Below the pieces are notes generated by a model. The model was not told the DNA's origin and did no database searches. It saw only the letters and a program-made list of their open reading frames with translations. This document shows positions 1 through 64,000 of a stretch of 64,000 nucleotides of DNA, piece after piece. Position 1 is the first letter of the stretch. Every line of letters starts with the position of its first letter. The stretch is from Algoriphagus pacificus (lineage in GTDB: Bacteria; Bacteroidota; Bacteroidia; Cytophagales; Cyclobacteriaceae), in assembly GCF_017254845.1 (NCBI RefSeq), contig NZ_JAFKCU010000001.1, positions 827,048-891,047 on the forward strand, written 5' to 3'. The position numbers and the translations under genes were made by a program.

Positions 1-149
1 GCATTTGGTTCAAAGGAATCCAGCTTATCGCTCATTCTTTTTGAATAAAGTAATTCTTTGGCTATCGGCTGCCCATCCAACTCTTCTTGGGTTGGATCTT
101 CAGAGTTTATTGCATCGATTTTGGCAAGAGCCTGTCGAAAGAGATTCAT
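1..149 (-). CDS. DUF4202 family protein, 5' part only
   Basis: Only the first 49 codons lie in the window; the gene continues past the left edge. The visible N-terminus starts MNLFRQALAKIDAINSEDP and continues with ELLYSKRMSDKL, which resembles the start of DUF4202 (PF13875) proteins as I remember them. No reaction is established for that family. The ATG lies 11 bases after the nirD stop codon on the same strand, so this is the third gene of the nirB-nirD unit, and a link to nitrite or inorganic nitrogen/sulfur assimilation is inferred from position only. The family call rests on a short N-terminal match. Confidence 0.65.
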   Translation of the reverse strand, partial: MNLFRQALAKIDAINSEDPTQEELDGQPIAKELLYSKRMSDKLDSFEPN

Positions 150-160
150 GGTAAAATGGT

Positions 161-538
161 TTAATCAGCAAAACCAATATATACAATTCCATCTTCTATT
201 TTGACTGGGTAAGTGGCAATCCGGTATTCCTCTCCATTTAAATTACCGCCATCTTCCAGTGAAAAGGTCTTTTTATGCAAGGGACATGCGACTTTGGGAA
301 TGCCTGATGCATCGCCGATCATTCCTCGGGAAAGAACCATTTCCATTTTATGTGGACAAAGGTTTTGGCAGGCATACCAGCTGTCAGTTCTTTTGAAATA
401 ATAGACTGCTACCTGTTTTGATTTATACTTGATGCAGCCACCACCGTTTTCCGGGAAATCAACCGTATTTCCTACAGAGACCCAATTCAATACCTCTTGA
501 ACCTGGACAGTCTGATAATTTTTAAGTAGTTCTTCCAT
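161..538 (-). CDS. nirD: Nitrite reductase small subunit, Rieske-like (NirD)
   Basis: A 125-residue protein of the NirD/Rieske family, the small partner of cytoplasmic NADH-dependent assimilatory nitrite reductase. A complete Rieske-type ligand pattern is visible: Cys61-Pro-His63 and Cys85-Pro-Leu-His88, so a [2Fe-2S] cluster could bind. I chose the ATG at 538 because it gives the usual NirD length. An upstream in-frame TTG at 550 would overlap the nirB stop codon. With the ATG, nirB and nirD are separated by 5 bases, fitting translational coupling. It is followed at 11 bases by the DUF4202 gene. Confidence 0.93.
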   Translation of the reverse strand: MEELLKNYQTVQVQEVLNWVSVGNTVDFPENGGGCIKYKSKQVAVYYFKRTDSWYACQNLCPHKMEMVLSRGMIGDASGIPKVACPLHKKTFSLEDGGNLNGEEYRIATYPVKIEDGIVYIGFAD

Positions 539-543
539 AGCAA

Positions 544-3051
544 TTACCAAGGTTTTGGCATTTTTTGATCTCTCATCGGTACAAATACTAATTGATCATC
601 GCTTTCGTCGCTGTTTACGAAGTGCTTGAATCTTTTCATCATTTCAGGATTATCGATGGCTTCTTTCCACTCGCAAGTGTATTTGCTGACCAAATCTTCC
701 ATTTCCCTTTCCAGTTCTTCCCCCATTCCTAGTGAATCGTCTACCACCACTTGTTTCAAATAGGCAATACCACCATCCAGCTTTTCCAACCAAGGTGCAG
801 TTCGCATCAGTGGAGCGGCAGTTCGGATATAGTACATCAGGAAGCGGTCTAGGTATTTGATGCAGGTTTCGTCATCAAGCTGGGATGCGAGCAGAACCGC
901 ATGCTTCGGTGTTGCACCCCCGTTTCCACATACATATAAGTTCCAACCGCCCTCCACAGCTATGATTCCAAAATCTTTTCCTCTAGCTTCTGCACATTCC
1001 CGGATACATCCCGAAACGCCACCTTTTAATTTATGAGGCGACCTTAAGCCTTTATATCGCTCTTCGATCCGGATTGCAAAGCTCACCGAATCATGCATCC
1101 CATATCTGCACCAAGTAGAGCCCACACAGCTTTTGACTGTTCTAAGCGATTTGCCGTAGGCATGTCCACTTTCAAAGCCAGCTTCGATCAACTCATTCCA
1201 GATCAATGGCAACTCATGGAGTTGGGCACCGAAAAGATCTATCCTTTGTCCTCCGGTGATTTTGGTATAGAGGTCATATTTTTTGGCGACTTTACCGAGG
1301 ACGACTAGTTTCTCTGGAGTAATCTCTCCCCCCGGTACCCGAGGGACGACTGAGTAGGTGCCATTTCTCTGAATATTTGCCAAAAAACGGTCGTTTGAAT
1401 CCTGGATAGGAACTTGACGATTGGCCGTTTCCATAAAGATGCTGGCAAAAATGGATGCCATGACGGGTTTACAGATTTCGCAGCCATGACCATTGCCGTG
1501 TTTATCCAGAACTTCGTCAAAACCAGCGATTTTGTTCATTTTGATCAGGTCATAAAGCTCTTGTCGACTGTAATGGAAGTGCTCACAAACTGTTTCTTTC
1601 ACTTCCTGTCCCATGGATTTCAGGGTTTCATTGACCAGGTCCACCACCATAGGTTTGCATCCGCCACAACAGCTGGATGCTTTGGTAGTTTTTATAACCT
1701 CTTTCAAATTGGTGCAAGCCCCACTTTTCAAAGCATCGCAAATTGTACCTTTGCTCACAGACTCACAGGAGCAGATCTGAGCCGAATCAGGCAGGTCTAG
1801 TGCAGAACCGAAAGAGCCACTTTCTCCCCCTCTTGCGCCTAAGATTAAATCCTCGACATTTTCCGGAAGCTTGATGGCATTGAGGTATAACTGGAAAAGG
1901 GAGTTGTAATCAGAGGCATCACCAACTAATATTCCTCCAAGCAGTCTGCTGCCGTCTTTGGTGATATTGATTCTTTTGTAAATTCCTTTTTGTTTGTTTT
2001 CATAGCGAATTGCTGTGACTTCTTCGCCTTCGATGAAAGGATCCCCAAAAGTTGCCACTTCAGTTCCGACTAGTTTCAGTTTGGTCGACATGTCGATGCT
2101 TGGACTCATCAATTTATTTCCACCGGTAATCTGGTCCAATGCTACCGTGGCCATTTCGTAGCCCGGAGCGACTAAGCCATAAATTCCATTATTATAGAGT
2201 GCAACTTCCCCGATTGCGTAGATAGCAGGATCAGAAGTTTGCATTTTATTATTTACTTCTACACCGCCACGGCTACCTGTCACCAAGCCTGCCTTCACAG
2301 CCAATTCATCCCTAGGTCTGATACCTGCAGAAATGACCAACATATCATAAGTATGGCATTCTCCATTGAAAAATTCAATTCCTGTCATGGAAGTTTTCCC
2401 GGTAATCAGTTTGGAATTTTTGCCCAGATGAACTTTGATTCCTAGTTCTTCAATTTTTGACTTGAGCAGATCGCTAGCCGATTGATCCAGTTGTCTTGGC
2501 ATCAATCGTGGTGCAAATTCAATCACATGAGTCTCCATTCCCAATTCTTTGGTGGCGTTTGCGGCTTCAAGACCGAGAAGGCCGCCACCTAAAACGGCCG
2601 CTTTAAATTTCCCTTCTGCCTTCATTTTGAGGGCATAATTTTCAATTGCCTCTAAATCTTCGATGGTTCTATAGATAAAAACACCTGGTTTAGAAACGCC
2701 TTCCATAGGCGGAATAAAAGGAGAAGAGCCTGTTGCCAACACTAAATAATCATAATGAAAAGCCTCTCCTTTATGAGTTAGGACCAGTTTTGAAGTAGAA
2801 TTGATTTCAGAAATCATTTCTGAGGTCCGAAGCTGGATGTTGTTTTCTTCATACCAAGCTCTCGGAGCCAATAGAAGTGGTTGGTCGGATTTTAAAGAAA
2901 AATAGTCACTTAGGTGAACTCTGTCATAGGCTGGTCTTGCCTCTTCTCCAAAAACTAGAATTTCAAATTGATCACGGGAGGGGTGAGCTGCAAGTTTTTC
3001 GCAAAACTTATATCCTACCATGCCATTGCCTACGATGATTATCTTTTGCAT
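544..3051 (-). CDS. nirB: Assimilatory nitrite reductase [NAD(P)H] large subunit (NirB)
   Basis: An 835-residue flavo-sirohaem enzyme that reduces nitrite to ammonium in the cytoplasm. In order it shows an FAD/NAD(P) disulfide-oxidoreductase part (GNGMVG near residue 8, VLGGGLLGLEAA near 155), a BFD-like [2Fe-2S] segment rich in cysteines (ICSCES and SSCCGGCKP), a second BFD-like helix region (GCEICKP), a ferredoxin-like half-domain, and the sirohaem/4Fe-4S part with CVGSTWC and GCIREC. The length is typical for NirB. I start it at the ATG at 3051 (MQKIIIVGNG) because a TTG at 3072 only adds seven residues in front of the nucleotide-binding strand. It leads the nirB-nirD-DUF4202 unit; the upstream palindromes are listed separately. 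Confidence 0.95.
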   Translation of the reverse strand: MQKIIIVGNGMVGYKFCEKLAAHPSRDQFEILVFGEEARPAYDRVHLSDYFSLKSDQPLLLAPRAWYEENNIQLRTSEMISEINSTSKLVLTHKGEAFHYDYLVLATGSSPFIPPMEGVSKPGVFIYRTIEDLEAIENYALKMKAEGKFKAAVLGGGLLGLEAANATKELGMETHVIEFAPRLMPRQLDQSASDLLKSKIEELGIKVHLGKNSKLITGKTSMTGIEFFNGECHTYDMLVISAGIRPRDELAVKAGLVTGSRGGVEVNNKMQTSDPAIYAIGEVALYNNGIYGLVAPGYEMATVALDQITGGNKLMSPSIDMSTKLKLVGTEVATFGDPFIEGEEVTAIRYENKQKGIYKRINITKDGSRLLGGILVGDASDYNSLFQLYLNAIKLPENVEDLILGARGGESGSFGSALDLPDSAQICSCESVSKGTICDALKSGACTNLKEVIKTTKASSCCGGCKPMVVDLVNETLKSMGQEVKETVCEHFHYSRQELYDLIKMNKIAGFDEVLDKHGNGHGCEICKPVMASIFASIFMETANRQVPIQDSNDRFLANIQRNGTYSVVPRVPGGEITPEKLVVLGKVAKKYDLYTKITGGQRIDLFGAQLHELPLIWNELIEAGFESGHAYGKSLRTVKSCVGSTWCRYGMHDSVSFAIRIEERYKGLRSPHKLKGGVSGCIRECAEARGKDFGIIAVEGGWNLYVCGNGGATPKHAVLLASQLDDETCIKYLDRFLMYYIRTAAPLMRTAPWLEKLDGGIAYLKQVVVDDSLGMGEELEREMEDLVSKYTCEWKEAIDNPEMMKRFKHFVNSDESDDQLVFVPMRDQKMPKPW

Positions 3052-3054
3052 ATC

Positions 3055-3139
3055 TACGTAATTTAAACTCAAATATAAGTATAAATACGTAATTACAAAT
3101 GAAAAATGAAAAATTTACGTAATCAATATACGTATTGAT
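3055..3139 (-). promoter_or_regulatory. Cluster of TACGTA palindromes upstream of nirB
   Basis: The 5' flank of nirB holds four TACGTA sites at 3055-3060, 3086-3091, 3116-3121 and 3129-3134. The first three are 31 and 30 bases apart, close to three helical turns. The last lies inside a dyad with 7-base arms, ATCAATA at 3122-3128 and TATTGAT at 3133-3139. The layout looks like an operator array for a dimeric regulator of nitrite reductase. The regulator is unknown. The FNR consensus (TTGAT-N4-ATCAA) is not matched, because the half-sites face the other way. The region is very A+T-rich, so part of this could be chance. Confidence 0.4.
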
Positions 3140-3303
3140 ATCTAAATTAATTCACTCTAGTTGCTATTGTAAGTGGTTTGGGGTATTTATGAATACCTAG
3201 GTCCTTTTTCAAAAAGCCGAGTCTACATTAAGTAATTGGGTAAAATGATCCTTGATTACACTTGAAAAAATTGGAAGTAGATAAATCCGGCTTGACTAAA
3301 ATC

Positions 3304-3332
3304 AAAAAAAGCACCCCGAAAGAGGTGCTTTT
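3304..3332 (-). terminator. Rho-independent terminator of ndk
   Basis: A perfect 9-base stem (AAAAGCACC at 3307-3315 with GGTGCTTTT at 3324-3332) is followed on the minus strand by a T run. It lies 24 bases after the ndk stop codon. Confidence 0.85.
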
Positions 3333-3355
3333 AGCAATGATTGGGTAATGAAATA

Positions 3356-3778
3356 TTATCCGATTCTCTCGAATTGAGAGAAGAAGAAAGATCCTTCGAT
3401 CTCTGCATTTTCGTCAGAGTCAGATCCGTGTACTGCATTGGCTTCGATAGACTTAGCAAAGATCTTTCTGATAGTACCTTCAGCAGCATTTGCTGGGTTA
3501 GTAGCACCGATTAGATTTCTGTAATCTTCCACTGCGTTGTCTTTTTCTAGGATCGCTGCGATGATCGGTCCAGAAGACATATAAGTACAAAGATCCGCGT
3601 AGAAAGGTCTTTCCTTGTGTACTTCGTAGAATTTTCCAGCGATAGCTGGTGTCAATTGGGTAGCTTTCATTGCCACGATTTTGAAACCTGCCTCTTCGAT
3701 CATTTTAAGGATTGCTCCTGTGTTGCCGGCTTCGAAAGCATCTGGCTTAATCATGGTAAATGTTCTGTTTGCTGCCAT
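3356..3778 (-). CDS. ndk: Nucleoside diphosphate kinase
   Basis: A 140-residue Ndk that moves the terminal phosphate from one nucleoside triphosphate to another diphosphate through a phosphohistidine. The start FTMIKPDAF and the active-site segment NAVHGSDS, with His117 as the phospho-acceptor, are both present. The length is normal for the family. It is divergent from nrnA and has its own terminator. On the minus strand TATTTTTG (3813-3820, read leftward) resembles the Bacteroidota -7 box TAnnTTTG, but I see no clear -33 element. Confidence 0.97.
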
Positions 3779-3966
3779 GTGTTATCTTTTTTACATTGGT
3801 TCAATTCGGCCGCAAAAATAGGTGATTTAAATCCATCTTCCGAGTATTCTAAACTATTTATCCCATATGATGTTAATTTTCAGGTAAATGCACAAGTTGG
3901 GATTTGTCAAAAAATTATTGACCTTTGCGACCTACTTAGAGCCAATAGTGCCGCTAATTTTATAAA

Positions 3967-5001
3967 ATGGAAGCATTAGCCTCATTTAAGAAAGAAATTT
4001 CATCCCCCAAAAAAATATTCATTACCACTCATGTGAAGCCCGATGCGGACGCATTAGGTTCCTCTTTGGGTCTTGCTAACTACTTGATCAAAAAGGGACA
4101 TGAGGTAAGCGTGGTGACTCCTTCTGACTATCCTTCTTTCCTGAATTGGATGAAAGGAAACGATGATGTACTGGATTTTAGCAAACCTGATCACCAGGAA
4201 ATTGCCACAAAAAAACTGGAAGAAGCAGATATTATCTTTTGCCTGGACTTCTCTGTACTCAACAGAGTCAATGAGCTGGGAGAGATGATCCGTGGATCCA
4301 AAGCCTTTGTGGTCAACATTGATCATCATCAGGATCCGGAAGATTTTGCAGATTTTGAATACTCCAGTACCAAAGCGGCAGCGACATGCGAGTTGGTTTA
4401 TGAGTTGATTGATGAACTGGGAGATAAAGAACTGATCGATAAAGATATCGCGGAGTGCCTCTATGCAGGTATCATGACAGATACTGGGGGATTTAGACAT
4501 CCTAATACCACTAAAAACGTGCATTTGGTGGTGGCTGAACTGATTGACCTTGGGGCTAATAGTTCACAAATCGCTAACTGGATTTATGATTCCAATTCAG
4601 TAAACCGGTTGAAGTTTATCGGCTTTGCGATCAGCAGAAGATTAATCGTCAGAGAAGATCTACACACTGCGTATTTTGCCATCAGCAAAAAAGATCTTAA
4701 AAAATATCAAAGCCAGACGGGAGATACAGAAGGTTTGGTCAATTATGCTTTATCTTTGGATGGCATAAAATTGGCTGCTTTGTTTTCTGAGCGTGAAGAT
4801 GGCATCAAGATCTCTTTCAGGTCATCCAGTGAAGTGGCTGTAAATAAGTTTGCTGCCAAGTACTTCAATGGAGGAGGTCATAAGAATGCTTCAGGAGGTA
4901 AGTCTACGCTGGGGTTAAAAGAAACTGTTGAGCATTTCGAGGCATTAGTCGAAGCAAATCAGGAGGAACTTTTCCCTGTTGAGACAATTGGAGCTGATTA
5001 A
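3967..5001 (+). CDS. nrnA: DHH/DHHA1 phosphoesterase, NrnA-type oligoribonuclease / pAp phosphatase
   Basis: A 344-residue cytoplasmic phosphoesterase. NrnA enzymes degrade 2-5 nucleotide RNA fragments and dephosphorylate 3'-phosphoadenosine 5'-phosphate, using Mn2+. The metal-binding signature HVKPDAD (His22, Asp26, Asp28), the DHH signature IDHHQDP, the segment IMTDTGGFRH and the DHHA1 substrate motif GGGHKNASGG near residue 305 are all visible. It starts 188 bases from the divergent ndk. The first FKBP lipoprotein gene starts 47 bases after its stop codon on the same strand, so it may lead that unit. The exact substrate preference within the DHH family is not shown by the sequence. Confidence 0.9.
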   Translation: MEALASFKKEISSPKKIFITTHVKPDADALGSSLGLANYLIKKGHEVSVVTPSDYPSFLNWMKGNDDVLDFSKPDHQEIATKKLEEADIIFCLDFSVLNRVNELGEMIRGSKAFVVNIDHHQDPEDFADFEYSSTKAAATCELVYELIDELGDKELIDKDIAECLYAGIMTDTGGFRHPNTTKNVHLVVAELIDLGANSSQIANWIYDSNSVNRLKFIGFAISRRLIVREDLHTAYFAISKKDLKKYQSQTGDTEGLVNYALSLDGIKLAALFSEREDGIKISFRSSSEVAVNKFAAKYFNGGGHKNASGGKSTLGLKETVEHFEALVEANQEELFPVETIGAD

Positions 5002-5048
5002 GCCCTAAAAACCACCCCTACAATACCTTGAAAATTCACTTAAACTTT

Positions 5049-5975
5049 ATGAAAAACAACAAAGGCCTTTTGGCTATTCTCGTACTTGTACTTGGCGCGT
5101 CAATCATTTCTTCATGCCAGAAGAAAAAAGTAACTGAAAAAGACGGAATCGAGTATGCATTTATTAAAGAAGGAAAAGAGAAAGCACCGAATGGTGAGTA
5201 TCTTCTTTACAACTTGGTGATTACAACAGGAAGTGATTCTGTGATTTATTCTACAGTTGATCAACCTTTTCCAGGGTATTTGATGGCGAATGATACCATC
5301 ACTCCTACCAATGGTATGGATGAGATTTTCCTGAACCTTAGACAAGGTGACAGCATTGCTTTTGAATCTACTGCGAAAATTATTTTCGGAGATAATTTCC
5401 CTCCATTCCTTCAGCCGGAAGACGTGGTAAAAGTTCGTTTGGGAGCATTTGAAATCATGGATCAGACTGAAATCGAAGCATTCTTTAACCAGACAATGGA
5501 AGCCGAAGAGGTAAAAAGAGCTGAGAGAGCCAAAGAATTGGTGGTCGAGGAAGCAAAAACTATTGAAGCTTATGTTGCGGAAAAGGGTTTAACTGCGAAT
5601 AAGACTGAAAGCGGTCTTTATTATGTAATCGAAGAAGAAGGAACAGGCGATGCCATCACTCCAGGAACTACCATGTATGTAGACTATGCTGGATACCTAT
5701 TGGACGGAACTTTGTTTGATACTTCTATCGAGAGTCTAGCAAAAGAAAACAATGTTTACAATGCACAAAGAGAATATACTCCTCTTCCTGTAAATGTTGG
5801 AATGGGCCAGGTAATTCCAGGATGGGATGAAGGTTTGTTGCTATTGAAAAATGGTTCTAAAGCTAAGTTCTTGATTCCTTCTCCACTTGCGTATGGCGAA
5901 AATGGTGCTGGAGGCTTGATCGGTCCCAACGCTATTCTTGTTTTTGACGTAGAGGTGAAAGATGTTCAGAAATAA
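5049..5975 (+). CDS. FKBP-type peptidyl-prolyl isomerase lipoprotein 1 (two FKBP-like halves)
   Basis: A 308-residue predicted lipoprotein with a signal peptide ending in the lipobox ISSC. Residues from about 35 to 140 form a degenerate FKBP-like half. The C-terminal half is a full FKBP domain that keeps the proline-isomerase pocket: Tyr in DYAGYLLDG, Phe-Asp in LFDTS, Trp in VIPGWDEG, Tyr in PLAYGENG and Phe in LVFDVEV. Between FDTS and VGMGQV there is an extra loop (AKENNVYNAQREY) that is absent from human FKBP12. I start it at the ATG at 5049, giving a standard lipoprotein leader, rather than the TTG at 5028. Gliding protein GldI is an FKBP lipoprotein of this kind, but that identity is not shown here. 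Confidence 0.85.
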   Translation: MKNNKGLLAILVLVLGASIISSCQKKKVTEKDGIEYAFIKEGKEKAPNGEYLLYNLVITTGSDSVIYSTVDQPFPGYLMANDTITPTNGMDEIFLNLRQGDSIAFESTAKIIFGDNFPPFLQPEDVVKVRLGAFEIMDQTEIEAFFNQTMEAEEVKRAERAKELVVEEAKTIEAYVAEKGLTANKTESGLYYVIEEEGTGDAITPGTTMYVDYAGYLLDGTLFDTSIESLAKENNVYNAQREYTPLPVNVGMGQVIPGWDEGLLLLKNGSKAKFLIPSPLAYGENGAGGLIGPNAILVFDVEVKDVQK

Positions 5976-6018
5976 TTCCGCTGAGAATTAGAACACATAT
6001 TTAAACTTTACCAACACA

Positions 6019-6576
6019 ATGAAAATTAATCTTTATTCAGTTTTTACCCTCCTTCTTGGATCTGTGGTTTTGTTTTCCTGTATAGATGAACAGGAGACTT
6101 CAGAGGCTATTTTTCAGGAAGACAAAGCGGCAATCGAGAATTATCTTGATACGGCATCTATTGTAAATGTCAAAGAATATTCCGAAGAAGCAGCTGCCTA
6201 TTATGTGATATGGCAAGAACTTTCGAATAGTAAGGATTCAGTTTTTGTTGGAGATACTGTTCAAGTCCATTACACAGGAAAATTCTTGAGTGGAAAAGTA
6301 TTTGATACCAGCATTGAGTCTGTGGCGAAAGCAAACGGTCTGTATAATGCCAATTACAATTACTTGCCACTTTCCTTTAAGACGGGATCAGGATACGTAC
6401 TTCCTGCTTTCGAATTTGGAATCAACTTGATGGAAGTTGGTGATAAAGCCACGATTATTTTGCCTTCAGAACTTGGGTATGGAAGAACCGGTCAAGGACC
6501 TGTCCCTGCAAATACTCCTTTGGTATTTGAAGTTGAGCTAATGGGTATTAAACCTGGACCTAGAGATAATAATTAA
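6019..6576 (+). CDS. FKBP-type peptidyl-prolyl isomerase lipoprotein 2
   Basis: A 185-residue predicted lipoprotein (leader ending FSC) with a single FKBP domain. It shares with its neighbours the inserted loop FDTSIESVAKANGLYN. The pocket is partly changed: Tyr in HYTGKF, Phe-Asp in VFDTS, Tyr in GYGRTG and Phe in LVFEVEL are kept, but the usual Trp of V-I-P-G-W is Phe in the segment YVLPAFEFG. Isomerase activity may therefore be weak. The stop codon shares one base with the ATG of the next FKBP gene (TAATG), so the two are translationally coupled. Confidence 0.85.
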   Translation: MKINLYSVFTLLLGSVVLFSCIDEQETSEAIFQEDKAAIENYLDTASIVNVKEYSEEAAAYYVIWQELSNSKDSVFVGDTVQVHYTGKFLSGKVFDTSIESVAKANGLYNANYNYLPLSFKTGSGYVLPAFEFGINLMEVGDKATIILPSELGYGRTGQGPVPANTPLVFEVELMGIKPGPRDNN

Positions 6577-7127
6577 TGAAATACTTATTTAATTTCCTTT
6601 TAATTGGAGTGTTTGCGGCGATGATCGCCTGTGAACCAAATAACCCTTTCGATACAGGACCTGTTTACGATGTAGATGGAAATCTGGCAATTGATTCAGT
6701 AAAGATCGCGGCTTATTTAGATACTGCTCAAATAGATAGTATTTATAGAATCCATGATCCAAGTGGTGTTGTTATCATCGTACAAGAAGAGGGAGAAGGG
6801 TCCAGACCAACTGGAGGAAATATAGTAAGAACAGACTATACAGGTTTGTTGATGTCTGATGGGTCTATTTTCGATACCAATAATGAGATTATCGCAAGAC
6901 AAAACGACCTGTATGTTGAAGGAAGGACTTACAACTTATTCAGTTTCGTAGTAGGAGCTGGAAATGTAATTACTGGCTGGGATATAGCATACCGTAGAAT
7001 GAGACCAGGTACAAAAGCCAGGTTGATTATTCCATCGCCTTATGGGTATCGTGATTCGGAATCGAATAGTAGGATACCTGCAAACTCAGTTTTAATGTTT
7101 GATGTAAACTTCAGAGGAATAGATTAA
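6576..7127 (+). CDS. FKBP-type peptidyl-prolyl isomerase lipoprotein 3
   Basis: A 183-residue predicted lipoprotein (leader ending IAC) with one FKBP domain. The pocket Tyr in DYTGLL, Phe-Asp in IFDTN, Trp in VITGWD, Tyr in YGYRDS and Phe in LMFDVNF are kept. The acidic residue that normally follows in G-W-D-E-G is lost (GWDIAYRRM). It carries the same type of inserted loop (IARQNDLYVEGRTY) as the two upstream paralogues. Its ATG overlaps the previous stop codon, and a bidirectional terminator follows directly, so it ends the FKBP unit. Confidence 0.83.
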   Translation: MKYLFNFLLIGVFAAMIACEPNNPFDTGPVYDVDGNLAIDSVKIAAYLDTAQIDSIYRIHDPSGVVIIVQEEGEGSRPTGGNIVRTDYTGLLMSDGSIFDTNNEIIARQNDLYVEGRTYNLFSFVVGAGNVITGWDIAYRRMRPGTKARLIIPSPYGYRDSESNSRIPANSVLMFDVNFRGID

Positions 7128-7128
7128 A

Positions 7129-7153
7129 AGAGGGCTTAGGCCCTCTTTTTTTT
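7129..7153. terminator. Bidirectional terminator between FKBP unit and the convergent membrane methyltransferase gene
   Basis: A 7-base GC-rich stem, AGAGGGC (7129-7135) with GCCCTCT (7140-7146), has a TTAG loop and a run of eight T on the plus strand. On the minus strand an A run precedes it and the convergent gene ends inside it, with its stop codon at 7136. Confidence 0.85.
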
Positions 7154-7726
7154 GAATAAAGCCGGAAAGAGCATGGGGACTTTTGACTGGTATTTTTCAT
7201 AGTTAGCCCCAAATAGTTCCCTGAGATTTTGTTCCTCAAAATAGATCCCAAAAGGAAGGTAAACGACCAAGCAAGCAAAATGAATCAAGGCTGTGAGCTG
7301 GGCAGAAACCATGAAATACCCCAAAAAGATCATCAGTAATCCTAGATACAAGGGATGTCTGCAATAGGAATAAAGTCCATCCGTCACCAAGCTTGTCTCT
7401 TCAGGTTCTGGGTTGATACCGATAAATTCTTTTAACCGAATCTGCTTGCTGGATTTCACACTGATGATCGTTCCAAATGCAGCTAACACATAGCCTAGAT
7501 AGGTAAGGATTGGTACAGGGTTTAGTATTTTTTGACTGGGAATAAGAATGGAATGAAGCATGATCCCAAGAAAAAAAATTGTTGAGAAAAAAGAATAGGC
7601 GAGTCTATACCATTTAAATCGATCTCCCAATTTTGCTTTTAGAATTCTTTTTAACTTGGTAGAAGCAAAAAGACTGTGGAGGATGTAAAAGACAGTCCAA
7701 TAGCCGACCAGAAGCAAATAATCCAT
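7136..7726 (-). CDS. Isoprenylcysteine carboxyl methyltransferase / phospholipid methyltransferase-like membrane protein
   Basis: A 196-residue integral membrane protein with about five hydrophobic segments. The C-terminal half has the ICMT/PEMT-type pattern LYSYCRHPLYLGLLM, then a Glu-Glu pair (FEEQNLRELFG) and YEKYQSKVPMLFP, which form the SAM-binding region in this superfamily. Bacterial members methylate unknown lipid or protein substrates, so the substrate cannot be given. It is convergent with the FKBP unit and shares its terminator. The final lysines (FKKKRA) are cytosolic-tail-like. Confidence 0.75.
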   Translation of the reverse strand: MDYLLLVGYWTVFYILHSLFASTKLKRILKAKLGDRFKWYRLAYSFFSTIFFLGIMLHSILIPSQKILNPVPILTYLGYVLAAFGTIISVKSSKQIRLKEFIGINPEPEETSLVTDGLYSYCRHPLYLGLLMIFLGYFMVSAQLTALIHFACLVVYLPFGIYFEEQNLRELFGANYEKYQSKVPMLFPALFKKKRA

Positions 7727-7819
7727 TTGTAAGTTTGAATACCCAATAACCTAATTTTTATGAAACCAAGCATTGCCAAAAAGCAACACTCTGACATGAT
7801 TATCAATATTGCGAGATTC

Positions 7820-7838
7820 TCCCGAAACAATATCGGGA
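7820..7838. repeat. 19-base palindromic element TCCCGA-N7-TCGGGA
   Basis: TCCCGAAACAATATCGGGA lies alone in the spacer before the saccharopine-dehydrogenase-like gene. It has the same length and layout as the three palindromes inside the broken tRNA-Val copies at 61.8-62.15 kb, differing in the centre. I read it as a member of the same short dispersed palindrome family. It is not followed by a T run long enough for a clear terminator. Confidence 0.55.
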
Positions 7839-7874
7839 CAAGCTTTTTGACCATTGAAAAACAATATTAATCTC

Positions 7875-9080
7875 ATGAAAATCGGAATAATCCGCGAAGG
7901 AAAAAACCCACCCGATCGTCGGACCCCTTTTACACCAAGGCAATTGAAGCAAATCCAAAGTGAATTTGCCGACAAAATTTCCTTTCAGGTTCAATCGAGC
8001 CCACACCGGTGCTTTACTGATCAGGAGTATTCGGATGAGGGAATTGAGATAGTAGAAGAACTTTCAGCTTGTGATATAATTTTTGGGGTAAAAGAAATTC
8101 CTATAAACCAGCTCCTTGAAGGCAAAACCTATTTCTTTTTCTCACATACGATGAAGAAGCAGCCTTATAATAGAGCTTTACTTCAGGCCATTTTGGCTAA
8201 AAATATCAGACTGCTAGATTACGAAGTACTGAAGGATTCCAATGGAAAAAGAGTAGTAGCTTTTGGCAGATGGGCAGGGATCGTTGGGGCATACAATGGT
8301 TTTTGGACTTATGGGCAGAAGACTGATTTATTTGATATCAAAAGAGCTTATCAATGTTTTGATAGAAAAGAGTTGGAATCGGAATTGAAAAAGGTGCAGC
8401 TTCCCCCGATCAAAATCGTTCTCACTGGATCCGGGAGAGTCGGAAAAGGAGCTATGGAAATCATGCATGCGCTTGGAATCAAGCAAGTCAGTACTCAGGA
8501 ATTTTTACATCAATATTTTGATGATCCGGTTTATGTGATGTTGAGTTCTTCCGATTTCAATCGAAGAAAATCAGATGGAGGATTCGACAAGCAGGAATTT
8601 TATACTAATCCTGAATTGTATGAAAGCCATTTTCTCAAATTTGCGGAAGAAGGAGAAATTTTGATTTCTACGCATTATTGGGATCCGGATGCTCCAAAGT
8701 TGTTCAAGTTGGAAGAAATCAATAATCCTGACTTTATGATTTCTGTCATCGCGGATGTATCCTGTGATGTACACGGCTCAGTGCCTACCACTTTGAAGAC
8801 GACCAATATTCTGGAACCTGTTTTTGATGTGGAGCGGGAAACAGGGGAGATCATTCCGGCATTTGGAAGTCAGAATAGTATTTCTGTAATGGCAATTGAT
8901 AATCTTCCCTGCGAGCTTCCTCGAGAGGCAAGCACTGATTTCGGGAATCAACTTATAGAATGGGTCATCCCTGAATTGCTCAAAGATTACTCTCCTATTT
9001 TGGAAGGGGCAACCATTGCAAGAGAAGGAGATTTGACTGTAGAATTTATTTATTTGACTGATTTCGTCAACGGCGACTAA
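7875..9080 (+). CDS. Saccharopine dehydrogenase (NAD+, lysine-forming)-like oxidoreductase
   Basis: A 401-residue soluble dehydrogenase of the alanine dehydrogenase / saccharopine dehydrogenase (LYS1-type) fold. The N-terminus KIGIIREGKNPPDRRTPFTP is the family pattern for the substrate domain, and the Rossmann motif GSGRVGKGAMEIM appears near residue 188. Family members oxidise saccharopine to lysine and 2-oxoglutarate, but in bacteria the true substrate is often unknown. I start it at the ATG at 7875; a TTG at 7854 would add seven residues. It is followed after 9 bases by deoC, so the two are probably one transcript although their pathways differ. Confidence 0.8.
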   Translation: MKIGIIREGKNPPDRRTPFTPRQLKQIQSEFADKISFQVQSSPHRCFTDQEYSDEGIEIVEELSACDIIFGVKEIPINQLLEGKTYFFFSHTMKKQPYNRALLQAILAKNIRLLDYEVLKDSNGKRVVAFGRWAGIVGAYNGFWTYGQKTDLFDIKRAYQCFDRKELESELKKVQLPPIKIVLTGSGRVGKGAMEIMHALGIKQVSTQEFLHQYFDDPVYVMLSSSDFNRRKSDGGFDKQEFYTNPELYESHFLKFAEEGEILISTHYWDPDAPKLFKLEEINNPDFMISVIADVSCDVHGSVPTTLKTTNILEPVFDVERETGEIIPAFGSQNSISVMAIDNLPCELPREASTDFGNQLIEWVIPELLKDYSPILEGATIAREGDLTVEFIYLTDFVNGD

Positions 9081-9089
9081 TTCACTGTA

Positions 9090-9755
9090 ATGAAAAACTT
9101 TTCCAGATTTTTAGAATCAACGCTACTGAAAGCAACTATGACTGATCAGGAGGTGAATCAACTGATCAAAGATGCTATTGAGGAGCAGTTTGTGGGAATA
9201 TGCATTCCTCCTTTTTGGGTAAAAAAGGTAAAGCGCGAGCTAAAAGAAGAAGATATTCAGGTAGTCACTGTAATTGGCTTTCCTTTTGGCTATACAGATA
9301 CTGCCAGTAAAGTTTTTGAAACCCGGGAAGCAATCAAGCAAGGTGCTGATGAATTGGATTTAGTTTGGTCACAGACGGCCTTTCATTCAGGGATGAACTG
9401 GCCAAAAACCGAAATAGCTCAGATTTCCAAAATCTGCCATGAGGAAGAAAGGATTTTGAAGGTAATTATCGAAACTGCCAATCTCAATCCAAGTCAAATC
9501 AAAGAGGCTTGTCTGATCTGCCAAGATGCCGGAGCTGATTATGTGAAAACATCAACTGGCTTTGCATCAAGAGGAGCGAGTGTGGAGGATATTCAGCTGA
9601 TGAGAGAATCCTTGGCATCCCATGTAGGCATCAAGGCCTCTGGCGGGATAAAAACCCTGGATTTTGCGCTAGACTTAATCAAAGCAGGAGCAGACCGGAT
9701 CGGAACCAGTTCTGCTAAAGGCTTGATGGATGAATGGAGAGCAAGATTTGCTTAA
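9090..9755 (+). CDS. deoC: Deoxyribose-phosphate aldolase
   Basis: A 221-residue TIM-barrel class I aldolase that cleaves 2-deoxyribose 5-phosphate into glyceraldehyde 3-phosphate and acetaldehyde in deoxynucleoside catabolism. The Schiff-base lysine is Lys153 in YVKTSTGF, a second active-site lysine is Lys182 in IKASGGIKT, and Asp90 lies in ELDLV. Length matches the family. It sits 9 bases behind the dehydrogenase gene. Its 3' end overlaps the 3' end of the convergent phosphate transporter gene by 4 bases. Confidence 0.95.
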   Translation: MKNFSRFLESTLLKATMTDQEVNQLIKDAIEEQFVGICIPPFWVKKVKRELKEEDIQVVTVIGFPFGYTDTASKVFETREAIKQGADELDLVWSQTAFHSGMNWPKTEIAQISKICHEEERILKVIIETANLNPSQIKEACLICQDAGADYVKTSTGFASRGASVEDIQLMRESLASHVGIKASGGIKTLDFALDLIKAGADRIGTSSAKGLMDEWRARFA

Positions 9756-10861
9756 CTGTTGCTGAAATAGATCAACAGGAAAGGAATAATAAAGAAGGTC
9801 AACAAAATGTAAGCAAAACCGATGAATCGGGTTTGCACTGATTTTTGACCCATGAAAGTGGCCATTCTCACAGGAATATTCCGGATAACCGGGAATGGAA
9901 TAAAGATCATGGCCCCAAAAAAGTTGAAAAGAAAGTGCACGATTGCTAAAGCTATGGCAGCTTCGGTTTTATAAAATGCTGCAATGGCAGCGGTAATGGT
10001 GGTACCTATATTGGCACCGATAATAAATGGAAAAGATTTTTTCAGGGATACTTTTCTGTTTGCCACCAAAGGAACAACAAGAGAAGTTGTCACCGTACTA
10101 GACTGCACAGCTGCTGTGAAAAACATCCCATAAATCAAAGCCATGTAAGTATTCTTGAATATCAGATTGTTAATATCCTTGAAACTCTCCAGAATGAAAG
10201 CTTTATACACAGATGAGGAAAGCATCTTAATCGCTCCGAAAACCATGAAAATAGCCAAAACCAGCGTAAGAAATGGAATTTGTATGGTATCAGAAATCCA
10301 TTCCGTCAGAGGCCTGGTGAAAACCTTATTGTAATCGAAGGAGCCAGAATAGCTTTCATCGGTTACAAATAAAGAAGCCAGCAGATGTGCTGTTTTTGAC
10401 AGAAACTGGAAATAGACTTCAAGTGGCAATAGGATGAATACCGTTATGATATTGAATAAATCGTGTAGAATCCCCGCTGAAATCGCCCTTTTGAATTCTT
10501 TCTTTTTCATGATATAAGAAAAAGATACCAAGGTTGATGTCAGCGTTGTTCCGATATTGGCTCCCATGACCATAGGGACAGCCTGTTCCAAACTCATATT
10601 ACCAGCGGCTACAATTGCCACAATGCTCGAGGTCACCGTCGAACTGCTCTGGATCAAAGCAGTCATCAACAAACCGATAAAAAGACTTACAAAGGGATTT
10701 CTCGTGGCCTTAAGAATATCAGAGGCAACAGTATTGTTCAATTGACCCATTGCCACGGTGAGCAAGTCAATCGAAAAAATGAATAAAATGATGGCCAAAA
10801 GCATCATTAGATAGCTTCTGGTTTTATTTGCTACAGGTTTTTCCTGATCATATAATTCCAT
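9752..10861 (-). CDS. Na+/phosphate cotransporter family protein (NptA type)
   Basis: A 369-residue inner-membrane protein of the Na/Pi cotransporter family (PF02690). The two inverted repeats each carry the signature pair: GANIGTT with QSSSTVTSS in the first half and GANIGTT with QSSTVTTS in the second. About eight to ten hydrophobic segments are visible. I start it at the ATG at 10861 (MELYDQEKP) rather than a TTG at 10870. It is divergent from the PiT-like gene, giving two phosphate-carrier families back to back. In its promoter region TTGGTGA is repeated directly at 10913-10919 and 10923-10929, with unknown meaning. Confidence 0.9.
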   Translation of the reverse strand: MELYDQEKPVANKTRSYLMMLLAIILFIFSIDLLTVAMGQLNNTVASDILKATRNPFVSLFIGLLMTALIQSSSTVTSSIVAIVAAGNMSLEQAVPMVMGANIGTTLTSTLVSFSYIMKKKEFKRAISAGILHDLFNIITVFILLPLEVYFQFLSKTAHLLASLFVTDESYSGSFDYNKVFTRPLTEWISDTIQIPFLTLVLAIFMVFGAIKMLSSSVYKAFILESFKDINNLIFKNTYMALIYGMFFTAAVQSSTVTTSLVVPLVANRKVSLKKSFPFIIGANIGTTITAAIAAFYKTEAAIALAIVHFLFNFFGAMIFIPFPVIRNIPVRMATFMGQKSVQTRFIGFAYILLTFFIIPFLLIYFSNS

Positions 10862-11024
10862 CCCGGGCAATTAATTATACTTGTGCCTGCTTTAATATCT
10901 TCTTTCACTAACTTGGTGAAAGTTGGTGAGAATCCAAATTTTCATTAAAATAATTGGCAAAAGTTGAAATTTTTTTGCGAATTGCAAGAGAATTTAGGTT
11001 CAATAGAAAAGAAATCGCCCTTAC

Positions 11025-11041
11025 TTAACAATTTCTTAACA
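11025..11041 (+). promoter_or_regulatory. PHO-box-like direct repeat upstream of the PiT-like gene
   Basis: Two perfect TTAACA hexamers at 11025-11030 and 11036-11041 are separated by 5 bases, an 11-base period. This is the spacing of PhoB/PhoP direct-repeat sites, and TT(A/C/T)ACA is the half-site known for Bacillus PhoP. The site lies 22 bases upstream of a TAnnTTTG-type -7 box, where an activator replacing the -33 contact would sit. The downstream gene is a phosphate-transporter-like protein. Confidence 0.55.
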
Positions 11042-11062
11042 CACTCGGAAAATTATCTTCCT

Positions 11063-11070
11063 TAATTTTG
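11063..11070 (+). promoter_or_regulatory. Bacteroidota -7 promoter box of the PiT-like gene
   Basis: TAATTTTG matches the Bacteroidota primary-sigma -7 consensus TAnnTTTG exactly and lies 23 bases before the ATG. No good -33 TTTG is seen at the right distance; the TTAACA repeats occupy that place instead. Confidence 0.55.
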
Positions 11071-11092
11071 TGCCGAATTAGAAAAACAAGAC

Positions 11093-12229
11093 ATGGCCAA
11101 GGCTAAAAAGAATCTCGACCAGAATATTAACCAAGAGAAATTAAGTAAGAGTGCCTACTCGATATTTGATTTCGCAAAAAAAGAGAAACAATTTCTACTT
11201 GGAATCTGTATTCTGATTTCCATTGCAGGACTAATTCTTCCATATACTTATGCAGCCATGTGGTTTGGTTTTGCTTTGGCAGCCTACTCCGCTATTGCAA
11301 ACGACAGTATTCAGACAATCGGTACATTCATCGCATCCAATCAATCCAAAAAATGGTATTGGCTTTGGTTGTTTATGGGTTTGATTTTCGTAGGCACAGT
11401 TACGTATAGCTGGTTTACATTTGGAGGAGATGTGAGTTATGAGCGTCTGACCACAAAAGGCCTGGATAAAGCTCCGGAAAGCTTTGTATTCTTACAATTA
11501 GCTGCACCGATCGTCCTTTTAATCATGACGAGAATGAGAATGCCGGTTTCGACCACCTTTTTGCTTCTTAATGTTTTCACTTATAGCGCCGGAACGATTG
11601 TCGATGTAATGAAAAAAAGTTTTGTAGGATACCTACTTGCTTTTGGTATTGCGATCGTAGTCTGGTTTTTACTGGAAAAATTTGTTCAGAATTATCTTAA
11701 AGGAAAGCCAAAACCATATTGGATGGTTCTTCAGTGGATTACCTCTGGTACACTTTGGGCGGTTTGGATTATGCAGGATGCTGCAAACATCGCAGTATTT
11801 TTACCGAGACAGCTGAACGTTTATGAATTCGTTGCCTATGCAGGTTTTGTGTTTTTAGGACTTGGGTTTTTGTTTTATCTCAAAGGAGACAAAATCCAGT
11901 CTATTGTGAATGAGAAATCAAATGTAACAGACGTTAGAGCTGCTACCATTGTGGATTTCGTCTACGCAATCATCTTATTCTACTTCAAGATTCATAGTAA
12001 AGTACCAATGAGTACGACTTGGGTTTTCATCGGATTACTGGGAGGTCGTGAATTGGCGATTGCCTTAGGGAAAGCAGGAAAGCCTGAAAAGAGAAGAGAA
12101 TGGGTTGCCAGAGCTTATCATTTGGCAAAAAATGATGTGGTAAAGGCATTTATCGGATTGCTGGTTTCATTGCTCCTTGCCGTAATCATCAATGAAGGAA
12201 TCCGCAATGAAATAATGGCCTACTTCTAA
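11093..12229 (+). CDS. Divergent PiT-family inorganic phosphate transporter-like membrane protein
   Basis: A 378-residue membrane protein with about ten hydrophobic segments and a charged N-terminal tail of about 30 residues. It has the two-fold motif layout of PiT phosphate permeases (PF01384): ANDSIQTIGT (69-78) then PVSTTF (151-156) in the first half, and MQDAANIAVFLPR (227-239) then PMSTTW (305-310) in the second half. These parallel the G-A-N-D-V-A-N and P-[VI]-S-T-T-H signatures but are clearly diverged. A role in phosphate movement is also suggested by the divergent NptA-type gene and the upstream PHO-box-like repeat. Another anion substrate is possible. Confidence 0.72.
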   Translation: MAKAKKNLDQNINQEKLSKSAYSIFDFAKKEKQFLLGICILISIAGLILPYTYAAMWFGFALAAYSAIANDSIQTIGTFIASNQSKKWYWLWLFMGLIFVGTVTYSWFTFGGDVSYERLTTKGLDKAPESFVFLQLAAPIVLLIMTRMRMPVSTTFLLLNVFTYSAGTIVDVMKKSFVGYLLAFGIAIVVWFLLEKFVQNYLKGKPKPYWMVLQWITSGTLWAVWIMQDAANIAVFLPRQLNVYEFVAYAGFVFLGLGFLFYLKGDKIQSIVNEKSNVTDVRAATIVDFVYAIILFYFKIHSKVPMSTTWVFIGLLGGRELAIALGKAGKPEKRREWVARAYHLAKNDVVKAFIGLLVSLLLAVIINEGIRNEIMAYF

Positions 12230-12238
12230 GAATTAGAA

Positions 12239-12682
12239 TTGGAATTATACATACACGAATATTTTATGAACGAGGCCTTCAAACAGGCCAAGACAGCTTT
12301 CGATACCGGTGAAATTCCGGTAGGCGCTGTCATCGTTTCTAAAAATACAATTATAGCCAAAGCCTATAACCAGACTGAAATGCTGAATGATGTGACTGCC
12401 CATGCAGAAATGCTGGCAATCACATCTGCTGCAAATTATCTTGGTGCCAAATACCTCAACGATTGTCGGCTTTATGTGACTTTAGAGCCATGCACCATGT
12501 GTGGAGGTGCACTTTTTTGGTCCCAAATCGGAGAAGTGCATTATGCTGCCAAGGATCCTAAAAGAGGCTATAATCAATGCAATCCTTCCATTTTACATCC
12601 CAAAACAAAGGTTTTTCAGGGGCCAATGGCTCAAGAAGCTGAGCAACTTCTACTTGAGTTCTTCAAAAAATTAAGAAATTGA
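12239..12682 (+). CDS. tadA: tRNA adenosine(34) deaminase
   Basis: A 147-residue zinc deaminase that converts A34 to inosine in tRNA-Arg(ACG). The zinc and proton-shuttle residues are visible: His55-Ala-Glu57 and Cys85-Thr-Met-Cys88 in LEPCTMCGG. The start is TTG at 12239: family members have the segment upstream of the first ATG ([10 protein letters not shown]), so the ATG at 12266 would remove conserved residues. The gene begins 9 bases after the PiT-like gene. The zinc-site spacing and length are normal for TadA; a guanine deaminase is less likely. Confidence 0.9.
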
Positions 12683-12785
12683 AATTCATTTCGCTTTCAG
12701 GGAATTTTTTTTCTTTTCTACCAGTTCCTTAGACAGATTATTTCAAAGAATTAATTTTAATCGTTTAACCTTAAATTTTAACAAT

Positions 12786-13391
12786 ATGGCTTTTGAACTT
12801 CCTTCATTACCTTATGCATACGATGCATTAGAACCCAACATTGATGCTAGAACAATGGAAATCCATTACTCTAAGCACCACAATGGATATGTAACCAACT
12901 TAAACAATGCAATTGCAGGTACAGACCTAGAAGGTAAATCTCTGGAAGAACTTCTAAAAATTGCAGGTTCCAATACAGCTGTTAGAAATAACGGAGGTGG
13001 ACATTTCAACCACTCACTTTTCTGGTCTATACTTTCTCCAAATGGTGGAGGTGCTCCTACAGGAGATTTGGCTGCTGCAATTGATGCCAAATTCGGATCA
13101 TTTGATGCTTTCAAAGAGACTTTCAACAAAGCTGCTGCTACTAGATTTGGTTCTGGATGGGCTTGGCTTTGCGTAGATACTAAAAAAGAACTTTGCGTTT
13201 GCTCTTCTCCAAATCAGGACAATCCAATGATGGATGTTGCTGAGTGCCCAGGTACTCCAATCCTAGGTTTGGACGTGTGGGAACACGCTTATTACCTAAA
13301 CTACCAAAACAGAAGACCTGATTATATTTCAGCGTTCTGGAATGTGGTAAACTGGGAAGAAGTAAGTAAGCGTTACGCTGCTGCGAAATAA
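12786..13391 (+). CDS. sodA: Superoxide dismutase [Mn/Fe]
   Basis: A 201-residue cytoplasmic superoxide dismutase that turns superoxide into oxygen and hydrogen peroxide. The metal ligands are visible: His27 in EIHYSKHH, a His in [11 protein letters not shown], and Asp and His in [12 protein letters not shown]. The segments GGGAPTGDL and YQNRRPDYI are typical of Mn or cambialistic forms, but metal choice cannot be fixed from sequence alone. No signal peptide is seen. A strong terminator follows at once, and a separate upstream spacer of about 100 bases suggests its own promoter. Confidence 0.96.
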
Positions 13392-13410
13392 GAAATAGCA
13401 CTCCCTATCT

Positions 13411-13444
13411 AAATCCCTGTCAGCAACGACAGGGATTTTTTTTG
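13411..13444 (+). terminator. Rho-independent terminator of sodA
   Basis: An 11-base perfect stem (AAATCCCTGTC with GACAGGGATTT), a 6-base loop and a run of T follow the sod stop codon by about 20 bases. Confidence 0.9.
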
Positions 13445-13597
13445 TATAAAAGTGATCGATTAAGTGTTCACTTTTGAAACAGTGAGATTGGAATGATTTT
13501 TAAAAAGCTTCCTCAGAAGCGTATTTAAGCACTTTTTAGCTTGTTGGCATTTTGTTTTCATAAGGTGGCATAATTCAACACACATATTTCTATTGAA

Positions 13598-16027
13598 ATG
13601 AAAACTACCAACTTACTTTTTCTATCACTCTTCGTTTATCTGCTGGGGCTAAGTAATCTAGCCGCAAAAGATTTCAGCAAGATCTCAGGTAAGATCCTGG
13701 ATCAAAACGGTGAATCTGTTCCTTATGCAAACGTGGCATTGATTGCCGTCCAAGATGGACATCTTGTGGATGGAGCCGTTTCGGATGAGAACGGGTTCTT
13801 TCTAGTGGAAACTACCAAAACCGGCGAGGTGAAAGTAGTGGTCACTTCCATTGGTTTTAAATCTTTTGAATCTGAAGCCTTTTCCCTAAAAGCGGGATTG
13901 GTGAAAGAATTGGGAGAAGTCCAGCTTCTGGATGAAGCCACTGGACTAGATGAGGTCACTGTCCGATCCACCCGACCTGAAATCATCATTGAGCCTGATA
14001 AGACAGTGGTCAATGTGGAAGGTACTGTGATGGCAGAAGGTTCTACCGCTTTAGATGTCATTGGAAGATCTCCAGGCATCTATGTAGACCAAGATGGGAT
14101 CATCAACCTGAATGGTCGTACCGGAGCTGTAGTCATGATCAATGATCGTCAGACGTACATGAGCGCTACCGACCTAGCCAACTTCCTCAGAGCCATGCCA
14201 GCAGATAACATCAAAAGCATTGAGGTGATCAACAATCCATCAGCAAGATTTGATGCCGAAGGTTCTGCCGGTGTGATCAATATCAAATTGAAAAAGAATA
14301 CCGTTGATGGAATGTTTGGAAATGTGCAAGCGGGAGGACAGTACAATGGCTATTGGGCACCGATTGCGGGAGTTTCTTTGAATGTGAAGAAAGGCAAATG
14401 GTCTACCAATGCTGATTTGAATTACAATCACAACGCCAACTTGAATGAATTGGATATCGAGAGAAATTTCGATGTCACTGAAGGAGTTTCCAACTTTATG
14501 CAGGAGACTAGAATCAGACAGAGAAACAAAAACCTATTCTTCAATGGTGCTGCGAATTACGAGATCAATCAGAATCATAATATTGGATTGAATATCCAAG
14601 CTTCTGATTTCAACAACACGACTACAAACCCATCTTTGACTGAGATTTCTACACCAGGGATTGCAGAAAAGACCTTCTTGGATTCTTACAATGATTCCCA
14701 GGGTGATGGAAACCGATTCTTTGGTAACCTTCACTACGGAGGAAACCTAGATACGCTAGGTACCAAACTGACTTCAGATATTGATTTTACCCGAATGAAT
14801 TCCGGAAGCGAATCTTTGCTGACAACTGAAAGCTGGACTGGCATGAATCAGGCAAACGGAACCATGAGCAGACTGAATACAGTGAATGATATGTACTATA
14901 ATATTTTCACTGCGAAAGTTGATTTGGTGAAGCCATTATGGAAAGGAACCTTGGAAACTGGATTGAAAGGGTCTTGGGTAAAATCTGATAATAATCTTGA
15001 TTTAACCAGATCTGAGGAAGACGGTCCGTTTGAGCCGGATCCGAATAGCAACCATTTCATTTACCATGAAAATGTATTGGCAGGATATGTTTCTTACAAA
15101 GGGAAAATATCTGAGAAATTAAGCTACCAAGCTGGTTTGAGAGGTGAGCATTCTGATATCGAAGGTAATTCAGTGACCTTGGATCAGATCAATAAGCAAA
15201 ACTATTTCAACTTGTTTCCAAGTGCATTCTTACAGCATAAAGTAAGTGATAACTATCAGATCGTTTACAATGCTAATAGAAGAATCACCAGACCGAATTA
15301 CAGATTGTTGAATCCATTTGTGTATTACATCGATAGATTGACGACTGAGCGTGGAAATCCTAATTTGAAACCTCAGTACTCCAATAACTTTGAAATGAAC
15401 CATGTGATCAAAGGCATGTACCAGTTCACTTTGGGATATAGCGAAACGACTGATGCTTTTATGCAGGTTTTCATCCAGGATGATGAGGAGAGAACAACGA
15501 CTACCTACACTGATAACTTTGACAAAACAAGAAATGCAAACTTCAGAGCTATGGTGCCGGTGCAGATCAGAGAATGGTGGGGAACTTCCAATATGCTTCA
15601 GGTAAACTATAACAGATTCAGATCACAGATTGGAGATGATTTATTGGATGTAGGACAAACTTCCTTCATGGTGCGTTCTCAGCATAATGTCAATCTTCCA
15701 AAAGGATTCAAACTGGAAGTTGTAGGAATGTATTTGGGACCACAGATTTGGGGTCAAGGAGTTATCGAAGGATTCGGATGGGTTGACGCGGGTGTGACCA
15801 AAACCATCATGAAAGATAAGCTGACTATTGCGGTAAACGGAACGGATTTGTTCAGAACTCAGGTGATCAATGCAGCAGTGGATTTTGCTGATATCGATAC
15901 TTCTTTCAGACAATACAGAAGCAATCAGGGCGTGAGGTTTACCCTACGCTACAGATTCGCTAAAGGTGAAAGCTTCAGAGTAAACAAGAGCTCTGGAAGT
16001 TCCGAAGAACGAGATAGATTGAATTAA
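13598..16027 (+). CDS. Outer-membrane beta-barrel protein with carboxypeptidase-like regulatory domain (PF14905 type)
   Basis: An 809-residue secreted protein with a signal peptide of about 24 residues (ending NLAAKD). Residues about 28-115 form a carboxypeptidase D regulatory-like Ig fold (ISGKILDQNGESVPYANV). A plug-like segment follows (VVMINDRQ, IKSIEVINNPSARFDAEGSA), then a long Asn/aromatic-rich beta-barrel. This is the layout of the TonB-receptor-related outer-membrane beta-barrel family. The substrate is unknown, and no SusD partner lies nearby. A strong terminator follows. It stands alone, with roughly 200 bases of spacer upstream. Confidence 0.87.
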   Translation: MKTTNLLFLSLFVYLLGLSNLAAKDFSKISGKILDQNGESVPYANVALIAVQDGHLVDGAVSDENGFFLVETTKTGEVKVVVTSIGFKSFESEAFSLKAGLVKELGEVQLLDEATGLDEVTVRSTRPEIIIEPDKTVVNVEGTVMAEGSTALDVIGRSPGIYVDQDGIINLNGRTGAVVMINDRQTYMSATDLANFLRAMPADNIKSIEVINNPSARFDAEGSAGVINIKLKKNTVDGMFGNVQAGGQYNGYWAPIAGVSLNVKKGKWSTNADLNYNHNANLNELDIERNFDVTEGVSNFMQETRIRQRNKNLFFNGAANYEINQNHNIGLNIQASDFNNTTTNPSLTEISTPGIAEKTFLDSYNDSQGDGNRFFGNLHYGGNLDTLGTKLTSDIDFTRMNSGSESLLTTESWTGMNQANGTMSRLNTVNDMYYNIFTAKVDLVKPLWKGTLETGLKGSWVKSDNNLDLTRSEEDGPFEPDPNSNHFIYHENVLAGYVSYKGKISEKLSYQAGLRGEHSDIEGNSVTLDQINKQNYFNLFPSAFLQHKVSDNYQIVYNANRRITRPNYRLLNPFVYYIDRLTTERGNPNLKPQYSNNFEMNHVIKGMYQFTLGYSETTDAFMQVFIQDDEERTTTTYTDNFDKTRNANFRAMVPVQIREWWGTSNMLQVNYNRFRSQIGDDLLDVGQTSFMVRSQHNVNLPKGFKLEVVGMYLGPQIWGQGVIEGFGWVDAGVTKTIMKDKLTIAVNGTDLFRTQVINAAVDFADIDTSFRQYRSNQGVRFTLRYRFAKGESFRVNKSSGSSEERDRLN

Positions 16028-16032
16028 ATATA

Positions 16033-16066
16033 AAATCCTCCCAGATTCTGGGAGGATTTATTTTTT
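16033..16066. terminator. Terminator shared by the outer-membrane barrel gene and the convergent lipoprotein gene
   Basis: A perfect 12-base stem (16033-16044 with 16048-16059) with a 3-base loop and T-rich flanks on both strands lies between two convergent stop codons. Confidence 0.88.
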
Positions 16067-16069
16067 AAA

Positions 16070-17230
16070 TTATTGGATTCCAACTTGATAAATTTTGGCA
16101 AAGTCCTCTTCAACCTCCGGGTTAGGCTTTGCAAAAAACCATAGACTCCCATCCCTGCTTACAAAGACATTGTCAAATTCCTCAGGGGACTCCAGATCAG
16201 CTAATTGCTTTCCATCCAAATCTAAAATGAGGTAATGGGTTTTGTATTTTTTGTTAACCCGTTCATTAAAAGCTTGCCATTCGTCCTCTGACTTTTGCTC
16301 TTTTGCCAATGCAGCATCCATCTCATCGTATCCAGTCAGGTATGACACAACTAGGTAATTCTGGACTTTCGCCATTTTTAAAATGTTTCCAAAGCTGGGA
16401 TCGTACGAAATAGCTCGGGGATCCGCTAATTTGGGGTCTTCCCCAGGATTTAACTTGTAATCGTTGACAATCAAAGGAACTCTGGCAATTCGTGTGTAGG
16501 GAGAATCAACCTGATAGATATTCAAAAATGGATCCGTTCCGCTGATCACATATAATTTTTCATCGATGACCTCAAACTTTGGAGAAAGGGTAGTCGGTTC
16601 ATGCGACATGTTATTTTGAAAAATACTTTCTGCCTCCAGATTTAAAAACTGCTCAAAATTCCCTGTAGCTGTGTCAGCCCAAACCAGTTGGAGAAAGTTG
16701 TCATAAAACTCCGGTTGTGTTTTGTTATACTCTGATCTAGCGATTACACCAGCTAACAGCATTTGATCGTCAACGAATTGGATTTCTTGAAGCGCATCCA
16801 TTCTTCCAGAAAATGGAAGGACCTTATCATTTGGAATTCGTTTACTTGAGATAAGAGTTCCCTCTTGATCGTATTCAAAAACCCCTCTCGATGAGACAAT
16901 CTGGATATTTCCATTTTCTTTGAATTTACCAGCTGCCATAGGGAAAGAGCCAAAACCATCGGGAGCATCTCTGTCTTTGCTGAATTCGCTGATCACCTTC
17001 CCTTCAAAATCCGAAATAACAAATTTCATTGCCTGCGAATCAAAAAGTAAAACCTTCTGAAGTGTCGGATTTACATCCATCAGCTTTGGTAAACCGATAT
17101 AATCCACTTGGATGGAGTCTTTTTTTACAAATGCGAACGATTCATTTTCTTTGAGATCTTCCTGTTCAGTAGATTTACTGCAGGAGAAAAATATTGCGGC
17201 TAAAGCAAAAAGTAGAGTTAACTTTTTCAT
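16070..17230 (-). CDS. Lipoprotein, predicted six-bladed beta-propeller, DUF4221-like
   Basis: A 386-residue predicted lipoprotein: the leader ends FFSCSKS with Cys17 as the lipidated residue. The rest is a soluble beta-rich protein with repeated blade-like segments. The segment APDGFGSFPMAAGKF resembles GPDGIGSFISGSF in the DUF4221-like lipoprotein at 45.1 kb, so the two are probably distant paralogues. No enzymatic motif is recognisable; ligand binding at the cell envelope is a guess. It is convergent with the outer-membrane barrel gene and divergent from tatD. The family call is moderate, and an NHL or 6-bladed propeller label would be equally fair. Confidence 0.6.
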   Translation of the reverse strand: MKKLTLLFALAAIFFSCSKSTEQEDLKENESFAFVKKDSIQVDYIGLPKLMDVNPTLQKVLLFDSQAMKFVISDFEGKVISEFSKDRDAPDGFGSFPMAAGKFKENGNIQIVSSRGVFEYDQEGTLISSKRIPNDKVLPFSGRMDALQEIQFVDDQMLLAGVIARSEYNKTQPEFYDNFLQLVWADTATGNFEQFLNLEAESIFQNNMSHEPTTLSPKFEVIDEKLYVISGTDPFLNIYQVDSPYTRIARVPLIVNDYKLNPGEDPKLADPRAISYDPSFGNILKMAKVQNYLVVSYLTGYDEMDAALAKEQKSEDEWQAFNERVNKKYKTHYLILDLDGKQLADLESPEEFDNVFVSRDGSLWFFAKPNPEVEEDFAKIYQVGIQ

Positions 17231-17284
17231 GTTGTCTAAATTTTAAATCATAATATAGATTATTTAGTTAAAGTTAAAAACCCA

Positions 17285-17935
17285 ATGAACCTATTTGATA
17301 TTCATACCCATTCCACTTCGAATAAATTTGCAATTTTTAACTTAGAAATAGATTTCCCAGTTGAGTCTATCAGCTATTTTTCAACCGGTCTTCATCCTTG
17401 GAATTTGGAAGTAAATTGGCAGGAACACTTACCCAAATTGCAGGCACTTGCCAAAGATGAGAGATGCATGGCAATTGGGGAGGCAGGTTTTGATAGAATT
17501 TGGGGGCCTGATAATTATGTGCAAAAGGAAGCATTTTCGGCGCAAGCGAAATTGGCCTTGGAGACTGGAATTCCTTTGATTTTACACTTGGTAAAAGCCC
17601 ATGACATGTTGCTGGAATATTTCAAAAATGAAGAAAAAACTCCAACCATTATCTGCCATGGATTTAACCTAAAACCTCATCTTGCAGAGCAGTTATTACA
17701 ATTTCCAGTTTGCTTTTCTTTTGGCAAAGCTCTGAAACAGGAGGGTTCAAATGCAGCTGCTTGGCTTAAAAAATGCCCTGCTGATCGATATTTTTTTGAA
17801 ACTGACGATTCTGACCTTTCAATTGATTCCATTTTTAATGCTGCTTCCGTAATTTTGGACCGACCTGTAGAAGAGCTTTCTAATCAGGTTATATCAAACT
17901 GGAATAGGATTTCAAAAAGGAAGATTTATGAGTGA
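17285..17935 (+). CDS. TatD-family metal-dependent hydrolase
   Basis: A 216-residue TIM-barrel hydrolase of the TatD/YcfH group. Metal ligands of the family are visible: His7-x-His9 in FDIHTHS, Glu in GEAGFD, a His in LILHLVKAH, a His in IICHGFN and Asp in FETDDSD. TatD proteins have DNase or D-aminoacyl-tRNA deacylase activities, and the function here cannot be chosen. It is somewhat shorter than the usual 255-265 residues, with short loops. Its last codons overlap the tcdA start by 8 bases, so the two are co-translated. Confidence 0.85.
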   Translation: MNLFDIHTHSTSNKFAIFNLEIDFPVESISYFSTGLHPWNLEVNWQEHLPKLQALAKDERCMAIGEAGFDRIWGPDNYVQKEAFSAQAKLALETGIPLILHLVKAHDMLLEYFKNEEKTPTIICHGFNLKPHLAEQLLQFPVCFSFGKALKQEGSNAAAWLKKCPADRYFFETDDSDLSIDSIFNAASVILDRPVEELSNQVISNWNRISKRKIYE

Positions 17936-18653
17936 GTTTGCCTGGCTAAGCCGGACCGAACTGATAACAGGCCGTGAGGGACTGGAAAAGTTAGCGAAAA
18001 AACATGTACTGGTAGTGGGTCTTGGCGGTGTAGGATCTTTTGCTGCCGAATTTATCTGCAGAGCCGGAATCGGTGAAATGACGATTATAGATGGGGATAT
18101 TGTAGACATCACTAATTGCAATAGACAATTGCCCGCGACGCAGAAAAATGTGGGTGAATCCAAAGCAGCTTGGATGGAAGAGAGACTTACTTCCATCAAT
18201 CCCAACCTGAAAGTAAATACCATAAAACAGTTTTTGGATCCGGGCGATATGACCCAGCTTTTGGAGTCAAACCATTTTGATTATGTGGTGGATTGCATTG
18301 ACAGTTTTACTCCAAAATTGCATTTGATCGATGGAGCTTACAAAAGAGGATTCCCGCTGGTCAGCTCCATGGGTGCAGGAGGTAAAGTCGATCCAACTCA
18401 AGTCAAAGTAGTGGATATAGCGGATACCTATGCCTGTAAACTTGCCAAAATGGTCAGAAAAAGATTGAAGAAGAAAAACATCAAAACCGGGTTTAAAGCG
18501 GTCTTTTCCTCTGAGTTGATGATCAAAGAAAGCATGATGATGACCGATGGAAGCAACTTCAAAAAATCTGCTTACGGGACAATGTCATTTCTTCCAGCAG
18601 CATTTGGCTGTGCCTGTGCCGCAACCGTGGTCAACGACCTGCTGGCATCCTGA
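17928..18653 (+). CDS. tcdA: tRNA threonylcarbamoyladenosine dehydratase (TcdA/CsdL, ThiF family)
   Basis: A 241-residue E1-like ATP-dependent enzyme that cyclises t6A37 in ANN-decoding tRNAs to ct6A. The nucleotide-binding loop VVGLGGVGSFAAEF is near residue 30, followed by the acidic strand end IIDGDIVDITNCNRQ and the Arg/Lys-rich adenylation region. The Cys in DTYACKLAKMVRKR is in the usual place after the crossover loop. It overlaps tatD by 8 bases and ends exactly at the first base before the convergent MaoC gene's stop codon. Confidence 0.9.
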   Translation: MSEFAWLSRTELITGREGLEKLAKKHVLVVGLGGVGSFAAEFICRAGIGEMTIIDGDIVDITNCNRQLPATQKNVGESKAAWMEERLTSINPNLKVNTIKQFLDPGDMTQLLESNHFDYVVDCIDSFTPKLHLIDGAYKRGFPLVSSMGAGGKVDPTQVKVVDIADTYACKLAKMVRKRLKKKNIKTGFKAVFSSELMIKESMMMTDGSNFKKSAYGTMSFLPAAFGCACAATVVNDLLAS

Positions 18654-19118
18654 TTAATTAAAGTGATAAAGGAATACTAATACACCGGTGAAAGCCGGTT
18701 TTTTTTGATCCTTGATTTCCAGTTTCACTGAAACCTCAGCTTTTACGGTTCCTCTGAGATTGACTACCGACTTGAGACTGGCCACCAATCTCACCTGATC
18801 AGTTACCAACACTGGATGAGCGAATCTGAAATTTTCAATTCCATAATTAATCATCATTTTCAGATTGTTCACTTTTAGGATTTGCTCCCAAAGGTGAGGG
18901 ACTATACTGAGTGTCAAATAACCATGTGCAATGGTATTTCCAAAGGAACCTTGAGTTTTTGCTTTTTCTGGTTCTGTGTGGATCCATTGATGATCATAGG
19001 TCGCATCTGCGAATAAATTGATCTGTTTTTGAGTGATTTGGAAATATTCTGAGGCTCCAAGCTCCTGACCATTATACTTTTCAAAATCTTCGAAACTACC
19101 AATTTCTATTGCGCTCAT
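18654..19118 (-). CDS. MaoC-family (R)-specific enoyl hydratase
   Basis: A 154-residue single hot-dog domain protein. The hydratase signature is clear: FADATYDHQWIH (catalytic Asp and His) followed by FGNTIAHGYLTLSIVPHLW. Such enzymes hydrate trans-2-enoyl-CoA to (R)-3-hydroxyacyl-CoA, and in organisms without PHA synthesis they may act in lipid metabolism. It abuts tcdA tail to tail with no intervening base, so there is no room for a terminator. It stands alone on its strand. Confidence 0.9.
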   Translation of the reverse strand: MSAIEIGSFEDFEKYNGQELGASEYFQITQKQINLFADATYDHQWIHTEPEKAKTQGSFGNTIAHGYLTLSIVPHLWEQILKVNNLKMMINYGIENFRFAHPVLVTDQVRLVASLKSVVNLRGTVKAEVSVKLEIKDQKKPAFTGVLVFLYHFN

Positions 19119-19317
19119 TTAATTTATTATTTCGTAAAAAACCAAAATAGGGAAGTTTTATTGGGAATTACAAGGAGAAATACCTTAAACGCATGACAAC
19201 AATTTGAACAATAACTTCAAAAGTTTTAATGTGATTTCTCCTAAAAAATTATTTTTTCAAAATCTTTAGGTTTTATCAAACTAATATCTACTTTCGGCCA
19301 AAATATCGACCCTTTAT

Positions 19318-21171
19318 ATGGTAAATTCTCTTATCGTTGTGTTACTTTTTTTTGGGATTATTTCCCATCATGACACAATTGATAAAAAGCTAGAAATACC
19401 CCACTATTCCATTTTAAAGGAAAAGACAATCTATTCGCTTAATGAGGATTATGGATATTCTATAATAATTGAAAAACAAATTAAAGTCCTAAGTAAGGAG
19501 GGTTTGGACCATGCCTTCACCTCTTTACCCTATGATAAATTTGTAGAGATTAAGGATTTTTATTTACAGGTTATAGACCCGAAAACAGGGAAGACTTTAG
19601 AAAAAGCCAGGATGCGGGATATGTCAGATGTTGCTATAGTTTCGAATACCTCCATTTTTGAAGATAATCGACGTAAATACTACCGGGTAAAAACTGAACA
19701 ATTCCCAGTTGAGGTTATTATTCGTTCAGAGTCTTATCATAAGACCAATTATTTTTTTCCAGAATGGATTCCTGTTAATTATTTATATCAAAAAGTAGAA
19801 GAGTCCAAGCTTGAATTGATATATCCTGAATCTGGAGGTATCCGATACAAGGAGCTAAACCTACTGGGGAAAAAAGAAAAGGAAGAGCTTTCCGATGGAT
19901 TTACTAAAATCTCATGGACAGAAAGAGATCTTCCCATTTTGGGCAGTGGGTTTGAAATCAAAAATGTTCATCGTGTATTAATCGCGCCGAGGGAGTTTTC
20001 TATGGAGGGGCATCTGGGAATTATGAATGATTGGGCTGGATTTGCAGCATGGCAATTTGATATCAATAAAGGAAGGGGAGAATTGCCTGAATCCTATAAA
20101 AAACAAATTTTACAATTAGTCGATGGAGTGGATGATTTGTACAAAAAAGTTTCAATCCTGTATTCGCATCTCCAGCAAAATTACCGCTATGTGAGTATTC
20201 AGCTAGGAATTGGTGGCTGGCAAACAATGACGGCAGAAGATGTTATCAAGTATTCTTATGGAGATTGTAAGGGCTTAACCAATTTGATGAAAAGTATGCT
20301 AGAGGTAGTTGGAATACCATCCTATTATACCCTTGTATTGGCTGGTGAAGGAAAAAGTGAGATGCAAGTGGACTTTCCCAGTAATCAATTTAATCATGTT
20401 ATTCTTCAAGTCCCAACTGAGGCAAGTCCTATTTGGTTAGAATGTACTTCTAACTTGTTGCCAGCAGGATATTTGGGAGAATTCACAAAAGGTAGAGATG
20501 TATTAGTGACTCAAGATGGAGGAGGTTACATCACTCAAACTCCAGCATACAACTCTAATGAATGGAATAAAATAACAAGTAAGAATAGAATTGAGATTGA
20601 TCATCAAGGCAATGCTACCCTCTATTCATTGAGAGAGATGAAAGGGAATTTGGTTGAAGAAATTCTTTATTTGCAAACCTATAAGGATATCCGTGAGCAG
20701 AAAGACTTTTTTAATGAAAATTTGCCGATCAAAGGTCTAATTGTAGAAGATTATCTATTGAATGTTGAAAATAGAGACTCTATTCCAGTTTCAAGACTGG
20801 AACTAAAAGGTCATATTTCCAGATTTGCTCAGTCTACTGCCAAAAGGCTGCTTCTAAAGCCATTCTTTGAGAAAATTACAGAGCATATGGTAGATAATTT
20901 GCGTTTGGATATGGAAGAGATCTATGAGATCTCATTGCCATCTGGAGTAGTTCCTGAGTTAGAAAACATGGATTTTCATATAACTGAGCCTGATTTTGAT
21001 ATTCAGATTTCCCACAAGCTCAATGAAGGGAAATTAGAAGTAAATCGATCAATAAAATTTTTCATGAAGGAGGAGTTGAATGAGGACGCCAAGCAGGATT
21101 TTTTAAAAAGAATCAATGAAACAACCCAGAAAAGCTATTTTTTCAATAAGAGCAATTCTTTAACCAATTAG
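19318..21171 (+). CDS. DUF3857 / transglutaminase-like exported protein, catalytic Cys and His present
   Basis: A 617-residue protein with a hydrophobic N-terminus that probably acts as a signal peptide or anchor. An N-terminal DUF3857 domain (about 25-200) is followed by a transglutaminase-like papain fold (about 260-380) and a C-terminal beta domain. The catalytic Cys317 (YGDCKGLTNLM) and His360 (NQFNHVILQV) are present. The third residue, normally Asp, is Glu375 in IWLECTSN, an unusual change. The family acts in the periplasm or envelope, as peptidase, cross-linker or amidase, with unknown substrates. It is followed after 4 bases by a second family member that lacks these residues, suggesting a working pair. 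Confidence 0.85.
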   Translation: MVNSLIVVLLFFGIISHHDTIDKKLEIPHYSILKEKTIYSLNEDYGYSIIIEKQIKVLSKEGLDHAFTSLPYDKFVEIKDFYLQVIDPKTGKTLEKARMRDMSDVAIVSNTSIFEDNRRKYYRVKTEQFPVEVIIRSESYHKTNYFFPEWIPVNYLYQKVEESKLELIYPESGGIRYKELNLLGKKEKEELSDGFTKISWTERDLPILGSGFEIKNVHRVLIAPREFSMEGHLGIMNDWAGFAAWQFDINKGRGELPESYKKQILQLVDGVDDLYKKVSILYSHLQQNYRYVSIQLGIGGWQTMTAEDVIKYSYGDCKGLTNLMKSMLEVVGIPSYYTLVLAGEGKSEMQVDFPSNQFNHVILQVPTEASPIWLECTSNLLPAGYLGEFTKGRDVLVTQDGGGYITQTPAYNSNEWNKITSKNRIEIDHQGNATLYSLREMKGNLVEEILYLQTYKDIREQKDFFNENLPIKGLIVEDYLLNVENRDSIPVSRLELKGHISRFAQSTAKRLLLKPFFEKITEHMVDNLRLDMEEIYEISLPSGVVPELENMDFHITEPDFDIQISHKLNEGKLEVNRSIKFFMKEELNEDAKQDFLKRINETTQKSYFFNKSNSLTN

Positions 21172-21175
21172 GACT

Positions 21176-23164
21176 ATGAAATTACGCTTTTTACCAGTCC
21201 TTTTTTTAATCAACCTTGGAACTGTGTTTGGACACATGGTGAAAAAGATGGTTTTCATACTCGTATTTGTAGCAATTGGGATTCAAAAGCTTTCAGCTCA
21301 AATTCAATTTGGTCAATATTCTGAGGAAGAATTGTCATTGACACAGGTCTCTTTTGAGCCGGATGCACGGATAGTGACTTTATGGGAAGAAGCCAATAGC
21401 TACTTTATGGTTACTGGCCTTCATACGAATTATCACTTTAGATATAAAGTATTAGATGATAATGTAGATAATTTTGGAGATATTATCATTCCATTTTATC
21501 GTGGAAAATCCCTAGTAGAGGATATAGGCAAGGTAGAAGCACAGGTGTCTTATATTGAAAATGGCCAACGTACCTCTAGGCTATTGACCAAAGAAAATAT
21601 TAAAGAAGTAAACATTGGGAATGGTCAATTTGAAATTCGATTGATCTTTCCCAATGTAAAAAAAGGGAGTATAATTGAGTATAAGTACAGAAAAATTGAT
21701 CACCAATATGGGATTTTGGAAGGATGGAGTTTCCAAGGTACCTACCCCGCTTTGGTGAGTAAGTATACTTTTAAGGCTCCTGACTTTTTCCAATATCAAA
21801 TGATCCAGCAGGGCAAAAAGGTAGCAGAAGTTGCCTTAATTTCTCCTAAAAAGAATCTTTTTTCTTGGGAAAGGAGGAATGTACCTTCGTTGCCTAATGA
21901 ACCATATGTCGGAAATTATATAAACTTTGAAGAGCGGGTAGATGGGTACCTTTATTCTAGTGAATATGTGAATCCTGACAAACTGGAAGAGTCTGACATG
22001 GTCTATGCCACTTGGAATCAATTGGCAAATCGCTGGTTAGAAATTGATGAAGTAGATAGCTATACTCACGCTGACCCAGAAACCATCCCCGGATTTCCAA
22101 GCCTGAAATTGGATTCCCTTTCCAAATTGGATCAGGCAAAAACTATTTTCGAATACGTATCCAACAATATCGAATTAATAAGGTCCTCTTGGCTAGAACC
22201 ATTTTATTCTATTAATGGGCTTCTTCAGAAGAAAGAAGGGAATTCTATTGACAAAAACTTAATGCTGACCTATTTGCTCCGAAGGCAAGGAATAGCTGCG
22301 GACATGGTCTTGATCAATGATAGATTCAGAGGGAGAAGTCAATTAATTGAGGTGCCATTTATCAATCAGTTTCTATCAGCCATTGTAAAAGCTAAAATTG
22401 AGGACAAAGATTATTTGTTGGATGCTAGTGATTCGATCACTCCATTTGGGCTTTTGTCACACAATAAACTTGTCGAAAGGGGATTTATTCTGGAAAAAGA
22501 TCATGGTCGATTAGAAGCGCTCCAGCATCAATTCCGATCAGGAAGTATCCAAAATATCAATTTGGAATGGAATGACTCAACTGGATTTGTATACAAAAAT
22601 CAAATTAAACTTTTTGATCATGAGGCATTAAAATTTGGGAAGTTATTAGAAGGCCTGAAAGCTGATGAGGAGGTTTGGAAAAAGGATACGCGAATCGAAT
22701 ATGGGGAAATTGAAAATTTCTCGGTGGTTGATGAACTTTCTACTAAAAGGAGTATTTCGATAAGCTTTAATTCTAAATTACCTTCTGAAGAATCCAACAT
22801 GATTGTTGTTATGCCTTTTCAGTATTCTGAATATTTAACAAATCCATTTATTCAGCAATCTAGGGTTCTGCCTGTAGAATATGAATTCCCAGCTTTTGAA
22901 AATATCAATGCGACAATTCCCATTCCAGAGGGTTATGTTGTGGATGATTATCCCGAACCCATGACTTTGACCATCCCATCTAAGAAAGTTAAGTTTACTT
23001 ATCAGTCGATTTTGGGAGAAAAGGAGCTTAAATTTTCTTCGAGGATAGAGCTGTCTGCATTTACTTTTTCTGCTTCTGAGTATCAAGACTTGAAGTTTAT
23101 CATGGAATCTATTTCGGTCCAGCTTAATTCACCGATTACTTTGCGGAAAGTTATTAATCCTTGA
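21176..23164 (+). CDS. DUF3857 / transglutaminase-like exported protein, catalytic residues degenerate
   Basis: A 662-residue paralogue of the upstream protein. Two possible leaders are present: from the ATG at 21176, 4 bases after the previous stop codon, or from the ATG at 21236, which gives a cleaner signal peptide ending KLSAQ. In the transglutaminase fold the Cys position is Ser357 (KKEGNSIDKNLML), the His position is Ser401 (FLSAIVKAKI), and only Asp416 (YLLDASD) remains. It is therefore most likely not an enzyme but a binding or scaffold protein. Bacteroidota DUF3857 proteins with a replaced Cys are common as I recall. Confidence 0.82.
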   Translation: MKLRFLPVLFLINLGTVFGHMVKKMVFILVFVAIGIQKLSAQIQFGQYSEEELSLTQVSFEPDARIVTLWEEANSYFMVTGLHTNYHFRYKVLDDNVDNFGDIIIPFYRGKSLVEDIGKVEAQVSYIENGQRTSRLLTKENIKEVNIGNGQFEIRLIFPNVKKGSIIEYKYRKIDHQYGILEGWSFQGTYPALVSKYTFKAPDFFQYQMIQQGKKVAEVALISPKKNLFSWERRNVPSLPNEPYVGNYINFEERVDGYLYSSEYVNPDKLEESDMVYATWNQLANRWLEIDEVDSYTHADPETIPGFPSLKLDSLSKLDQAKTIFEYVSNNIELIRSSWLEPFYSINGLLQKKEGNSIDKNLMLTYLLRRQGIAADMVLINDRFRGRSQLIEVPFINQFLSAIVKAKIEDKDYLLDASDSITPFGLLSHNKLVERGFILEKDHGRLEALQHQFRSGSIQNINLEWNDSTGFVYKNQIKLFDHEALKFGKLLEGLKADEEVWKKDTRIEYGEIENFSVVDELSTKRSISISFNSKLPSEESNMIVVMPFQYSEYLTNPFIQQSRVLPVEYEFPAFENINATIPIPEGYVVDDYPEPMTLTIPSKKVKFTYQSILGEKELKFSSRIELSAFTFSASEYQDLKFIMESISVQLNSPITLRKVINP

Positions 23165-23229
23165 AATGCCTCACATTTTAAGACGTCGACATTTTTGTCC
23201 CTTTTTTTGTGATAATTTTGAAAGAAAAA

Positions 23230-24027
23230 ATGACATCATACATCCATGGTTATGTACCAGAAGAGCAGGAAAGGCTTTTGGATCAAGCAGGAGTTTTGGC
23301 TCCCTTGATTTATCCAGCTATTGATTTTCATGGTTGTAAGCATATTCTGGAAATTGGAAGTGGTGTAGGAGCACAGACACAGGTGCTTTTATCCCTTTTT
23401 CGGGATATGAAGATTACTTGTGTTGATGCTGTAGAAAGCCAAATAGAAAAAGCCAAAAGTAATCTTTCAGGAAATGATTCCAGGCTTTCCTTTTTAGTGC
23501 AGGATGCGAGGAATTTGGATTTGCCAAGGAAATTCGATGGAGCATTCCTATGCTGGGTTTTAGAACATATTCCAAACCCTCAGCTCGTATTGGAAAGCCT
23601 AATTAAGAGCCTACAACCAGGGGCAAAAATTTGGATAACGGAGGTTTTCAATAGCTCATTTTATTTTCAGCCCGCACTGAGTGGATTGACTAATTATTAT
23701 GAAAAGTATAACAGCTTTCATAAGTCTTTAGACGGAGATCCAGATATCGGCGCAAAGCTAGGGAATATGTTGTCTAAAGCCGGTTTTAAGGAAATTACAT
23801 TGAGTCACGGTGGATTTCATCTATCGCAACATGATCCTGAATCTCTCAATAAGATCATAAAGTACTGGAAAGGTCTAATGAAGAGTGGAGCAGCAGCCAT
23901 GATTTCATCAAATTGGATCACCGAAGAAGAAGTGAATGCCATGGAAAAAGATTTGGATCAAATAGCTTCCGATGAAAATGCGGTTTTTTATTATCAATTT
24001 GTACAGGCAAACGCAACAGTATTTTAA
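23230..24027 (+). CDS. Class I SAM-dependent methyltransferase
   Basis: A 265-residue soluble methyltransferase. The SAM-binding motif I is ILEIGSGVGAQTQVL, the acidic end of strand 2 is CVDAVESQ, and motif III is FDGAFLCWVLEHIPNPQ. The N-terminus TSYIHGYVPEEQERLLDQA is of a type often seen in small-molecule methyltransferases. The substrate is unknown. I start it at the ATG at 23230 rather than a GTG at 23209, because the family normally begins close to the YIHGY segment. Its stop codon is directly followed by the ATG of mtgA with no gap, so the two are coupled. Confidence 0.85.
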   Translation: MTSYIHGYVPEEQERLLDQAGVLAPLIYPAIDFHGCKHILEIGSGVGAQTQVLLSLFRDMKITCVDAVESQIEKAKSNLSGNDSRLSFLVQDARNLDLPRKFDGAFLCWVLEHIPNPQLVLESLIKSLQPGAKIWITEVFNSSFYFQPALSGLTNYYEKYNSFHKSLDGDPDIGAKLGNMLSKAGFKEITLSHGGFHLSQHDPESLNKIIKYWKGLMKSGAAAMISSNWITEEEVNAMEKDLDQIASDENAVFYYQFVQANATVF

Positions 24028-24723
24028 ATGAAATTACTCAAGAGGATTTGGAGGTTTATTTGGAAAACCGCGATGTGGTTTTTAATCCTTTCAGTAGGCC
24101 TGACATTGGTTTATAGATTTGTTCCTGTGCCCGTTACACCTTTGATGGTTATTCGTCTTGTGGAGCAAATGATTGATTCAGAAAAGAAAGTCAGGTTATC
24201 CAAAGACTGGGTTCCGATGTCTGAAATATCCAAAAATGCCCCTCAGGCAGTATATGCTTCTGAAGATCAAAAATTCTTGGATCACAATGGATTTGATTTT
24301 GAAGCGATGCAGAAGGCATGGGAAGGGAATAAAAAAGGTAAAAGAATCAAAGGTGCGAGTACTATTACCCAACAGACTGTAAAAAATGTATTCCTTTGGC
24401 CTGATAGAAGTTATATTCGAAAAGGTCTGGAGGCCTACTTCACTGTTTTGGTAGAAGTATTATGGCCAAAAGAAAGAATCATGGAAGTTTATCTAAACGT
24501 GATAGAGATGGGGCCTGGGATTTATGGAATTGAAGCGGCTGCACAGAATTATTACAATAAACCAGCTGTCAAATTGAACCGTAGTGAGGCGGCTATGATT
24601 GCAGCGGTGCTACCTAATCCGAATCGTTGGAACCCTAAAAAACCTACTCCCTACATCTTGGGTCGCCAAGCATGGATTCTTAGACAAATGAACAACTTGG
24701 CTCCTTTGGGCTACGGAAATTGA
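24028..24723 (+). CDS. mtgA: Monofunctional biosynthetic peptidoglycan glycosyltransferase
   Basis: A 231-residue GT51 enzyme anchored by one N-terminal membrane segment (about 10-32). It polymerises lipid II into glycan strands on the periplasmic side. The catalytic Glu79 lies in ASEDQKFLDHNGFDF, and the second conserved block is IKGASTITQQTVKNVFLW. The later motif KERIMEVYLNVIEMG is also intact. No transpeptidase domain follows, and the length is normal for MtgA. It is the last gene before the DnaA-box region. Confidence 0.95.
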   Translation: MKLLKRIWRFIWKTAMWFLILSVGLTLVYRFVPVPVTPLMVIRLVEQMIDSEKKVRLSKDWVPMSEISKNAPQAVYASEDQKFLDHNGFDFEAMQKAWEGNKKGKRIKGASTITQQTVKNVFLWPDRSYIRKGLEAYFTVLVEVLWPKERIMEVYLNVIEMGPGIYGIEAAAQNYYNKPAVKLNRSEAAMIAAVLPNPNRWNPKKPTPYILGRQAWILRQMNNLAPLGYGN

Positions 24724-25172
24724 GTTTCCGATTTTTGTACTAGTGCTGTTAAAATTATATTTTTTTGAGGTAATATTTTCTTTAGCTAAGAACAGGAATT
24801 TCCTTGCAATAATTTTAAACTTCTAGAAGGAATTCGATTTTTAAAAGCACAAAATTTTATTCTATTTTTTGTCATTCCCGACGGAAATAAAAGTGGATTT
24901 TTGAGAAATGTCCGAAGATGAGAATTGACGAAAAATAGGCGTTGAGAGGCTGTATTTGAGGATTATTAATTGCAAGAAAAATTTATCCACATTTTCAATT
25001 ATTTATCCACACTTTTCCACATTGAATATATAATTAACTATAAATCAATTGATTATAGGTTAAAATTACAAGTCAATTTTGTGGATAAAAGAAGCTAACT
25101 TTCAAAAAGTGTTTTATTTTGGACGCTGGAAAAGTGGATAAATTGGCAGTCCAAATTTTATTCTAAAATCGA
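24724..25172. other. DnaA-box cluster with A+T-rich core: candidate replication origin
   Basis: This 449-base gap holds no gene. Three perfect DnaA boxes (TTATCCACA) lie at 24983-24991 (+), 25003-25011 (+) and 25080-25088 (-). One-mismatch boxes lie at 25013-25021 (+, TTTTCCACA) and 25133-25141 (-, TTATCCACT). The boxes face each other across 25021-25080, which is about 15% G+C and would serve as an unwinding element. Bacteroidota origins are often not beside dnaA. Against this, genes on both sides are mostly transcribed toward the site, whereas genes usually point away from an origin. A regulatory DnaA-binding site is the alternative. Confidence 0.55.
24983..25141. promoter_or_regulatory. 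Five DnaA boxes in convergent arrangement
   Basis: Box positions are 24983, 25003, 25013 (one mismatch), 25080 and 25133 (one mismatch), the last two on the minus strand. With the base composition seen here, fewer than one perfect box would be expected in the whole window by chance. Confidence 0.75.
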
Positions 25173-26951
25173 TTAATCTTGTTTTTGTCTAATCAATCTT
25201 TTCCTGTAAGCGTTGAAAATTCTTGACTTGGAAACGAAGCCCAAATAAACTCCATTTTCGATTACAGGAAGATTCCAGGCGCCAGAGCTTTCAAATTTAT
25301 CCATCGCTTTTTGCATATTCTCAGTAGCCAATAGGATTTCTGGAGGACTATGCATCAAATCCCGAATAAAAATAGTTTCCTGTCTAGTGGTGTCAAACAT
25401 GATGTCTCGGATATCGTCCAAAGTGATGATACCTCTCAGTGCTTTTTTATCATCGACCACAGGGAAAATGTTCCTTTTTGAAATTTTTACTAGATCTATC
25501 AGGTCTTTTAATTTCGCATCAGGGTGCACAGGCAGTAGATCCCGTTCTATCACATGCGTGATATCTATGAGCTCTAGCAATTCCTGATCTTTGGATTCAG
25601 GAATAAACTTTCCTTTATCTTTTAATTGAAGTGAGTATAAGCTGTCCTTTTGATAATAAGTAGTTGTGATGAAGGAAATCGCCGACACAAACATCAGCGG
25701 TACAAAAAGCTCATAACCTCCCGTAATTTCTGCAATTAAGAATATCGCAGAAAGTGGAGAATGCTGCACCCCGCTCATAACTCCACACATCGCGACAAGC
25801 GTAAAAGAAGCCAATGGCAAAGGAATATGGAATCCAAAAAGATTCTTGGAATAGGCGAAACCAAATCCTACTATTCCCCCTACATAAAGGGAAGGTGCAA
25901 AAATACCGCCGCTACCACCACCACCAATTGTCAAGGCCGAGGCTATGGGTTTCACCAAAATGATCAAAACCAGAAAGACAATGATCATGTATGGATTTTC
26001 TATCACAGAAAAAAATGGGCTTCTATTTAAGATTTCAGCCGACTTTCCGTCAATCAATTGGTTCAGGGTAGAATAACCTTCACCGTAAATGGGAGGAAAG
26101 AAGAAAACCATAAAACCCAACAAGGCACCACCGTAGAGCATGCGTAAAGTTTGGCTTTCCAGACCCTCCATTGCTGTTTCTGTTCTTCTGACAGCTCTGC
26201 TAAAATAAAGTGAAACAAGCCCGCAGATTATACCCAATAATAGGTAATAGGGCATGTGTGCAGCTTGGAAAGTTTCAGAGAAGTTGAACTTAAAGATCGA
26301 GTCTTTTCCGATGATGATCATGGAAGTTAACGAGCCCATCACTGATGCTATTAGCAGGGGAATGAAACTCGCTGTGCTAATTTCCATCAGGATTACCTCA
26401 ATGGCAAAAATCACTGCACCAATAGGCGCTCCAAATATGGCTGATATTGCGGCTGCAGCTCCACAACCAATCAATAAGGTTCTTTTCTTTGCATTTAAAT
26501 GCATCAAAAGCCCTGTATTTGATCCTATAGCAGAACCTGTGACAACCATCGGTGCTTCTAATCCGACCGAACCACCAAATCCAACAGTAAGTGCCGAAGT
26601 GAATAGCCGGCTATACATTTTCACCCGAGGGATCAAACTTTGCTTTTTGGAGATATTGAACAAGACATCTGGGATACCATGGCCCCCAACGTCCTTAAAA
26701 ATGTATTTCCCAACGAAATATGCAGCCGCGATCCCTATCATAGGATAAAGGATGTAAAGAAAATTAGCGTACTCGTTGTAAAAATCCTCAGTTAGAAATT
26801 CTTGAATGGCATGTACGCCACTTTTCAACATTACCGCTGCAAGCCCAGAAATGATCCCAATGATTCCACTCAGGATAATAATAAAAGATTGATTACTCAG
26901 GTGCCTGAGTCGCCAGATTAAAAGTTTTGTGATGAAATCTGTTTTCGGCAA
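25173..26951 (-). CDS. ClC-family chloride channel/transporter with C-terminal CBS pair
   Basis: A 592-residue membrane protein of the voltage-gated chloride channel family (PF00654) with about ten to twelve membrane segments. Selectivity-filter motifs are visible: GGSVGLEAPMVVTGSAIG, with the gating-type Glu, and GGGGSGGIFAPSLYVGG. Two CBS domains occupy about residues 450-585 (DLLPVHPDAKLKDLIDLV and SPPEILLATENMQKAMDKF) and probably bind a nucleotide. The start is taken as TTG at 26951. The next Met is inside the first membrane helix, so an alternative start codon is needed. It lies 70 bases behind the M28 peptidase gene on the same strand. Confidence 0.92.
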   Translation of the reverse strand: MPKTDFITKLLIWRLRHLSNQSFIIILSGIIGIISGLAAVMLKSGVHAIQEFLTEDFYNEYANFLYILYPMIGIAAAYFVGKYIFKDVGGHGIPDVLFNISKKQSLIPRVKMYSRLFTSALTVGFGGSVGLEAPMVVTGSAIGSNTGLLMHLNAKKRTLLIGCGAAAAISAIFGAPIGAVIFAIEVILMEISTASFIPLLIASVMGSLTSMIIIGKDSIFKFNFSETFQAAHMPYYLLLGIICGLVSLYFSRAVRRTETAMEGLESQTLRMLYGGALLGFMVFFFPPIYGEGYSTLNQLIDGKSAEILNRSPFFSVIENPYMIIVFLVLIILVKPIASALTIGGGGSGGIFAPSLYVGGIVGFGFAYSKNLFGFHIPLPLASFTLVAMCGVMSGVQHSPLSAIFLIAEITGGYELFVPLMFVSAISFITTTYYQKDSLYSLQLKDKGKFIPESKDQELLELIDITHVIERDLLPVHPDAKLKDLIDLVKISKRNIFPVVDDKKALRGIITLDDIRDIMFDTTRQETIFIRDLMHSPPEILLATENMQKAMDKFESSGAWNLPVIENGVYLGFVSKSRIFNAYRKRLIRQKQD

Positions 26952-27021
26952 AATTCTGTTGGAAAATCCTTCAATTAACTTACAAATTAAGCATCCTTTC
27001 AGCCAATCCGAAAGAATGGGT

Positions 27022-27945
27022 CTATTCTTTCAATAAATTCTGATCAAGTGCGATGGCACATTTTAAAATGAGATTGACAGCATCAAAGTAAAAATCAGGC
27101 TGAATGTTGCCAAACTCATCACTTGGTTTGTGGTAATCTTTATGATCTTCAACACCAAAATAAATATGTGGAACTCCTTTTTCCAGAAAGGCTCCATGAT
27201 CAGAGGATTTGCTCCAGTCATCCCTGCCCGTATTAGGTAAGTCATGCCCAAATTTCAAACTTGGTTTTTGACCTCTTGAAGCGGCTTCCAGAATAGGCTT
27301 GAAAGTTGGATTTTGGTAGGTACCAGAGGCATATAATTCTCCATTCTCATTTCTGGAAATCATATCCATATTGATGTTCAAAACAATATCTTCCAAAGGA
27401 AACGGAAAATCATTTACCAAGGCTCTTGCTCCTTGTAGGCCCATTTCTTCGGCGTCTAATGCAATGAAAATCATGCTGTGCTTCGGCCTGTTCTTTTTGA
27501 AATATTCTGCCAAAGCAAGCAAAGCGGCCGTTCCAGAGGCATTATCATCTGCTCCATTATAAATCGAATCGCCCTCAACAGCTCTCCCAATTCCCACATG
27601 ATCAAAGTGGGCAGTAATCACAATTAATTTTCTGGATTCACTTCCTGCTACAAACCCTTCTACATTCACACCTTCAATAGGTTCAGGGTTTCTTCTGCTT
27701 TCGAAGGAAAATACCTGCTCATGATTCTTATAATGAGTAGTTAAACCTATCTCATTGAATTTTTCAATCAGGTACTTTCTAGCTCTTAGATTTTCTTCGG
27801 TACCGGTTTTTCTGCCTTTGAAATCATCTGAGGAAAGGTATTCCAGATTGTTTAAAAGAGATTTTTTATCAACTTGCTGTGCCTGTAGCCCAGTGAATGT
27901 AGATAAATAGAATAGGAAGAAGGAAAATTTCAAAAAGGACTTCAT
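27022..27945 (-). CDS. M28-family zinc metallopeptidase, exported
   Basis: A 307-residue exported aminopeptidase-like enzyme with a signal peptide ending GLQAQ. The two-zinc centre is complete: His and Asp in ITAHFDHVG, bridging Asp in YNGADDNASG, the catalytic Glu pair in LDAEEMGLQG, Asp in NINMDMIS and the final His in VPHIYFG. Such enzymes remove N-terminal residues from peptides in the periplasm or outside the cell. It lies upstream of the ClC gene on the same strand and is divergent from the unknown secreted protein gene. Confidence 0.92.
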   Translation of the reverse strand: MKSFLKFSFFLFYLSTFTGLQAQQVDKKSLLNNLEYLSSDDFKGRKTGTEENLRARKYLIEKFNEIGLTTHYKNHEQVFSFESRRNPEPIEGVNVEGFVAGSESRKLIVITAHFDHVGIGRAVEGDSIYNGADDNASGTAALLALAEYFKKNRPKHSMIFIALDAEEMGLQGARALVNDFPFPLEDIVLNINMDMISRNENGELYASGTYQNPTFKPILEAASRGQKPSLKFGHDLPNTGRDDWSKSSDHGAFLEKGVPHIYFGVEDHKDYHKPSDEFGNIQPDFYFDAVNLILKCAIALDQNLLKE

Positions 27946-28015
27946 TAATTGAAATAGTTTGCGTTATGTATATTCGTAAAATTACTAAGCTATTAGACTC
28001 CACCTATTTCTTCGC

Positions 28016-28999
28016 ATGAAATATATTTTATCAGTTGTTTTTATTTTGAAATGCTCTTTCCTATGTTTGGCACAAGGGACCTTGCCAGAATCATTTTTTA
28101 ATGGGAAATCAGTTGTCATGGTTTCAAATGATCCTGGAGCTAGACCAAATATGACCTGGAAAGCTTTAGCAGATAGCGTTCACACTTCATTGGTCGAGGC
28201 AGGGGGTGATCCAATAGGGTATTTTGAATTGGAGCAATTGACAATTTCTGAAGCGGTTCAGGCAGATTATGCTAAAGCATTTGCAACTCGCCTAGTCAAA
28301 AATATCATTTTTGTAACCCGCCAGAAGAACAATACTACAATTCATGTGGCTCCGTTTACAAATGATGCCCAAATGATACCTTCTACGAGCTTATATGGAG
28401 TAAGTGCTGGAGATTTCAAAGCCGCCGCTAGCCAATTCGCCGCTATAGGAGAAAATTCCAAAACCAAGAATTTATTGGTTTTGGATGTGCCGGAGTTTCC
28501 TAGCATAAATAGTGAAGAATCTGTTGCAAGTCTTAAGTTTTTACCAAGAAATCCTCTAAATCTTGAAGTTTTTAAACTGGGAATTCCTATTGAGGGCTCT
28601 TCAGCAGAGACAGGATTACTGAGTTATTTCAGGTATGATATGTACGGCAAGTCACAAGCTACTATTCTAGCCGAACAAGAAGCTCAAAAGTCTGGATTAG
28701 AACAGATTTTAAAAGCAGAGTATCCCTATGAAACCGCTTGGCTTACTGAAGCAAAAACTAATGAAGAATTAATTAAAGAAAAGATTCAATTCATTTTGGT
28801 GAAAGTGGAGGGAAGGGAATCCGATATGATGAAAAGTATGGGAGTGGAAATACCCGAGGGAGAAACTTCCAATAGGATTGTCGTAAAATATTACATCGAG
28901 CTCATAGTCCGAGATGAACTCTATATAGGTCCTAAATGGGATGCAGACCCAGATTGGAGAGTAGCTTTAAGAAATTTCCTGAGGAATTTAAAAGAATAG
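28016..28999 (+). CDS. Secreted protein of unknown function
   Basis: A 327-residue protein with a clear signal peptide (MKYILSVVFILKCSFLCLAQ). I do not recognise a family. It is acidic, with a mixed alpha/beta pattern and no membrane segment after the leader. The N-terminal part has FFNGKSVVMVSNDPGARPNM, and the C-terminal part alternates strand-like blocks (IQFILVKVEG, IVVKYYIELIVRDELYIG) ending in WRVALRNFLRNL. No metal-binding or nucleophile motif stands out. It is divergent from the M28 peptidase gene with a 70-base shared promoter region. Confidence 0.8.
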   Translation: MKYILSVVFILKCSFLCLAQGTLPESFFNGKSVVMVSNDPGARPNMTWKALADSVHTSLVEAGGDPIGYFELEQLTISEAVQADYAKAFATRLVKNIIFVTRQKNNTTIHVAPFTNDAQMIPSTSLYGVSAGDFKAAASQFAAIGENSKTKNLLVLDVPEFPSINSEESVASLKFLPRNPLNLEVFKLGIPIEGSSAETGLLSYFRYDMYGKSQATILAEQEAQKSGLEQILKAEYPYETAWLTEAKTNEELIKEKIQFILVKVEGRESDMMKSMGVEIPEGETSNRIVVKYYIELIVRDELYIGPKWDADPDWRVALRNFLRNLKE

Positions 29000-29202
29000 A
29001 CCTCCGAGAAGGAGGCCTACAGTTGAGTCAAATTAGGGGTGATTGAAACAACTTCTTTTATTCTATTTTTTATTACTGAATTAATTAATGTAGTAACATT
29101 TAATGTTGCTAAAGAAGCTATTAAAATCGAAATTTCCAACCTTCCCCAAATAATTTTATAAAGTGGCGTGGTTTTGTTATATTTTTTATTAACAAATTCC
29201 TT

Positions 29203-29769
29203 TTAATAGAGATTTTTGTTGAGGAAAGGAATCAAAGCTAAAATGATGGCTTGGGAATAATAGGCTTTCCTATCCACCACTCCATGCGTTAAGATTCCTA
29301 CCGATCCTCCTTGTTGCTTGGAGTTTTCCTGAGCAAAAACCGTATCATCTGCCTCTCCTAATTCCATTCCTCCCTGAACTAGTTTTTGAACTTGAGCGGG
29401 CAAATAAAAAGTACCGGTTTTGGCTTGACTGGATTTGCCATCCCTATCTTCAATATAAATCCAAGCAAAGGCAAACATGCCATGCTCGTCATCGTCTATT
29501 CCGCCTTCGATTCCAACCCAGAAGCTGGCTTCAGGAAAGGTTTTTTTGGCATTCTTGGCCCTATTCTTTGCACCTAAATAAGTTTCTGGATCTCCTTTTG
29601 GTTGATCAGGAACTCCCGATGCGGCATTTACTCCATTTACTAGGAAAGCTTTTGAAAAAGCCTCTGAAAAGGCATTTTCTGTACAAGAAATTTTTACTGG
29701 ATTCTTACTTCCAACAATAACTAGCTGCTTTTCAGAATCCTGAAAGTTTACTCTTTTTGGGAAATTCAT
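29203..29769 (-). CDS. Inosine/xanthosine triphosphatase, YjjX/DUF84 family
   Basis: A 188-residue house-cleaning nucleotide triphosphatase of the ITPase-like fold. The family signature VIVGSKNPVKISCTENAF is near the N-terminus, and the segment FWVGIEGGIDDD carries acidic residues in the position used for Mg2+ and substrate. YjjX-type enzymes hydrolyse ITP and XTP to monophosphate or diphosphate forms to keep deaminated purines out of nucleic acids. It lies directly behind yebC on the same strand but is separated from it by a terminator hairpin. Confidence 0.85.
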   Translation of the reverse strand: MNFPKRVNFQDSEKQLVIVGSKNPVKISCTENAFSEAFSKAFLVNGVNAASGVPDQPKGDPETYLGAKNRAKNAKKTFPEASFWVGIEGGIDDDEHGMFAFAWIYIEDRDGKSSQAKTGTFYLPAQVQKLVQGGMELGEADDTVFAQENSKQQGGSVGILTHGVVDRKAYYSQAIILALIPFLNKNLY

Positions 29770-29775
29770 AGATAT

Positions 29776-29801
29776 AAAAAAACCTAGGCGGTGAGCCTAG
29801 G
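29776..29801 (-). terminator. Terminator hairpin at the 3' end of yebC
   Basis: A 7-base stem, CCTAGGC (29783-29789) with GCCTAGG (29795-29801), is followed on the minus strand by seven T. The stem includes the yebC stop codon (29797-29799). Confidence 0.82.
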
Positions 29802-30504
29802 CCATGTTAGTGAATACTTGATTGACATCGTCGTCTTCTTCCATTTTTTCGATCATCTTGTTGATGACTTCTTCTTGCTCTTCGGTCAGTTCAGTCAGCG
29901 TAGTCGGGAACCTCTGGAAATCTGCACTGATGACTTCAATTCCTTTTTCTTCCAAAGCTTTTTGCATGGTTCCGAAATCAGAAAACTCAGTGTAGACGAA
30001 TAATTCTCCTTCGTTTTCATCAATTTCAGAAAGTCCGTAGTCGATTAATTCCAACTCCAATTCCTCCATGTCCCAGTCTCCTTGTGCGAATCTAAAAACT
30101 GCTTTGTGATCAAACATAAAGCTTACAGATCCTGAAGTACCCAAAGATCCTCCGGCTTTGGTAAAATAAGATCGGACGTTAGCTACGGTTCTGTTGATAT
30201 TATCTGTGGAAGTTTCAACGATAACGGCTATTCCAAATGGGCCATAACCTTCGTATACTACTTCCTCGTAATCTTTTTCATCTTTGTTTGAAGCCCTTTT
30301 GATAGCAGCTTCAATTCTATCCTTAGGCATTTGGGCGCCTTTGGCATTTTGGATGATTGTTCTTAATCTCGGGTTTGAAGTGGGGTCTGGTCCTCCGGCT
30401 TTAACCGCCATGACGATTTCTTTTCCCAGACGAGTAAAAACTTTGGACATTTTGTCCCAACGCTTGAATTTTCTTTCTTTTCTGAATTCAAATGCTCTTC
30501 CCAT
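29797..30504 (-). CDS. yebC: YebC/PmpR-family translation or transcription regulator
   Basis: A 235-residue YebC family protein. The N-terminal helical domain starts GRAFEFRKERKFKRWDKMSK, followed by AGGPDPTSNPRLRTIIQNAK, both typical. The two ferredoxin-like domains contain YEGYGPFGIAVIVE and GSLGTSGSVSFMFDHK. Members have been described as DNA-binding regulators and more recently as ribosome-associated factors that relieve stalling at proline stretches. The length is normal. It stands alone with its own terminator. Confidence 0.93.
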   Translation of the reverse strand: MGRAFEFRKERKFKRWDKMSKVFTRLGKEIVMAVKAGGPDPTSNPRLRTIIQNAKGAQMPKDRIEAAIKRASNKDEKDYEEVVYEGYGPFGIAVIVETSTDNINRTVANVRSYFTKAGGSLGTSGSVSFMFDHKAVFRFAQGDWDMEELELELIDYGLSEIDENEGELFVYTEFSDFGTMQKALEEKGIEVISADFQRFPTTLTELTEEQEEVINKMIEKMEEDDDVNQVFTNMA

Positions 30505-30649
30505 GGTATGCTTTATTTGGGAGGTAAAAATAGTAAATCTTTTGATCTATGGGTTAATCTGACAAAAACCATCCCTATAAATTAGAATTACCTATGGCTT
30601 TTTTGTCCTCATCCAAACCAAATCCGTAAGGTATTTTAAACTTCAGCCT

Positions 30650-31981
30650 ATGTTACCCCCAGCTCAACAACCCATTCCAAATATTCCTGATTCCGGTCTC
30701 AAAAAAGTCGTCATTGTAGGTGGCGGATTTGCTGGTTTAAAGCTTGCCAGAAAATTAAAATCAGGACCTTATCAAGTCATTTTATTAGACAAAAATAATT
30801 ACCATCAGTTTCAGCCATTGTTTTATCAGGTTGCTACTGCAGGTCTGGAGCCAAGTGCTATTTCATTCCCTTTAAGGAAAATTTTTCATAATACCCCGAA
30901 TACGATCTTTAGAATGGCAGAAGTTCATTCTTTTGATTCCCGGATGAAGCGATTGTATACAGAAATCGGTTTCATAGATTATGATTATCTGGTTTTGGCT
31001 ATGGGTGCAGACACCAATTATTTCGGCAATAAAGCCATTGAATACTTTTCTGTCCCAATGAAGACAGTTTCTGAAGCCCTTTACATCAGAAATAAGATTA
31101 TTTCCAATTATGAACGGGCAATCAATATTGAGAAAATGGATGACCGGAAATCTCTGATGAATGTCGTCATTGTTGGAGGAGGGCCTACAGGCGTGGAGTT
31201 AGCAGGTGCGATGGCAGATCTAAGGAATAATGTCTTTCCAAAAGATTACCCGGAGCTTAATTTCAGTAACATGAAGGTCGTTCTGATAGAGGCTGGTCCC
31301 AAGCTTCTTGCAGCAATGTCTGCAGAGTCACAACAACATTCTTTGAAATATCTGAATGATCTAGGTGTTGAGGTGATGCTGGATACAAAAGTTCATGATT
31401 ACGATGGAGAAACCGTCAAATTAGAAAGAAAAGATCCGATCCATACGCATACTTTGCTTTGGGCGGCAGGGATTAAGCCTAATTATATCGAAGGTCTTGG
31501 TCAGGAACATTACGCTCCAAATGGCCGAATCTATGTGGATGAATACAATGAAATCTTAGGAGAGAATGGCATTTTTGTTTTGGGAGATGTGGCTTTACTG
31601 AGAGAGGAAAACTATCCAAAAGGCCATCCACAAGTTGCTCAAGTAGCCTTACAGCAAGCGGAGAATTTAGGGAAGAACCTATTGAAGGTAGCTGAAGGAA
31701 AAGAGAGAAAACCATTTCACTACAAAGATTTGGGCTCGATGGCCACTGTCGGTAGAAAAAGAGCTGTCGTTGACCTACCATTTATGAAGTTTCAAGGGAT
31801 GATGGCCTGGTTGACTTGGCTTTTTGTACACTTGATGGCAATTCTTGGGGTTAAGAATAAGCTGTTCATTTTTATGGATTGGGCTTGGAATTACCTGAGC
31901 TTTGATCCGAGTCTTAGGTTATTGATTAAACCTAAATATGTTCGGGCAAGTGAGAGAAAAGAGCTGATTGAGGAGAAATAG
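30650..31981 (+). CDS. ndh: Type II NADH:quinone oxidoreductase (NDH-2)
   Basis: A 443-residue single-subunit flavoprotein that passes electrons from NADH to quinone at the inner face of the membrane without pumping protons. The FAD motif is VVIVGGGFAGLKLARKL, the NADH motif is VVIVGGGPTGVELAGAMAD, and the third FAD contact is GENGIFVLGDVA. The quinone-side segment ATAGLEPSAISFPLR is present. The C-terminal part (about 385-430) has the amphipathic or membrane-associated helices MMAWLTWLFVHLMAIL and KNKLFIFMDWAWNYL. A strong terminator follows. Confidence 0.92.
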   Translation: MLPPAQQPIPNIPDSGLKKVVIVGGGFAGLKLARKLKSGPYQVILLDKNNYHQFQPLFYQVATAGLEPSAISFPLRKIFHNTPNTIFRMAEVHSFDSRMKRLYTEIGFIDYDYLVLAMGADTNYFGNKAIEYFSVPMKTVSEALYIRNKIISNYERAINIEKMDDRKSLMNVVIVGGGPTGVELAGAMADLRNNVFPKDYPELNFSNMKVVLIEAGPKLLAAMSAESQQHSLKYLNDLGVEVMLDTKVHDYDGETVKLERKDPIHTHTLLWAAGIKPNYIEGLGQEHYAPNGRIYVDEYNEILGENGIFVLGDVALLREENYPKGHPQVAQVALQQAENLGKNLLKVAEGKERKPFHYKDLGSMATVGRKRAVVDLPFMKFQGMMAWLTWLFVHLMAILGVKNKLFIFMDWAWNYLSFDPSLRLLIKPKYVRASERKELIEEK

Positions 31982-32003
31982 CCATTTAAGGTTTGTTAAC
32001 AAC

Positions 32004-32037
32004 AAAAGGGAGGTTCTGATTAAACCTCCCTTTTTTA
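32004..32037 (+). terminator. Rho-independent terminator of ndh
   Basis: A perfect 12-base stem (AAAAGGGAGGTT with AACCTCCCTTTT), 7-base loop and T run lie about 25 bases after the ndh stop codon. Confidence 0.9.
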
Positions 32038-32070
32038 TTGCTGTCTAAAAGACAAACAAATCCATAAGAC

Positions 32071-32505
32071 ATGAAAAAATTAATTTTAGCAGCAGCACTA
32101 GTATGCATGGCAACATTTGGTGCTTTTGCCCAACAGCAAAAAAGAGGCGAAACAGCTACTCCGGAAGAAAGAGCTCAAAGACAAACAGAGAGAATGGCTG
32201 AGCAGCTTCAGCTTTCAGAAACTCAAAAAGCTCAGATTTTGGCAATCAATCTAGAGCATGCGAAAAAAAGGCAAGCAGAGATGGAAGCAAGAAAAGCTGA
32301 AATGGATGCTAAAAGGGAAGAAATGAAAGCGATGCGAGAAGAGATGAAAGCTCAAGATGAGCAAATCAAGGAAATCCTTACCGAAGAGCAAAGAGCAAAG
32401 TGGGAAGAACTAAAAGAAGCCCAAATGGATAGAAGAGGCCGAAGATCCGGAGGAGAGATCCGCGAAAGAGGAGAAATGCCTCAAAGAAAAAGAGGAGGTA
32501 ATTAA
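32071..32505 (+). CDS. Spy/CpxP-like periplasmic helical protein
   Basis: A 144-residue exported protein (signal peptide ending AFAQQ). The mature part is almost entirely helical and highly charged, with repeated EMxAxxEEMKA-type segments and two ends resembling the Spy/CpxP LTxxQ pattern: LQLSETQKAQILAI and EILTEEQRAKWEEL. It ends in an Arg/Gly-rich tail (DRRGRRSGGE). Spy family proteins are periplasmic chaperones or metal/envelope-stress sensors. Small heptad-rich proteins of this kind can also be assigned by composition alone, so the family is likely but not certain. Confidence 0.7.
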   Translation: MKKLILAAALVCMATFGAFAQQQKRGETATPEERAQRQTERMAEQLQLSETQKAQILAINLEHAKKRQAEMEARKAEMDAKREEMKAMREEMKAQDEQIKEILTEEQRAKWEELKEAQMDRRGRRSGGEIRERGEMPQRKRGGN

Positions 32506-32510
32506 AATAG

Positions 32511-32545
32511 GAAAGCCATCTGCCGAAGCGGATGGCTTTCTGTTT
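32511..32545 (+). terminator. Hairpin terminator after the Spy-like gene
   Basis: GAAAGCCATC (32511-32520) pairs with GATGGCTTTC (32531-32540), extended inside by two or three pairs. The T tract after it is short, so this is a weak call. Confidence 0.6.
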
Positions 32546-32597
32546 CGCAGGGTTGTCAACTAAACAGGGATTCTATTGGATTATTTGAGCTTTAGAC

Positions 32598-34076
32598 TCA
32601 ATCAATACCTGCGATTTCTTCTTCCACCTGAAAAAAGGATTCATCCTTTTGTGGTAGAGATGAGCTCCCCATTAGATATTCGTCTACTTTTACAGCAGCT
32701 TCCCTTCCTTCTGAGATCGCCCAAACTACTAAAGACTGTCCCCTGCGCATATCACCGGCAAGGAAAACTTTTGAGTTTGAACTTTGATAATTTTTAGATT
32801 TTGGAAGGGTGTTTTCCATGGTATCTACTCCAAAGGCTTCTAAAAGACCATTTTGAGCTGGTCCGCTATATCCAATTGCTATAAATGCACGATCGCAAGG
32901 AACCACTCTTTCAGTACCTTCTAACTCTTCGAAAGTCATTCTTCCGCCTTTTTCAACCCACTCAATATCGACGAGCTTTAACCCAGTCACTTCACCTTCA
33001 TCATTTCCAATAAATTCTTTTGTGAGGATAGAGAATACACGTTCTGCCCCTTCATCATGAGAACTTGATGTTCTCAAAGTCATAGGCCATTCTGGCCAAG
33101 GGTTTAAGGTATTTCTTTGTTTAGGTGGTTTCGGTAAAAGCTCAAGTTGTGTGATCGAAGCTGCACCGTGTCGATTCGATGTACCGATACAATCCGAGCC
33201 TGTATCTCCACCGCCGATGACAATGACATGCTTGTCTTTAGCTGAAATAGGATTTTCCTTTATTTCTCCATTGATCACGCGGTTTTGGTTACCCAAAAAC
33301 TCCATTGCAAAATGGACACCTTTTAATTTGTCACCGTTGATTCTTAGTTCTCTTGGTTGGCCTGCACCGGTAGAAAGTACGACTGCATCAAAGTTTCTAA
33401 GAATATTCTCCGCTTTGATGTTAAAACCGACTTCTGTGCCGCAAGTGAAAATAACTCCCTCTTGCTTCATGACATCAATTCGTCGATCGATAACCCATTT
33501 TTCTAATTTGAAATCAGGTATACCATATCGAAGCAAACCGCCAGGTTTGTTGTCTTTTTCAAAGACCGTAACCTCATGACCAGCTTGATTTAATTGATCA
33601 GCTGCTGCCAAACCAGCAGGTCCCGAACCAATGACTGCTACTTGCTTGCCCGTTCTTTTCTCAGGTGGGCTTGGTTGAATCAGTCCCAGTTCATAGGCTT
33701 TCTCAGCGATGCTTTTCTCAATCAGTTCGATAGCAACCGGGTCTTTGTTGATTCCCAAAACACAGCTTGCCTCGCAAGGGGCAGGACAAATTCTTCCTGT
33801 AAACTCTGGGAAGTTGTTTGTGCTTTTTAGAATCTGGATAGCCTGTTCCCACTCCTGATTGTAAACTGCATCATTGAATTCTGGAATCACATTGCCTAAC
33901 GGACATCCGTTATGGCAAAATGGAATCCCACAGTCCATGCATCTTGCAGCCTGATGATTTAATTGCTCGCCAGAAAATGGCTTATAAATTTCCTTGTAAT
34001 CGCCGATCCTTTCTTTTGGATCACGGCTCAAAGGAGTTTCTCTCTTGAATTGTAAAAAACCTTCTTTCGCTCCCAT
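32598..34076 (-). CDS. gltD: Glutamate synthase small subunit
   Basis: A 492-residue iron-sulfur flavoprotein that takes electrons from NAD(P)H and delivers them to GltB for glutamate formation. The N-terminal Fe-S cysteines are in RCMDCGIPFCHNGCP and ICPAPCEASC. The FAD motif AVIGSGPAGLAAADQL is near residue 150 and the NAD(P)H motif VIVIGGGDTGSDCIGTS near 285. The final FAD contact is KVFLAGDMRRGQSLVVWA. It starts 1 base after the gltB stop codon and is certainly coupled to it. Confidence 0.96.
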   Translation of the reverse strand: MGAKEGFLQFKRETPLSRDPKERIGDYKEIYKPFSGEQLNHQAARCMDCGIPFCHNGCPLGNVIPEFNDAVYNQEWEQAIQILKSTNNFPEFTGRICPAPCEASCVLGINKDPVAIELIEKSIAEKAYELGLIQPSPPEKRTGKQVAVIGSGPAGLAAADQLNQAGHEVTVFEKDNKPGGLLRYGIPDFKLEKWVIDRRIDVMKQEGVIFTCGTEVGFNIKAENILRNFDAVVLSTGAGQPRELRINGDKLKGVHFAMEFLGNQNRVINGEIKENPISAKDKHVIVIGGGDTGSDCIGTSNRHGAASITQLELLPKPPKQRNTLNPWPEWPMTLRTSSSHDEGAERVFSILTKEFIGNDEGEVTGLKLVDIEWVEKGGRMTFEELEGTERVVPCDRAFIAIGYSGPAQNGLLEAFGVDTMENTLPKSKNYQSSNSKVFLAGDMRRGQSLVVWAISEGREAAVKVDEYLMGSSSLPQKDESFFQVEEEIAGID

Positions 34077-34077
34077 C

Positions 34078-37000
34078 TTACACCAATGATTTAGATTGTT
34101 GTTCAGCTCTTTTTTTCAAAACAGCCTTGTAATCTCTTGGGATTACTTTAATAAATTTCTCTTTTGATTGATCCCAGTCTTCCAAGAATCTAGTACCAAG
34201 CGCACTTTCAGTTAGCTTGACATGTCGCTTCAAGTAAGCTTTGATTGTGGCAAAGTCTTCTTCTTCTAAGATGTCAATGTCCACAAGCTCTGGGTTGATT
34301 TCTGTAATGTAATCTTTCAGGATATAAGCGATACCGCCACTCATTCCAGCAGCAAAGTTTCTTCCTATTTCTCCTAAATTGATTACCAATCCGCCAGTCA
34401 TATATTCACAGCCGTGATCTCCGATTCCTTCGATGACTGTTTTAACACCGGAGTTTCTTACACAGAATCTCTCGCCACCTTTTCCGTTGATATAGGCTTC
34501 ACCTGATGTAGCTCCATAAAATGCCACGTTTCCGATGATGATATTCTCTTCAGGAAGGAACTTTGAGTTTCGACTTGGATAGATGATCAGTTTACCACCG
34601 GAAAGTCCTTTTCCGAAATAATCATTAGCCTCACCTTCCAATTCAAAATTGACACCCTTAGTAAGGAATGCTCCAAAGGTCTGTCCTGCGGAACCTGTAA
34701 ACTTAAACTGGATAGTATCATCTGGTAAGCCTACACTTCCAAAGATTTTCGAAATCTCATTTGAAAGCATCGCTCCAACAGATCTATCGGTATTTTTGAT
34801 CTGGAAATTACCTGAAGAAGGTACAGCCTGCTCCAATGAAGGATGGGCTGCTTTGATCAATTGTCTGTCCAAAACCCGCTTCAATTCAAAATCCTGGTCA
34901 ATTTGCTTGTGGATACCCACATGATCAGGAACTTCTACTCTGTGGAAAATTGGAGTCAAATCAACTTTATCCCACTTCCAGTGATTCAAATGACCTGTAG
35001 ATTGTAAGATATGGCTTTGGCCAACCATCTCATCAACAGTTCTGAAACCTAAGGATGCCATGATCTCTCTTAGATCCTGAACCAAGAAGTTGAAATAGTT
35101 TACCACATGATCCGGATCACCGGTAAATAACTTTCTTAATTCTTCATTTTGAGTGGCGATACCCACTGGGCAGGTATTCAAATGACACTTACGCATCATG
35201 ATACACCCTTCCACTACCAATGCAGCGGTAGAAATACCCCATTCCTCAGCACCAAGTAAAGTAGCTATTGCCAAATCTCTTCCGGTTCTCAACTGACCGT
35301 CAGTTTGAAGAGTCACACGGCTTCTAAGGTTGTTTTTTACCAAAGTTTGATGAGCCTCAGATAATCCAAGTTCCCATGGTAAACCAGCGTGTCTGATCGA
35401 ACTTAGTGGAGAAGCACCTGTTCCTCCATCAGCTCCTGAAATCAGAATTACGTCTGCCATTGCTTTTGCAACACCAGCTGCTACAGTTCCGACACCAGCC
35501 TGTGACACTAGCTTCACATTGATTCTGGCCTTTCTATTAGCATTTTTCAGATCGTAGATTAGCTGAGCAAGATCCTCGATAGAATAAATATCGTGGTGTG
35601 GTGGAGGCGAAATCAGCCCAACTCCAGGAGTAGAATGTCTTACTCTTCCAATCCAATCATCAACCTTATGGCCTGGAAGCTGACCTCCTTCTCCTGGTTT
35701 GGCGCCTTGTGCCATTTTAATCTGCAATTCAGCGGCATTAGTAAGGTAATTACTGGTCACTCCAAATCGACCAGAGGCCACTTGCTTGATAGCTGAGCGT
35801 TCCCAATCCCCGTTTTCTTTTCTTGCAAATCGGATTTCATCTTCTCCGCCTTCACCGGAATTACTCTTTCCACCAATTCGGTTCATGGCTATTGCCAATG
35901 TAGAATGGGCTTCATGAGAAATAGAACCAAATGACATCGCGCCAGTAGCAAATCTTCTCATGATGCTTGATGCCGGTTCGACTTCATCAATCGGAACGGT
36001 AACACGCTTCTTGAATTCAAAAAGACCTCTAAGCGTCAAAGCGTCTTTGGACTGCTCATTTATTTTGCTTGCAAATTTCTTGTAAAGTGCAAAGTCGTTT
36101 AATCTTGTTGATTTCTGTAATAAATGGATGGTTTCAGGGTTGAAAAGGTGCTTTTCACCTCTTCTTTTCCACTGATACACACCACCAGTTTCCAATACAG
36201 GACTCTTGGTGCCGTAAGCGGCTCTGTGTCGAATCAAAACTTCTTCTGCCAATTCATCAAATGAAATTCCTGAGATTCTTGAAATCGTTCCTTTAAAACA
36301 TCTATCTACTACTTCAGGACCTAAACCAAGTGCCTCAAAAATCTGGGCTCCCTGATAGGACTGAAGGGTACTGATACCCATTTTGGAAAGAACTTTTAGC
36401 AATCCTTTTCCGATAGCCTCTTGGTAATTGGAGAATAGCTTTTTCTTGTCAGTCACTTTGGTAAGCTGACCTTTTTCAAACATTTCCAAAAGTGACTCAA
36501 GCGCCAAATACGGGTTGATTGCAGAAACACCATACCCGATTGCAGTAGCAAAATGATGAGTTTCTCTGATGTCTCCTGACTCAAGCACTAATCCTGCTTT
36601 GGTTCTTATTTTCTTCTTCACCAAGTGGTGATGAACAGCTCCAATAGCCAATAAGGATGGAATAGGAGCCCATTCTTCATTACTGTTTCTATCAGAAATG
36701 ATCAGAATGTTTTTACTTTCTTTGATTGCATCTTCCGCTTCTTGGCATAATCTGTCCAAGGCTTCCAACAATCTACCAGGCTGATGATCTGTCTTGAAAT
36801 GGCTGTAGATTTTTTTACTTCTATAGCCCAGATGCTCCATGTTTTGGATTTTGTCCAGATCCTCATTTAGCAAAACAGGCTGAGAAATATGGATTTGACG
36901 CGTATGCTTAGGGCTTTCCTCCAGGATATTATGGCTTTCTCCTAAACGTGTAAATAAGGACATCACCAATCTCTCTCTAATCGGATCGATCGGAGGATTA

Positions 37001-38568
37001 CTTACCTGAGCGAAAAGCTGCTTGAAGTAATTGGAAATATGCTGACTCTGCTTGGAAAGCACAGCCAATGGCGTATCTGCGCCCATTGATCCAATTGCTT
37101 CATAGGCGGTATCACCCATCGGCGCCAAGACCACTTTTACTTCTTCGGAAGTATATCCGAAAACAGTCTGACACTTTTTAAGATCCTTGGTATTGTAAGG
37201 ATGAGAAAGCACTTCTGGATCTGGAATCAATCGAAGTTTGATTCGCTGATCAGCTACCCATTTTTCATATGGTTGCTTGGTACAGATTTCACCTTTTACT
37301 TCTTCATCAAATAACACCCGTCCTTTTTCCAAATCGGCCCAAAGCATTCTTCCTGGGCTGATTCGGCCTTTTTCCATGATCGTAGCTTCCCGGATTGGCA
37401 AAGCTCCTGCTTCTGAAGATAGGATTAGTCTTTTGTCTCTAGTGATGAAATATCGTAATGGCCTTAAGCCGTTTCTGTCAAGAGTAGCACCTACAGATTT
37501 TCCGTCTGTAAAGAGCAAAGCTGCTGGACCGTCCCATGGCTCCACAAGAGATGCATGGAATTTATAAAATGCTTTACGGTCTCTATCCATCACTTCATTG
37601 TCCTGCCAAGCCTCAGGTACAAGCATCATCATGGCATGAGGAAGGGATCTTCCGGTCAGAGTCAATAGCTCAACCATCGCATCCAGGTTTGCTGAATCCG
37701 AATTGGATTGATTAGTGATAGGTAGAAGCTTTGCAAACTCTTCATCGGAGAAGAATTTGCTCTTCATCAAGGTTTCCTTCGATTTCATCTTGGTGAGGTT
37801 ACCACGAATGGTATTGATCTCACCATTATGAGATAGGAATCTAAATGGCTGGGCAAGCCTCCAGTTAGGGAAGGTATTGGTAGAGAATCTCGAGTGAACA
37901 ATCGCAAAAGCAGATTCAATTTTGCTGTTTTGAAGGTCTTTGTAAAAAGCCAAAACTTGATCAGTTCTCAGCTGTCCCTTATATATAAGTGTATTGCTGC
38001 TTAAACTGGCAAAATAGAATGAATTGTTAACTCCAGGAATTTTAGAATTGATTTCCGAAGTAGCGTAGTTTCTTAATAAGTATAGCTTTCGCTCCAGATC
38101 TATTCCCGTCAGCCCCTTTTTGTGCTTCACAAATAGCTGCTCAATATTTGGCATTACTTCTAAAGCCCCAGATCCAGGAACTGTCTCGTCTACCGGAACC
38201 TCTCTATATCCAATCAATTCGAAATCAAGCTCGTTTATGATTTGATTTAGGAGTTCTTTTGACTTATGAAATAGCTGCTTGTTTTTTGGGAAAAAAGTCA
38301 TTCCCACGCCATAATATCCCGCTTCCGGTAGGTCAATTTCTGACCGGAGTGTAATGTCTTTTAAGAATTGATGGGGTACCTGTATAAGTATACCTGCTCC
38401 ATCACCTGATTTTGGATCGGATCCTCTGCCTCCACGGTGCTCCATGTTACTAAGCATGTATAAGGCATCGCTAATTGTCTCATGAGATGGTATTCCAGTC
38501 AAGTCGACAACTGCACCAATACCGCAGGAGTCATGCTCAAACTCCGATCGATACAACCCTTTTTGCAT
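34078..38568 (-). CDS. gltB: Glutamate synthase large subunit
   Basis: A 1496-residue GOGAT alpha chain, forming glutamate from glutamine and 2-oxoglutarate. The mature N-terminal nucleophile is Cys15 in FEHDSCGIGAVVDL, so a 14-residue propeptide must be removed. The class II glutaminase domain fills about 15-420, and the central domain about 450-760. The FMN-binding synthase barrel is about 800-1190, with 3Fe-4S cysteines in CIMMRKCHLNTCPVGIAT and FMN/substrate segments such as GGEDEIRFARKENG. The GXGXG beta-helix domain completes the C-terminus. It leads the gltB-gltD unit. Confidence 0.97.
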   Translation of the reverse strand: MQKGLYRSEFEHDSCGIGAVVDLTGIPSHETISDALYMLSNMEHRGGRGSDPKSGDGAGILIQVPHQFLKDITLRSEIDLPEAGYYGVGMTFFPKNKQLFHKSKELLNQIINELDFELIGYREVPVDETVPGSGALEVMPNIEQLFVKHKKGLTGIDLERKLYLLRNYATSEINSKIPGVNNSFYFASLSSNTLIYKGQLRTDQVLAFYKDLQNSKIESAFAIVHSRFSTNTFPNWRLAQPFRFLSHNGEINTIRGNLTKMKSKETLMKSKFFSDEEFAKLLPITNQSNSDSANLDAMVELLTLTGRSLPHAMMMLVPEAWQDNEVMDRDRKAFYKFHASLVEPWDGPAALLFTDGKSVGATLDRNGLRPLRYFITRDKRLILSSEAGALPIREATIMEKGRISPGRMLWADLEKGRVLFDEEVKGEICTKQPYEKWVADQRIKLRLIPDPEVLSHPYNTKDLKKCQTVFGYTSEEVKVVLAPMGDTAYEAIGSMGADTPLAVLSKQSQHISNYFKQLFAQVSNPPIDPIRERLVMSLFTRLGESHNILEESPKHTRQIHISQPVLLNEDLDKIQNMEHLGYRSKKIYSHFKTDHQPGRLLEALDRLCQEAEDAIKESKNILIISDRNSNEEWAPIPSLLAIGAVHHHLVKKKIRTKAGLVLESGDIRETHHFATAIGYGVSAINPYLALESLLEMFEKGQLTKVTDKKKLFSNYQEAIGKGLLKVLSKMGISTLQSYQGAQIFEALGLGPEVVDRCFKGTISRISGISFDELAEEVLIRHRAAYGTKSPVLETGGVYQWKRRGEKHLFNPETIHLLQKSTRLNDFALYKKFASKINEQSKDALTLRGLFEFKKRVTVPIDEVEPASSIMRRFATGAMSFGSISHEAHSTLAIAMNRIGGKSNSGEGGEDEIRFARKENGDWERSAIKQVASGRFGVTSNYLTNAAELQIKMAQGAKPGEGGQLPGHKVDDWIGRVRHSTPGVGLISPPPHHDIYSIEDLAQLIYDLKNANRKARINVKLVSQAGVGTVAAGVAKAMADVILISGADGGTGASPLSSIRHAGLPWELGLSEAHQTLVKNNLRSRVTLQTDGQLRTGRDLAIATLLGAEEWGISTAALVVEGCIMMRKCHLNTCPVGIATQNEELRKLFTGDPDHVVNYFNFLVQDLREIMASLGFRTVDEMVGQSHILQSTGHLNHWKWDKVDLTPIFHRVEVPDHVGIHKQIDQDFELKRVLDRQLIKAAHPSLEQAVPSSGNFQIKNTDRSVGAMLSNEISKIFGSVGLPDDTIQFKFTGSAGQTFGAFLTKGVNFELEGEANDYFGKGLSGGKLIIYPSRNSKFLPEENIIIGNVAFYGATSGEAYINGKGGERFCVRNSGVKTVIEGIGDHGCEYMTGGLVINLGEIGRNFAAGMSGGIAYILKDYITEINPELVDIDILEEEDFATIKAYLKRHVKLTESALGTRFLEDWDQSKEKFIKVIPRDYKAVLKKRAEQQSKSLV

Positions 38569-38964
38569 TTTTGGTAGAATTTAATAGGTTCAAAATTTCC
38601 AAAAAATACAGAAAAAAAATCTTTCATTAAAATTAAGGCAATGAACAGGCCTTCTAAATGCTGTATTTTTTATGGAATTAGAGTTTATTGATTTTTTGGC
38701 AATGAACTATTGGGTTTCTCAAATCCATTGACTTTATAAAATTTAATCAAAAATTTGAAAAGTGGGGTATAAAAGGGCAATAAAGTGGTCAAAAAAATGC
38801 GAATTCTGTAAAAACCGGTTTTTTGGAAAAAATTTTTAAAAAATTTAAAAAAATTTTCGACAAAATGAGGGCAGACCTATTTGTTAAGAAATCTATTTCA
38901 AAAACTGCAGAATAATATTTTGAAAAAGACAAAAAACTAAAAATTCAATTTTATAGCCTTCCCA
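38569..38964. other. A+T-rich intergenic region upstream of gltB
   Basis: About 400 bases without a gene, between gldE (ending at 38965) and the start of gltB. It is very A+T-rich, with long A and T runs around 38820-38860. The only marked structure is a perfect 14-base palindrome AAAAACCGGTTTTT at 38810-38823. It must carry the gltB promoter and leader, but I see no exact TAnnTTTG box with correct spacing and no known riboswitch. Confidence 0.6.
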
Positions 38965-40314
38965 CTAGTCAGTATATGGTCCCGTGCTGTCTTTTTCTGA
39001 CCCAATTAAATGTACCTTCACTTTTTTGATCTTTCGGGCATCGACTGCCAGAATCGTAAATTCAAACTCGTCAAATTTTATTTTTGTGCCATTCTTTGGA
39101 AGCTTGGAGTTCAATTCAAGTAGCAATCCACCCAAAGATTCACTTTCTCCTTTGACCTCTTCAAAAATCTGTTGATCTAGTTCTAGCTTTTTACAGAAAT
39201 CATTTAAAGAAACCTTGCCTTCGAAGATAAACGTGTTGGGATCCAATTCCTGAAAGAAGATATCATCCGTATCGTCAAACTCATCATTGATTTCTCCGAT
39301 GATTTCCTCGATCAGATCTTCAAGAGTTACAAGTCCCGAAGTGCCTCCATACTCATCCACGACTATGGCCATGTGTACACGCTTCAATTGAAAATCCTTC
39401 AATAAGCTGTCTACTTTTTTGTTTTCAGGAACAAAAAAACTTTTACGGATAAGGTCCTTCCAAGCAAAATCCTCATCCCGCTCTATGTATGGCAGAAGAT
39501 CTTTGATGTAAAGGATTCCAGAGATATTGTCTATCGTTTCTTGATAAACTGGAATTCTGGAATAACCGCTTTTATTGATTTTATCCATCAATTCATGGAA
39601 ATCCATCTCTTCATCGATAGCGGTAATATCCATTCTACTTCGCATTACTTGCTTGACCGTGAGAGTACCAAAGTTTACAATCCCCTTCAAGATATCCCGT
39701 TCCTCTTCTGGAGTATCTTCAGTTGTCATTTCCAAAGCCTGATTCAGCTCATTTACAGAAAGGGAGTAACCTCTTTTTTGTATGTTTTTCTCGATCAGAT
39801 TGCTCATAGCCATCAAAAATACTGAAATAGGTTTAAGCAATGAGCTAAAGAAATTTATGCTAGGCGCCATGATGAGGCTAAACTGCATACTCGCTTTGGA
39901 AGCATAAACCTTGGGGACAATCTCTCCAAAGAAAACGATGGCAAAAGTAACTCCGATGGTCTGGATCAAAATGATCAAAATCCCTGTGGCATTCATTCCA
40001 AAGATGGACCAAGAAACAAAAGTGGTCAAAGTGACGATTCCTATGTTGATCAGATTATTCAAGATAAGAATGGTACTCAGAAGCTTTTTTGGGGATTCTA
40101 CCAGCTTAATGACAGATTTGGCGTTCCCAGATTGATCCATTTGCAAGGATTCAAGATCTTCATTGGATAGGGAGAAAAATGCAACCTCTGAACCAGAAAC
40201 AAGGGCAGAGCCAATTAATAGAATAATAAAAAGTAAACTGTTAATGATCAGGTAACTTACGCTTACGTCACTGATCTGAGCGAGTAATTGGTAACTCGGG
40301 TAGGGATCGTCCAT
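38965..40314 (-). CDS. gldE: Gliding-motility-associated protein GldE, CNNM/CorC-like membrane protein
   Basis: A 449-residue membrane protein with an N-terminal CNNM/DUF21 domain of three to four helices (about 20-185, containing SGSEVAFFSLS). A CBS pair follows (about 215-335; KQVMRSRMDITAIDE and GISGILYIKDLL-like NISGILYIKDLL), then a CorC/HlyC transporter-associated domain. The order mutY-ssb-gldE is the usual Bacteroidota neighbourhood for GldE, which supports the name. The usual next gene gldD is not found downstream; the A+T-rich spacer and gltB follow. Metal-ion efflux is the general role of the superfamily, and the link to gliding is from Flavobacterium. Confidence 0.88.
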   Translation of the reverse strand: MDDPYPSYQLLAQISDVSVSYLIINSLLFIILLIGSALVSGSEVAFFSLSNEDLESLQMDQSGNAKSVIKLVESPKKLLSTILILNNLINIGIVTLTTFVSWSIFGMNATGILIILIQTIGVTFAIVFFGEIVPKVYASKASMQFSLIMAPSINFFSSLLKPISVFLMAMSNLIEKNIQKRGYSLSVNELNQALEMTTEDTPEEERDILKGIVNFGTLTVKQVMRSRMDITAIDEEMDFHELMDKINKSGYSRIPVYQETIDNISGILYIKDLLPYIERDEDFAWKDLIRKSFFVPENKKVDSLLKDFQLKRVHMAIVVDEYGGTSGLVTLEDLIEEIIGEINDEFDDTDDIFFQELDPNTFIFEGKVSLNDFCKKLELDQQIFEEVKGESESLGGLLLELNSKLPKNGTKIKFDEFEFTILAVDARKIKKVKVHLIGSEKDSTGPYTD

Positions 40315-40343
40315 GAATAATCCAGAATGTTTGATACAAAAGT

Positions 40344-40380
40344 AAAAAAAAATCCCCCGAAAATAGCTTTCGAGGGATTT
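40344..40380 (-). terminator. Terminator after ssb
   Basis: On the minus strand a stem AAATCCCTCGAAA with TTTCGGGGGATTT (one bulged base) is followed by a run of T, and lies 3 bases after the ssb stop codon. It separates ssb from gldE. Confidence 0.8.
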
Positions 40381-40383
40381 GAA

Positions 40384-40839
40384 TTAAAATGGAAGATCGT
40401 CATCTCCTTCGTCCATCACCATATTACCTCCACCAGTCTGCATCGGAGCAGGCGTTGATTTGGACTGTGGACTGCTCATTGGTGCATTGGATGGGCTTCC
40501 ACCCTCCGGTTTACCACCCAGCATGGTGAAGCTGATCACTCGGATTTTGGTTCTTTTACGGTTCTGACCTTGTTCATCTTGCCAAGTGTCAGATTTGATT
40601 TTTCCCTCAACATAGATTTGGGAACCCTTTTTTAGGTATTGCTCAGCGATTTTTGCCTGACCATCCCACATTTCCAGATCATGCCATTCGGTTTGATCAA
40701 CGCGGTTTCCGTTTCGGTCCTTGTAAGATTCGGTTGTGGCCAAACGAAGGTTTGCAACTGCCTTATCACCTTCTAGATATTTTACTTCTGGATCAGCTCC
40801 GAGATTGCCTAATAGAATTACTTTATTGACTCCTGCCAT
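40384..40839 (-). CDS. ssb: Single-stranded DNA-binding protein
   Basis: A 151-residue SSB with an N-terminal OB fold (about 3-105) that begins AGVNKVILLGNLGADPEVKY. A short Gly/Pro/Ser/Gln linker follows, and the protein-interaction tip DEGDDDLPF closes the C-terminus. It coats single-stranded DNA in replication, repair and recombination. It lies 44 bases downstream of mutY on the same strand, followed by a terminator and then gldE. Confidence 0.97.
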   Translation of the reverse strand: MAGVNKVILLGNLGADPEVKYLEGDKAVANLRLATTESYKDRNGNRVDQTEWHDLEMWDGQAKIAEQYLKKGSQIYVEGKIKSDTWQDEQGQNRKRTKIRVISFTMLGGKPEGGSPSNAPMSSPQSKSTPAPMQTGGGNMVMDEGDDDLPF

Positions 40840-40883
40840 AATTTTTGATGATTAAATGAAAAAAAATGAAAGATTGAAGTTAC

Positions 40884-41951
40884 TTAAATACCCTGATCAG
40901 TCAAAAAATTGACGATCAACTTTGGCTTTGCCAAATAGTCGATCTGTTCTTCATTGACAAGCAGAAATCCTTCTTCTTCACACCATGCAGCCAGTTTTTC
41001 TTTGTTTTTCTGGGGTATTTCCAATTCTGAAAATGTTGCGTTTAATTTTTGATGCGACAAGATATGTCGGTATTTTTTTGGGTATTCCTGTATTTCCTCC
41101 GCTTCAAAATCTTCCCAAGGATGTGCTTTTGTCGGTTTTTCTTTTTCAGATAGAGGAAAATCAAAAAGACCTTCCCAGATATCTCCAGACGTTCTTTTCT
41201 TCCAGACCCATTCATTCCCGCATTTGACAACGTAGTAGTGGAGATTTCTTTCTTTGACCTTGACTTTGTTGATTTTCACCGGTAGTTCTTTGACCATATT
41301 CTGCTGCTTTGCAAAGCATGAACCACTCAAAGGGCAAGACTCACAATCCGGATTCAGGGGAACGCATTGCCTGGAACCAAAATCCATGATAGCCTGATTG
41401 AATTCACCTGGTTCATCTTGGGGAATTATTTTGTTAGCTAGCGATTCAAATTCCTTTTTCGCTTTAGAGCTTGCGATGTCAGTCTCAATTCCGAAATAAC
41501 GAGCTAAAACCCGGAAGACATTTCCATCTACCACGGCTTTGGCTTCTCCAAATGCAAAACTTGCAATAGCAGAAGCGGTATAGCTACCCACACCTTTTAG
41601 TTTCAGAAGACCCTCATAGCTTGTTGGAAATTTTCCATCCAACTCCTTATATATATAAATGGCGCAGGAGTGGAGGTTCCTCGCCCGGCTGTAATAGCCC
41701 AATCCCTGCCAGAGTCTCAAGACTTCCTCTTGGGGCGCCAAGGCAAGATCTTTGACGGTGGGGTATTGGTTGACAAACTTATAATAATATGGTAATCCCT
41801 GGGCAACGCGGGTCTGCTGAAGAATGATCTCCGAGAGCCAAATTTTGTAAGGATCTTGGGTTCCACGCCAAGGTAAATCTCTTGGATTTGATCGATACCA
41901 AAAAAGGATTTGATGCGAAAATGCCTGAAATTCAGAGTCTTTATAGTTCAT
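40884..41951 (-). CDS. mutY: A/G-specific adenine DNA glycosylase
   Basis: A 355-residue base-excision enzyme that removes adenine opposite 8-oxoguanine. The catalytic Glu41 is in LSEIILQQTRV, the helix-hairpin-helix is LKGVGSYTASAIASF, and the catalytic Asp142 is in VVDGNVFRVLAR. The 4Fe-4S cysteines are Cys196, 203, 206 and 212 (C-x6-C-x2-C-x5-C). The C-terminal NUDIX-like domain (about 230-345) reads 8-oxoG. It heads the mutY-ssb(-gldE) unit and is divergent from the HU gene. Confidence 0.96.
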   Translation of the reverse strand: MNYKDSEFQAFSHQILFWYRSNPRDLPWRGTQDPYKIWLSEIILQQTRVAQGLPYYYKFVNQYPTVKDLALAPQEEVLRLWQGLGYYSRARNLHSCAIYIYKELDGKFPTSYEGLLKLKGVGSYTASAIASFAFGEAKAVVDGNVFRVLARYFGIETDIASSKAKKEFESLANKIIPQDEPGEFNQAIMDFGSRQCVPLNPDCESCPLSGSCFAKQQNMVKELPVKINKVKVKERNLHYYVVKCGNEWVWKKRTSGDIWEGLFDFPLSEKEKPTKAHPWEDFEAEEIQEYPKKYRHILSHQKLNATFSELEIPQKNKEKLAAWCEEEGFLLVNEEQIDYLAKPKLIVNFLTDQGI

Positions 41952-41995
41952 TTAAGGAAAAATTCTACTATACAAAGCAAGCTAATTTTTGCCAA

Positions 41996-42030
41996 TTTGT
42001 TTTTTAATTGCGCAGGTTCTCGTACATTTG
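41996..42030 (+). promoter_or_regulatory. Bacteroidota-type promoter of the HU gene
   Basis: A -33-like TTTG at 41996-41999 and an exact -7 box TACATTTG at 42023-42030 are 27 bases apart start to start, which fits the Bacteroidota primary-sigma pattern. Transcription would begin about 60 bases before the HU start codon. Confidence 0.55.
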
Positions 42031-42096
42031 CAGTCCCAAAAACACTTGGTTAATAGGTTGTTAAGCTTATTTCATAATTTCTAAATTAATATTACT

Positions 42097-42405
42097 GTGA
42101 CAAAAGCAGAAGTAATCACTAAGATTTCAGACAAAACAGGAATCCAAAAGGATGATGTTACACAAGCCGTTGAGGCGTTCTTCAAAGTAGTGAAGGATTC
42201 TATGTCTGAGGGAGAAAACATCTACGTGAGAGGTTTTGGTAGCTTTATCAATAAGAAAAGAGCTAAGAAAATCGCCCGAAACATCTCCAAAAATACAGCT
42301 ATCGTAATTGATGAGCACTACATTCCGGCTTTCAAGCCATCTAAAGTGTTTGTAGAGAAGATCAAGAACAGTAAGAAAATTAAAGAATTGGCTCCTCAGG
42401 ATTAA
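42097..42405 (+). CDS. HU-family DNA-binding protein
   Basis: A 102-residue histone-like protein. The N-terminal helices start TKAEVITKISDKTGIQKDDV, and the beta-arm region is YVRGFGSFINKKRAKKIARN, followed by the FKPSKVFVEKI end. The start codon is GTG at 42097; the conserved residues begin immediately after it, so no ATG is available or needed. It bends and compacts DNA. It is followed after 19 bases by the TPR protein gene, and is probably the first gene of an HU-TPR-mS38-like-rng unit. Confidence 0.95.
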   Translation: MTKAEVITKISDKTGIQKDDVTQAVEAFFKVVKDSMSEGENIYVRGFGSFINKKRAKKIARNISKNTAIVIDEHYIPAFKPSKVFVEKIKNSKKIKELAPQD

Positions 42406-42424
42406 GCTGAGAGGATAATTTGAC

Positions 42425-43249
42425 ATGAAAAAGACTCAACTCATTCTCATCGTAGTGGGAATCATCGCAATTGCAGGGCTTTATGCTCTTCCAAGTGTGG
42501 TGGTAGATAATGAGGGCGAAGTCAATGCTATATCCCAGGATAATGCAGGGGCAGAATCTTCAGAATCAAATCCAGTGGCTATGCATGAGGCTGAGTTGAC
42601 TCCTGATCAGGAAGCAGCTGTAGCTTCTTTACGAGGTCAATTGAATCAGGGAAATACTGCAAATGCAGTAGAGCTCTTGGATTCACTTGGCAACATCTAT
42701 CAGGAGTTGGGTAAATACGATAGTGCAGGTTACTATTTTGCCCAAGCTGCAGACGAAAGCAAAAGTTTAGCACTTGCTGAAAAAGCAGGGGAATCTTTCT
42801 ACGAAGCTTTTACGTTTGCACTTGAAGCAGAAAAAGTTGCCTATACTGCCGAGGAAACCCGAAAGTATTTTAATCAGGTGTTGGAAAAAGATCCCACCCG
42901 ATTGGATTTGAAAACCAAAGTCGCGATGACTTATGTTTCTTCATCAAACCCGATGCAGGGCATTACCATGCTTAGAGAAATTCTCGAGCAGGACCCTCAA
43001 AATGAGGATGCTTTGTTTAATATGGGTATCTTGGCGATACAATCAGGTCAGTATAAGCGTGCTTCGGAGCGATTTGAGGAATTGATCAAGTATCATCCTC
43101 AAAACCTTCAAGGACAGTTTTACCTTGGAGTAAGCTATTTTGAGGCCAATCAAAAGAATAAAGCAAAAGCTCAGTTTGAGGCAGTAAAGGAAATGACAGG
43201 AGATGAAATGATTCTCAACAGTATCCAGGGCTATCTTGACAGGCTATAA
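42425..43249 (+). CDS. Membrane-anchored TPR protein
   Basis: A 274-residue protein with a single N-terminal membrane helix (about 5-25), a short acidic linker, and at least four tetratricopeptide-like helical repeats (about 90-270). Examples are LDSLGNIYQELGKYDSAGYY, DALFNMGILAIQSGQYKRAS and LQGQFYLGVSYFEANQKNKA. The domain faces the periplasm if the helix is uncleaved. No enzymatic part is present, so it is a protein-protein scaffold of unknown partner. It lies 19 bases after HU and 29 bases before the 29-residue mS38-like gene. Confidence 0.85.
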   Translation: MKKTQLILIVVGIIAIAGLYALPSVVVDNEGEVNAISQDNAGAESSESNPVAMHEAELTPDQEAAVASLRGQLNQGNTANAVELLDSLGNIYQELGKYDSAGYYFAQAADESKSLALAEKAGESFYEAFTFALEAEKVAYTAEETRKYFNQVLEKDPTRLDLKTKVAMTYVSSSNPMQGITMLREILEQDPQNEDALFNMGILAIQSGQYKRASERFEELIKYHPQNLQGQFYLGVSYFEANQKNKAKAQFEAVKEMTGDEMILNSIQGYLDRL

Positions 43250-43278
43250 ATTATTATATCACTTAAATTCTAAAAACT

Positions 43279-43368
43279 ATGCCTTGCGGTAAGAAAAGAA
43301 AAAGACATAAGATCGCTACGCACAAGCGTAAGAAAAGACTTAGAAAGAACAGACATAAGAAGAAGTAA
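43279..43368 (+). CDS. AURKAIP1/COX24 (mS38-like) domain small basic protein
   Basis: A 29-residue protein, MPCGKKRKRHKIATHKRKKR followed by LRKNRHKKK, consisting almost entirely of basic residues. This is the short Bacteroidota protein annotated as AURKAIP1/COX24 domain-containing, related to the C-terminal tail of mitochondrial ribosomal protein mS38. It is probably a ribosome-bound peptide, an inference from the domain relation. It is too short for most gene callers but has a clean ATG and TAA, 29 bases after the TPR gene and 62 bases before rng. A 10-base hairpin overlaps its stop codon. Confidence 0.88.
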   Translation: MPCGKKRKRHKIATHKRKKRLRKNRHKKK

Positions 43369-43380
43369 TCACTTCTTCTT
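43357..43380 (+). other. Perfect hairpin overlapping the mS38-like stop codon
   Basis: AAGAAGAAGT (43357-43366) pairs perfectly with ACTTCTTCTT (43371-43380) around an AATC loop. The left arm covers the last codons and the first base of the stop codon. There is no T run after it, so it is not a typical terminator. It may be an mRNA stabiliser, an attenuator, or a processing site between the small gene and rng. Confidence 0.55.
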
Positions 43381-43430
43381 ATGCCCGTTTTAATTAAACA
43401 CGTTCATTTACATTATTATTAGACGCGATT

Positions 43431-45002
43431 TTGAGTACGGAATTATTAATTGATTCTGCTCAAAGTGGTAGTCGTATTGCACTCCTTCAAGATAAAAGCT
43501 TGGTTGAATTGCATTCCGAAGGAATGGATAATCAATTCAAGGTTGGGGATATATATTTGGGAACGGTCCGCAAAATCGTCAATGGGCTCAATGCAGCTTT
43601 CATTGATGTAGGTTATGAGAAAGATGCCTTTCTTCACTACCAGGACCTAGGCCCGAATTTCAACAGCCTGATGAAGTTTACCAAACTGGTAAGAAACAAC
43701 AACTATAGCAATTACATGTTGAAGGGTTTCGAAAACGATCCTGAAATAGACAAGATTGGGAAAATCTCTAACATCCTGTCTAAAAATAATCAAGTGTTGG
43801 TTCAGGTCGTCAAAGAACCCATCTCCACAAAAGGACCCCGACTATCCTGCGAGCTCTCTCTACCGGGTCGCTACCTCGTGTTGGTTCCCTTCTCTGATTC
43901 AGTCAATGTATCAAAGAAAATCCGAAGCAACGATGAGCGTAAACGTCTTTTGAGACTCATCAACTCTATCAAACCTGCCAACTTCGGTGTGATCATACGC
44001 ACAGTGGCAGAAGGTCAATCTGTCACAGAATTGGACAAAGACCTTCGTAATCTTCTCACTAACTGGGAAGAGGGAATGAAAAAGTTGCTGAAAGCAAAAA
44101 GCCGAGACAAGGTAATAGGAGAGATGAGTATGGCTTCCTCACTTGTGAGAGACCTCCTCAATGAATCCTTCGATGCAATCACCGTAGAAGAAGAATCAAC
44201 TTACGATCAGATCAGATCCTACATCAGGTCCATAGCGCCTGAAAAAGAAAAAATTGTCAAGCTTTACAATGGTAAAGCGAAGCTATTTGAAAATTTTGGA
44301 ATAGAAAAGCAGATCAAAAGCCTGTTTGGACAGACAGTCAGCCTTCCTCAGGGAGGTTATGTCATTATAGAACATACCGAAGCTTTGCACGTCATTGACG
44401 TGAACAGTGGCAACAAGTCCAACCAGGAAAGTGACCAGGAATCAACAGCATTAAAAACCAATCTGGTCGCTGCGAAAGAAATTGCCAGACAGCTGCGCCT
44501 CCGAGATATGGGAGGTATTATCGTAGTTGACTTCATAGACATGAGAAAGGCCGAAAACAAAAAGGTCATCTATGAAGCAATGAAAGAAGAGCTGAAACTG
44601 GACAGGTCTAAACATACTATTTTGCCGCTGAGCAAATTTGGGCTCATGCAAATTACCCGGCAAAGAGTAAGGCCGGAAGTAAATATTGTCACCAAAGAAA
44701 CCTGTCCAGCTTGTAATGGAACCGGCAAAATTCAGGCATCAATCCTGATAGCCGACAAGTTGGAAAAAGATCTGGAACATATTGCTACTATCCAAAATGT
44801 GGCTAAAATCCACATCGGGCTGCATCCCTACCTGCACGCATACTTTACTACCGGTATTATCAGCCGCAGAGTAAAGTGGTTTTTCAAGTATTACAAATGG
44901 ATTAAACTGATCAAAGATTCTTCCCTACCAGTGACGGAATACAGATTCCAAGACGAATCTGGAGAGGAAATAGAACTTCAAGTAAAAAGCGAGACTGAAT
45001 AG
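43431..45002 (+). CDS. rng: Ribonuclease G/E family endoribonuclease
   Basis: A 523-residue RNase E/G catalytic protein. The S1 domain (about 35-130) includes VGDIYLGTVRKIVNGLNAAF with a family insertion. The DNase-like active region has HVIDVNSGNK and MGGIIVVDFIDM, whose Asp residues bind the catalytic metal. The Zn-link motif TCPACNGTG is near residue 425. The start codon is TTG at 43431, since the conserved N-terminus STELLIDSAQSG begins there. It lacks the long C-terminal degradosome scaffold. A strong terminator overlaps the stop codon. Confidence 0.93.
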   Translation: MSTELLIDSAQSGSRIALLQDKSLVELHSEGMDNQFKVGDIYLGTVRKIVNGLNAAFIDVGYEKDAFLHYQDLGPNFNSLMKFTKLVRNNNYSNYMLKGFENDPEIDKIGKISNILSKNNQVLVQVVKEPISTKGPRLSCELSLPGRYLVLVPFSDSVNVSKKIRSNDERKRLLRLINSIKPANFGVIIRTVAEGQSVTELDKDLRNLLTNWEEGMKKLLKAKSRDKVIGEMSMASSLVRDLLNESFDAITVEEESTYDQIRSYIRSIAPEKEKIVKLYNGKAKLFENFGIEKQIKSLFGQTVSLPQGGYVIIEHTEALHVIDVNSGNKSNQESDQESTALKTNLVAAKEIARQLRLRDMGGIIVVDFIDMRKAENKKVIYEAMKEELKLDRSKHTILPLSKFGLMQITRQRVRPEVNIVTKETCPACNGTGKIQASILIADKLEKDLEHIATIQNVAKIHIGLHPYLHAYFTTGIISRRVKWFFKYYKWIKLIKDSSLPVTEYRFQDESGEEIELQVKSETE

Positions 45003-45017
45003 TCTCGCTTTTTTTTT
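44987..45017 (+). terminator. Terminator overlapping the rng stop codon
   Basis: A perfect 10-base stem, AAGCGAGACT (44987-44996) with AGTCTCGCTT (45001-45010), a 4-base loop and a T run. Confidence 0.9.
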
Positions 45018-45099
45018 CGGCTTTTTTAACCGCAATTTTCATAAACAAAGCTGCTTTTGATTTGGTACTAGTATCCAGAAGAGGAACTATAAGCCCTGA

Positions 45100-46206
45100 T
45101 TAGTTTGAAGTAATGATTTTCGAAAAGTCCAGTCTAACAAAAGCTACCTCATCTTCAGAATGAGGATAGCCAATATTGAGGTAGTAACCTTTTGGTGTAG
45201 AGAAACCCCTTGTGGGGAATGGAAGAGCCACTTCCATAGTCTTTTTAAAGGCGCTATTCAAGATTACTAATTTCGTCAAGGGTTTTCTTCCCTGACTTCT
45301 GTTTTCCTCGTTATCGGTAGTGACGATTGCTTGTCTAATGTACACTTGGGCTAAAGGATCGTAATCTACCCAGCTAAATTTACTTGAATTGTAATTGGGA
45401 TGATATGCGATCCATTCTCCCTCTTGAGTAGTAGTGCCCGGGAAGAAATCCATTTTATCCTTGACACCTGCATACACTATTTGATTTTCATTTTCGGAAA
45501 TAATTATCAAGGAGTCACTTGCTGGAAGAGATATTATTTCTTTACCGGAAGGAGTAAATGTGCTGTTATAAGGCCCTAGGTTCGGATCATCTAAAAATTT
45601 TCTATAACTATCAGGATACCTGAATTTTAAATGGTCCGAACAGAGATTTTGTGGGTTGAATTTTAAAATCCAGTTTTCATATTCCAAATTTGCCTCTTTT
45701 AATACAAATGGAACATCGGCTATAATTAATTCTTCTCCTGATTTACTAATTCTATTCCCATGCATTGTACTATAATTTGCTGCTAGCCTAGATTCAGAAA
45801 CCTCAGGTAAATCAATTCTATTTCTGACTTTTCCGAATAGATCAGCTTCGATCAGTTTATTGTTTGAAAGAAACCAAACAGTGGTATCGTCCACAAAACT
45901 TCCGGATATAAAACTGCCGATACCATCTGGCCCTTCGGCAAAATAAAATTGATCTCGGACAAGCTTGCCTTCAGGATAACTGAACTCCAACAGTCTATTT
46001 TGGATAGCAGTTACCAGAAATTCCTCTGTTCCTTTTATTATAAACCTAAAGTCAGAGCCAATATCCTTAGTCAAGGTATCTTTTTCTAAATACAAGGTGT
46101 CTACTATCAAATCCTCCAAATCGAGTATGGGAACTATTTTTTCCGATTCTTTGGAGCAGGAAGAAAATAGCAGAATTAAGCTTAAAGAAATTAAGAGAAC
46201 CTTCAT
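45100..46206 (-). CDS. DUF4221-like lipoprotein
   Basis: A 368-residue predicted lipoprotein (leader ending FSSC, Cys17). The mature part is beta-rich with blade-like repeats and matches the DUF4221 pattern as I know it, including FAEGPDGIGSFISGSF and TPKGYYLNIGYPHSEDE. Function is unknown; Bacteroidota carry many copies, often near outer-membrane receptors. It is the last gene of the leftward run TonB receptor - TPR - LytS - LytTR - membrane protein - lipoprotein, 33 bases behind the membrane protein. A distant paralogue lies at 16.1-17.2 kb. Confidence 0.72.
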   Translation of the reverse strand: MKVLLISLSLILLFSSCSKESEKIVPILDLEDLIVDTLYLEKDTLTKDIGSDFRFIIKGTEEFLVTAIQNRLLEFSYPEGKLVRDQFYFAEGPDGIGSFISGSFVDDTTVWFLSNNKLIEADLFGKVRNRIDLPEVSESRLAANYSTMHGNRISKSGEELIIADVPFVLKEANLEYENWILKFNPQNLCSDHLKFRYPDSYRKFLDDPNLGPYNSTFTPSGKEIISLPASDSLIIISENENQIVYAGVKDKMDFFPGTTTQEGEWIAYHPNYNSSKFSWVDYDPLAQVYIRQAIVTTDNEENRSQGRKPLTKLVILNSAFKKTMEVALPFPTRGFSTPKGYYLNIGYPHSEDEVAFVRLDFSKIITSN

Positions 46207-46239
46207 TTCAAATTGTTTAAAGGGAAAAATCAGGATGTA

Positions 46240-47457
46240 TTACTTCTTTATAAAACTGAATTTGGACCAGTTTTGACGGAACTTTACATCTGGAACATTA
46301 TCCGTAAAACCATAAATCAGTAAAAGCTTTTCCACTCTAACATGATGTACACCCTGACTTAATTCCTTGATATCCAACACTCCTTGATATATTCTTTGTC
46401 CGGTTTCAGGTAGTCTGAACTTCTCCCAGTGATCGATTTTCACTAGAGAATCATCAATGTAGATTCGATGCAAATCAGCAGTTTCATCAAGCTGATGCCA
46501 ATTCAAAGTGTCAATGGTTGTTTGAAATTGATTGTTTAAATCCTCAAGAATTTTTCGATCACCCTCGAATCTGGCAATTCCTAATTTTAAAAAATCCTCA
46601 TTTATTTCTTCTGAGGGAATAAATACTCTTGGAAATCTTTTGTTCGGATCATGTAGGTCTTGAAAAGTTTGATTCTTGGCAGGCCACTCTTGCTCAAATT
46701 CATTGAGATTAGTTTCATTTGAAAAAAGTGAGAAGTCCTTCACATCAGAAGTGATGATTGGGGTAGCCAATACGAATATGAATAAGCTGTAAAATACAGC
46801 AAACCACTTTCCAAGATTACTTTGATAAATTGCTCCAATTGAACTGATGATTGTCTGGGAGTACCATGTTTTAAATTTTGATTTTTTCTTACTTAACTGT
46901 CCCAATGAGAGAATCAACAGACTTGTCATGAATATCAGATAGACCGTGAGATAAGTCAAATCAAACCAAACATAAACCGCTACTAATAGCCCTAAGTAAA
47001 GGGTAATTACAAGAATCGTAATGACAAGTGATAGTGGAAATGCGAAAGTCATGCTACAGATTTTCTCCATCCTCAACACCATCTGCTCTGGTTTTTGATA
47101 ATTGTAATTCTGTGCTGCTTTGAAAAGTTTTTCATTTATCGCTCCATGAGGAAAAGCATAGCTTAAGCCAAGAAGACCAGTCCAAAAAAATCTTAAGCAA
47201 AGGTGTAAAACAAAGAATATCTTAAATACAGATATGATAGCGGTAAGATAAAAGACAAGGAGAAGACTGAATAAATACCCTACCCCAAGCTCTTGATTGA
47301 TATAAGCGCAGAATTCATAAATTTTAGCTGGGAAAATAAACAAGAAAGCAAGCGTAATACCCGAAATGATTACTTCAGGTTCCCAGCTGTTCCGCTGAAG
47401 ATTTTCCAACCAGGTTAATTCATCCTGTTTTTTGTCACTATCAAATTCTTGTTCCAT
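46240..47457 (-). CDS. Multi-spanning membrane protein of unknown function
   Basis: A 405-residue protein I do not recognise. Residues about 30-245 hold five or six hydrophobic segments (for example ISGITLAFLFIFPAKIYEF, LGVGYLFSLLLVFYLTAIIS, AVFYSLFIFVLATPIITS). The C-terminal 150 residues are soluble, probably periplasmic, and end in beta-like segments (RIYQGVLDIKEL, HHVRVEKLLLIYGF). No transporter or enzyme motif is visible. It lies 15 bases behind the LytTR regulator gene, so co-expression with the two-component pair is likely and it may be its output or sensing partner. Confidence 0.8.
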   Translation of the reverse strand: MEQEFDSDKKQDELTWLENLQRNSWEPEVIISGITLAFLFIFPAKIYEFCAYINQELGVGYLFSLLLVFYLTAIISVFKIFFVLHLCLRFFWTGLLGLSYAFPHGAINEKLFKAAQNYNYQKPEQMVLRMEKICSMTFAFPLSLVITILVITLYLGLLVAVYVWFDLTYLTVYLIFMTSLLILSLGQLSKKKSKFKTWYSQTIISSIGAIYQSNLGKWFAVFYSLFIFVLATPIITSDVKDFSLFSNETNLNEFEQEWPAKNQTFQDLHDPNKRFPRVFIPSEEINEDFLKLGIARFEGDRKILEDLNNQFQTTIDTLNWHQLDETADLHRIYIDDSLVKIDHWEKFRLPETGQRIYQGVLDIKELSQGVHHVRVEKLLLIYGFTDNVPDVKFRQNWSKFSFIKK

Positions 47458-47472
47458 TTTCTAAAAAATCAT

Positions 47473-48225
47473 TTAGCCATCCAACCAATTTTTAAAGTCT
47501 GACACTTTCTCTCTACTGATTAAAATATCATCATCTTGACAATGATGTAATTTGATTTTCAGCCGACTGTTGGAATAGGTAAAAATATCTGAAATAGATG
47601 GATAGGAACAAAGGTATTTCCTGTTAATCCGAAAAAATTGTTTTGGATCCACTTGAGACTCTACTTGTTCCAAGGTACTGTCCAAAACGAATTTTTTGCC
47701 CTCAAAAGTCTGTAGAAATGTAACTCGCTCCTCGCTATAGAAAAAGGAAACATCCTCGGTTGAGATACTCTGGATTTTTTCTCCGAACCTAACCAGATAG
47801 CGGCTTTTATAATTTTTCTTGTTCTGCTCCAAATAACTGGTTAAGGCAGAAAAATCTAAGGCTGGCGTTAGCTGCTGAAGATTGAATTTGGAAATTGCTC
47901 TTTTTAGTTCTTCTGGGTCAATTGGTTTTAATAAGTAATCAACTGCATTCACCTGAAATGCCTTGATCGCATATTGATCGTAGGCTGTAGTAAAAATAAT
48001 CGGTGTGGATAACTTGATGTTTTCGAATATTTCAAAGCTGATTCCATCCGCTAATTGGATATCGCAAAAGATCAAATCCGCAGGCTTGTTTTCTTGAAAC
48101 CAATTGATACTTTTTTTGACGGTATCCAGTTCTGCAATAAACTCAGCTTCACTAAAATGGGGCTCTAATAGCTTTTTGAGCCGATTAGCAGCTGGGCGTT
48201 CATCCTCAATGATTAGTATTCGCAT
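47473..48225 (-). CDS. LytTR-family response regulator
   Basis: A 250-residue regulator. The receiver domain (about 1-120) has the acidic pocket IIEDERP, phospho-acceptor Asp55 in LIFCDIQLADG, Thr in IIFTTAYDQYA and Lys in YLLKPIDPEEL. The LytTR DNA-binding domain is about 145-248. Such regulators act with LytS-type kinases on a few nearby genes. Its first codons overlap the kinase gene by 20 bases, so the pair is co-translated. Two nearby and one overlapping DnaA-like sequences are discussed in the findings. Confidence 0.94.
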   Translation of the reverse strand: MRILIIEDERPAANRLKKLLEPHFSEAEFIAELDTVKKSINWFQENKPADLIFCDIQLADGISFEIFENIKLSTPIIFTTAYDQYAIKAFQVNAVDYLLKPIDPEELKRAISKFNLQQLTPALDFSALTSYLEQNKKNYKSRYLVRFGEKIQSISTEDVSFFYSEERVTFLQTFEGKKFVLDSTLEQVESQVDPKQFFRINRKYLCSYPSISDIFTYSNSRLKIKLHHCQDDDILISREKVSDFKNWLDG

Positions 48226-49303
48226 GTGGATAAGTCAATAATGGAAGTTTGACAAGAAATTCATTTTCAGTTTGGGTGATACTGATTTCTTCTTTGCTGA
48301 GATGGAGATATCTGAGTCGGATATTTTCTAAGCCTATGCCAGAAGAGCTTTCAATCCCTTTTGATTTAGGCTGAAATGTATTACTTATCCACAATTGATC
48401 TTCCTTCTGGATAATGTGGATAAACAAGGGATCTTCTTGGCTTGCCACGTTATGTTTGATGGCATTTTCCAGAAGCAATTGAAGGGAAAGTGGAGGCAGA
48501 AAAAAATCAGTTGTATTGGTGATTTCAAGCTTAAACTCCAATGCCTCTTCAAACCTGATCTTTTGGAGTTCCAAGTAGTTACCGGCAAAGGCAAGTTCTT
48601 TTTCCAAAGAAACCAGTTCTTCTTGCTGCACATCAAGAACATAGCGATAGATCTTTGAAAGCTTTTGGATAAAAGCCGCAGATCGGTCTGCATCTTCGTA
48701 AACTAAATTGGAAAGGGCGTTTAAGGAGTTGAACAAAAAATGCGGATTCAATTGGTTTTTCAAGCCTTGATAGGAGGCTGCTAATTTTTCTGATTTTAAT
48801 TTTTCCGCTTCCAAAGCAGAGATTCTCCATTCTTTCAACCAAGACCAAGTAGTAAACAGTCCCATGAAAATCAAAGCTGCCCACATGGGCGTTTTTGTGT
48901 AGGGAATAAGTTCTATCCACGGGATATTATCTGCTTGGATTTGTCCATCCAAAATTGTTATGAAAAGGATGACAATGTATGAAGCTACAAATGCATAAGA
49001 CATGTAGTAGATCACTGTTAAAACCAATCTTTTGACAGGTTTTTCAATCCAGGAAATCCTTTCGTCGAAATAGGTCACTACGAGATTTCCACCAAAACTC
49101 AAGACAGAGGAAAAAACAAATGAGGCAAAAAATTCCGGAACCATATTTTTGATCCCTTCCCAAGTTAACCAACAGCTAGGGCAAACAAATAGTAGGATAA
49201 TCAAAGCTATTACAACCTGAACAGCAATAAATCTGAAAATATTGGAATAGCGCCAGACCCTATCTGATTTGAAGGATAAGCCAGCTTTTAAAAGGTTTAA
49301 CAT
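48206..49303 (-). CDS. LytS/YehU-type sensor histidine kinase
   Basis: A 365-residue membrane sensor kinase. Four hydrophobic segments lie in the first 160 residues, followed by a short coiled coil and the His-kinase domain (PF06580). The phospho-acceptor His is in LKNQLNPHFLFNSLNALSN, and the ATP-binding N box is LLLENAIKHNV. The G box GIGLENIRLRYLHL is also present. I start it at the ATG at 49303 (MLNLLKAGLSF); a TTG at 49384 would overlap the upstream TPR gene and add 27 residues without a clear role. There is no large periplasmic sensor, so the signal may be sensed in the membrane. Confidence 0.92.
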   Translation of the reverse strand: MLNLLKAGLSFKSDRVWRYSNIFRFIAVQVVIALIILLFVCPSCWLTWEGIKNMVPEFFASFVFSSVLSFGGNLVVTYFDERISWIEKPVKRLVLTVIYYMSYAFVASYIVILFITILDGQIQADNIPWIELIPYTKTPMWAALIFMGLFTTWSWLKEWRISALEAEKLKSEKLAASYQGLKNQLNPHFLFNSLNALSNLVYEDADRSAAFIQKLSKIYRYVLDVQQEELVSLEKELAFAGNYLELQKIRFEEALEFKLEITNTTDFFLPPLSLQLLLENAIKHNVASQEDPLFIHIIQKEDQLWISNTFQPKSKGIESSSGIGLENIRLRYLHLSKEEISITQTENEFLVKLPLLTYPHANTNH

Positions 49304-49321
49304 GGGACTGAAGATAATAAA

Positions 49322-49357
49322 AATGGCAGTACCGATATGTATTTCGGTCCTGCCATT
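49322..49357 (-). terminator. Hairpin between the TPR gene and the sensor kinase gene
   Basis: On the minus strand AATGGCAG-G-ACCGA pairs with TCGGT-A-CTGCCATT around an 8-base loop, followed by TTTATTATCTT. It can end part of the transcription after the TPR gene and so set a lower level for the kinase and regulator genes. Confidence 0.65.
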
Positions 49358-49374
49358 AGTCTTTGGTTTAAATT

Positions 49375-50019
49375 TTATTGACAAACTTTTTCAAATTGAG
49401 ATGCCATTCTTTCTCCCCAAGTCGGTAAGATGTAGGATTCGTTGATCTTACCTTTTTCTTTTTGGAGTAAATCACTTCCCATTCTTGCCACTCCACATGC
49501 TTTTTCGGGTCCAGAACCAAAGAATTGAGCCATTCCCAATTCCATTTGAGCCATAAGGAGAACTGCTCGTGGATTCTCTCTATCCAAAGCGATTGCTTTG
49601 CCAAACAACTGCATCGCTTCCGGTGTCAAGTTTTGCCCGCGATTGGCTGGATCCACACTGAGTTTACCCATCACTGCATACCCTTCTAATGCAGTCAATT
49701 CGGAATTTTCAGGGGCAATTTTTTTGGCCTTTTCGATGTACTCAAGGGCTTGGTCAAATGCCTGGTCTTTGTTTATATCAAATCGAAATGCGGATTCAAT
49801 TTGTAATAAACTGGCATAATAAAGAGGAAGCCACTCTTCAGGTTGAGCTTCAGAAATTCTCAAAAAAGAATTGGAAACTTTCTGTGATTCCTCCAGAGTT
49901 TGGATGGTTGCCATCGCTTGAATTTGCTTGGACATTGCTTTTTCGAATGCAGGGTCAGAAGCATTTGCTACGTGGATACAGATAAAGGATAAAGCGAAAA
50001 TCAGGATGTACTTTTTCAT
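49375..50019 (-). CDS. Exported TPR-like protein
   Basis: A 214-residue exported protein with a signal peptide ending VANASD. The mature part is helical with TPR-like repeats, for example QALEYIEKAKKIAPENSELTA-type and LFGKAIALDRENPRAVLLMA-type helices, and two Cys residues (EKACGV and FEKVCQ) that could form a disulfide. It starts 11 bases after the TonB receptor gene and precedes the kinase gene. A similar gene often accompanies TonB receptors in Bacteroidota, in my recollection. The partner is unknown. Confidence 0.8.
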   Translation of the reverse strand: MKKYILIFALSFICIHVANASDPAFEKAMSKQIQAMATIQTLEESQKVSNSFLRISEAQPEEWLPLYYASLLQIESAFRFDINKDQAFDQALEYIEKAKKIAPENSELTALEGYAVMGKLSVDPANRGQNLTPEAMQLFGKAIALDRENPRAVLLMAQMELGMAQFFGSGPEKACGVARMGSDLLQKEKGKINESYILPTWGERMASQFEKVCQ

Positions 50020-50030
50020 TGTTGGTAAGA

Positions 50031-52190
50031 TTATAGGTTGTTTAAATTATTTGCTGTTTTGTCTTTTGATAGGGTAAGGAACACTCCCAAAAGCAGGAAT
50101 CTAGGTGCAGCCTGTCCTGAAGGAAGAGATTCGTAAACTCCGCTTGCGTTTGGAGTTTGTGCATATTGGTAGCCGAAAACATTTTCCCTGCCCAGTACAT
50201 TGCTCACTGCAAAGTGAATGATCAAATTGGGTTTAGGTAAGTAGCTCCAGCTTAGGCTTAGATTTTGGAATGAACGGGTCTTGGAGTTCATTTCACCTGA
50301 CTGATTTGGATCAGTGTAAGCATAGCCGTCGTTCATGGAAAAACTCATTCCCAATTGTGACTGTAGCTTTTGAAATCCATGCTTTGCTACAACGGAGAAG
50401 TTGTGCCTTGGAGCAAAAGCCGGCTGAACCTTCGTGCTATATTGATCAAATTGTCTTTTGCTGTCCACAAAGCTGTATGTGACCCAGAAATCTGTGTTTT
50501 TGATCAATCGACTTTCTCTGTAGAACAGGTCAATTCCTTTGGCAAATCCTTTCCCTTCATTGATTGGTTTTTCAGGTGCCATTGGAGAGCCGTCAAATGT
50601 CACCAAGTTGTCATAGGACTTGTAGAATGCCTCTGCTCGTAGTGTTCGACCATTGGCTCCGTAGAGATAATTCAGAATCAGATGCTTGGACTTTACATTT
50701 TTCAATTCTGGGGTGAGAGCTCTGAAGTTTTCTGTAGGAACCTGGGAGAAAGTACCACCAGCCAATGAAATTTGACCATTTTCAGAAACTTGGTATGCGA
50801 AAGAGGCCCTTGGATCAACCCAGGTTTCTTGGTTCAAAGAGCTATTTCCGCCTCTCAGTCCTGTTCGGAATACCAGTTTTTTACTCAGGTAAAAGTCCCA
50901 TTCTGTAAATCCATAAAACTGATGATCGGTGTAATCTCTTTCCAAATTGGCTTCAACTATTCCTTCGCTGTAGTCATTTTGGATATATTCTATGCCCGAG
51001 TTAGCAGAAATTCGATCTGAGAAATCCTTGATTCCTGTGAATTTTGCATGGATTAGCTTACTGTTCTTTTGAAGGTTGACAGAATCGTAGAAGATATCGT
51101 CTTTGTTATTGGAATAAGAGATTCCTGAGAAAAGCGTCCAGCCATTTTCATAAGCTTTCTTCCAATTAGTCTGAGCAAATGTGTAGCGGTTGTCAAGGTC
51201 AATGAAAACTCCTCTTCCTTCCTTTCCTGGCTGCTTTTGCCAAAGCTTCATACCCCCAGATTCAGTTCTTGCCATCACTTTCAACAAACTTCCATCGGCC
51301 AGTTTTTTTTGCGAAGCCATTTCCAAGTCCCAGCTATGAGGACCTCTTTCCCAGTCAATATTCTGCTTAACCAAGTTTTGATAAGGACCTAAGTCAAAGA
51401 AATTTCCAGTAAGAGTAATGCTTTGTTTATCTGATGAAAGCGTGTGAGAATACCCTCCTCCCAAAGACAAAAGGCTCAAATCTCCCTGACTTCTTGGAGA
51501 AATATCCTTGGAGTTCAGTGCCAAAGCAGAGGAAAGTGCTTGTCCATATTCAGCCGAATAACCACCAGTAGAAAAGAAGGTTCCTTTGAAAAGGTTAGGA
51601 TTGAATCGTGTACGGGTGGGGAAATTGCCGGCGGTAGAGCCATAAGCATTTCCTACTCTCAACCCGTCAATGTAAATCCCAACTTCGCTGGCATCTCCTC
51701 CACGAACGAACAATCTGCCATCATTCCCAACAGTACTTGTACCAGGTAAAGTCTGAAATGCACCTATGATATCACCCATAGCGCTTGGGGTGGTTACGAT
51801 ATCCAAAGGTTTCAAAACAACAGCTTTGGAAGCATCGGATGCCTGCATTGCTCCGGCCGAAATGGTCACAGCATTCATATCCGTGATCATCTCTCTTAAA
51901 GATACATTTTGGAGGGAAATCGGACTGGAATCACAATCAATTGCAAATTCTTGGGTTTTGAACCCCATCAATTGATAGATGATCGTTTGAGATCCTTCCT
52001 CTTCTGTTTCGAATTCAAAGCTTCCATCCACATCCGATGTGGCTCCATCGTAGCTTCCTTTGATATAAATGTTTACTCCTGGAAGTGGTTGATTTTTCTC
52101 ATCGAGTACTTTTCCGGAAAGAATGGTTTGGGAAAAAGCTCCCAAGTGGAATAAGAAAAATAGGGCAGTTAAATAATGTTGGCGTTTCAT
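50031..52190 (-). CDS. TonB-dependent outer-membrane receptor with carboxypeptidase-like N-terminal domain
   Basis: A 719-residue outer-membrane receptor (signal peptide ending GAFSQ). Residues about 22-110 form the carboxypeptidase D regulatory-like domain (LSGKVLDEKNQPLPGVNIYI). The plug follows (MGDIIGAFQTLPGTSTVGND, LFVRGGDASEVGIYIDGLRV), then a 22-strand-type barrel that ends in a typical aromatic-rich C-terminus. No SusD-like lipoprotein is beside it. It is 11 bases from the TPR gene and upstream of the LytS/LytTR pair, so its expression or output is probably tied to that system. The ligand is unknown. Confidence 0.92.
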   Translation of the reverse strand: MKRQHYLTALFFLFHLGAFSQTILSGKVLDEKNQPLPGVNIYIKGSYDGATSDVDGSFEFETEEEGSQTIIYQLMGFKTQEFAIDCDSSPISLQNVSLREMITDMNAVTISAGAMQASDASKAVVLKPLDIVTTPSAMGDIIGAFQTLPGTSTVGNDGRLFVRGGDASEVGIYIDGLRVGNAYGSTAGNFPTRTRFNPNLFKGTFFSTGGYSAEYGQALSSALALNSKDISPRSQGDLSLLSLGGGYSHTLSSDKQSITLTGNFFDLGPYQNLVKQNIDWERGPHSWDLEMASQKKLADGSLLKVMARTESGGMKLWQKQPGKEGRGVFIDLDNRYTFAQTNWKKAYENGWTLFSGISYSNNKDDIFYDSVNLQKNSKLIHAKFTGIKDFSDRISANSGIEYIQNDYSEGIVEANLERDYTDHQFYGFTEWDFYLSKKLVFRTGLRGGNSSLNQETWVDPRASFAYQVSENGQISLAGGTFSQVPTENFRALTPELKNVKSKHLILNYLYGANGRTLRAEAFYKSYDNLVTFDGSPMAPEKPINEGKGFAKGIDLFYRESRLIKNTDFWVTYSFVDSKRQFDQYSTKVQPAFAPRHNFSVVAKHGFQKLQSQLGMSFSMNDGYAYTDPNQSGEMNSKTRSFQNLSLSWSYLPKPNLIIHFAVSNVLGRENVFGYQYAQTPNASGVYESLPSGQAAPRFLLLGVFLTLSKDKTANNLNNL

Positions 52191-52280
52191 ATCGTATCAA
52201 TGTTTGATTCGAATATGCAGCCTTCAATTCGCCCTTAAAATTGAAACTGACTGAAGTGTAGATATCCCTGACTGAAATGT

Positions 52281-52314
52281 AAAAAGCGACAACTGAGTTT
52301 TTCAGATGTCGCTT
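52281..52314 (-). terminator. Terminator after the 599-residue M14 peptidase gene
   Basis: AAGCGACA (52284-52291) pairs with TGTCGCTT (52307-52314), extended inside by CTGA/TCAG after one mismatch. A T run follows on the minus strand. Confidence 0.82.
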
Positions 52315-52336
52315 CGAAATCAAGTAAAAACAGGAA

Positions 52337-54136
52337 TTACCACTCTCTTCCAACTGGAATAACTTTCCAGTTTTGGTCTAAGTAAGGTGTTTGTTCATAA
52401 AACCATCGGTAAATCCTTCGAGGGGATTTGGCAAATGCTTCGTCTTTTGCCTTTTCCTCTTCAAACCTCTTTTTGAGGTCTGGGTCTTTTTCCAACATGG
52501 ACTGGATCATGGGTTCCATCACATAGGTCTCCATGTATTCAGTCTGGGATAAAATCGTATTGAAATAGCCCCATTGAAAGAAACTATCCACAGATTCTGG
52601 TTCCATCAAAATCACTGCTAACTCACCAAGGTCCTGATCGGTTTTGACTCTGACTGAACCCGGTTGTAGCGTTACCTTTCTATATTCCTTCTCTAGTTCA
52701 AATGATTGAAACCGCATCAATCCCTCATAAGGCTGGCTCACCATTTTGAATTCTGTCACTGTGGAAAACTCCAAATTCAATTCTTTTGCCTCTTCCAAAA
52801 CTTCCATTTCAATTCCATGAGCTTTCATTTTTTGGATAACTTCATGCCATTCTACTGGTACCCAATAGGCTTTTGGAACTGGTACTGAAGTGACAGGCTT
52901 GTCCATCAGGATGCTGGGCACTAATTGAGTATCGGGCTCACCTAACCAAGACACATATTCATTTCCTGTCAATTCTGACTTTACCTTTTCAGATTTTACT
53001 CCCAAAAATTCTACGGAATCAGCAGGAGTATCTCTAAATCCAAATTTCACAACAATGGATTCTTTTGGCTGATCTTGGTCGGATGCTATTGCAGCTTGCA
53101 ATGACTCAAAGTGATTTCCGACCGATTTGATGGCTTGTTCCAAAAACACATAAGTTCCCAAAACCCGCTGCTCAAATGGTTTTAAGGAATGGTTTTCAAT
53201 TAAAATAGATGGTAGGTGCCTGATGTCTCCATAGGTGTGGGAGAATCTAGGGCTGAATGAAAAAGCGATATTTCCTTCAGTAAAATCCTCGCCATTGGCA
53301 GCAAATAAAAGTGGACCAGGGATATGTCCCTGATCTTTTAAAGCCTGATCTACTTCTGGTTTGAAGTGATTGGACAACCATGAGGAAATTTCTGGTGAAT
53401 AACCTCCAGTTTCCACAAATCCATAAGTCACATCATATTGGTAATCGGCTCCGTCCGTGACATGAATATCGATGTACAAATCTGGATCATAGTCTTTGAT
53501 TACTTTGGCGATGGCTTTGATTCCTTCTGTTTCTAGTTTGGTGTAATCTCGATTTAGGTTCAGATTTACTGCATTGCTTCTCCAGCCCATGATCTTTGGA
53601 CCACGTTGATTGACTCTGCCATAGGCACTTTTCCGTTCATGTCCATCTACATTCAAAATTGGGATAAACAGCAAGTTGGCATAATCCAAAAGCTCAAGTT
53701 TTTCACCCACATTGATATCTCTCAGTAGCATCATGCCGGCGTCTTTCCCATCAATTTCCCCAGCATGAATCCCCGCTTGGAAAAGAATCAGAGGTTTTTT
53801 GGATGTGGATAACTCTTGAGCAGTAAAGTCTTGATCTTTAGAAACCATCACCAGTTGAATCATTCTTCCTTGTTCGCTAGTTCCGATGGAATTGATGGCA
53901 ATGTAAGGAGAGCTTTCACTTAATTTTTCTAGCCATGCCATGGTTTCATCATAGCTTGGAGATTCTGTTAATCCTGAGAGTTCACCTGGTGTGATCCAAG
54001 GATCTGAGGGTTCAGCAATGAGTGATTTGCTTTTTCCGTTCCAAGGAATTAAAGGTGGTAGAAAGTCCTGAGAAATTGCTTTGGTGGTAATCAAAACCAA
54101 AAAGAAAAGGGGAAGGAACGTTTTGAAAGAAGACAT
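52337..54136 (-). CDS. M14-family zinc carboxypeptidase, exported
   Basis: A 599-residue exported enzyme (signal peptide ending AISQ). The zinc ligands are His and Glu in FQAGIHAGEIDGKDAG and a later His in YIDIHVTDGADYQ. The segment NLNRDYTKLETEG carries the substrate-binding Asn-Arg pair. The catalytic Glu of the family cannot be placed with certainty. The C-terminal half is an extra beta-rich region. Such enzymes release C-terminal residues or cut peptidoglycan peptides. It is one of two M14 enzymes in this leftward run; the other starts at 60077. An isolated perfect DnaA box at 54228 lies just upstream. Confidence 0.87.
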   Translation of the reverse strand: MSSFKTFLPLFFLVLITTKAISQDFLPPLIPWNGKSKSLIAEPSDPWITPGELSGLTESPSYDETMAWLEKLSESSPYIAINSIGTSEQGRMIQLVMVSKDQDFTAQELSTSKKPLILFQAGIHAGEIDGKDAGMMLLRDINVGEKLELLDYANLLFIPILNVDGHERKSAYGRVNQRGPKIMGWRSNAVNLNLNRDYTKLETEGIKAIAKVIKDYDPDLYIDIHVTDGADYQYDVTYGFVETGGYSPEISSWLSNHFKPEVDQALKDQGHIPGPLLFAANGEDFTEGNIAFSFSPRFSHTYGDIRHLPSILIENHSLKPFEQRVLGTYVFLEQAIKSVGNHFESLQAAIASDQDQPKESIVVKFGFRDTPADSVEFLGVKSEKVKSELTGNEYVSWLGEPDTQLVPSILMDKPVTSVPVPKAYWVPVEWHEVIQKMKAHGIEMEVLEEAKELNLEFSTVTEFKMVSQPYEGLMRFQSFELEKEYRKVTLQPGSVRVKTDQDLGELAVILMEPESVDSFFQWGYFNTILSQTEYMETYVMEPMIQSMLEKDPDLKKRFEEEKAKDEAFAKSPRRIYRWFYEQTPYLDQNWKVIPVGREW

Positions 54137-54239
54137 TTTAGGAATTATTCTAGTAAATGGGGTTACACTATTTGTTAGGTAAAAATAAGGTTAAATCTCA
54201 TGGTATTATCATTCATTAAACTGGGATTTATCCACACGA

Positions 54240-55574
54240 TTAGTGAAAATACCGCTTGGCAAACTCAATAAAATAGGCCCAGTTTGGACCTTCGGTATGA
54301 CCTCCATCGTGTTGTCTGAAAGCTAAATCACCTTCCATCAAACCAATATTGGTACCAGGATACGTATCGGTTTCAATGCCTTTTTTTCCAAGGAATTCAT
54401 AAACTGGCGTTGCAGCTACCGCAGTTTTGAACATGCCCACTGCATCTATCCAGTGTCCTTCCACCTCTGGATCTCCTCCAGAAATAAAAACAGGTCTAGG
54501 AGCACAAAGAGCTACCATTTCATGGGCATCGACGGGCAAATCCATAGGAGTCAATGGGCCTGCATATTTGATGAAATTGGGTGTAAACCAATGATATTCT
54601 CCAGAGGAAGCCAAATTCTCCACTTGTTCTCCGTAAACTCTTCTGAAGATTTTTGCCCCACCTGCTCCAGAGGAAGCTAAAAACCCAATGGCAAACCTTG
54701 GTTCATCCACCATTGCTACCAAAGCGGCTTTTCCGTATCTGGAAAGGCCTTCAATAGCCACCCGTTTAGCATCCACACTTGAATCGGTTTCTAAATAGTC
54801 CAAAGCCCTGCTTGCACCCCATCCCCAAGCTCTCAGGGTTCCCCAATCATCCAATTTTCTTGGTTGGCCTTTATTGACCAAACCAATAATTCCAGACCTC
54901 AAACCTGATCCGTTATCTACCTGAAAACTGGTTGGTATCAACATGGCAAACCCCCAGCCTTCTTTCAGCATCTGCTCTTGCCAAGTTGCACCTTGTGGCC
55001 TAGGTCGCTGCATACTTGCTGGCCAGATCCAGCTGAATTGCATCACCAGAGGAACTGCTTTTTTTACTTCCAAAGGAGTGGCCATCATCATTTCAATGGT
55101 TACCTCAATTTCCGGATAGGATGAGTTATCCACATGTCCGAGCAGCTTTTTAAATCTGGCAGGAACCTCGCCAAAAAGGCTATCTTTTTCTTCAATGATT
55201 TCCCAAGTTACAGAGGGAGTGTTTTCTGGAATCCGTCCATAGACCTCAGAAGCAAAATGCTCTTTGATTTCTAGCTTTCGCTGCTTCCAATCCCTTGGGC
55301 TTTTCAAAGGAATTCCATTGTCAAAAACCAATGGGTCAGGAAGGGAAGTATAAGGTGTGGCTTTAGACTCATCTTTATTGGCTGCATTAGGAGCTTCTGG
55401 ATTGCCGGAAGGGCCAGGCCGAAAAGATTCTATTCCTAATTTTTGCATTATGAGTTGATGATCTTGCTGGCTGAGTTTTGCGATGCTGTCCCTAGCCTGT
55501 TGGGACATTTGGGCAAAAGAGGTAAAAGCTGAAATGAAAAAAATGAATACCAGAAGTAAGTTTACCTTTCTCAT
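54240..55574 (-). CDS. CE15-type glucuronoyl esterase-like hydrolase, exported
   Basis: A 444-residue exported alpha/beta hydrolase (signal peptide ending TSFAQ). The serine elbow is IEGLSRYGKAALVA, which is the G-x-S-R-x-G-K pattern of glucuronoyl methylesterases (CE15). The catalytic His is in RQHDGGHTEGPNW, and the segment WGWGASRALDYLE precedes the elbow as in that family. CE15 enzymes cut ester bonds between lignin alcohols and glucuronic acid side chains of xylan; other acyl targets are possible. The GH43 enzyme at 60.8 kb would fit a hemicellulose theme. Confidence 0.82.
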   Translation of the reverse strand: MRKVNLLLVFIFFISAFTSFAQMSQQARDSIAKLSQQDHQLIMQKLGIESFRPGPSGNPEAPNAANKDESKATPYTSLPDPLVFDNGIPLKSPRDWKQRKLEIKEHFASEVYGRIPENTPSVTWEIIEEKDSLFGEVPARFKKLLGHVDNSSYPEIEVTIEMMMATPLEVKKAVPLVMQFSWIWPASMQRPRPQGATWQEQMLKEGWGFAMLIPTSFQVDNGSGLRSGIIGLVNKGQPRKLDDWGTLRAWGWGASRALDYLETDSSVDAKRVAIEGLSRYGKAALVAMVDEPRFAIGFLASSGAGGAKIFRRVYGEQVENLASSGEYHWFTPNFIKYAGPLTPMDLPVDAHEMVALCAPRPVFISGGDPEVEGHWIDAVGMFKTAVAATPVYEFLGKKGIETDTYPGTNIGLMEGDLAFRQHDGGHTEGPNWAYFIEFAKRYFH

Positions 55575-55613
55575 AGGGAATAGATTTTGGGTTGACCGCA
55601 GAGATACAATGTA

Positions 55614-55650
55614 ATAAAAAAGTTCAGGCTCGCGTTAGCAAACCTGAACT
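55614..55650 (-). terminator. Terminator after the carboxylesterase gene
   Basis: AGTTCAGG (55621-55628) pairs with CCTGAACT (55643-55650), and a T run follows on the minus strand, 30 bases after the stop codon. Confidence 0.8.
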
Positions 55651-55680
55651 GTGGTAAATTATTGATTTGTTGATTTTTAA

Positions 55681-57348
55681 TTAGCTAGGAAGCGCCTCTC
55701 TGCCTCTTTTGTCAGGATTGTTTTTCAAAGCACTTGTATCATTGAGGATCATGGTTTCTCCACCTTCAGCAGTGTATTCTTTCCAAGTTGGCAATGCGCT
55801 AGCATTTGGATTGCCCGTTTTCATAAATGATAGGAGTGAAGCTGACATTGCTTTGGAAAGTTTCCTTGGACGGTCACCGCCACCCGTATGGGTGTACATT
55901 CTGTCGGTATTGTCAAACCAGAAACAAATATCGATACAGTGGAAAGCCTTCATTCTACCATTGTAGAGATCTGGCTCCCAACCAAACCATGCTAGATAAA
56001 CTGGTGCTTTTTGCTTGGATTTGGCATTCGCAGTACTGATTGCTCCCTGCCTGTTAGAAAGAACCATGGCCCAAATATCCGCAGGCGAAGCATCAGGAAA
56101 ATCCTGTCTATAGGCTTCAACGATTTTCTGTGAACTGTCACCAAATCTCGGTTTGATGTTTTCCACCACTCCGGCCCAGTCAATTTTTTCCAGTTCTGGT
56201 GAAGTTCTAGTAGGGTTCCATTCATGAAATGTGGTACAAATCAACATTGGAATGTCTGAAGCCAATCCGTTTGGATCGGAAAAGAACTCGCCTTTTGGAA
56301 TATTTACTCCATCCGCCACCGGTCCAAATCCACCTCTGAAACCCGGAGTTGGATTGTCTTTTCTCATTTTTTCCAAGGCCTTATTGGCTACGTCAATGTA
56401 TTCTCTCCAACTTAATTCCTGCAGTTTATCGATAGTGTCTGGAGTAAGACCAGCTTCTTTCATGACATATTCACCTAGTTTTCGGGAATATTCCTGATCA
56501 TTTGCTCGAAGCATGGACCCACTCAAAGGGACTCCTTTGTGCACCAATCCTTTTGCTGCAGGCATGGACATGGTGGCAGTTACTTTTGCTCCACCTCCAG
56601 ATTGTCCCATGATGGTGACATTACCAGGGTCGCCTCCGAAATTAGCAATGTTGTCTCTCACCCATTCCAAAGATGCGATGATATCTAGTTGACTGACATT
56701 TCCTGAATTGGCATATTTTGAGCCACCAACACCAGAAAGATCAGTAAATCCAATCGGACCTAAGCGATGGTTGATGGAAACAAAAACGATATCACCGTTT
56801 TTGCTGATGTTTTCACCATGATATCCATCTTGCTCGATTCCGTTTCCATTGGTAAAACCACCGCCATGCAACCAAACTAATACAGGTCTTTTCTTAGTGT
56901 CTAGTGCGGGAGTCCAAACATTCAGTTTGAGACAATCCTCACTGACATCATCATAGTTCCAATGGTCTGCAAAAGAATAATCAGGACTGGCATAACGGTT
57001 GTCCATAATTTGAGGAGCCGTATTTCCCCACCAAATAGTTGGCTTTACCCCAGTCCATTTTTCAGGTTTCTGTGGTGGCATAAAGCGGTTTTTTCCAGCA
57101 GTATTTGCTCCATAAGGCACACCGAGGAAAGTGTAAACGTCATTGAGGATATACCCTCTGATCTTACCAGAATCGGTATTGGCTTCTGCTATGCCATCTC
57201 CTATTTGAAGGAATTGGTCTGAAGGGGCATGGCGGAAAGAATTAGAAGTATTTGCAGTGGCAGCAAAAGGTACCGTCGCAGCCAAGCCAAGGCCTGCGGT
57301 TCCTACTCCCACTTTCTTAAAGAATTCGCGTCTGTTGTTTTTCATCAT
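55681..57348 (-). CDS. Type B carboxylesterase/lipase family protein with Tat-like leader
   Basis: A 555-residue alpha/beta hydrolase. The leader NNRREFFKKVGVGTAGLGLA with its double Arg and Ala/Gly-rich segment suggests Tat export. The oxyanion region is LVWLHGGGFTNGNG, the nucleophile Ser is in IMGQSGGGAKVTATM, and the active-site His is in MKAFHCIDICFWFDN. The type B signature EDCLKLNVWTPAL is present. Substrate esters are unknown. It stands between the CE15-like esterase gene and an M14 peptidase gene on the same strand, each with its own spacer. Two Met codons start the frame (57348 and 57345). Confidence 0.9.
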   Translation of the reverse strand: MMKNNRREFFKKVGVGTAGLGLAATVPFAATANTSNSFRHAPSDQFLQIGDGIAEANTDSGKIRGYILNDVYTFLGVPYGANTAGKNRFMPPQKPEKWTGVKPTIWWGNTAPQIMDNRYASPDYSFADHWNYDDVSEDCLKLNVWTPALDTKKRPVLVWLHGGGFTNGNGIEQDGYHGENISKNGDIVFVSINHRLGPIGFTDLSGVGGSKYANSGNVSQLDIIASLEWVRDNIANFGGDPGNVTIMGQSGGGAKVTATMSMPAAKGLVHKGVPLSGSMLRANDQEYSRKLGEYVMKEAGLTPDTIDKLQELSWREYIDVANKALEKMRKDNPTPGFRGGFGPVADGVNIPKGEFFSDPNGLASDIPMLICTTFHEWNPTRTSPELEKIDWAGVVENIKPRFGDSSQKIVEAYRQDFPDASPADIWAMVLSNRQGAISTANAKSKQKAPVYLAWFGWEPDLYNGRMKAFHCIDICFWFDNTDRMYTHTGGGDRPRKLSKAMSASLLSFMKTGNPNASALPTWKEYTAEGGETMILNDTSALKNNPDKRGREALPS

Positions 57349-57492
57349 TTTGGGTTCTTGGTAATGGTTTGAAATTCAAGAAAATATAGCTTGCTATTTT
57401 TTGTAATCTCAAATTAAACAGGATTTCTTAATGAAGAATTATTTAAGTGGGAAAATATTGTTTCAAAATGAAAAAATAGAGGAAGAGCTCAT

Positions 57493-57526
57493 AAAAAAAA
57501 CCGACCACTCTTCAGCAGTCGGTTTT
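57493..57526 (-). terminator. Terminator after the 843-residue M14 peptidase gene
   Basis: AAAACCGAC (57497-57505) pairs perfectly with GTCGGTTTT (57518-57526); a run of T follows on the minus strand. Confidence 0.88.
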
Positions 57527-57545
57527 CTTTTACTCTCTTTAATCT

Positions 57546-60077
57546 TTATTGGCCAACCATAAAAATGGCATTACTCAATACCAATTTTCCTGATTCCCAG
57601 AAGCCTCTGAAGATTGGATCATCCACAAAATAAACGATTTGGCCTCTTCCAGCTCGTTCCGCTCCTACAGCCATAGACTCACCCATTTTGGATTTGATTT
57701 TAAAACCAATATATCCGGTTCGATAGGCATCGTTATTGGCAATGATACCGGCATTGACTCCATTATTTAAGAAGGCATATCTGCTGGAATTGTTCTTCAG
57801 GATATAATATTTACCACCTGTTCCATAACCTAATGGATGCGTTTCGTCCATGGTAACCTCATAGATTGCACCTGCAGCACCGCCAGAAATAGCCACACGC
57901 TCACCTTCCTGATAAGGGGCTAATCTTTCTTCTTTCTCAAGCGCAGAAGCTTCCTTTTCAGCAGCTTTCTTTTCCTCGTCGGTATCAAATGTTTTCAGAT
58001 CAAAGCCTTCTTTGTTGGCAAATGCTCCTAAAGCACCATCGATGGCGATTAACTTTCCTCCACCACGAACCCACTCCATGACATTGTCCATGGCAGGCTT
58101 TGCTAAACCGCCGCCTCTGGTAGATGGCATGATCAATACATCGTATTTTCGCAGGTCATATCTGGCCATATTTTCCAGTTCGAGATTCACCAAAGGATAG
58201 TTCAGCTCTTTTTCAAAGAAATGCCAAATCGCTCCATAATTCAATGAATTGGTACCAGAACCCCCGATCAATGCAACTTTGGGTGCCTGTATGATTCTGA
58301 TATTTGGTGAGCCAAAATCTTTGCCTTTGTCCATATATCCACTCATGGTAGTGGATAAGGTAACGCTATATTTATTCGCGATTTCTACTACTTTCTGGTC
58401 AAAGTTCGGAACATATTCATTCCCACCTTTGGTAATCAGCAAGGATCCAGCAGGGAAGCTTTTTCCTTCTACTTCGAATGGAAACTCTGGATATTTAACC
58501 CGGATTCCAGCATTGAGCAGTTCAGCAAGAAATGCCACATCTCTGGTTCCTTCCCATGCTGCCATGTAAGCAACAGGAGTTTTTCCCGCAGTGTTGGCGG
58601 TAAACTCAGGAGCTTTGTATTCTCCAGCAGGATCTATTCTAGTTTCGACAGCATAGGCTTCCAATCCATAAGCATAGGGTAAAGCCCAGCTGGTGATGTC
58701 ATAGGTAATGCTATCATGTAAAGCAGGATTTGGTTCGAAGAAAACCTGCGCCAATACAGATTTTGGTTGGTAGGCACTGATGATGATATCTTCATCAGAA
58801 GTGGCAAAAGAACCACTCTTTCCTGTTTGATATTCATATCCTTTAAGGCCAGTTTTAGAACCTGCCTTTCCATATCTGATTCCATTCTTATCCAACAATT
58901 CCAATAATTTGGCTACTTGGGCTGGGTTGCTTTCTCCTTTGATGATAAAGCTTTTATACTTACCCTTTGGATTGGTGGAATTGTCTTTGTAAAACTTAGC
59001 ATACTCTGAAAGTAATTTTTCAGCATTCTGGCTAGTTACTTCAGCAGCTGACATCGCTGCAGTATAATGTCCAGCTATTCTATAACTCAAGGTCACAGTA
59101 TCACCTACAGAATTATAGCCACCAATACCAGCTTGACCGCCACCGCCTTGTTCGATAGTCATCCCGATGGCACCATTAAACATCGGATAGGAATCTCCAT
59201 AGGATGGATAAAGTAAATCAAAGCGCTCTTTGGTGAAGTAAAATCTTCCAGCCTCGTCGAAGTACTTTGCTGTATTCCTTCCAAAAGTATCTTGGAACTC
59301 ATGCTGCCAAGGAGTCAATTGCTCATGCAAAGGCTCTGCGGCAGGCGCCATATAAAAAGGGTTATTGATTCCCTGCTCATGGAAATCCAAATGCAACTGA
59401 GGCATCCATTGCTGATACATTTTTAATCTTGCCTGAGATTCTACTTGTACTTGCCAAGCCCAGTCTCTGTTTAGGTCAAACAAGTAGTGGTTTGCACGGC
59501 CACCTGGCCAAGGCTCATTGTGTTCTACAGATTGTAAATCCGGCTGAAGTGTGGTATTCATTTTTTGGTTGTACCACATGGCATAACGATCTCTACCGTC
59601 AGGGTTGATCGCAGGATCGATGATCACGATCTGATTTTTTAGCCATTCCTGAGATTTTGCATTCTGAGGGTTAGCCAAAGTATAAAAAGAAGAAATGGCT
59701 GCTTCCATTCCTACAGATTCATTGCCATGCACATTAAAAGACATCCAGTTGATAGGGATGGAAGTCGAAGGAGTTCCTTCCATTAAACCAGCTCTTTTGA
59801 GATTGTCCGTGCGGATTTGCTCTAGGTTTGCCATGTTTTCAGGGCTGGAAAGAATCGCAATGATCAAAGGGCGTTTTTCGTTCGTTTCCCCGTATTGGAT
59901 CAATTTGACATTTGGGTTGTTGGCAGCCACATGTTCAAAATAATCCACCATTCTGTGGTGAGGAGTAAATCGATCGCCAGGTTTGTAACCTAAAAATTGC
60001 TCAGGAGTCTGAATTTGTGCCCAAGAGCAAAGGGTGATCGAAAAAACGAATAATGTGAGAAGTAGATGTTTTTTCAT
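57546..60077 (-). CDS. Large M14-family metallopeptidase, exported
   Basis: An 843-residue exported protein (signal peptide ending CSWAQ). The N-terminal 350 residues are an M14 carboxypeptidase domain with zinc ligands His and Glu in FNVHGNESVGMEAA and His in HLDFHEQGINNPFY, and the Arg segment DLNRDWAWQVQVE. A long C-terminal region contains a class I glutamine amidotransferase-like fold segment (VALIGGSGTNSLNYG, YDVLIMPSTRGGGLAKPA, GGKLIAIDGALGAFA), a layout known in Bacteroidota M14 proteins. The target is extracellular or periplasmic peptide. It leads the leftward hydrolase run. Confidence 0.9.
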   Translation of the reverse strand: MKKHLLLTLFVFSITLCSWAQIQTPEQFLGYKPGDRFTPHHRMVDYFEHVAANNPNVKLIQYGETNEKRPLIIAILSSPENMANLEQIRTDNLKRAGLMEGTPSTSIPINWMSFNVHGNESVGMEAAISSFYTLANPQNAKSQEWLKNQIVIIDPAINPDGRDRYAMWYNQKMNTTLQPDLQSVEHNEPWPGGRANHYLFDLNRDWAWQVQVESQARLKMYQQWMPQLHLDFHEQGINNPFYMAPAAEPLHEQLTPWQHEFQDTFGRNTAKYFDEAGRFYFTKERFDLLYPSYGDSYPMFNGAIGMTIEQGGGGQAGIGGYNSVGDTVTLSYRIAGHYTAAMSAAEVTSQNAEKLLSEYAKFYKDNSTNPKGKYKSFIIKGESNPAQVAKLLELLDKNGIRYGKAGSKTGLKGYEYQTGKSGSFATSDEDIIISAYQPKSVLAQVFFEPNPALHDSITYDITSWALPYAYGLEAYAVETRIDPAGEYKAPEFTANTAGKTPVAYMAAWEGTRDVAFLAELLNAGIRVKYPEFPFEVEGKSFPAGSLLITKGGNEYVPNFDQKVVEIANKYSVTLSTTMSGYMDKGKDFGSPNIRIIQAPKVALIGGSGTNSLNYGAIWHFFEKELNYPLVNLELENMARYDLRKYDVLIMPSTRGGGLAKPAMDNVMEWVRGGGKLIAIDGALGAFANKEGFDLKTFDTDEEKKAAEKEASALEKEERLAPYQEGERVAISGGAAGAIYEVTMDETHPLGYGTGGKYYILKNNSSRYAFLNNGVNAGIIANNDAYRTGYIGFKIKSKMGESMAVGAERAGRGQIVYFVDDPIFRGFWESGKLVLSNAIFMVGQ

Positions 60078-60298
60078 AAAGGTTGGTAAAGAATGATGCC
60101 CTGAAGTTAAAAGGAATTGTCTTTTTCATTGTCACCAATTAAAAAAAAGCTTGGATTGGCTGAGATATGATGGGCTTGAAAATCAGAATTATGCACTCAG
60201 GTTCTTTTTTGAGGCTTATGTGATAATTGTCGCTGTCTGGGAAGTGTTTCTAAAGCAAATTGCATCATCATATTTGAAACTTATAAACAACAATAGCG

Positions 60299-60610
60299 AT
60301 GGGTTTTTTCTCAGCAATTTTCGGTGGCATTGATAATTCAACTCTCACCGAAGCAATCAAAGAAGGAGCATTTTTGGTAGATGTAAGATCTGCCGGAGAA
60401 TTTGCTTCAGGTAGTGTAAAAGGCGCGGTGAATATTCCTTTGGACCGTGTAGGTAGTCAATTGGCGAACTTCAAAGGCAAGAAAAATATTGTGGTATTCT
60501 GCAGAAGTGGAAACCGAAGTGCTCAGGCAAAAAATATTCTTGAACAAAATGGCTTTAAAAATGTAATCAATGGAGGCACTTGGAGTAATGTAAATCAGTG
60601 CGTTGGATAA
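60299..60610 (+). CDS. Single-domain rhodanese-like protein
   Basis: A 103-residue rhodanese fold. The active-site loop is VVFCRSGNRSAQ with Cys68 as the persulfide-forming residue, and the N-terminal signature FLVDVRSAGEFASGSVKGAV is intact. It has no signal peptide and no second domain. It could move sulfur to thiol acceptors or act as a phosphatase-like or structural module; the six-residue loop is typical for sulfurtransferases. A strong terminator follows, so it is expressed alone. Confidence 0.93.
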   Translation: MGFFSAIFGGIDNSTLTEAIKEGAFLVDVRSAGEFASGSVKGAVNIPLDRVGSQLANFKGKKNIVVFCRSGNRSAQAKNILEQNGFKNVINGGTWSNVNQCVG

Positions 60611-60630
60611 TTGGTTTGGTTGAATGTATA

Positions 60631-60662
60631 AAAGGAGCATTAGGTAATGCTCCTTTTTTTAT
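60631..60662 (+). terminator. Terminator of the rhodanese gene
   Basis: AAGGAGCATT (60632-60641) pairs with AATGCTCCTT (60646-60655), followed by a T run. Confidence 0.9.
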
Positions 60663-60809
60663 GTGTTAAAGATAATTTCCCAATTCTCCCTTTCTGAAAG
60701 TTGGTAAATACTTAGAGGGGGGCGATAATAGTTTGTCGGAGCGTACATTTTTTCAAGAAGTTTTTAAAAAATGCTCTTGTAGTCTTTTCTTGTAAAGAAA
60801 CTTCTTGAT

Positions 60810-61781
60810 ATGTCACTTTCTGTTTTTCTAAGCCCATTCTTTTACCTATTCCTGTATTTGTTTTCTGCCTCTTCTGAAGAAAGCATTTATTTGGCGGACC
60901 CCAGTATTTTTTATTATGACGGGACTTATTACCTCTATGGAACAAGCGGTAAGGATTCAAATCAAGGATTTGAGGTATATATTTCAAATGATCTTGAGTC
61001 TTGGAAAAGGTCCCAAATCAATGATGGTTTTGCTCTAAAAAAAGGGGAATCATTTGGGGATAAAGGGTTCTGGGCTCCCCAAGTATTTGAATATAAAGGG
61101 GAGTTTTTTATGGCTTATACTGCAAATGAACAGATTGCGATTGCTAAATCCAGAAGCCCTTTAGGGCCATTTAAGCAGGAAGTTTTAAAGAGTATAGAAG
61201 CTCCGGTAAAACAAATAGATCCCTATGTTTTTATAGATGAAGATGGGAAAAAATACCTCTATCATGTCAGGCTTTCGGAAGGGAACCGACTTTTCGTAGC
61301 TGAATTGAATGATGACTTTTCCGGGATTAAAGAAGAGACTTTGAAATATTGTTTTCATGCGGAGGAGCCTTGGGAAAACACACAAAATGTGGAATGGACA
61401 GTTTCTGAAGGTCCTGCGATTTTGAAGCATGAAGGGCTTTATTATTTTATTTACTCTGCCAATGATTTTCGAAATCCCGATTATGCCCTAGGCTATGCGG
61501 TCAGTTCCAGTCCCCTGGGTCCTTGGCAAAAAAGCCCTGACAATCCTATATTCAATAAAGCTGATGCTGGCTTGAATGGTCCAGGTCATGGAGATTATTT
61601 TACTGACAGCAATGGAAAGCTCCATTATGTCCTACATACCCATTTTTCCGACAGCAAAGTTTCCCCAAGAAGAACAGCATTGATCAGTTTGGAATTTGAA
61701 AAAGAACAATCGGGACCTGATCTATTGCGAGTCGAAAAGAATAGCCTGAGATTTTTAAAGTATGAGCAGGAGGAATTTTAA
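60810..61781 (+). CDS. Glycoside hydrolase family 43-type enzyme, membrane-targeted
   Basis: A 323-residue five-bladed beta-propeller glycosidase. The three acidic active-site residues are Asp30 in YLADPSIFYYDG (base), Asp137 in KQIDPYVFIDEDG (pKa modulator) and Glu200 in TVSEGPAILKH (acid). A hydrophobic N-terminus (about 3-20) serves as signal peptide or anchor; the first blade starts directly after it. GH43 enzymes are mostly arabinofuranosidases and xylosidases, but specificity cannot be read from this sequence. It is a single-domain protein without a carbohydrate-binding module. It stands between the rhodanese gene and the tRNA locus. Confidence 0.9.
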   Translation: MSLSVFLSPFFYLFLYLFSASSEESIYLADPSIFYYDGTYYLYGTSGKDSNQGFEVYISNDLESWKRSQINDGFALKKGESFGDKGFWAPQVFEYKGEFFMAYTANEQIAIAKSRSPLGPFKQEVLKSIEAPVKQIDPYVFIDEDGKKYLYHVRLSEGNRLFVAELNDDFSGIKEETLKYCFHAEEPWENTQNVEWTVSEGPAILKHEGLYYFIYSANDFRNPDYALGYAVSSSPLGPWQKSPDNPIFNKADAGLNGPGHGDYFTDSNGKLHYVLHTHFSDSKVSPRRTALISLEFEKEQSGPDLLRVEKNSLRFLKYEQEEF

Positions 61782-61786
61782 TCTTT

Positions 61787-61827
61787 AAAAAAGAAAAGGG
61801 TCAATCCAATGCGGGATGACCCTTTTC
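61787..61827. terminator. Terminator shared by the GH43 gene and the leftward tRNA-Val transcript
   Basis: GAAAAGGGTCA (61793-61803) pairs perfectly with TGACCCTTTTC (61817-61827). On the minus strand a run of T follows, so the tRNA transcript would end here after passing both 100-base units. Confidence 0.8.
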
Positions 61828-61829
61828 TG

Positions 61830-61877
61830 TGGGACCTAGGGGTCCCGATAGCTATCGTGGACGAACCCATAACCTCT
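61830..61877 (-). pseudogene. Broken tRNA-Val copy A (3' part with palindrome in T loop)
   Basis: Compared with the intact tRNA at 62030-62104, this copy keeps the discriminator, acceptor 3' strand, T stem and variable region. AAT of the T loop is replaced by a 19-base palindrome, and the similarity stops before the anticodon stem. Confidence 0.75.
61843..61861 (-). repeat. 19-base palindromic element in copy A
   Basis: TCCCGATAGCTATCGTGGA on the plus strand. It is nearly self-complementary (one mismatch) and matches the layout of the element at 7820-7838. Confidence 0.75.
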
Positions 61878-61929
61878 TACTTCTCTATGGATTACTGACC
61901 ACTTTTACTCTTAAAGATAAAAATCAATG

Positions 61930-61975
61930 TGGGACCTAGGGGTCCCGATAGCTATCGTGGACGAACCCATAACCT
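61930..61975 (-). pseudogene. Broken tRNA-Val copy B (3' part with palindrome in T loop)
   Basis: Same structure as copy A, one 100-base period to the right, with one more change in the variable region. It lacks the 5' half, anticodon and D arm and cannot form a tRNA. Confidence 0.75.
61943..61961 (-). repeat. 19-base palindromic element in copy B
   Basis: Identical to the element at 61843-61861. Confidence 0.75.
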
Positions 61976-62029
61976 TTTACTTCTTTATGGATTACTGACC
62001 TCTTTTACTCTTATAGATAAAAATCAATG

Positions 62030-62104
62030 TGGGACCTAGGGGATTCGAACCCATGACCTCTGCCCTGTCAAGGCAGCGCTCTAAACCAACTGAGCTAAGA
62101 TCCC
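62030..62104 (-). tRNA. tRNA-Val (anticodon GAC)
   Basis: A 75-base cloverleaf read leftward: acceptor GGGATCT with AGGTCCC, D arm GCTC/GAGC, anticodon stem CTGCC/GGCAG with loop TTGACAG (anticodon GAC, codons GUU/GUC), T loop TTCGAAT and discriminator A. CCA is not encoded. The T stem ATGGG/CCCCT has a T-C mismatch at the second pair. It is flanked by a broken 5' copy upstream and two broken 3' copies downstream, in the same orientation. Confidence 0.93.
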
Positions 62105-62114
62105 AATAGACAAT

Positions 62115-62160
62115 GCGCTTTAAACCTCCCGATAGCTATCGCGGATGAGCTAAGATCCCA
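62115..62160 (-). pseudogene. Broken tRNA-Val copy C (5' part with palindrome in D loop)
   Basis: Read leftward this starts with the tRNA-Val acceptor 5' strand and first D-stem strand. Three D-loop bases (GTT) are replaced by a 19-base palindrome, then GGTTTAAAGCGC resumes the tRNA. The similarity ends before the anticodon arm. The flank just outside its 5' end also resembles that of the intact tRNA. Confidence 0.75.
62127..62145 (-). repeat. 19-base palindromic element in copy C
   Basis: TCCCGATAGCTATCGCGGA on the plus strand; same orientation and one base different from the elements in copies A and B. Confidence 0.75.
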
Positions 62161-62291
62161 ATATACTTCTCCTGAATTGCTTGCGAATATAGATCAGCCA
62201 AAACAGCTATGCAAGATTGAATAATCAGATTTCAAATCAGGAGATTGTCAAAGAAATACAGAACTAAAAATAATCCTTTAATAAATATCAG

Positions 62292-62822
62292 CTATAAAGT
62301 CTCTGCCCGAAAACTATTCAAAATTGCAGTAAAAATGGGTTTGACGTTATTGTATTCGCCGGCAGGTGCCGAACCTACGATTTTGAAGTTCTGATTGAGC
62401 TTTTCGAACATATAAAAAACACCAACCTGGTCACCTTTTTCCCCATGTGAAAACTCAACCCATGAAGCTGGACTTTCATCAATTGTTGTATCGCCATTTT
62501 TGAGGACAGTGAAATTTTTATAGTCTTCGGGCAGGATATACTGTACCTCAAATAGAAAATCTTCTTCTACCGATTGACTTTCCAAAAGCGACTCAAATTT
62601 TTCTGTTCCTACTGCTTTTTCCACATAGGTGAGAGTTAGGTAGGCATCTTTTACGTCTTGGGATTCAATAATGTAATCGTACCCATCATCCCTTACCTGC
62701 CATCCTTCAGGTAGAACATAGCTGAATTTAATTTCAGGATCTTTGACCTCAACTCTATTTTGGGCAAATGAGATTAGAGGCAAAAAAGCAAAGGCAAGGA
62801 TTAGTAGCAATCGGTCAATCAT
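62292..62822 (-). CDS. Small exported protein, PsbP/DcrB-like
   Basis: A 176-residue exported protein (signal peptide ending LISFAQ). The mature 155 residues begin FSYVLPEGWQVRDDGYDY and end PIFTAILNSFRAETL. Alternating strands with a final helix resemble the PsbP/MOG1/DcrB fold, whose proteins typically start with a segment of the form 'f-s-v-l-P-e-g-W'. No catalytic residues are evident. It lies between the tRNA-Val locus and uvrA on the same strand, 139 bases behind uvrA. The fold assignment is by pattern only. Confidence 0.65.
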   Translation of the reverse strand: MIDRLLLILAFAFLPLISFAQNRVEVKDPEIKFSYVLPEGWQVRDDGYDYIIESQDVKDAYLTLTYVEKAVGTEKFESLLESQSVEEDFLFEVQYILPEDYKNFTVLKNGDTTIDESPASWVEFSHGEKGDQVGVFYMFEKLNQNFKIVGSAPAGEYNNVKPIFTAILNSFRAETL

Positions 62823-62961
62823 GATGAATTTTGAATTAGTTTCAGATTATACCTGAACTAATATATTCATCAGATTTTCCTTCAGAAAATTCTCGCTATA
62901 AATTTAAGGTTAATTAAGACTTTAGCTGTTAATAAGTACAGTTTTGTGCTTTCTTCAGTCA

Positions 62962-64000
62962 CTACACAAAAGACTCCCTCAAATACTTCGCAGTATAATT
63001 TCCTTCTTCCTTCATCATATCTTCTGGGGTTCCTTCGAATGTCAAATGACCTCCTTTGTTTCCTCCTTCAGGCCCTAAATCAATCACCCAATCGGCTGAT
63101 TTGATCACTTCTGTATTATGCTCGATGATGATGACAGAATGTCCCTGATCAATCAATGCATTGATAGAATGAAGCAGTTTTTTGATATCATGGAAGTGAA
63201 GTCCTGTTGTCGGTTCGTCAAAAATGAACAGAATATGATCTCCTGATTTGGTGCCACCTTTGCCAAGGAAGGATGCCAATTTCACACGCTGGGCTTCCCC
63301 GCCGGAAAGGGTATTTGAGCTTTGCCCCATTCCAATATATCCCAAACCTACCTCTTGAAGAGGAAGTAGCTTGTTGACAATTTGTGTTTTGCCCTTGAAG
63401 AACTCAATGGCTTCATCGATGGTCATGTCGAGGACCTCAGAAATATCTTTATCCTTGTATTTGACATCCAAAATCTCATTTTTGAAGCGCTTCCCTTTAC
63501 AGGATTCACATGTCAAGTGGATATCTGCCATAAACTGCATTTCCACAGTCGTAATACCTTCCCCAGAGCAAGCTTCACATCGGCCACCATCTACGTTGAA
63601 AGAGAAAAATGCCGGTTTATAGTTTCGTTGTTTGGAGATTGCCTGTTCAGAAAAGAGTGCCCGAATGGCGTCATAGGCCTTCACATAAGTTACTGGATTG
63701 GAGCGGGAAGATTTACCAATTGGGTTTTGATCTACAAATTCAATTTGTGAAATAGATCGATAATCACCCTCAATTTTGTCATACTTTCCACTTTCATCTA
63801 TGACAGTTCCAAGCATTTTCCCCAAAGCTGGGTACAACACTTTTTTCACCAAAGTAGACTTACCAGAACCTGAAACTCCTGTAACAACTGTAAGGGTATT
63901 CAAAGGGAATTTTACCGTGAGGTTTTTCAGATTGTTCTCCCTTGCTCCTTTGACCAAAATACTGTCTTTCCATTTACGGTTTCCATCTTTCTTGAAAATC
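62962..64000 (-). CDS. uvrA: Excinuclease ABC subunit A, C-terminal part only
   Basis: About 345 C-terminal residues; the gene continues past the right edge. The second ATPase half is visible: Walker A TGVSGSGKSTLVKKVL, zinc finger CEAC-x(18-20)-CESC, the ABC signature SSNTLSGGEAQRVKLASFL and Walker B ILFIFDEPTTGLH. The UvrB-binding and DNA-facing segment YDAIRALFSEQAISKQRNYK is also present. UvrA finds bulky DNA lesions and loads UvrB in nucleotide excision repair. The end EGNYTAKYLRESF is the usual family C-terminus. Confidence 0.95.
   Translation of the reverse strand, partial: IFKKDGNRKWKDSILVKGARENNLKNLTVKFPLNTLTVVTGVSGSGKSTLVKKVLYPALGKMLGTVIDESGKYDKIEGDYRSISQIEFVDQNPIGKSSRSNPVTYVKAYDAIRALFSEQAISKQRNYKPAFFSFNVDGGRCEACSGEGITTVEMQFMADIHLTCESCKGKRFKNEILDVKYKDKDISEVLDMTIDEAIEFFKGKTQIVNKLLPLQEVGLGYIGMGQSSNTLSGGEAQRVKLASFLGKGGTKSGDHILFIFDEPTTGLHFHDIKKLLHSINALIDQGHSVIIIEHNTEVIKSADWVIDLGPEGGNKGGHLTFEGTPEDMMKEEGNYTAKYLRESFV

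Follow-up and report, generated by a model that had tools for sequence, protein, structure and literature searches.

How does a tRNA gene come to be flanked by broken copies of itself in which a palindrome takes the place of loop bases? This question is raised by a tRNA-Val(GAC) locus of Algoriphagus pacificus within the 64,000-nucleotide stretch of DNA analyzed here (referred to as the window; all coordinates of the locus are window positions). A sequence-only reading had proposed a specific insertion or template-switch process directed at the loops of inverted repeats. Here, we describe the locus, follow its hairpins through the A. pacificus genome and the Bacteroidota, and consider a small nuclease gene as their source.

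RESULTS

An intact tRNA-Val(GAC) gene lies between hairpin-bearing tRNA halves

On the minus strand, the locus reads in the order TATATTCG, plugged 5′ half, intact tRNA-Val(GAC), two 100-bp units, and inverted repeat with T run. Its features are as follows.

62184..62191, minus strand: TATATTCG upstream of the displaced 5′ half, which we take to be a Bacteroidota −7-like promoter motif
62115..62159, minus strand: displaced 5′ half of tRNA-Val (acceptor 5′ strand and D arm, with a hairpin for the D loop), an architecture also found in Bacteroidota contigs
62127..62145, minus strand: D-loop hairpin (tip) TCCGCGATAGCTATCGGGA, in tRNA orientation, from direct reading and window count
62029..62104, minus strand: intact tRNA-Val(GAC), called by ARAGORN (Rfam tRNA, 64.2 bits at 62030-62104)
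61828..62027, minus strand: two tandem gene-less 100-bp units, 96% identical by alignment, without GIY-YIG relic
61928..61977, minus strand: displaced 3′ half 1 (T arm and acceptor 3′ strand, with a hairpin for the T loop), from sequence and alignment
61943..61961, minus strand: T-loop hairpin (tip) TCCACGATAGCTATCGGGA of 3′ half 1, in tRNA orientation, from sequence and window count
61828..61877, minus strand: displaced 3′ half 2 (outer), from sequence and alignment
61843..61861, minus strand: T-loop hairpin (tip) of the outer unit, in 3′ half 2, from sequence and window count
61787..61827, minus strand: inverted repeat with T run beyond both 3′ halves, a probable terminator

The anatomy given in the sequence-only reading, i.e., an unbroken tRNA-Val(GAC) gene with a displaced 5′ half on one side and two 3′ halves in 100-bp units on the other, was confirmed. 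Rfam matched the intact tRNA alone around the locus and left the broken copies unmatched. By direct reading and alignment, the 5′ copy has TCCCGATAGCTATCGCGGA at 62127-62145, then TGAGCTAAGATCCC, and retains the 3′ side of the D arm, GCGCTTTAAACC (62115-62126), with one base changed. In both 3′ copies, the plus-strand ATT (AAT of the T loop) is exchanged for TCCCGATAGCTATCGTGGA (61843-61861 and 61943-61961). The direct 100-bp units begin at 61828 and 61928, the 3′ end of the intact gene extends the series at 62028, and each unit closes with a displaced 3′ half bearing TCCACGATAGCTATCGGGA in its T loop. With one mismatch allowed, CGATAGCTATCG has three copies in the window vs 0.02 expected from shuffles. 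The hairpin indeed replaces loop bases, as had been claimed, while the count of three bases lost hinges on how the edges are aligned; the join shifts if the GGA of the hairpin is allowed to match tRNA bases. The inverted repeat proposed as a shared terminator is likewise present at 61787-61827; a terminator scan covering loops of 3 to 8 bases did not list it, probably because its loop exceeds that size.

We found no GIY-YIG gene in the window and no relic of one at the locus, and the units are therefore gene-less by direct reading. Comparing the locus with other species had been suggested as a check. Two of the four other genomes that share the neighboring 176-residue ORF, both of the same genus, have a bare tRNA-Val with no broken copy, as insertion predicts; in the other two, the fetched locus contained no tRNA. 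The two bare loci do not show the pattern that the sequence-only reading had named as its refutation, namely, identical flanking segments devoid of tRNA-Val similarity.

Hairpin tips recur at eight tRNA kinds of A. pacificus

The 5.28-Mb A. pacificus genome contains 17 copies of CGATAGCTATCG and none of the reversed pattern. With the looser tip CC(N)CGATNNNNATCG(N)GG, we obtained 42 forward rows vs 0 for the control; these rows include four second readings of one site, leaving 38 sites. Eighteen of the 38 lie within ~1.1 kb of a tRNA match over the cut-off (~0.6 expected), and these 18 are in or adjoin broken tRNA halves. Comparing 38 tRNA entries with 700 bp on either side and reading out eight loci, we found that hairpin-bearing broken halves accompany eight kinds of intact tRNA: Val-TAC, Val-GAC, Ala-GGC, Asn-GTT, Met-CAT (one locus), Ser-GCT, Arg-ACG, and Lys-TTT. 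At the Met-CAT locus, one tip sits just outside a half rather than in its loop. Wherever the half and its side could be told, the 5′ halves precede the tRNA and the 3′ halves follow it, in its orientation. The claim that the hairpin always has one orientation was refuted by the tRNA-Ala copies, in which the extra base is on the opposite side. Partial copies downstream of Asn-GTT and Ser-GGA showed no evident hairpin of the tip type.

Pseudo-copies also carry hairpins. At the Lys locus (L015/L017, contig C50), hairpins occupy the anticodon and T loops of fuller pseudo-tRNA-Lys copies, and an Arg-CCT pseudo-copy contains three clean insertions of a second palindrome, CCTGCCTGCCGGCAGGCAGG, or close variants. 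The T-loop hairpin of the Lys pseudo-copies is a diverged variant, TTCCGTACAGCTGTCGGAA. Clean insertions of CCTGCCTGCCGGCAGGCAGG in pseudo-tRNA copies were seen at L146, L331, and L167, the three in the one tRNA-Arg copy included.

The arrangement recurs in Bacteroidota

We scanned 84,980 species genomes for the D-loop tip and obtained at least 116 contigs, in which 133 tips were examined. Because the scan selects on the tip, the proportions hold for tip-bearing halves only. Among the matches listed, all 80 titled contigs are Bacteroidota of several orders, and a tRNA was in reach for 116 of the 133 tips. The nearest tRNA was on the same strand in 116/116 and downstream in 112/116 of these listed cases, and the 5′ acceptor strand of the half was identical to that of the neighboring tRNA in 102, one base off in 10, and two to five bases off in 4. 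The tRNA kinds at the listed tips were Asn (32), Val-GAC (15), Val-TAC (14), Phe (13), Met (12), Trp (9), Gly-GCC (9), and others. The 17 listed tips without a tRNA in reach lie mostly at the ends of contig pieces; two loci (L275 and L292) have a tip without tRNA despite >2 kb available downstream.

Halves and tRNAs are related locus by locus. In 85 pairs from 80 of the at least 116 contigs, the half resembles the tRNA roughly as far as the D arm reaches and loses similarity past that point, and the upstream flanks of half and tRNA have few bases in common. Among the matches listed, 51 of the 55 loci whose tRNA is a minority variant have a copy that follows this local variant, and half and tRNA match exactly in 96 of 109 cases (shuffled mean, 34; maximum, 47 in 1,000 shuffles). 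The tip loop is AGCT in 92 of the 133 tips listed, in a scan that fixed the stems and left the loop free.

Patterns that relax the tip were run on smaller sets. A tip-tolerant D-loop pattern had 43 matches in 30 of 146 relatives, of which 25, in 18 genomes, are true-type tips by reading, and the remainder looks like chance. In relatives, many of the tips lie more than 600 bp from any tRNA. A D-loop pattern fixing only tRNA bases and leaving an insert of 12 to 30 bases free had eight matches in 7 of 198 genomes of the class; six of these inserts are hairpins, one with an altered foot pair (CCCC...GGGG), and two are AT-rich non-hairpins. Exact T-loop patterns matched in only 1 and 3 of 296 genomes of the phylum, and the T-loop evidence accordingly comes from A. 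pacificus, some relatives, and loci selected by a GIY-YIG gene. The D-loop tip was found in 0 viral contigs of IMG/VR, and phage carriage was discarded as a candidate.

Two side observations concern further genomes. A genome of another family (G050) has 36 copies of CGATAGCTATCG, and at its locus L042 the palindrome is nested within a larger palindrome. In the relatives G028 and G016, a non-tRNA repeat of the approximate form GTCA-[tip]-GGAATCTCGC occurs in several copies with the same tip (L019, L049, L062-L064, L069, L071, and L073).

Small GIY-YIG nuclease genes adjoin a portion of the affected tRNA genes

A same-strand GIY-YIG gene, a partner that the sequence-only reading had not named, is present at 38 of the 116 tip loci with a tRNA among the matches listed, 22 between half and tRNA and 16 after the tRNA; the remaining 78 have no such gene nearby. 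At tRNA-Asn loci with the gene upstream, the GIY-YIG domain stops 44 to 51 bp before the tRNA in 12 of 16.

For a selection independent of the hairpin, we started from PF01541 matches instead of the tip. A. pacificus has nine such matches, seven of them small proteins (about 65 to 130 residues). Four of the seven genes adjoin an intact tRNA with broken halves, one adjoins a partial tRNA-Thr, and two adjoin neither. The partial tRNA-Thr(TGT) (L166; C23:624391) has no 5′ acceptor strand, matches the Rfam tRNA model from position 7 to 64 only, and is not called by ARAGORN. It is adjoined by plugged 3′ halves in addition to the GIY-YIG gene, and ~15 kb away is an intact tRNA-Thr(TGT) that shares its 3′ part; perhaps this is a relocated or dead element locus. 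Twelve other genomes of the phylum gave 35 PF01541 matches in open frames of <300 residues. In 8 of the 17 loci examined among these 35, a same-strand tRNA lies within 151 bp of the domain; for the other 9, ARAGORN found no tRNA in the fetched locus.

All eight tRNA-adjoining loci, read by eye, have hairpin-like insertions in the displaced half. The plugs often have other sequences, including TCCCGAAGGCTTTCGGGA, TCCCGACCGAAGGTCGGGA, TCCGGCAGAGGCCGGA, CCTGCCTGCCGGCAGGCAGG, and more, and the plug therefore looks like a structure rather than a fixed sequence, one that appears to vary by lineage with a frequent TCC..GGA foot. In a fold test, four of these eight loci had p <0.005 and one had 0.125, and three had no separate insert. 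Across 18 runs of an insert hairpin test, p was ≤0.005 for nine inserts and 0.06 to 0.60 for eight, values that understate the significance of TCC..GGA tips because the aligner assigned their last bases to the tRNA. Four runs (L323, L332, L344, and L162 downstream) had no testable insert; the hairpins TCCCGACCGAAGGTCGGGA, TCCCGACCAGTCGGGA, and TCCGGCAGAGGCCGGA at L323, L332, and L344, respectively, were identified by eye.

The nucleases have conserved catalytic residues and are under purifying selection. All five proteins tested scored 41 to 60 bits against PF01541, above the Pfam cut-off of 22.6, and seven columns (Y, Y, G, R, H, E, and K) are invariant in 43/43 aligned domains of ≥70 residues, out of 53 domain readings. 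dN/dS was 0.06 to 0.21 in seven of eight pairs, the eighth being saturated. Against NCBIfam, three of four proteins resemble group I intron endonucleases below threshold, and one had no match. In a tree of 45 of the 53 domains, based on a short alignment and with many unresolved forks, neighboring tRNA and side change label 17 times (minimum, 11; shuffled mean, 29.2; 0 of 200 shuffles as low). This clustering of clades by tRNA could also stem from vertical inheritance at the individual tRNA loci.

Away from tRNA genes, A. pacificus has two small GIY-YIG genes, at L179 (C1:1384962) and L182 (C49:95962), which form a clade with one gene of another family (support, 99/97). A general link between small GIY-YIG genes and hairpin repeats is possible. 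By eye, L179 and L182 sit among other repeats of the GTCAGTCCGAGCGGAGTCGAGGACT and CGTCATTGCGAGCGAAGCG types.

Promoter-like motifs and a probable terminator lie outside broken halves

Among the matches listed, 63 of 109 broken 5′ halves have a promoter-like motif in the 50 bp before them vs 7 of 109 intact tRNAs (background, 5%); at short-spaced loci, most of the space before the intact tRNA is taken up by the copy. In the long-spaced class (29 loci), the motif precedes the broken half in 20 and the intact tRNA in 5. The window locus has the promoter-like motif outside the 5′ half and the inverted repeat outside both 3′ halves. Given these outer positions, the simplest reading makes the outer halves the ends of the original gene and the tRNA in the middle a restored copy. 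These patterns suggest that the broken half would be the original tRNA end and that an inserted element would have restored the tRNA.

At several 3′-type loci, the terminator is duplicated as well and the simple order does not fit; at L323, L332, L335, and L344, an extra copy of terminator plus gene start follows the displaced half. Such extra copies are expected if new units enter beside the tRNA and displace older ones outward.

Loop targeting is clear in A. pacificus and weak in relatives

The proposal that hairpins are aimed at loops was borne out in part. Tips occupy the D, anticodon, or T loops of broken tRNA copies at many tRNA genes, and at two loci a tip is nested in the loop of another tip (L169 beside tRNA-Ser and L166 beside the partial tRNA-Thr). 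Away from tRNA genes, an outer stem of ≥5 pairs surrounds 9 of 22 tips in A. pacificus (shuffled mean, 1.9; 0 of 500 as high) and 8 of 49 in relatives (mean, 3.0; 5 of 500 shuffles as high). Free-standing tips in relatives are thus mostly without an outer stem, which approaches the random placement relative to loops that the sequence-only reading had named as evidence against itself. We did not retain loop targeting as a general law.

It had also been speculated that transcribed copies act as decoys or T-arm mimics. We rejected this candidate: the predicted folds of the three broken copies have z scores of +0.39, −1.55, and −1.30, and 123, 14, and 18 of 200 shuffles, respectively, fold as well. 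The two T-arm copies are predicted to favor a GGGACC-CCUA-GGUCCC hairpin over a tip-extended T arm. Folding therefore gives no good support for an RNA-level function of the broken copies.

DISCUSSION

A proposed homing-like element nested in tRNA genes

The pattern is suggestive of a tiny mobile element that settles in tRNA genes and leaves them intact. We favor, with somewhat better than even confidence, the reading that these loci are tRNA-nested, homing-like GIY-YIG elements and that the window holds gene-less units of that family. A complete element would carry one small GIY-YIG nuclease gene. Its point of entry into a tRNA gene would be close to the D arm for the 5′ type and to the T arm for the 3′ type. 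The element would bring, or repair would copy, a fresh identical half, leaving the tRNA whole, and the original half, with its promoter or terminator, would be displaced outward and get a loop hairpin, often TCC...GGA-footed. The hairpin in its loop would deprive the outer half of its tRNA character and probably also of its nuclease site.

Spread would most likely be homing-like, with the nuclease cutting an element-free tRNA locus and repair off the occupied locus copying the element in; displaced half and tRNA would act as homology arms. Loss of the gene or break-induced tandem duplication may then yield gene-less tandem units, and the units in the window may have descended from complete elements in this manner. 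The weak point of the homing reading is that the displaced half is plugged while the restored tRNA is intact and thus an apparent intact target. The restored tRNA might be spared via a changed flank, low expression, or strand-specific action. Also against this reading stand the tip loci with no GIY-YIG gene nearby (78 of 116 among the matches listed, and the window locus), the absence of the D-loop tip from the IMG/VR contigs, the few genomes matched by exact T-loop patterns, the tips and small GIY-YIG genes that have no tRNA beside them, and the two broken halves of A. pacificus that show no such hairpin.

More tentatively, the loci could represent phylum-wide minimal mobile elements, each a single small GIY-YIG gene that serves one particular tRNA and gets into its D or T arm by acting on the folded single strand; the tRNA would be restored, a loop hairpin would seal the displaced half and both mark and immunize the site, and gene-less tandem units would be left as fossils. 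We regard this full scheme as a serious conjecture that we doubt more than we believe.

Two other accounts also accommodate the nuclease genes. Partial tandem duplications of tRNA genes may be frequent, with selection retaining those copies that a loop hairpin prevents from competing in tRNA folding or processing, and with the nucleases hitch-hiking or only driving duplication. The frequent position of the copy between promoter and tRNA, where a competing 5′ half would matter, and the many different hairpin sequences, including those in anticodon and T loops, are in line with this account; however, it leaves unexplained both the one dominant hairpin core in several families (AGCT in 92/133 among the matches listed) and the per-tRNA nuclease clades, and the low identity of the upstream flanks past a few bases is unlike a plain recent tandem duplication. 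We consider it unlikely, though worth keeping in mind. Slightly less probable still is that the hairpin could be the recognition site of an Ssn-like nuclease on the folded strand, for which tRNA arms would merely be lodging places. That would fit the two non-tRNA genes, which are located among other repeats and form their own clade with one other gene (99/97), the several TCC..GGA feet with differing interiors, the nesting of tips in tip loops, and the non-tRNA tips of A. pacificus on outer stems. Against it, hairpin interiors vary widely among loci, and some feet are not TCC..GGA.

Neither of two more conventional sources of such sequences appears probable. Scars of ordinary tyrosine-integrase islands are very unlikely, although displaced 3′ halves and restored tRNA genes typify such islands. 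The spacings here are mostly 50 to 150 bp or about 350 to 550 bp, with at most a nuclease gene noted in them in an analysis that covered tRNA and GIY-YIG genes, 5′ halves are typical, and loop hairpins are not known to belong to att biology. In favor of integrase scars, phage Ms6 uses a T-loop att site (PMC1762012). REP-like palindromes moved by a Y1 (RAYT-type) transposase and landing in loops by chance would account for tips that are short, repeated, and partly away from tRNA genes. Yet the A. pacificus genome has two Y1_Tnp matches, both >30 kb from the nearest listed tip, and five of its seven small GIY-YIG genes lie beside a tRNA sequence, in four cases an intact tRNA that has broken halves and in one case the partial tRNA-Thr, making this the least probable account by our estimate. 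With no Y1_Tnp gene flanked by a palindrome in that genome, a RAYT system was dropped as a candidate.

If the homing-like reading is true, these would be among the smallest self-spreading genes in bacteria, residing inside essential genes without killing them. They would account for tRNA fragments and small GIY-YIG genes beside Bacteroidota tRNA genes, connect phage SegB biology with chromosomes, and offer a testable case of a nuclease bound to an essential tRNA gene that spares that gene. The loop hairpins provide a sequence handle for finding such elements.

Comparison with known systems

Our literature searches found no report of plugged tRNA halves, in a collection that leaves out most subscription journals, and none on GIY-YIG homing at tRNA genes in Bacteroidetes. 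Searches for GIY-YIG with tRNA genes and palindromes gave only fungal mitochondria among the matches listed, and those for GIY-YIG with REP, or with tRNA hairpins in Flavobacteria, gave nothing related.

Several known systems share part of the architecture. tRNA-targeting integrative elements insert into a tRNA gene, restore it, and leave the displaced half at the far end. The elements described here resemble tyrosine-integrase elements in tRNA gene entry, restoration, and displaced half but differ from integrase islands in their small units, in having 5′ as well as 3′ halves, and in their loop hairpins, which to our knowledge are not part of att biology; the 100-bp units of the window are too small for an integrase. 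In E. coli, the tRNA gene tyrT is followed by tandem distal repeats (rtT RNA) that each include the 3′ end of the gene, and the units in the window are arranged likewise. We know of no loop hairpin or nuclease at tyrT, in contrast to the loop hairpins and nuclease association here.

The Ssn family comprises GIY-YIG nucleases that act site-specifically on single strands and are associated with hairpin repeats. Both systems have small GIY-YIG genes in the neighborhood of such repeats; here, however, the association is mostly with tRNA halves, and the hairpin sequence varies between loci. REP/REPIN elements with RAYT transposases are short imperfect palindromes with autonomous and gene-less forms. 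The tips are likewise short imperfect palindromes, some with an extra base, and the elements likewise have autonomous and gene-less forms, but the tips are lodged in tRNA loops and, in the A. pacificus genome, have no Y1 transposase near them.

The likeness to SegB of T-even phages, a precedent for the homing-like reading, lies in the free-standing GIY-YIG gene among tRNA genes and in the tandem units. T4 segB is located between two tRNA genes (PMC2988022). In T6, SegB, a free-standing GIY-YIG enzyme, gives rise, by way of breaks and together with recombination functions, to tandem tRNA-segB units, and SegB is enriched near tRNA genes in phages, where tRNA association is widespread (PMC13096335). 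The loci reported here differ from SegB in lying on Bacteroidota chromosomes and in their small proteins, nuclease clades that track the tRNA, hairpin-plugged halves, and gene-less units.
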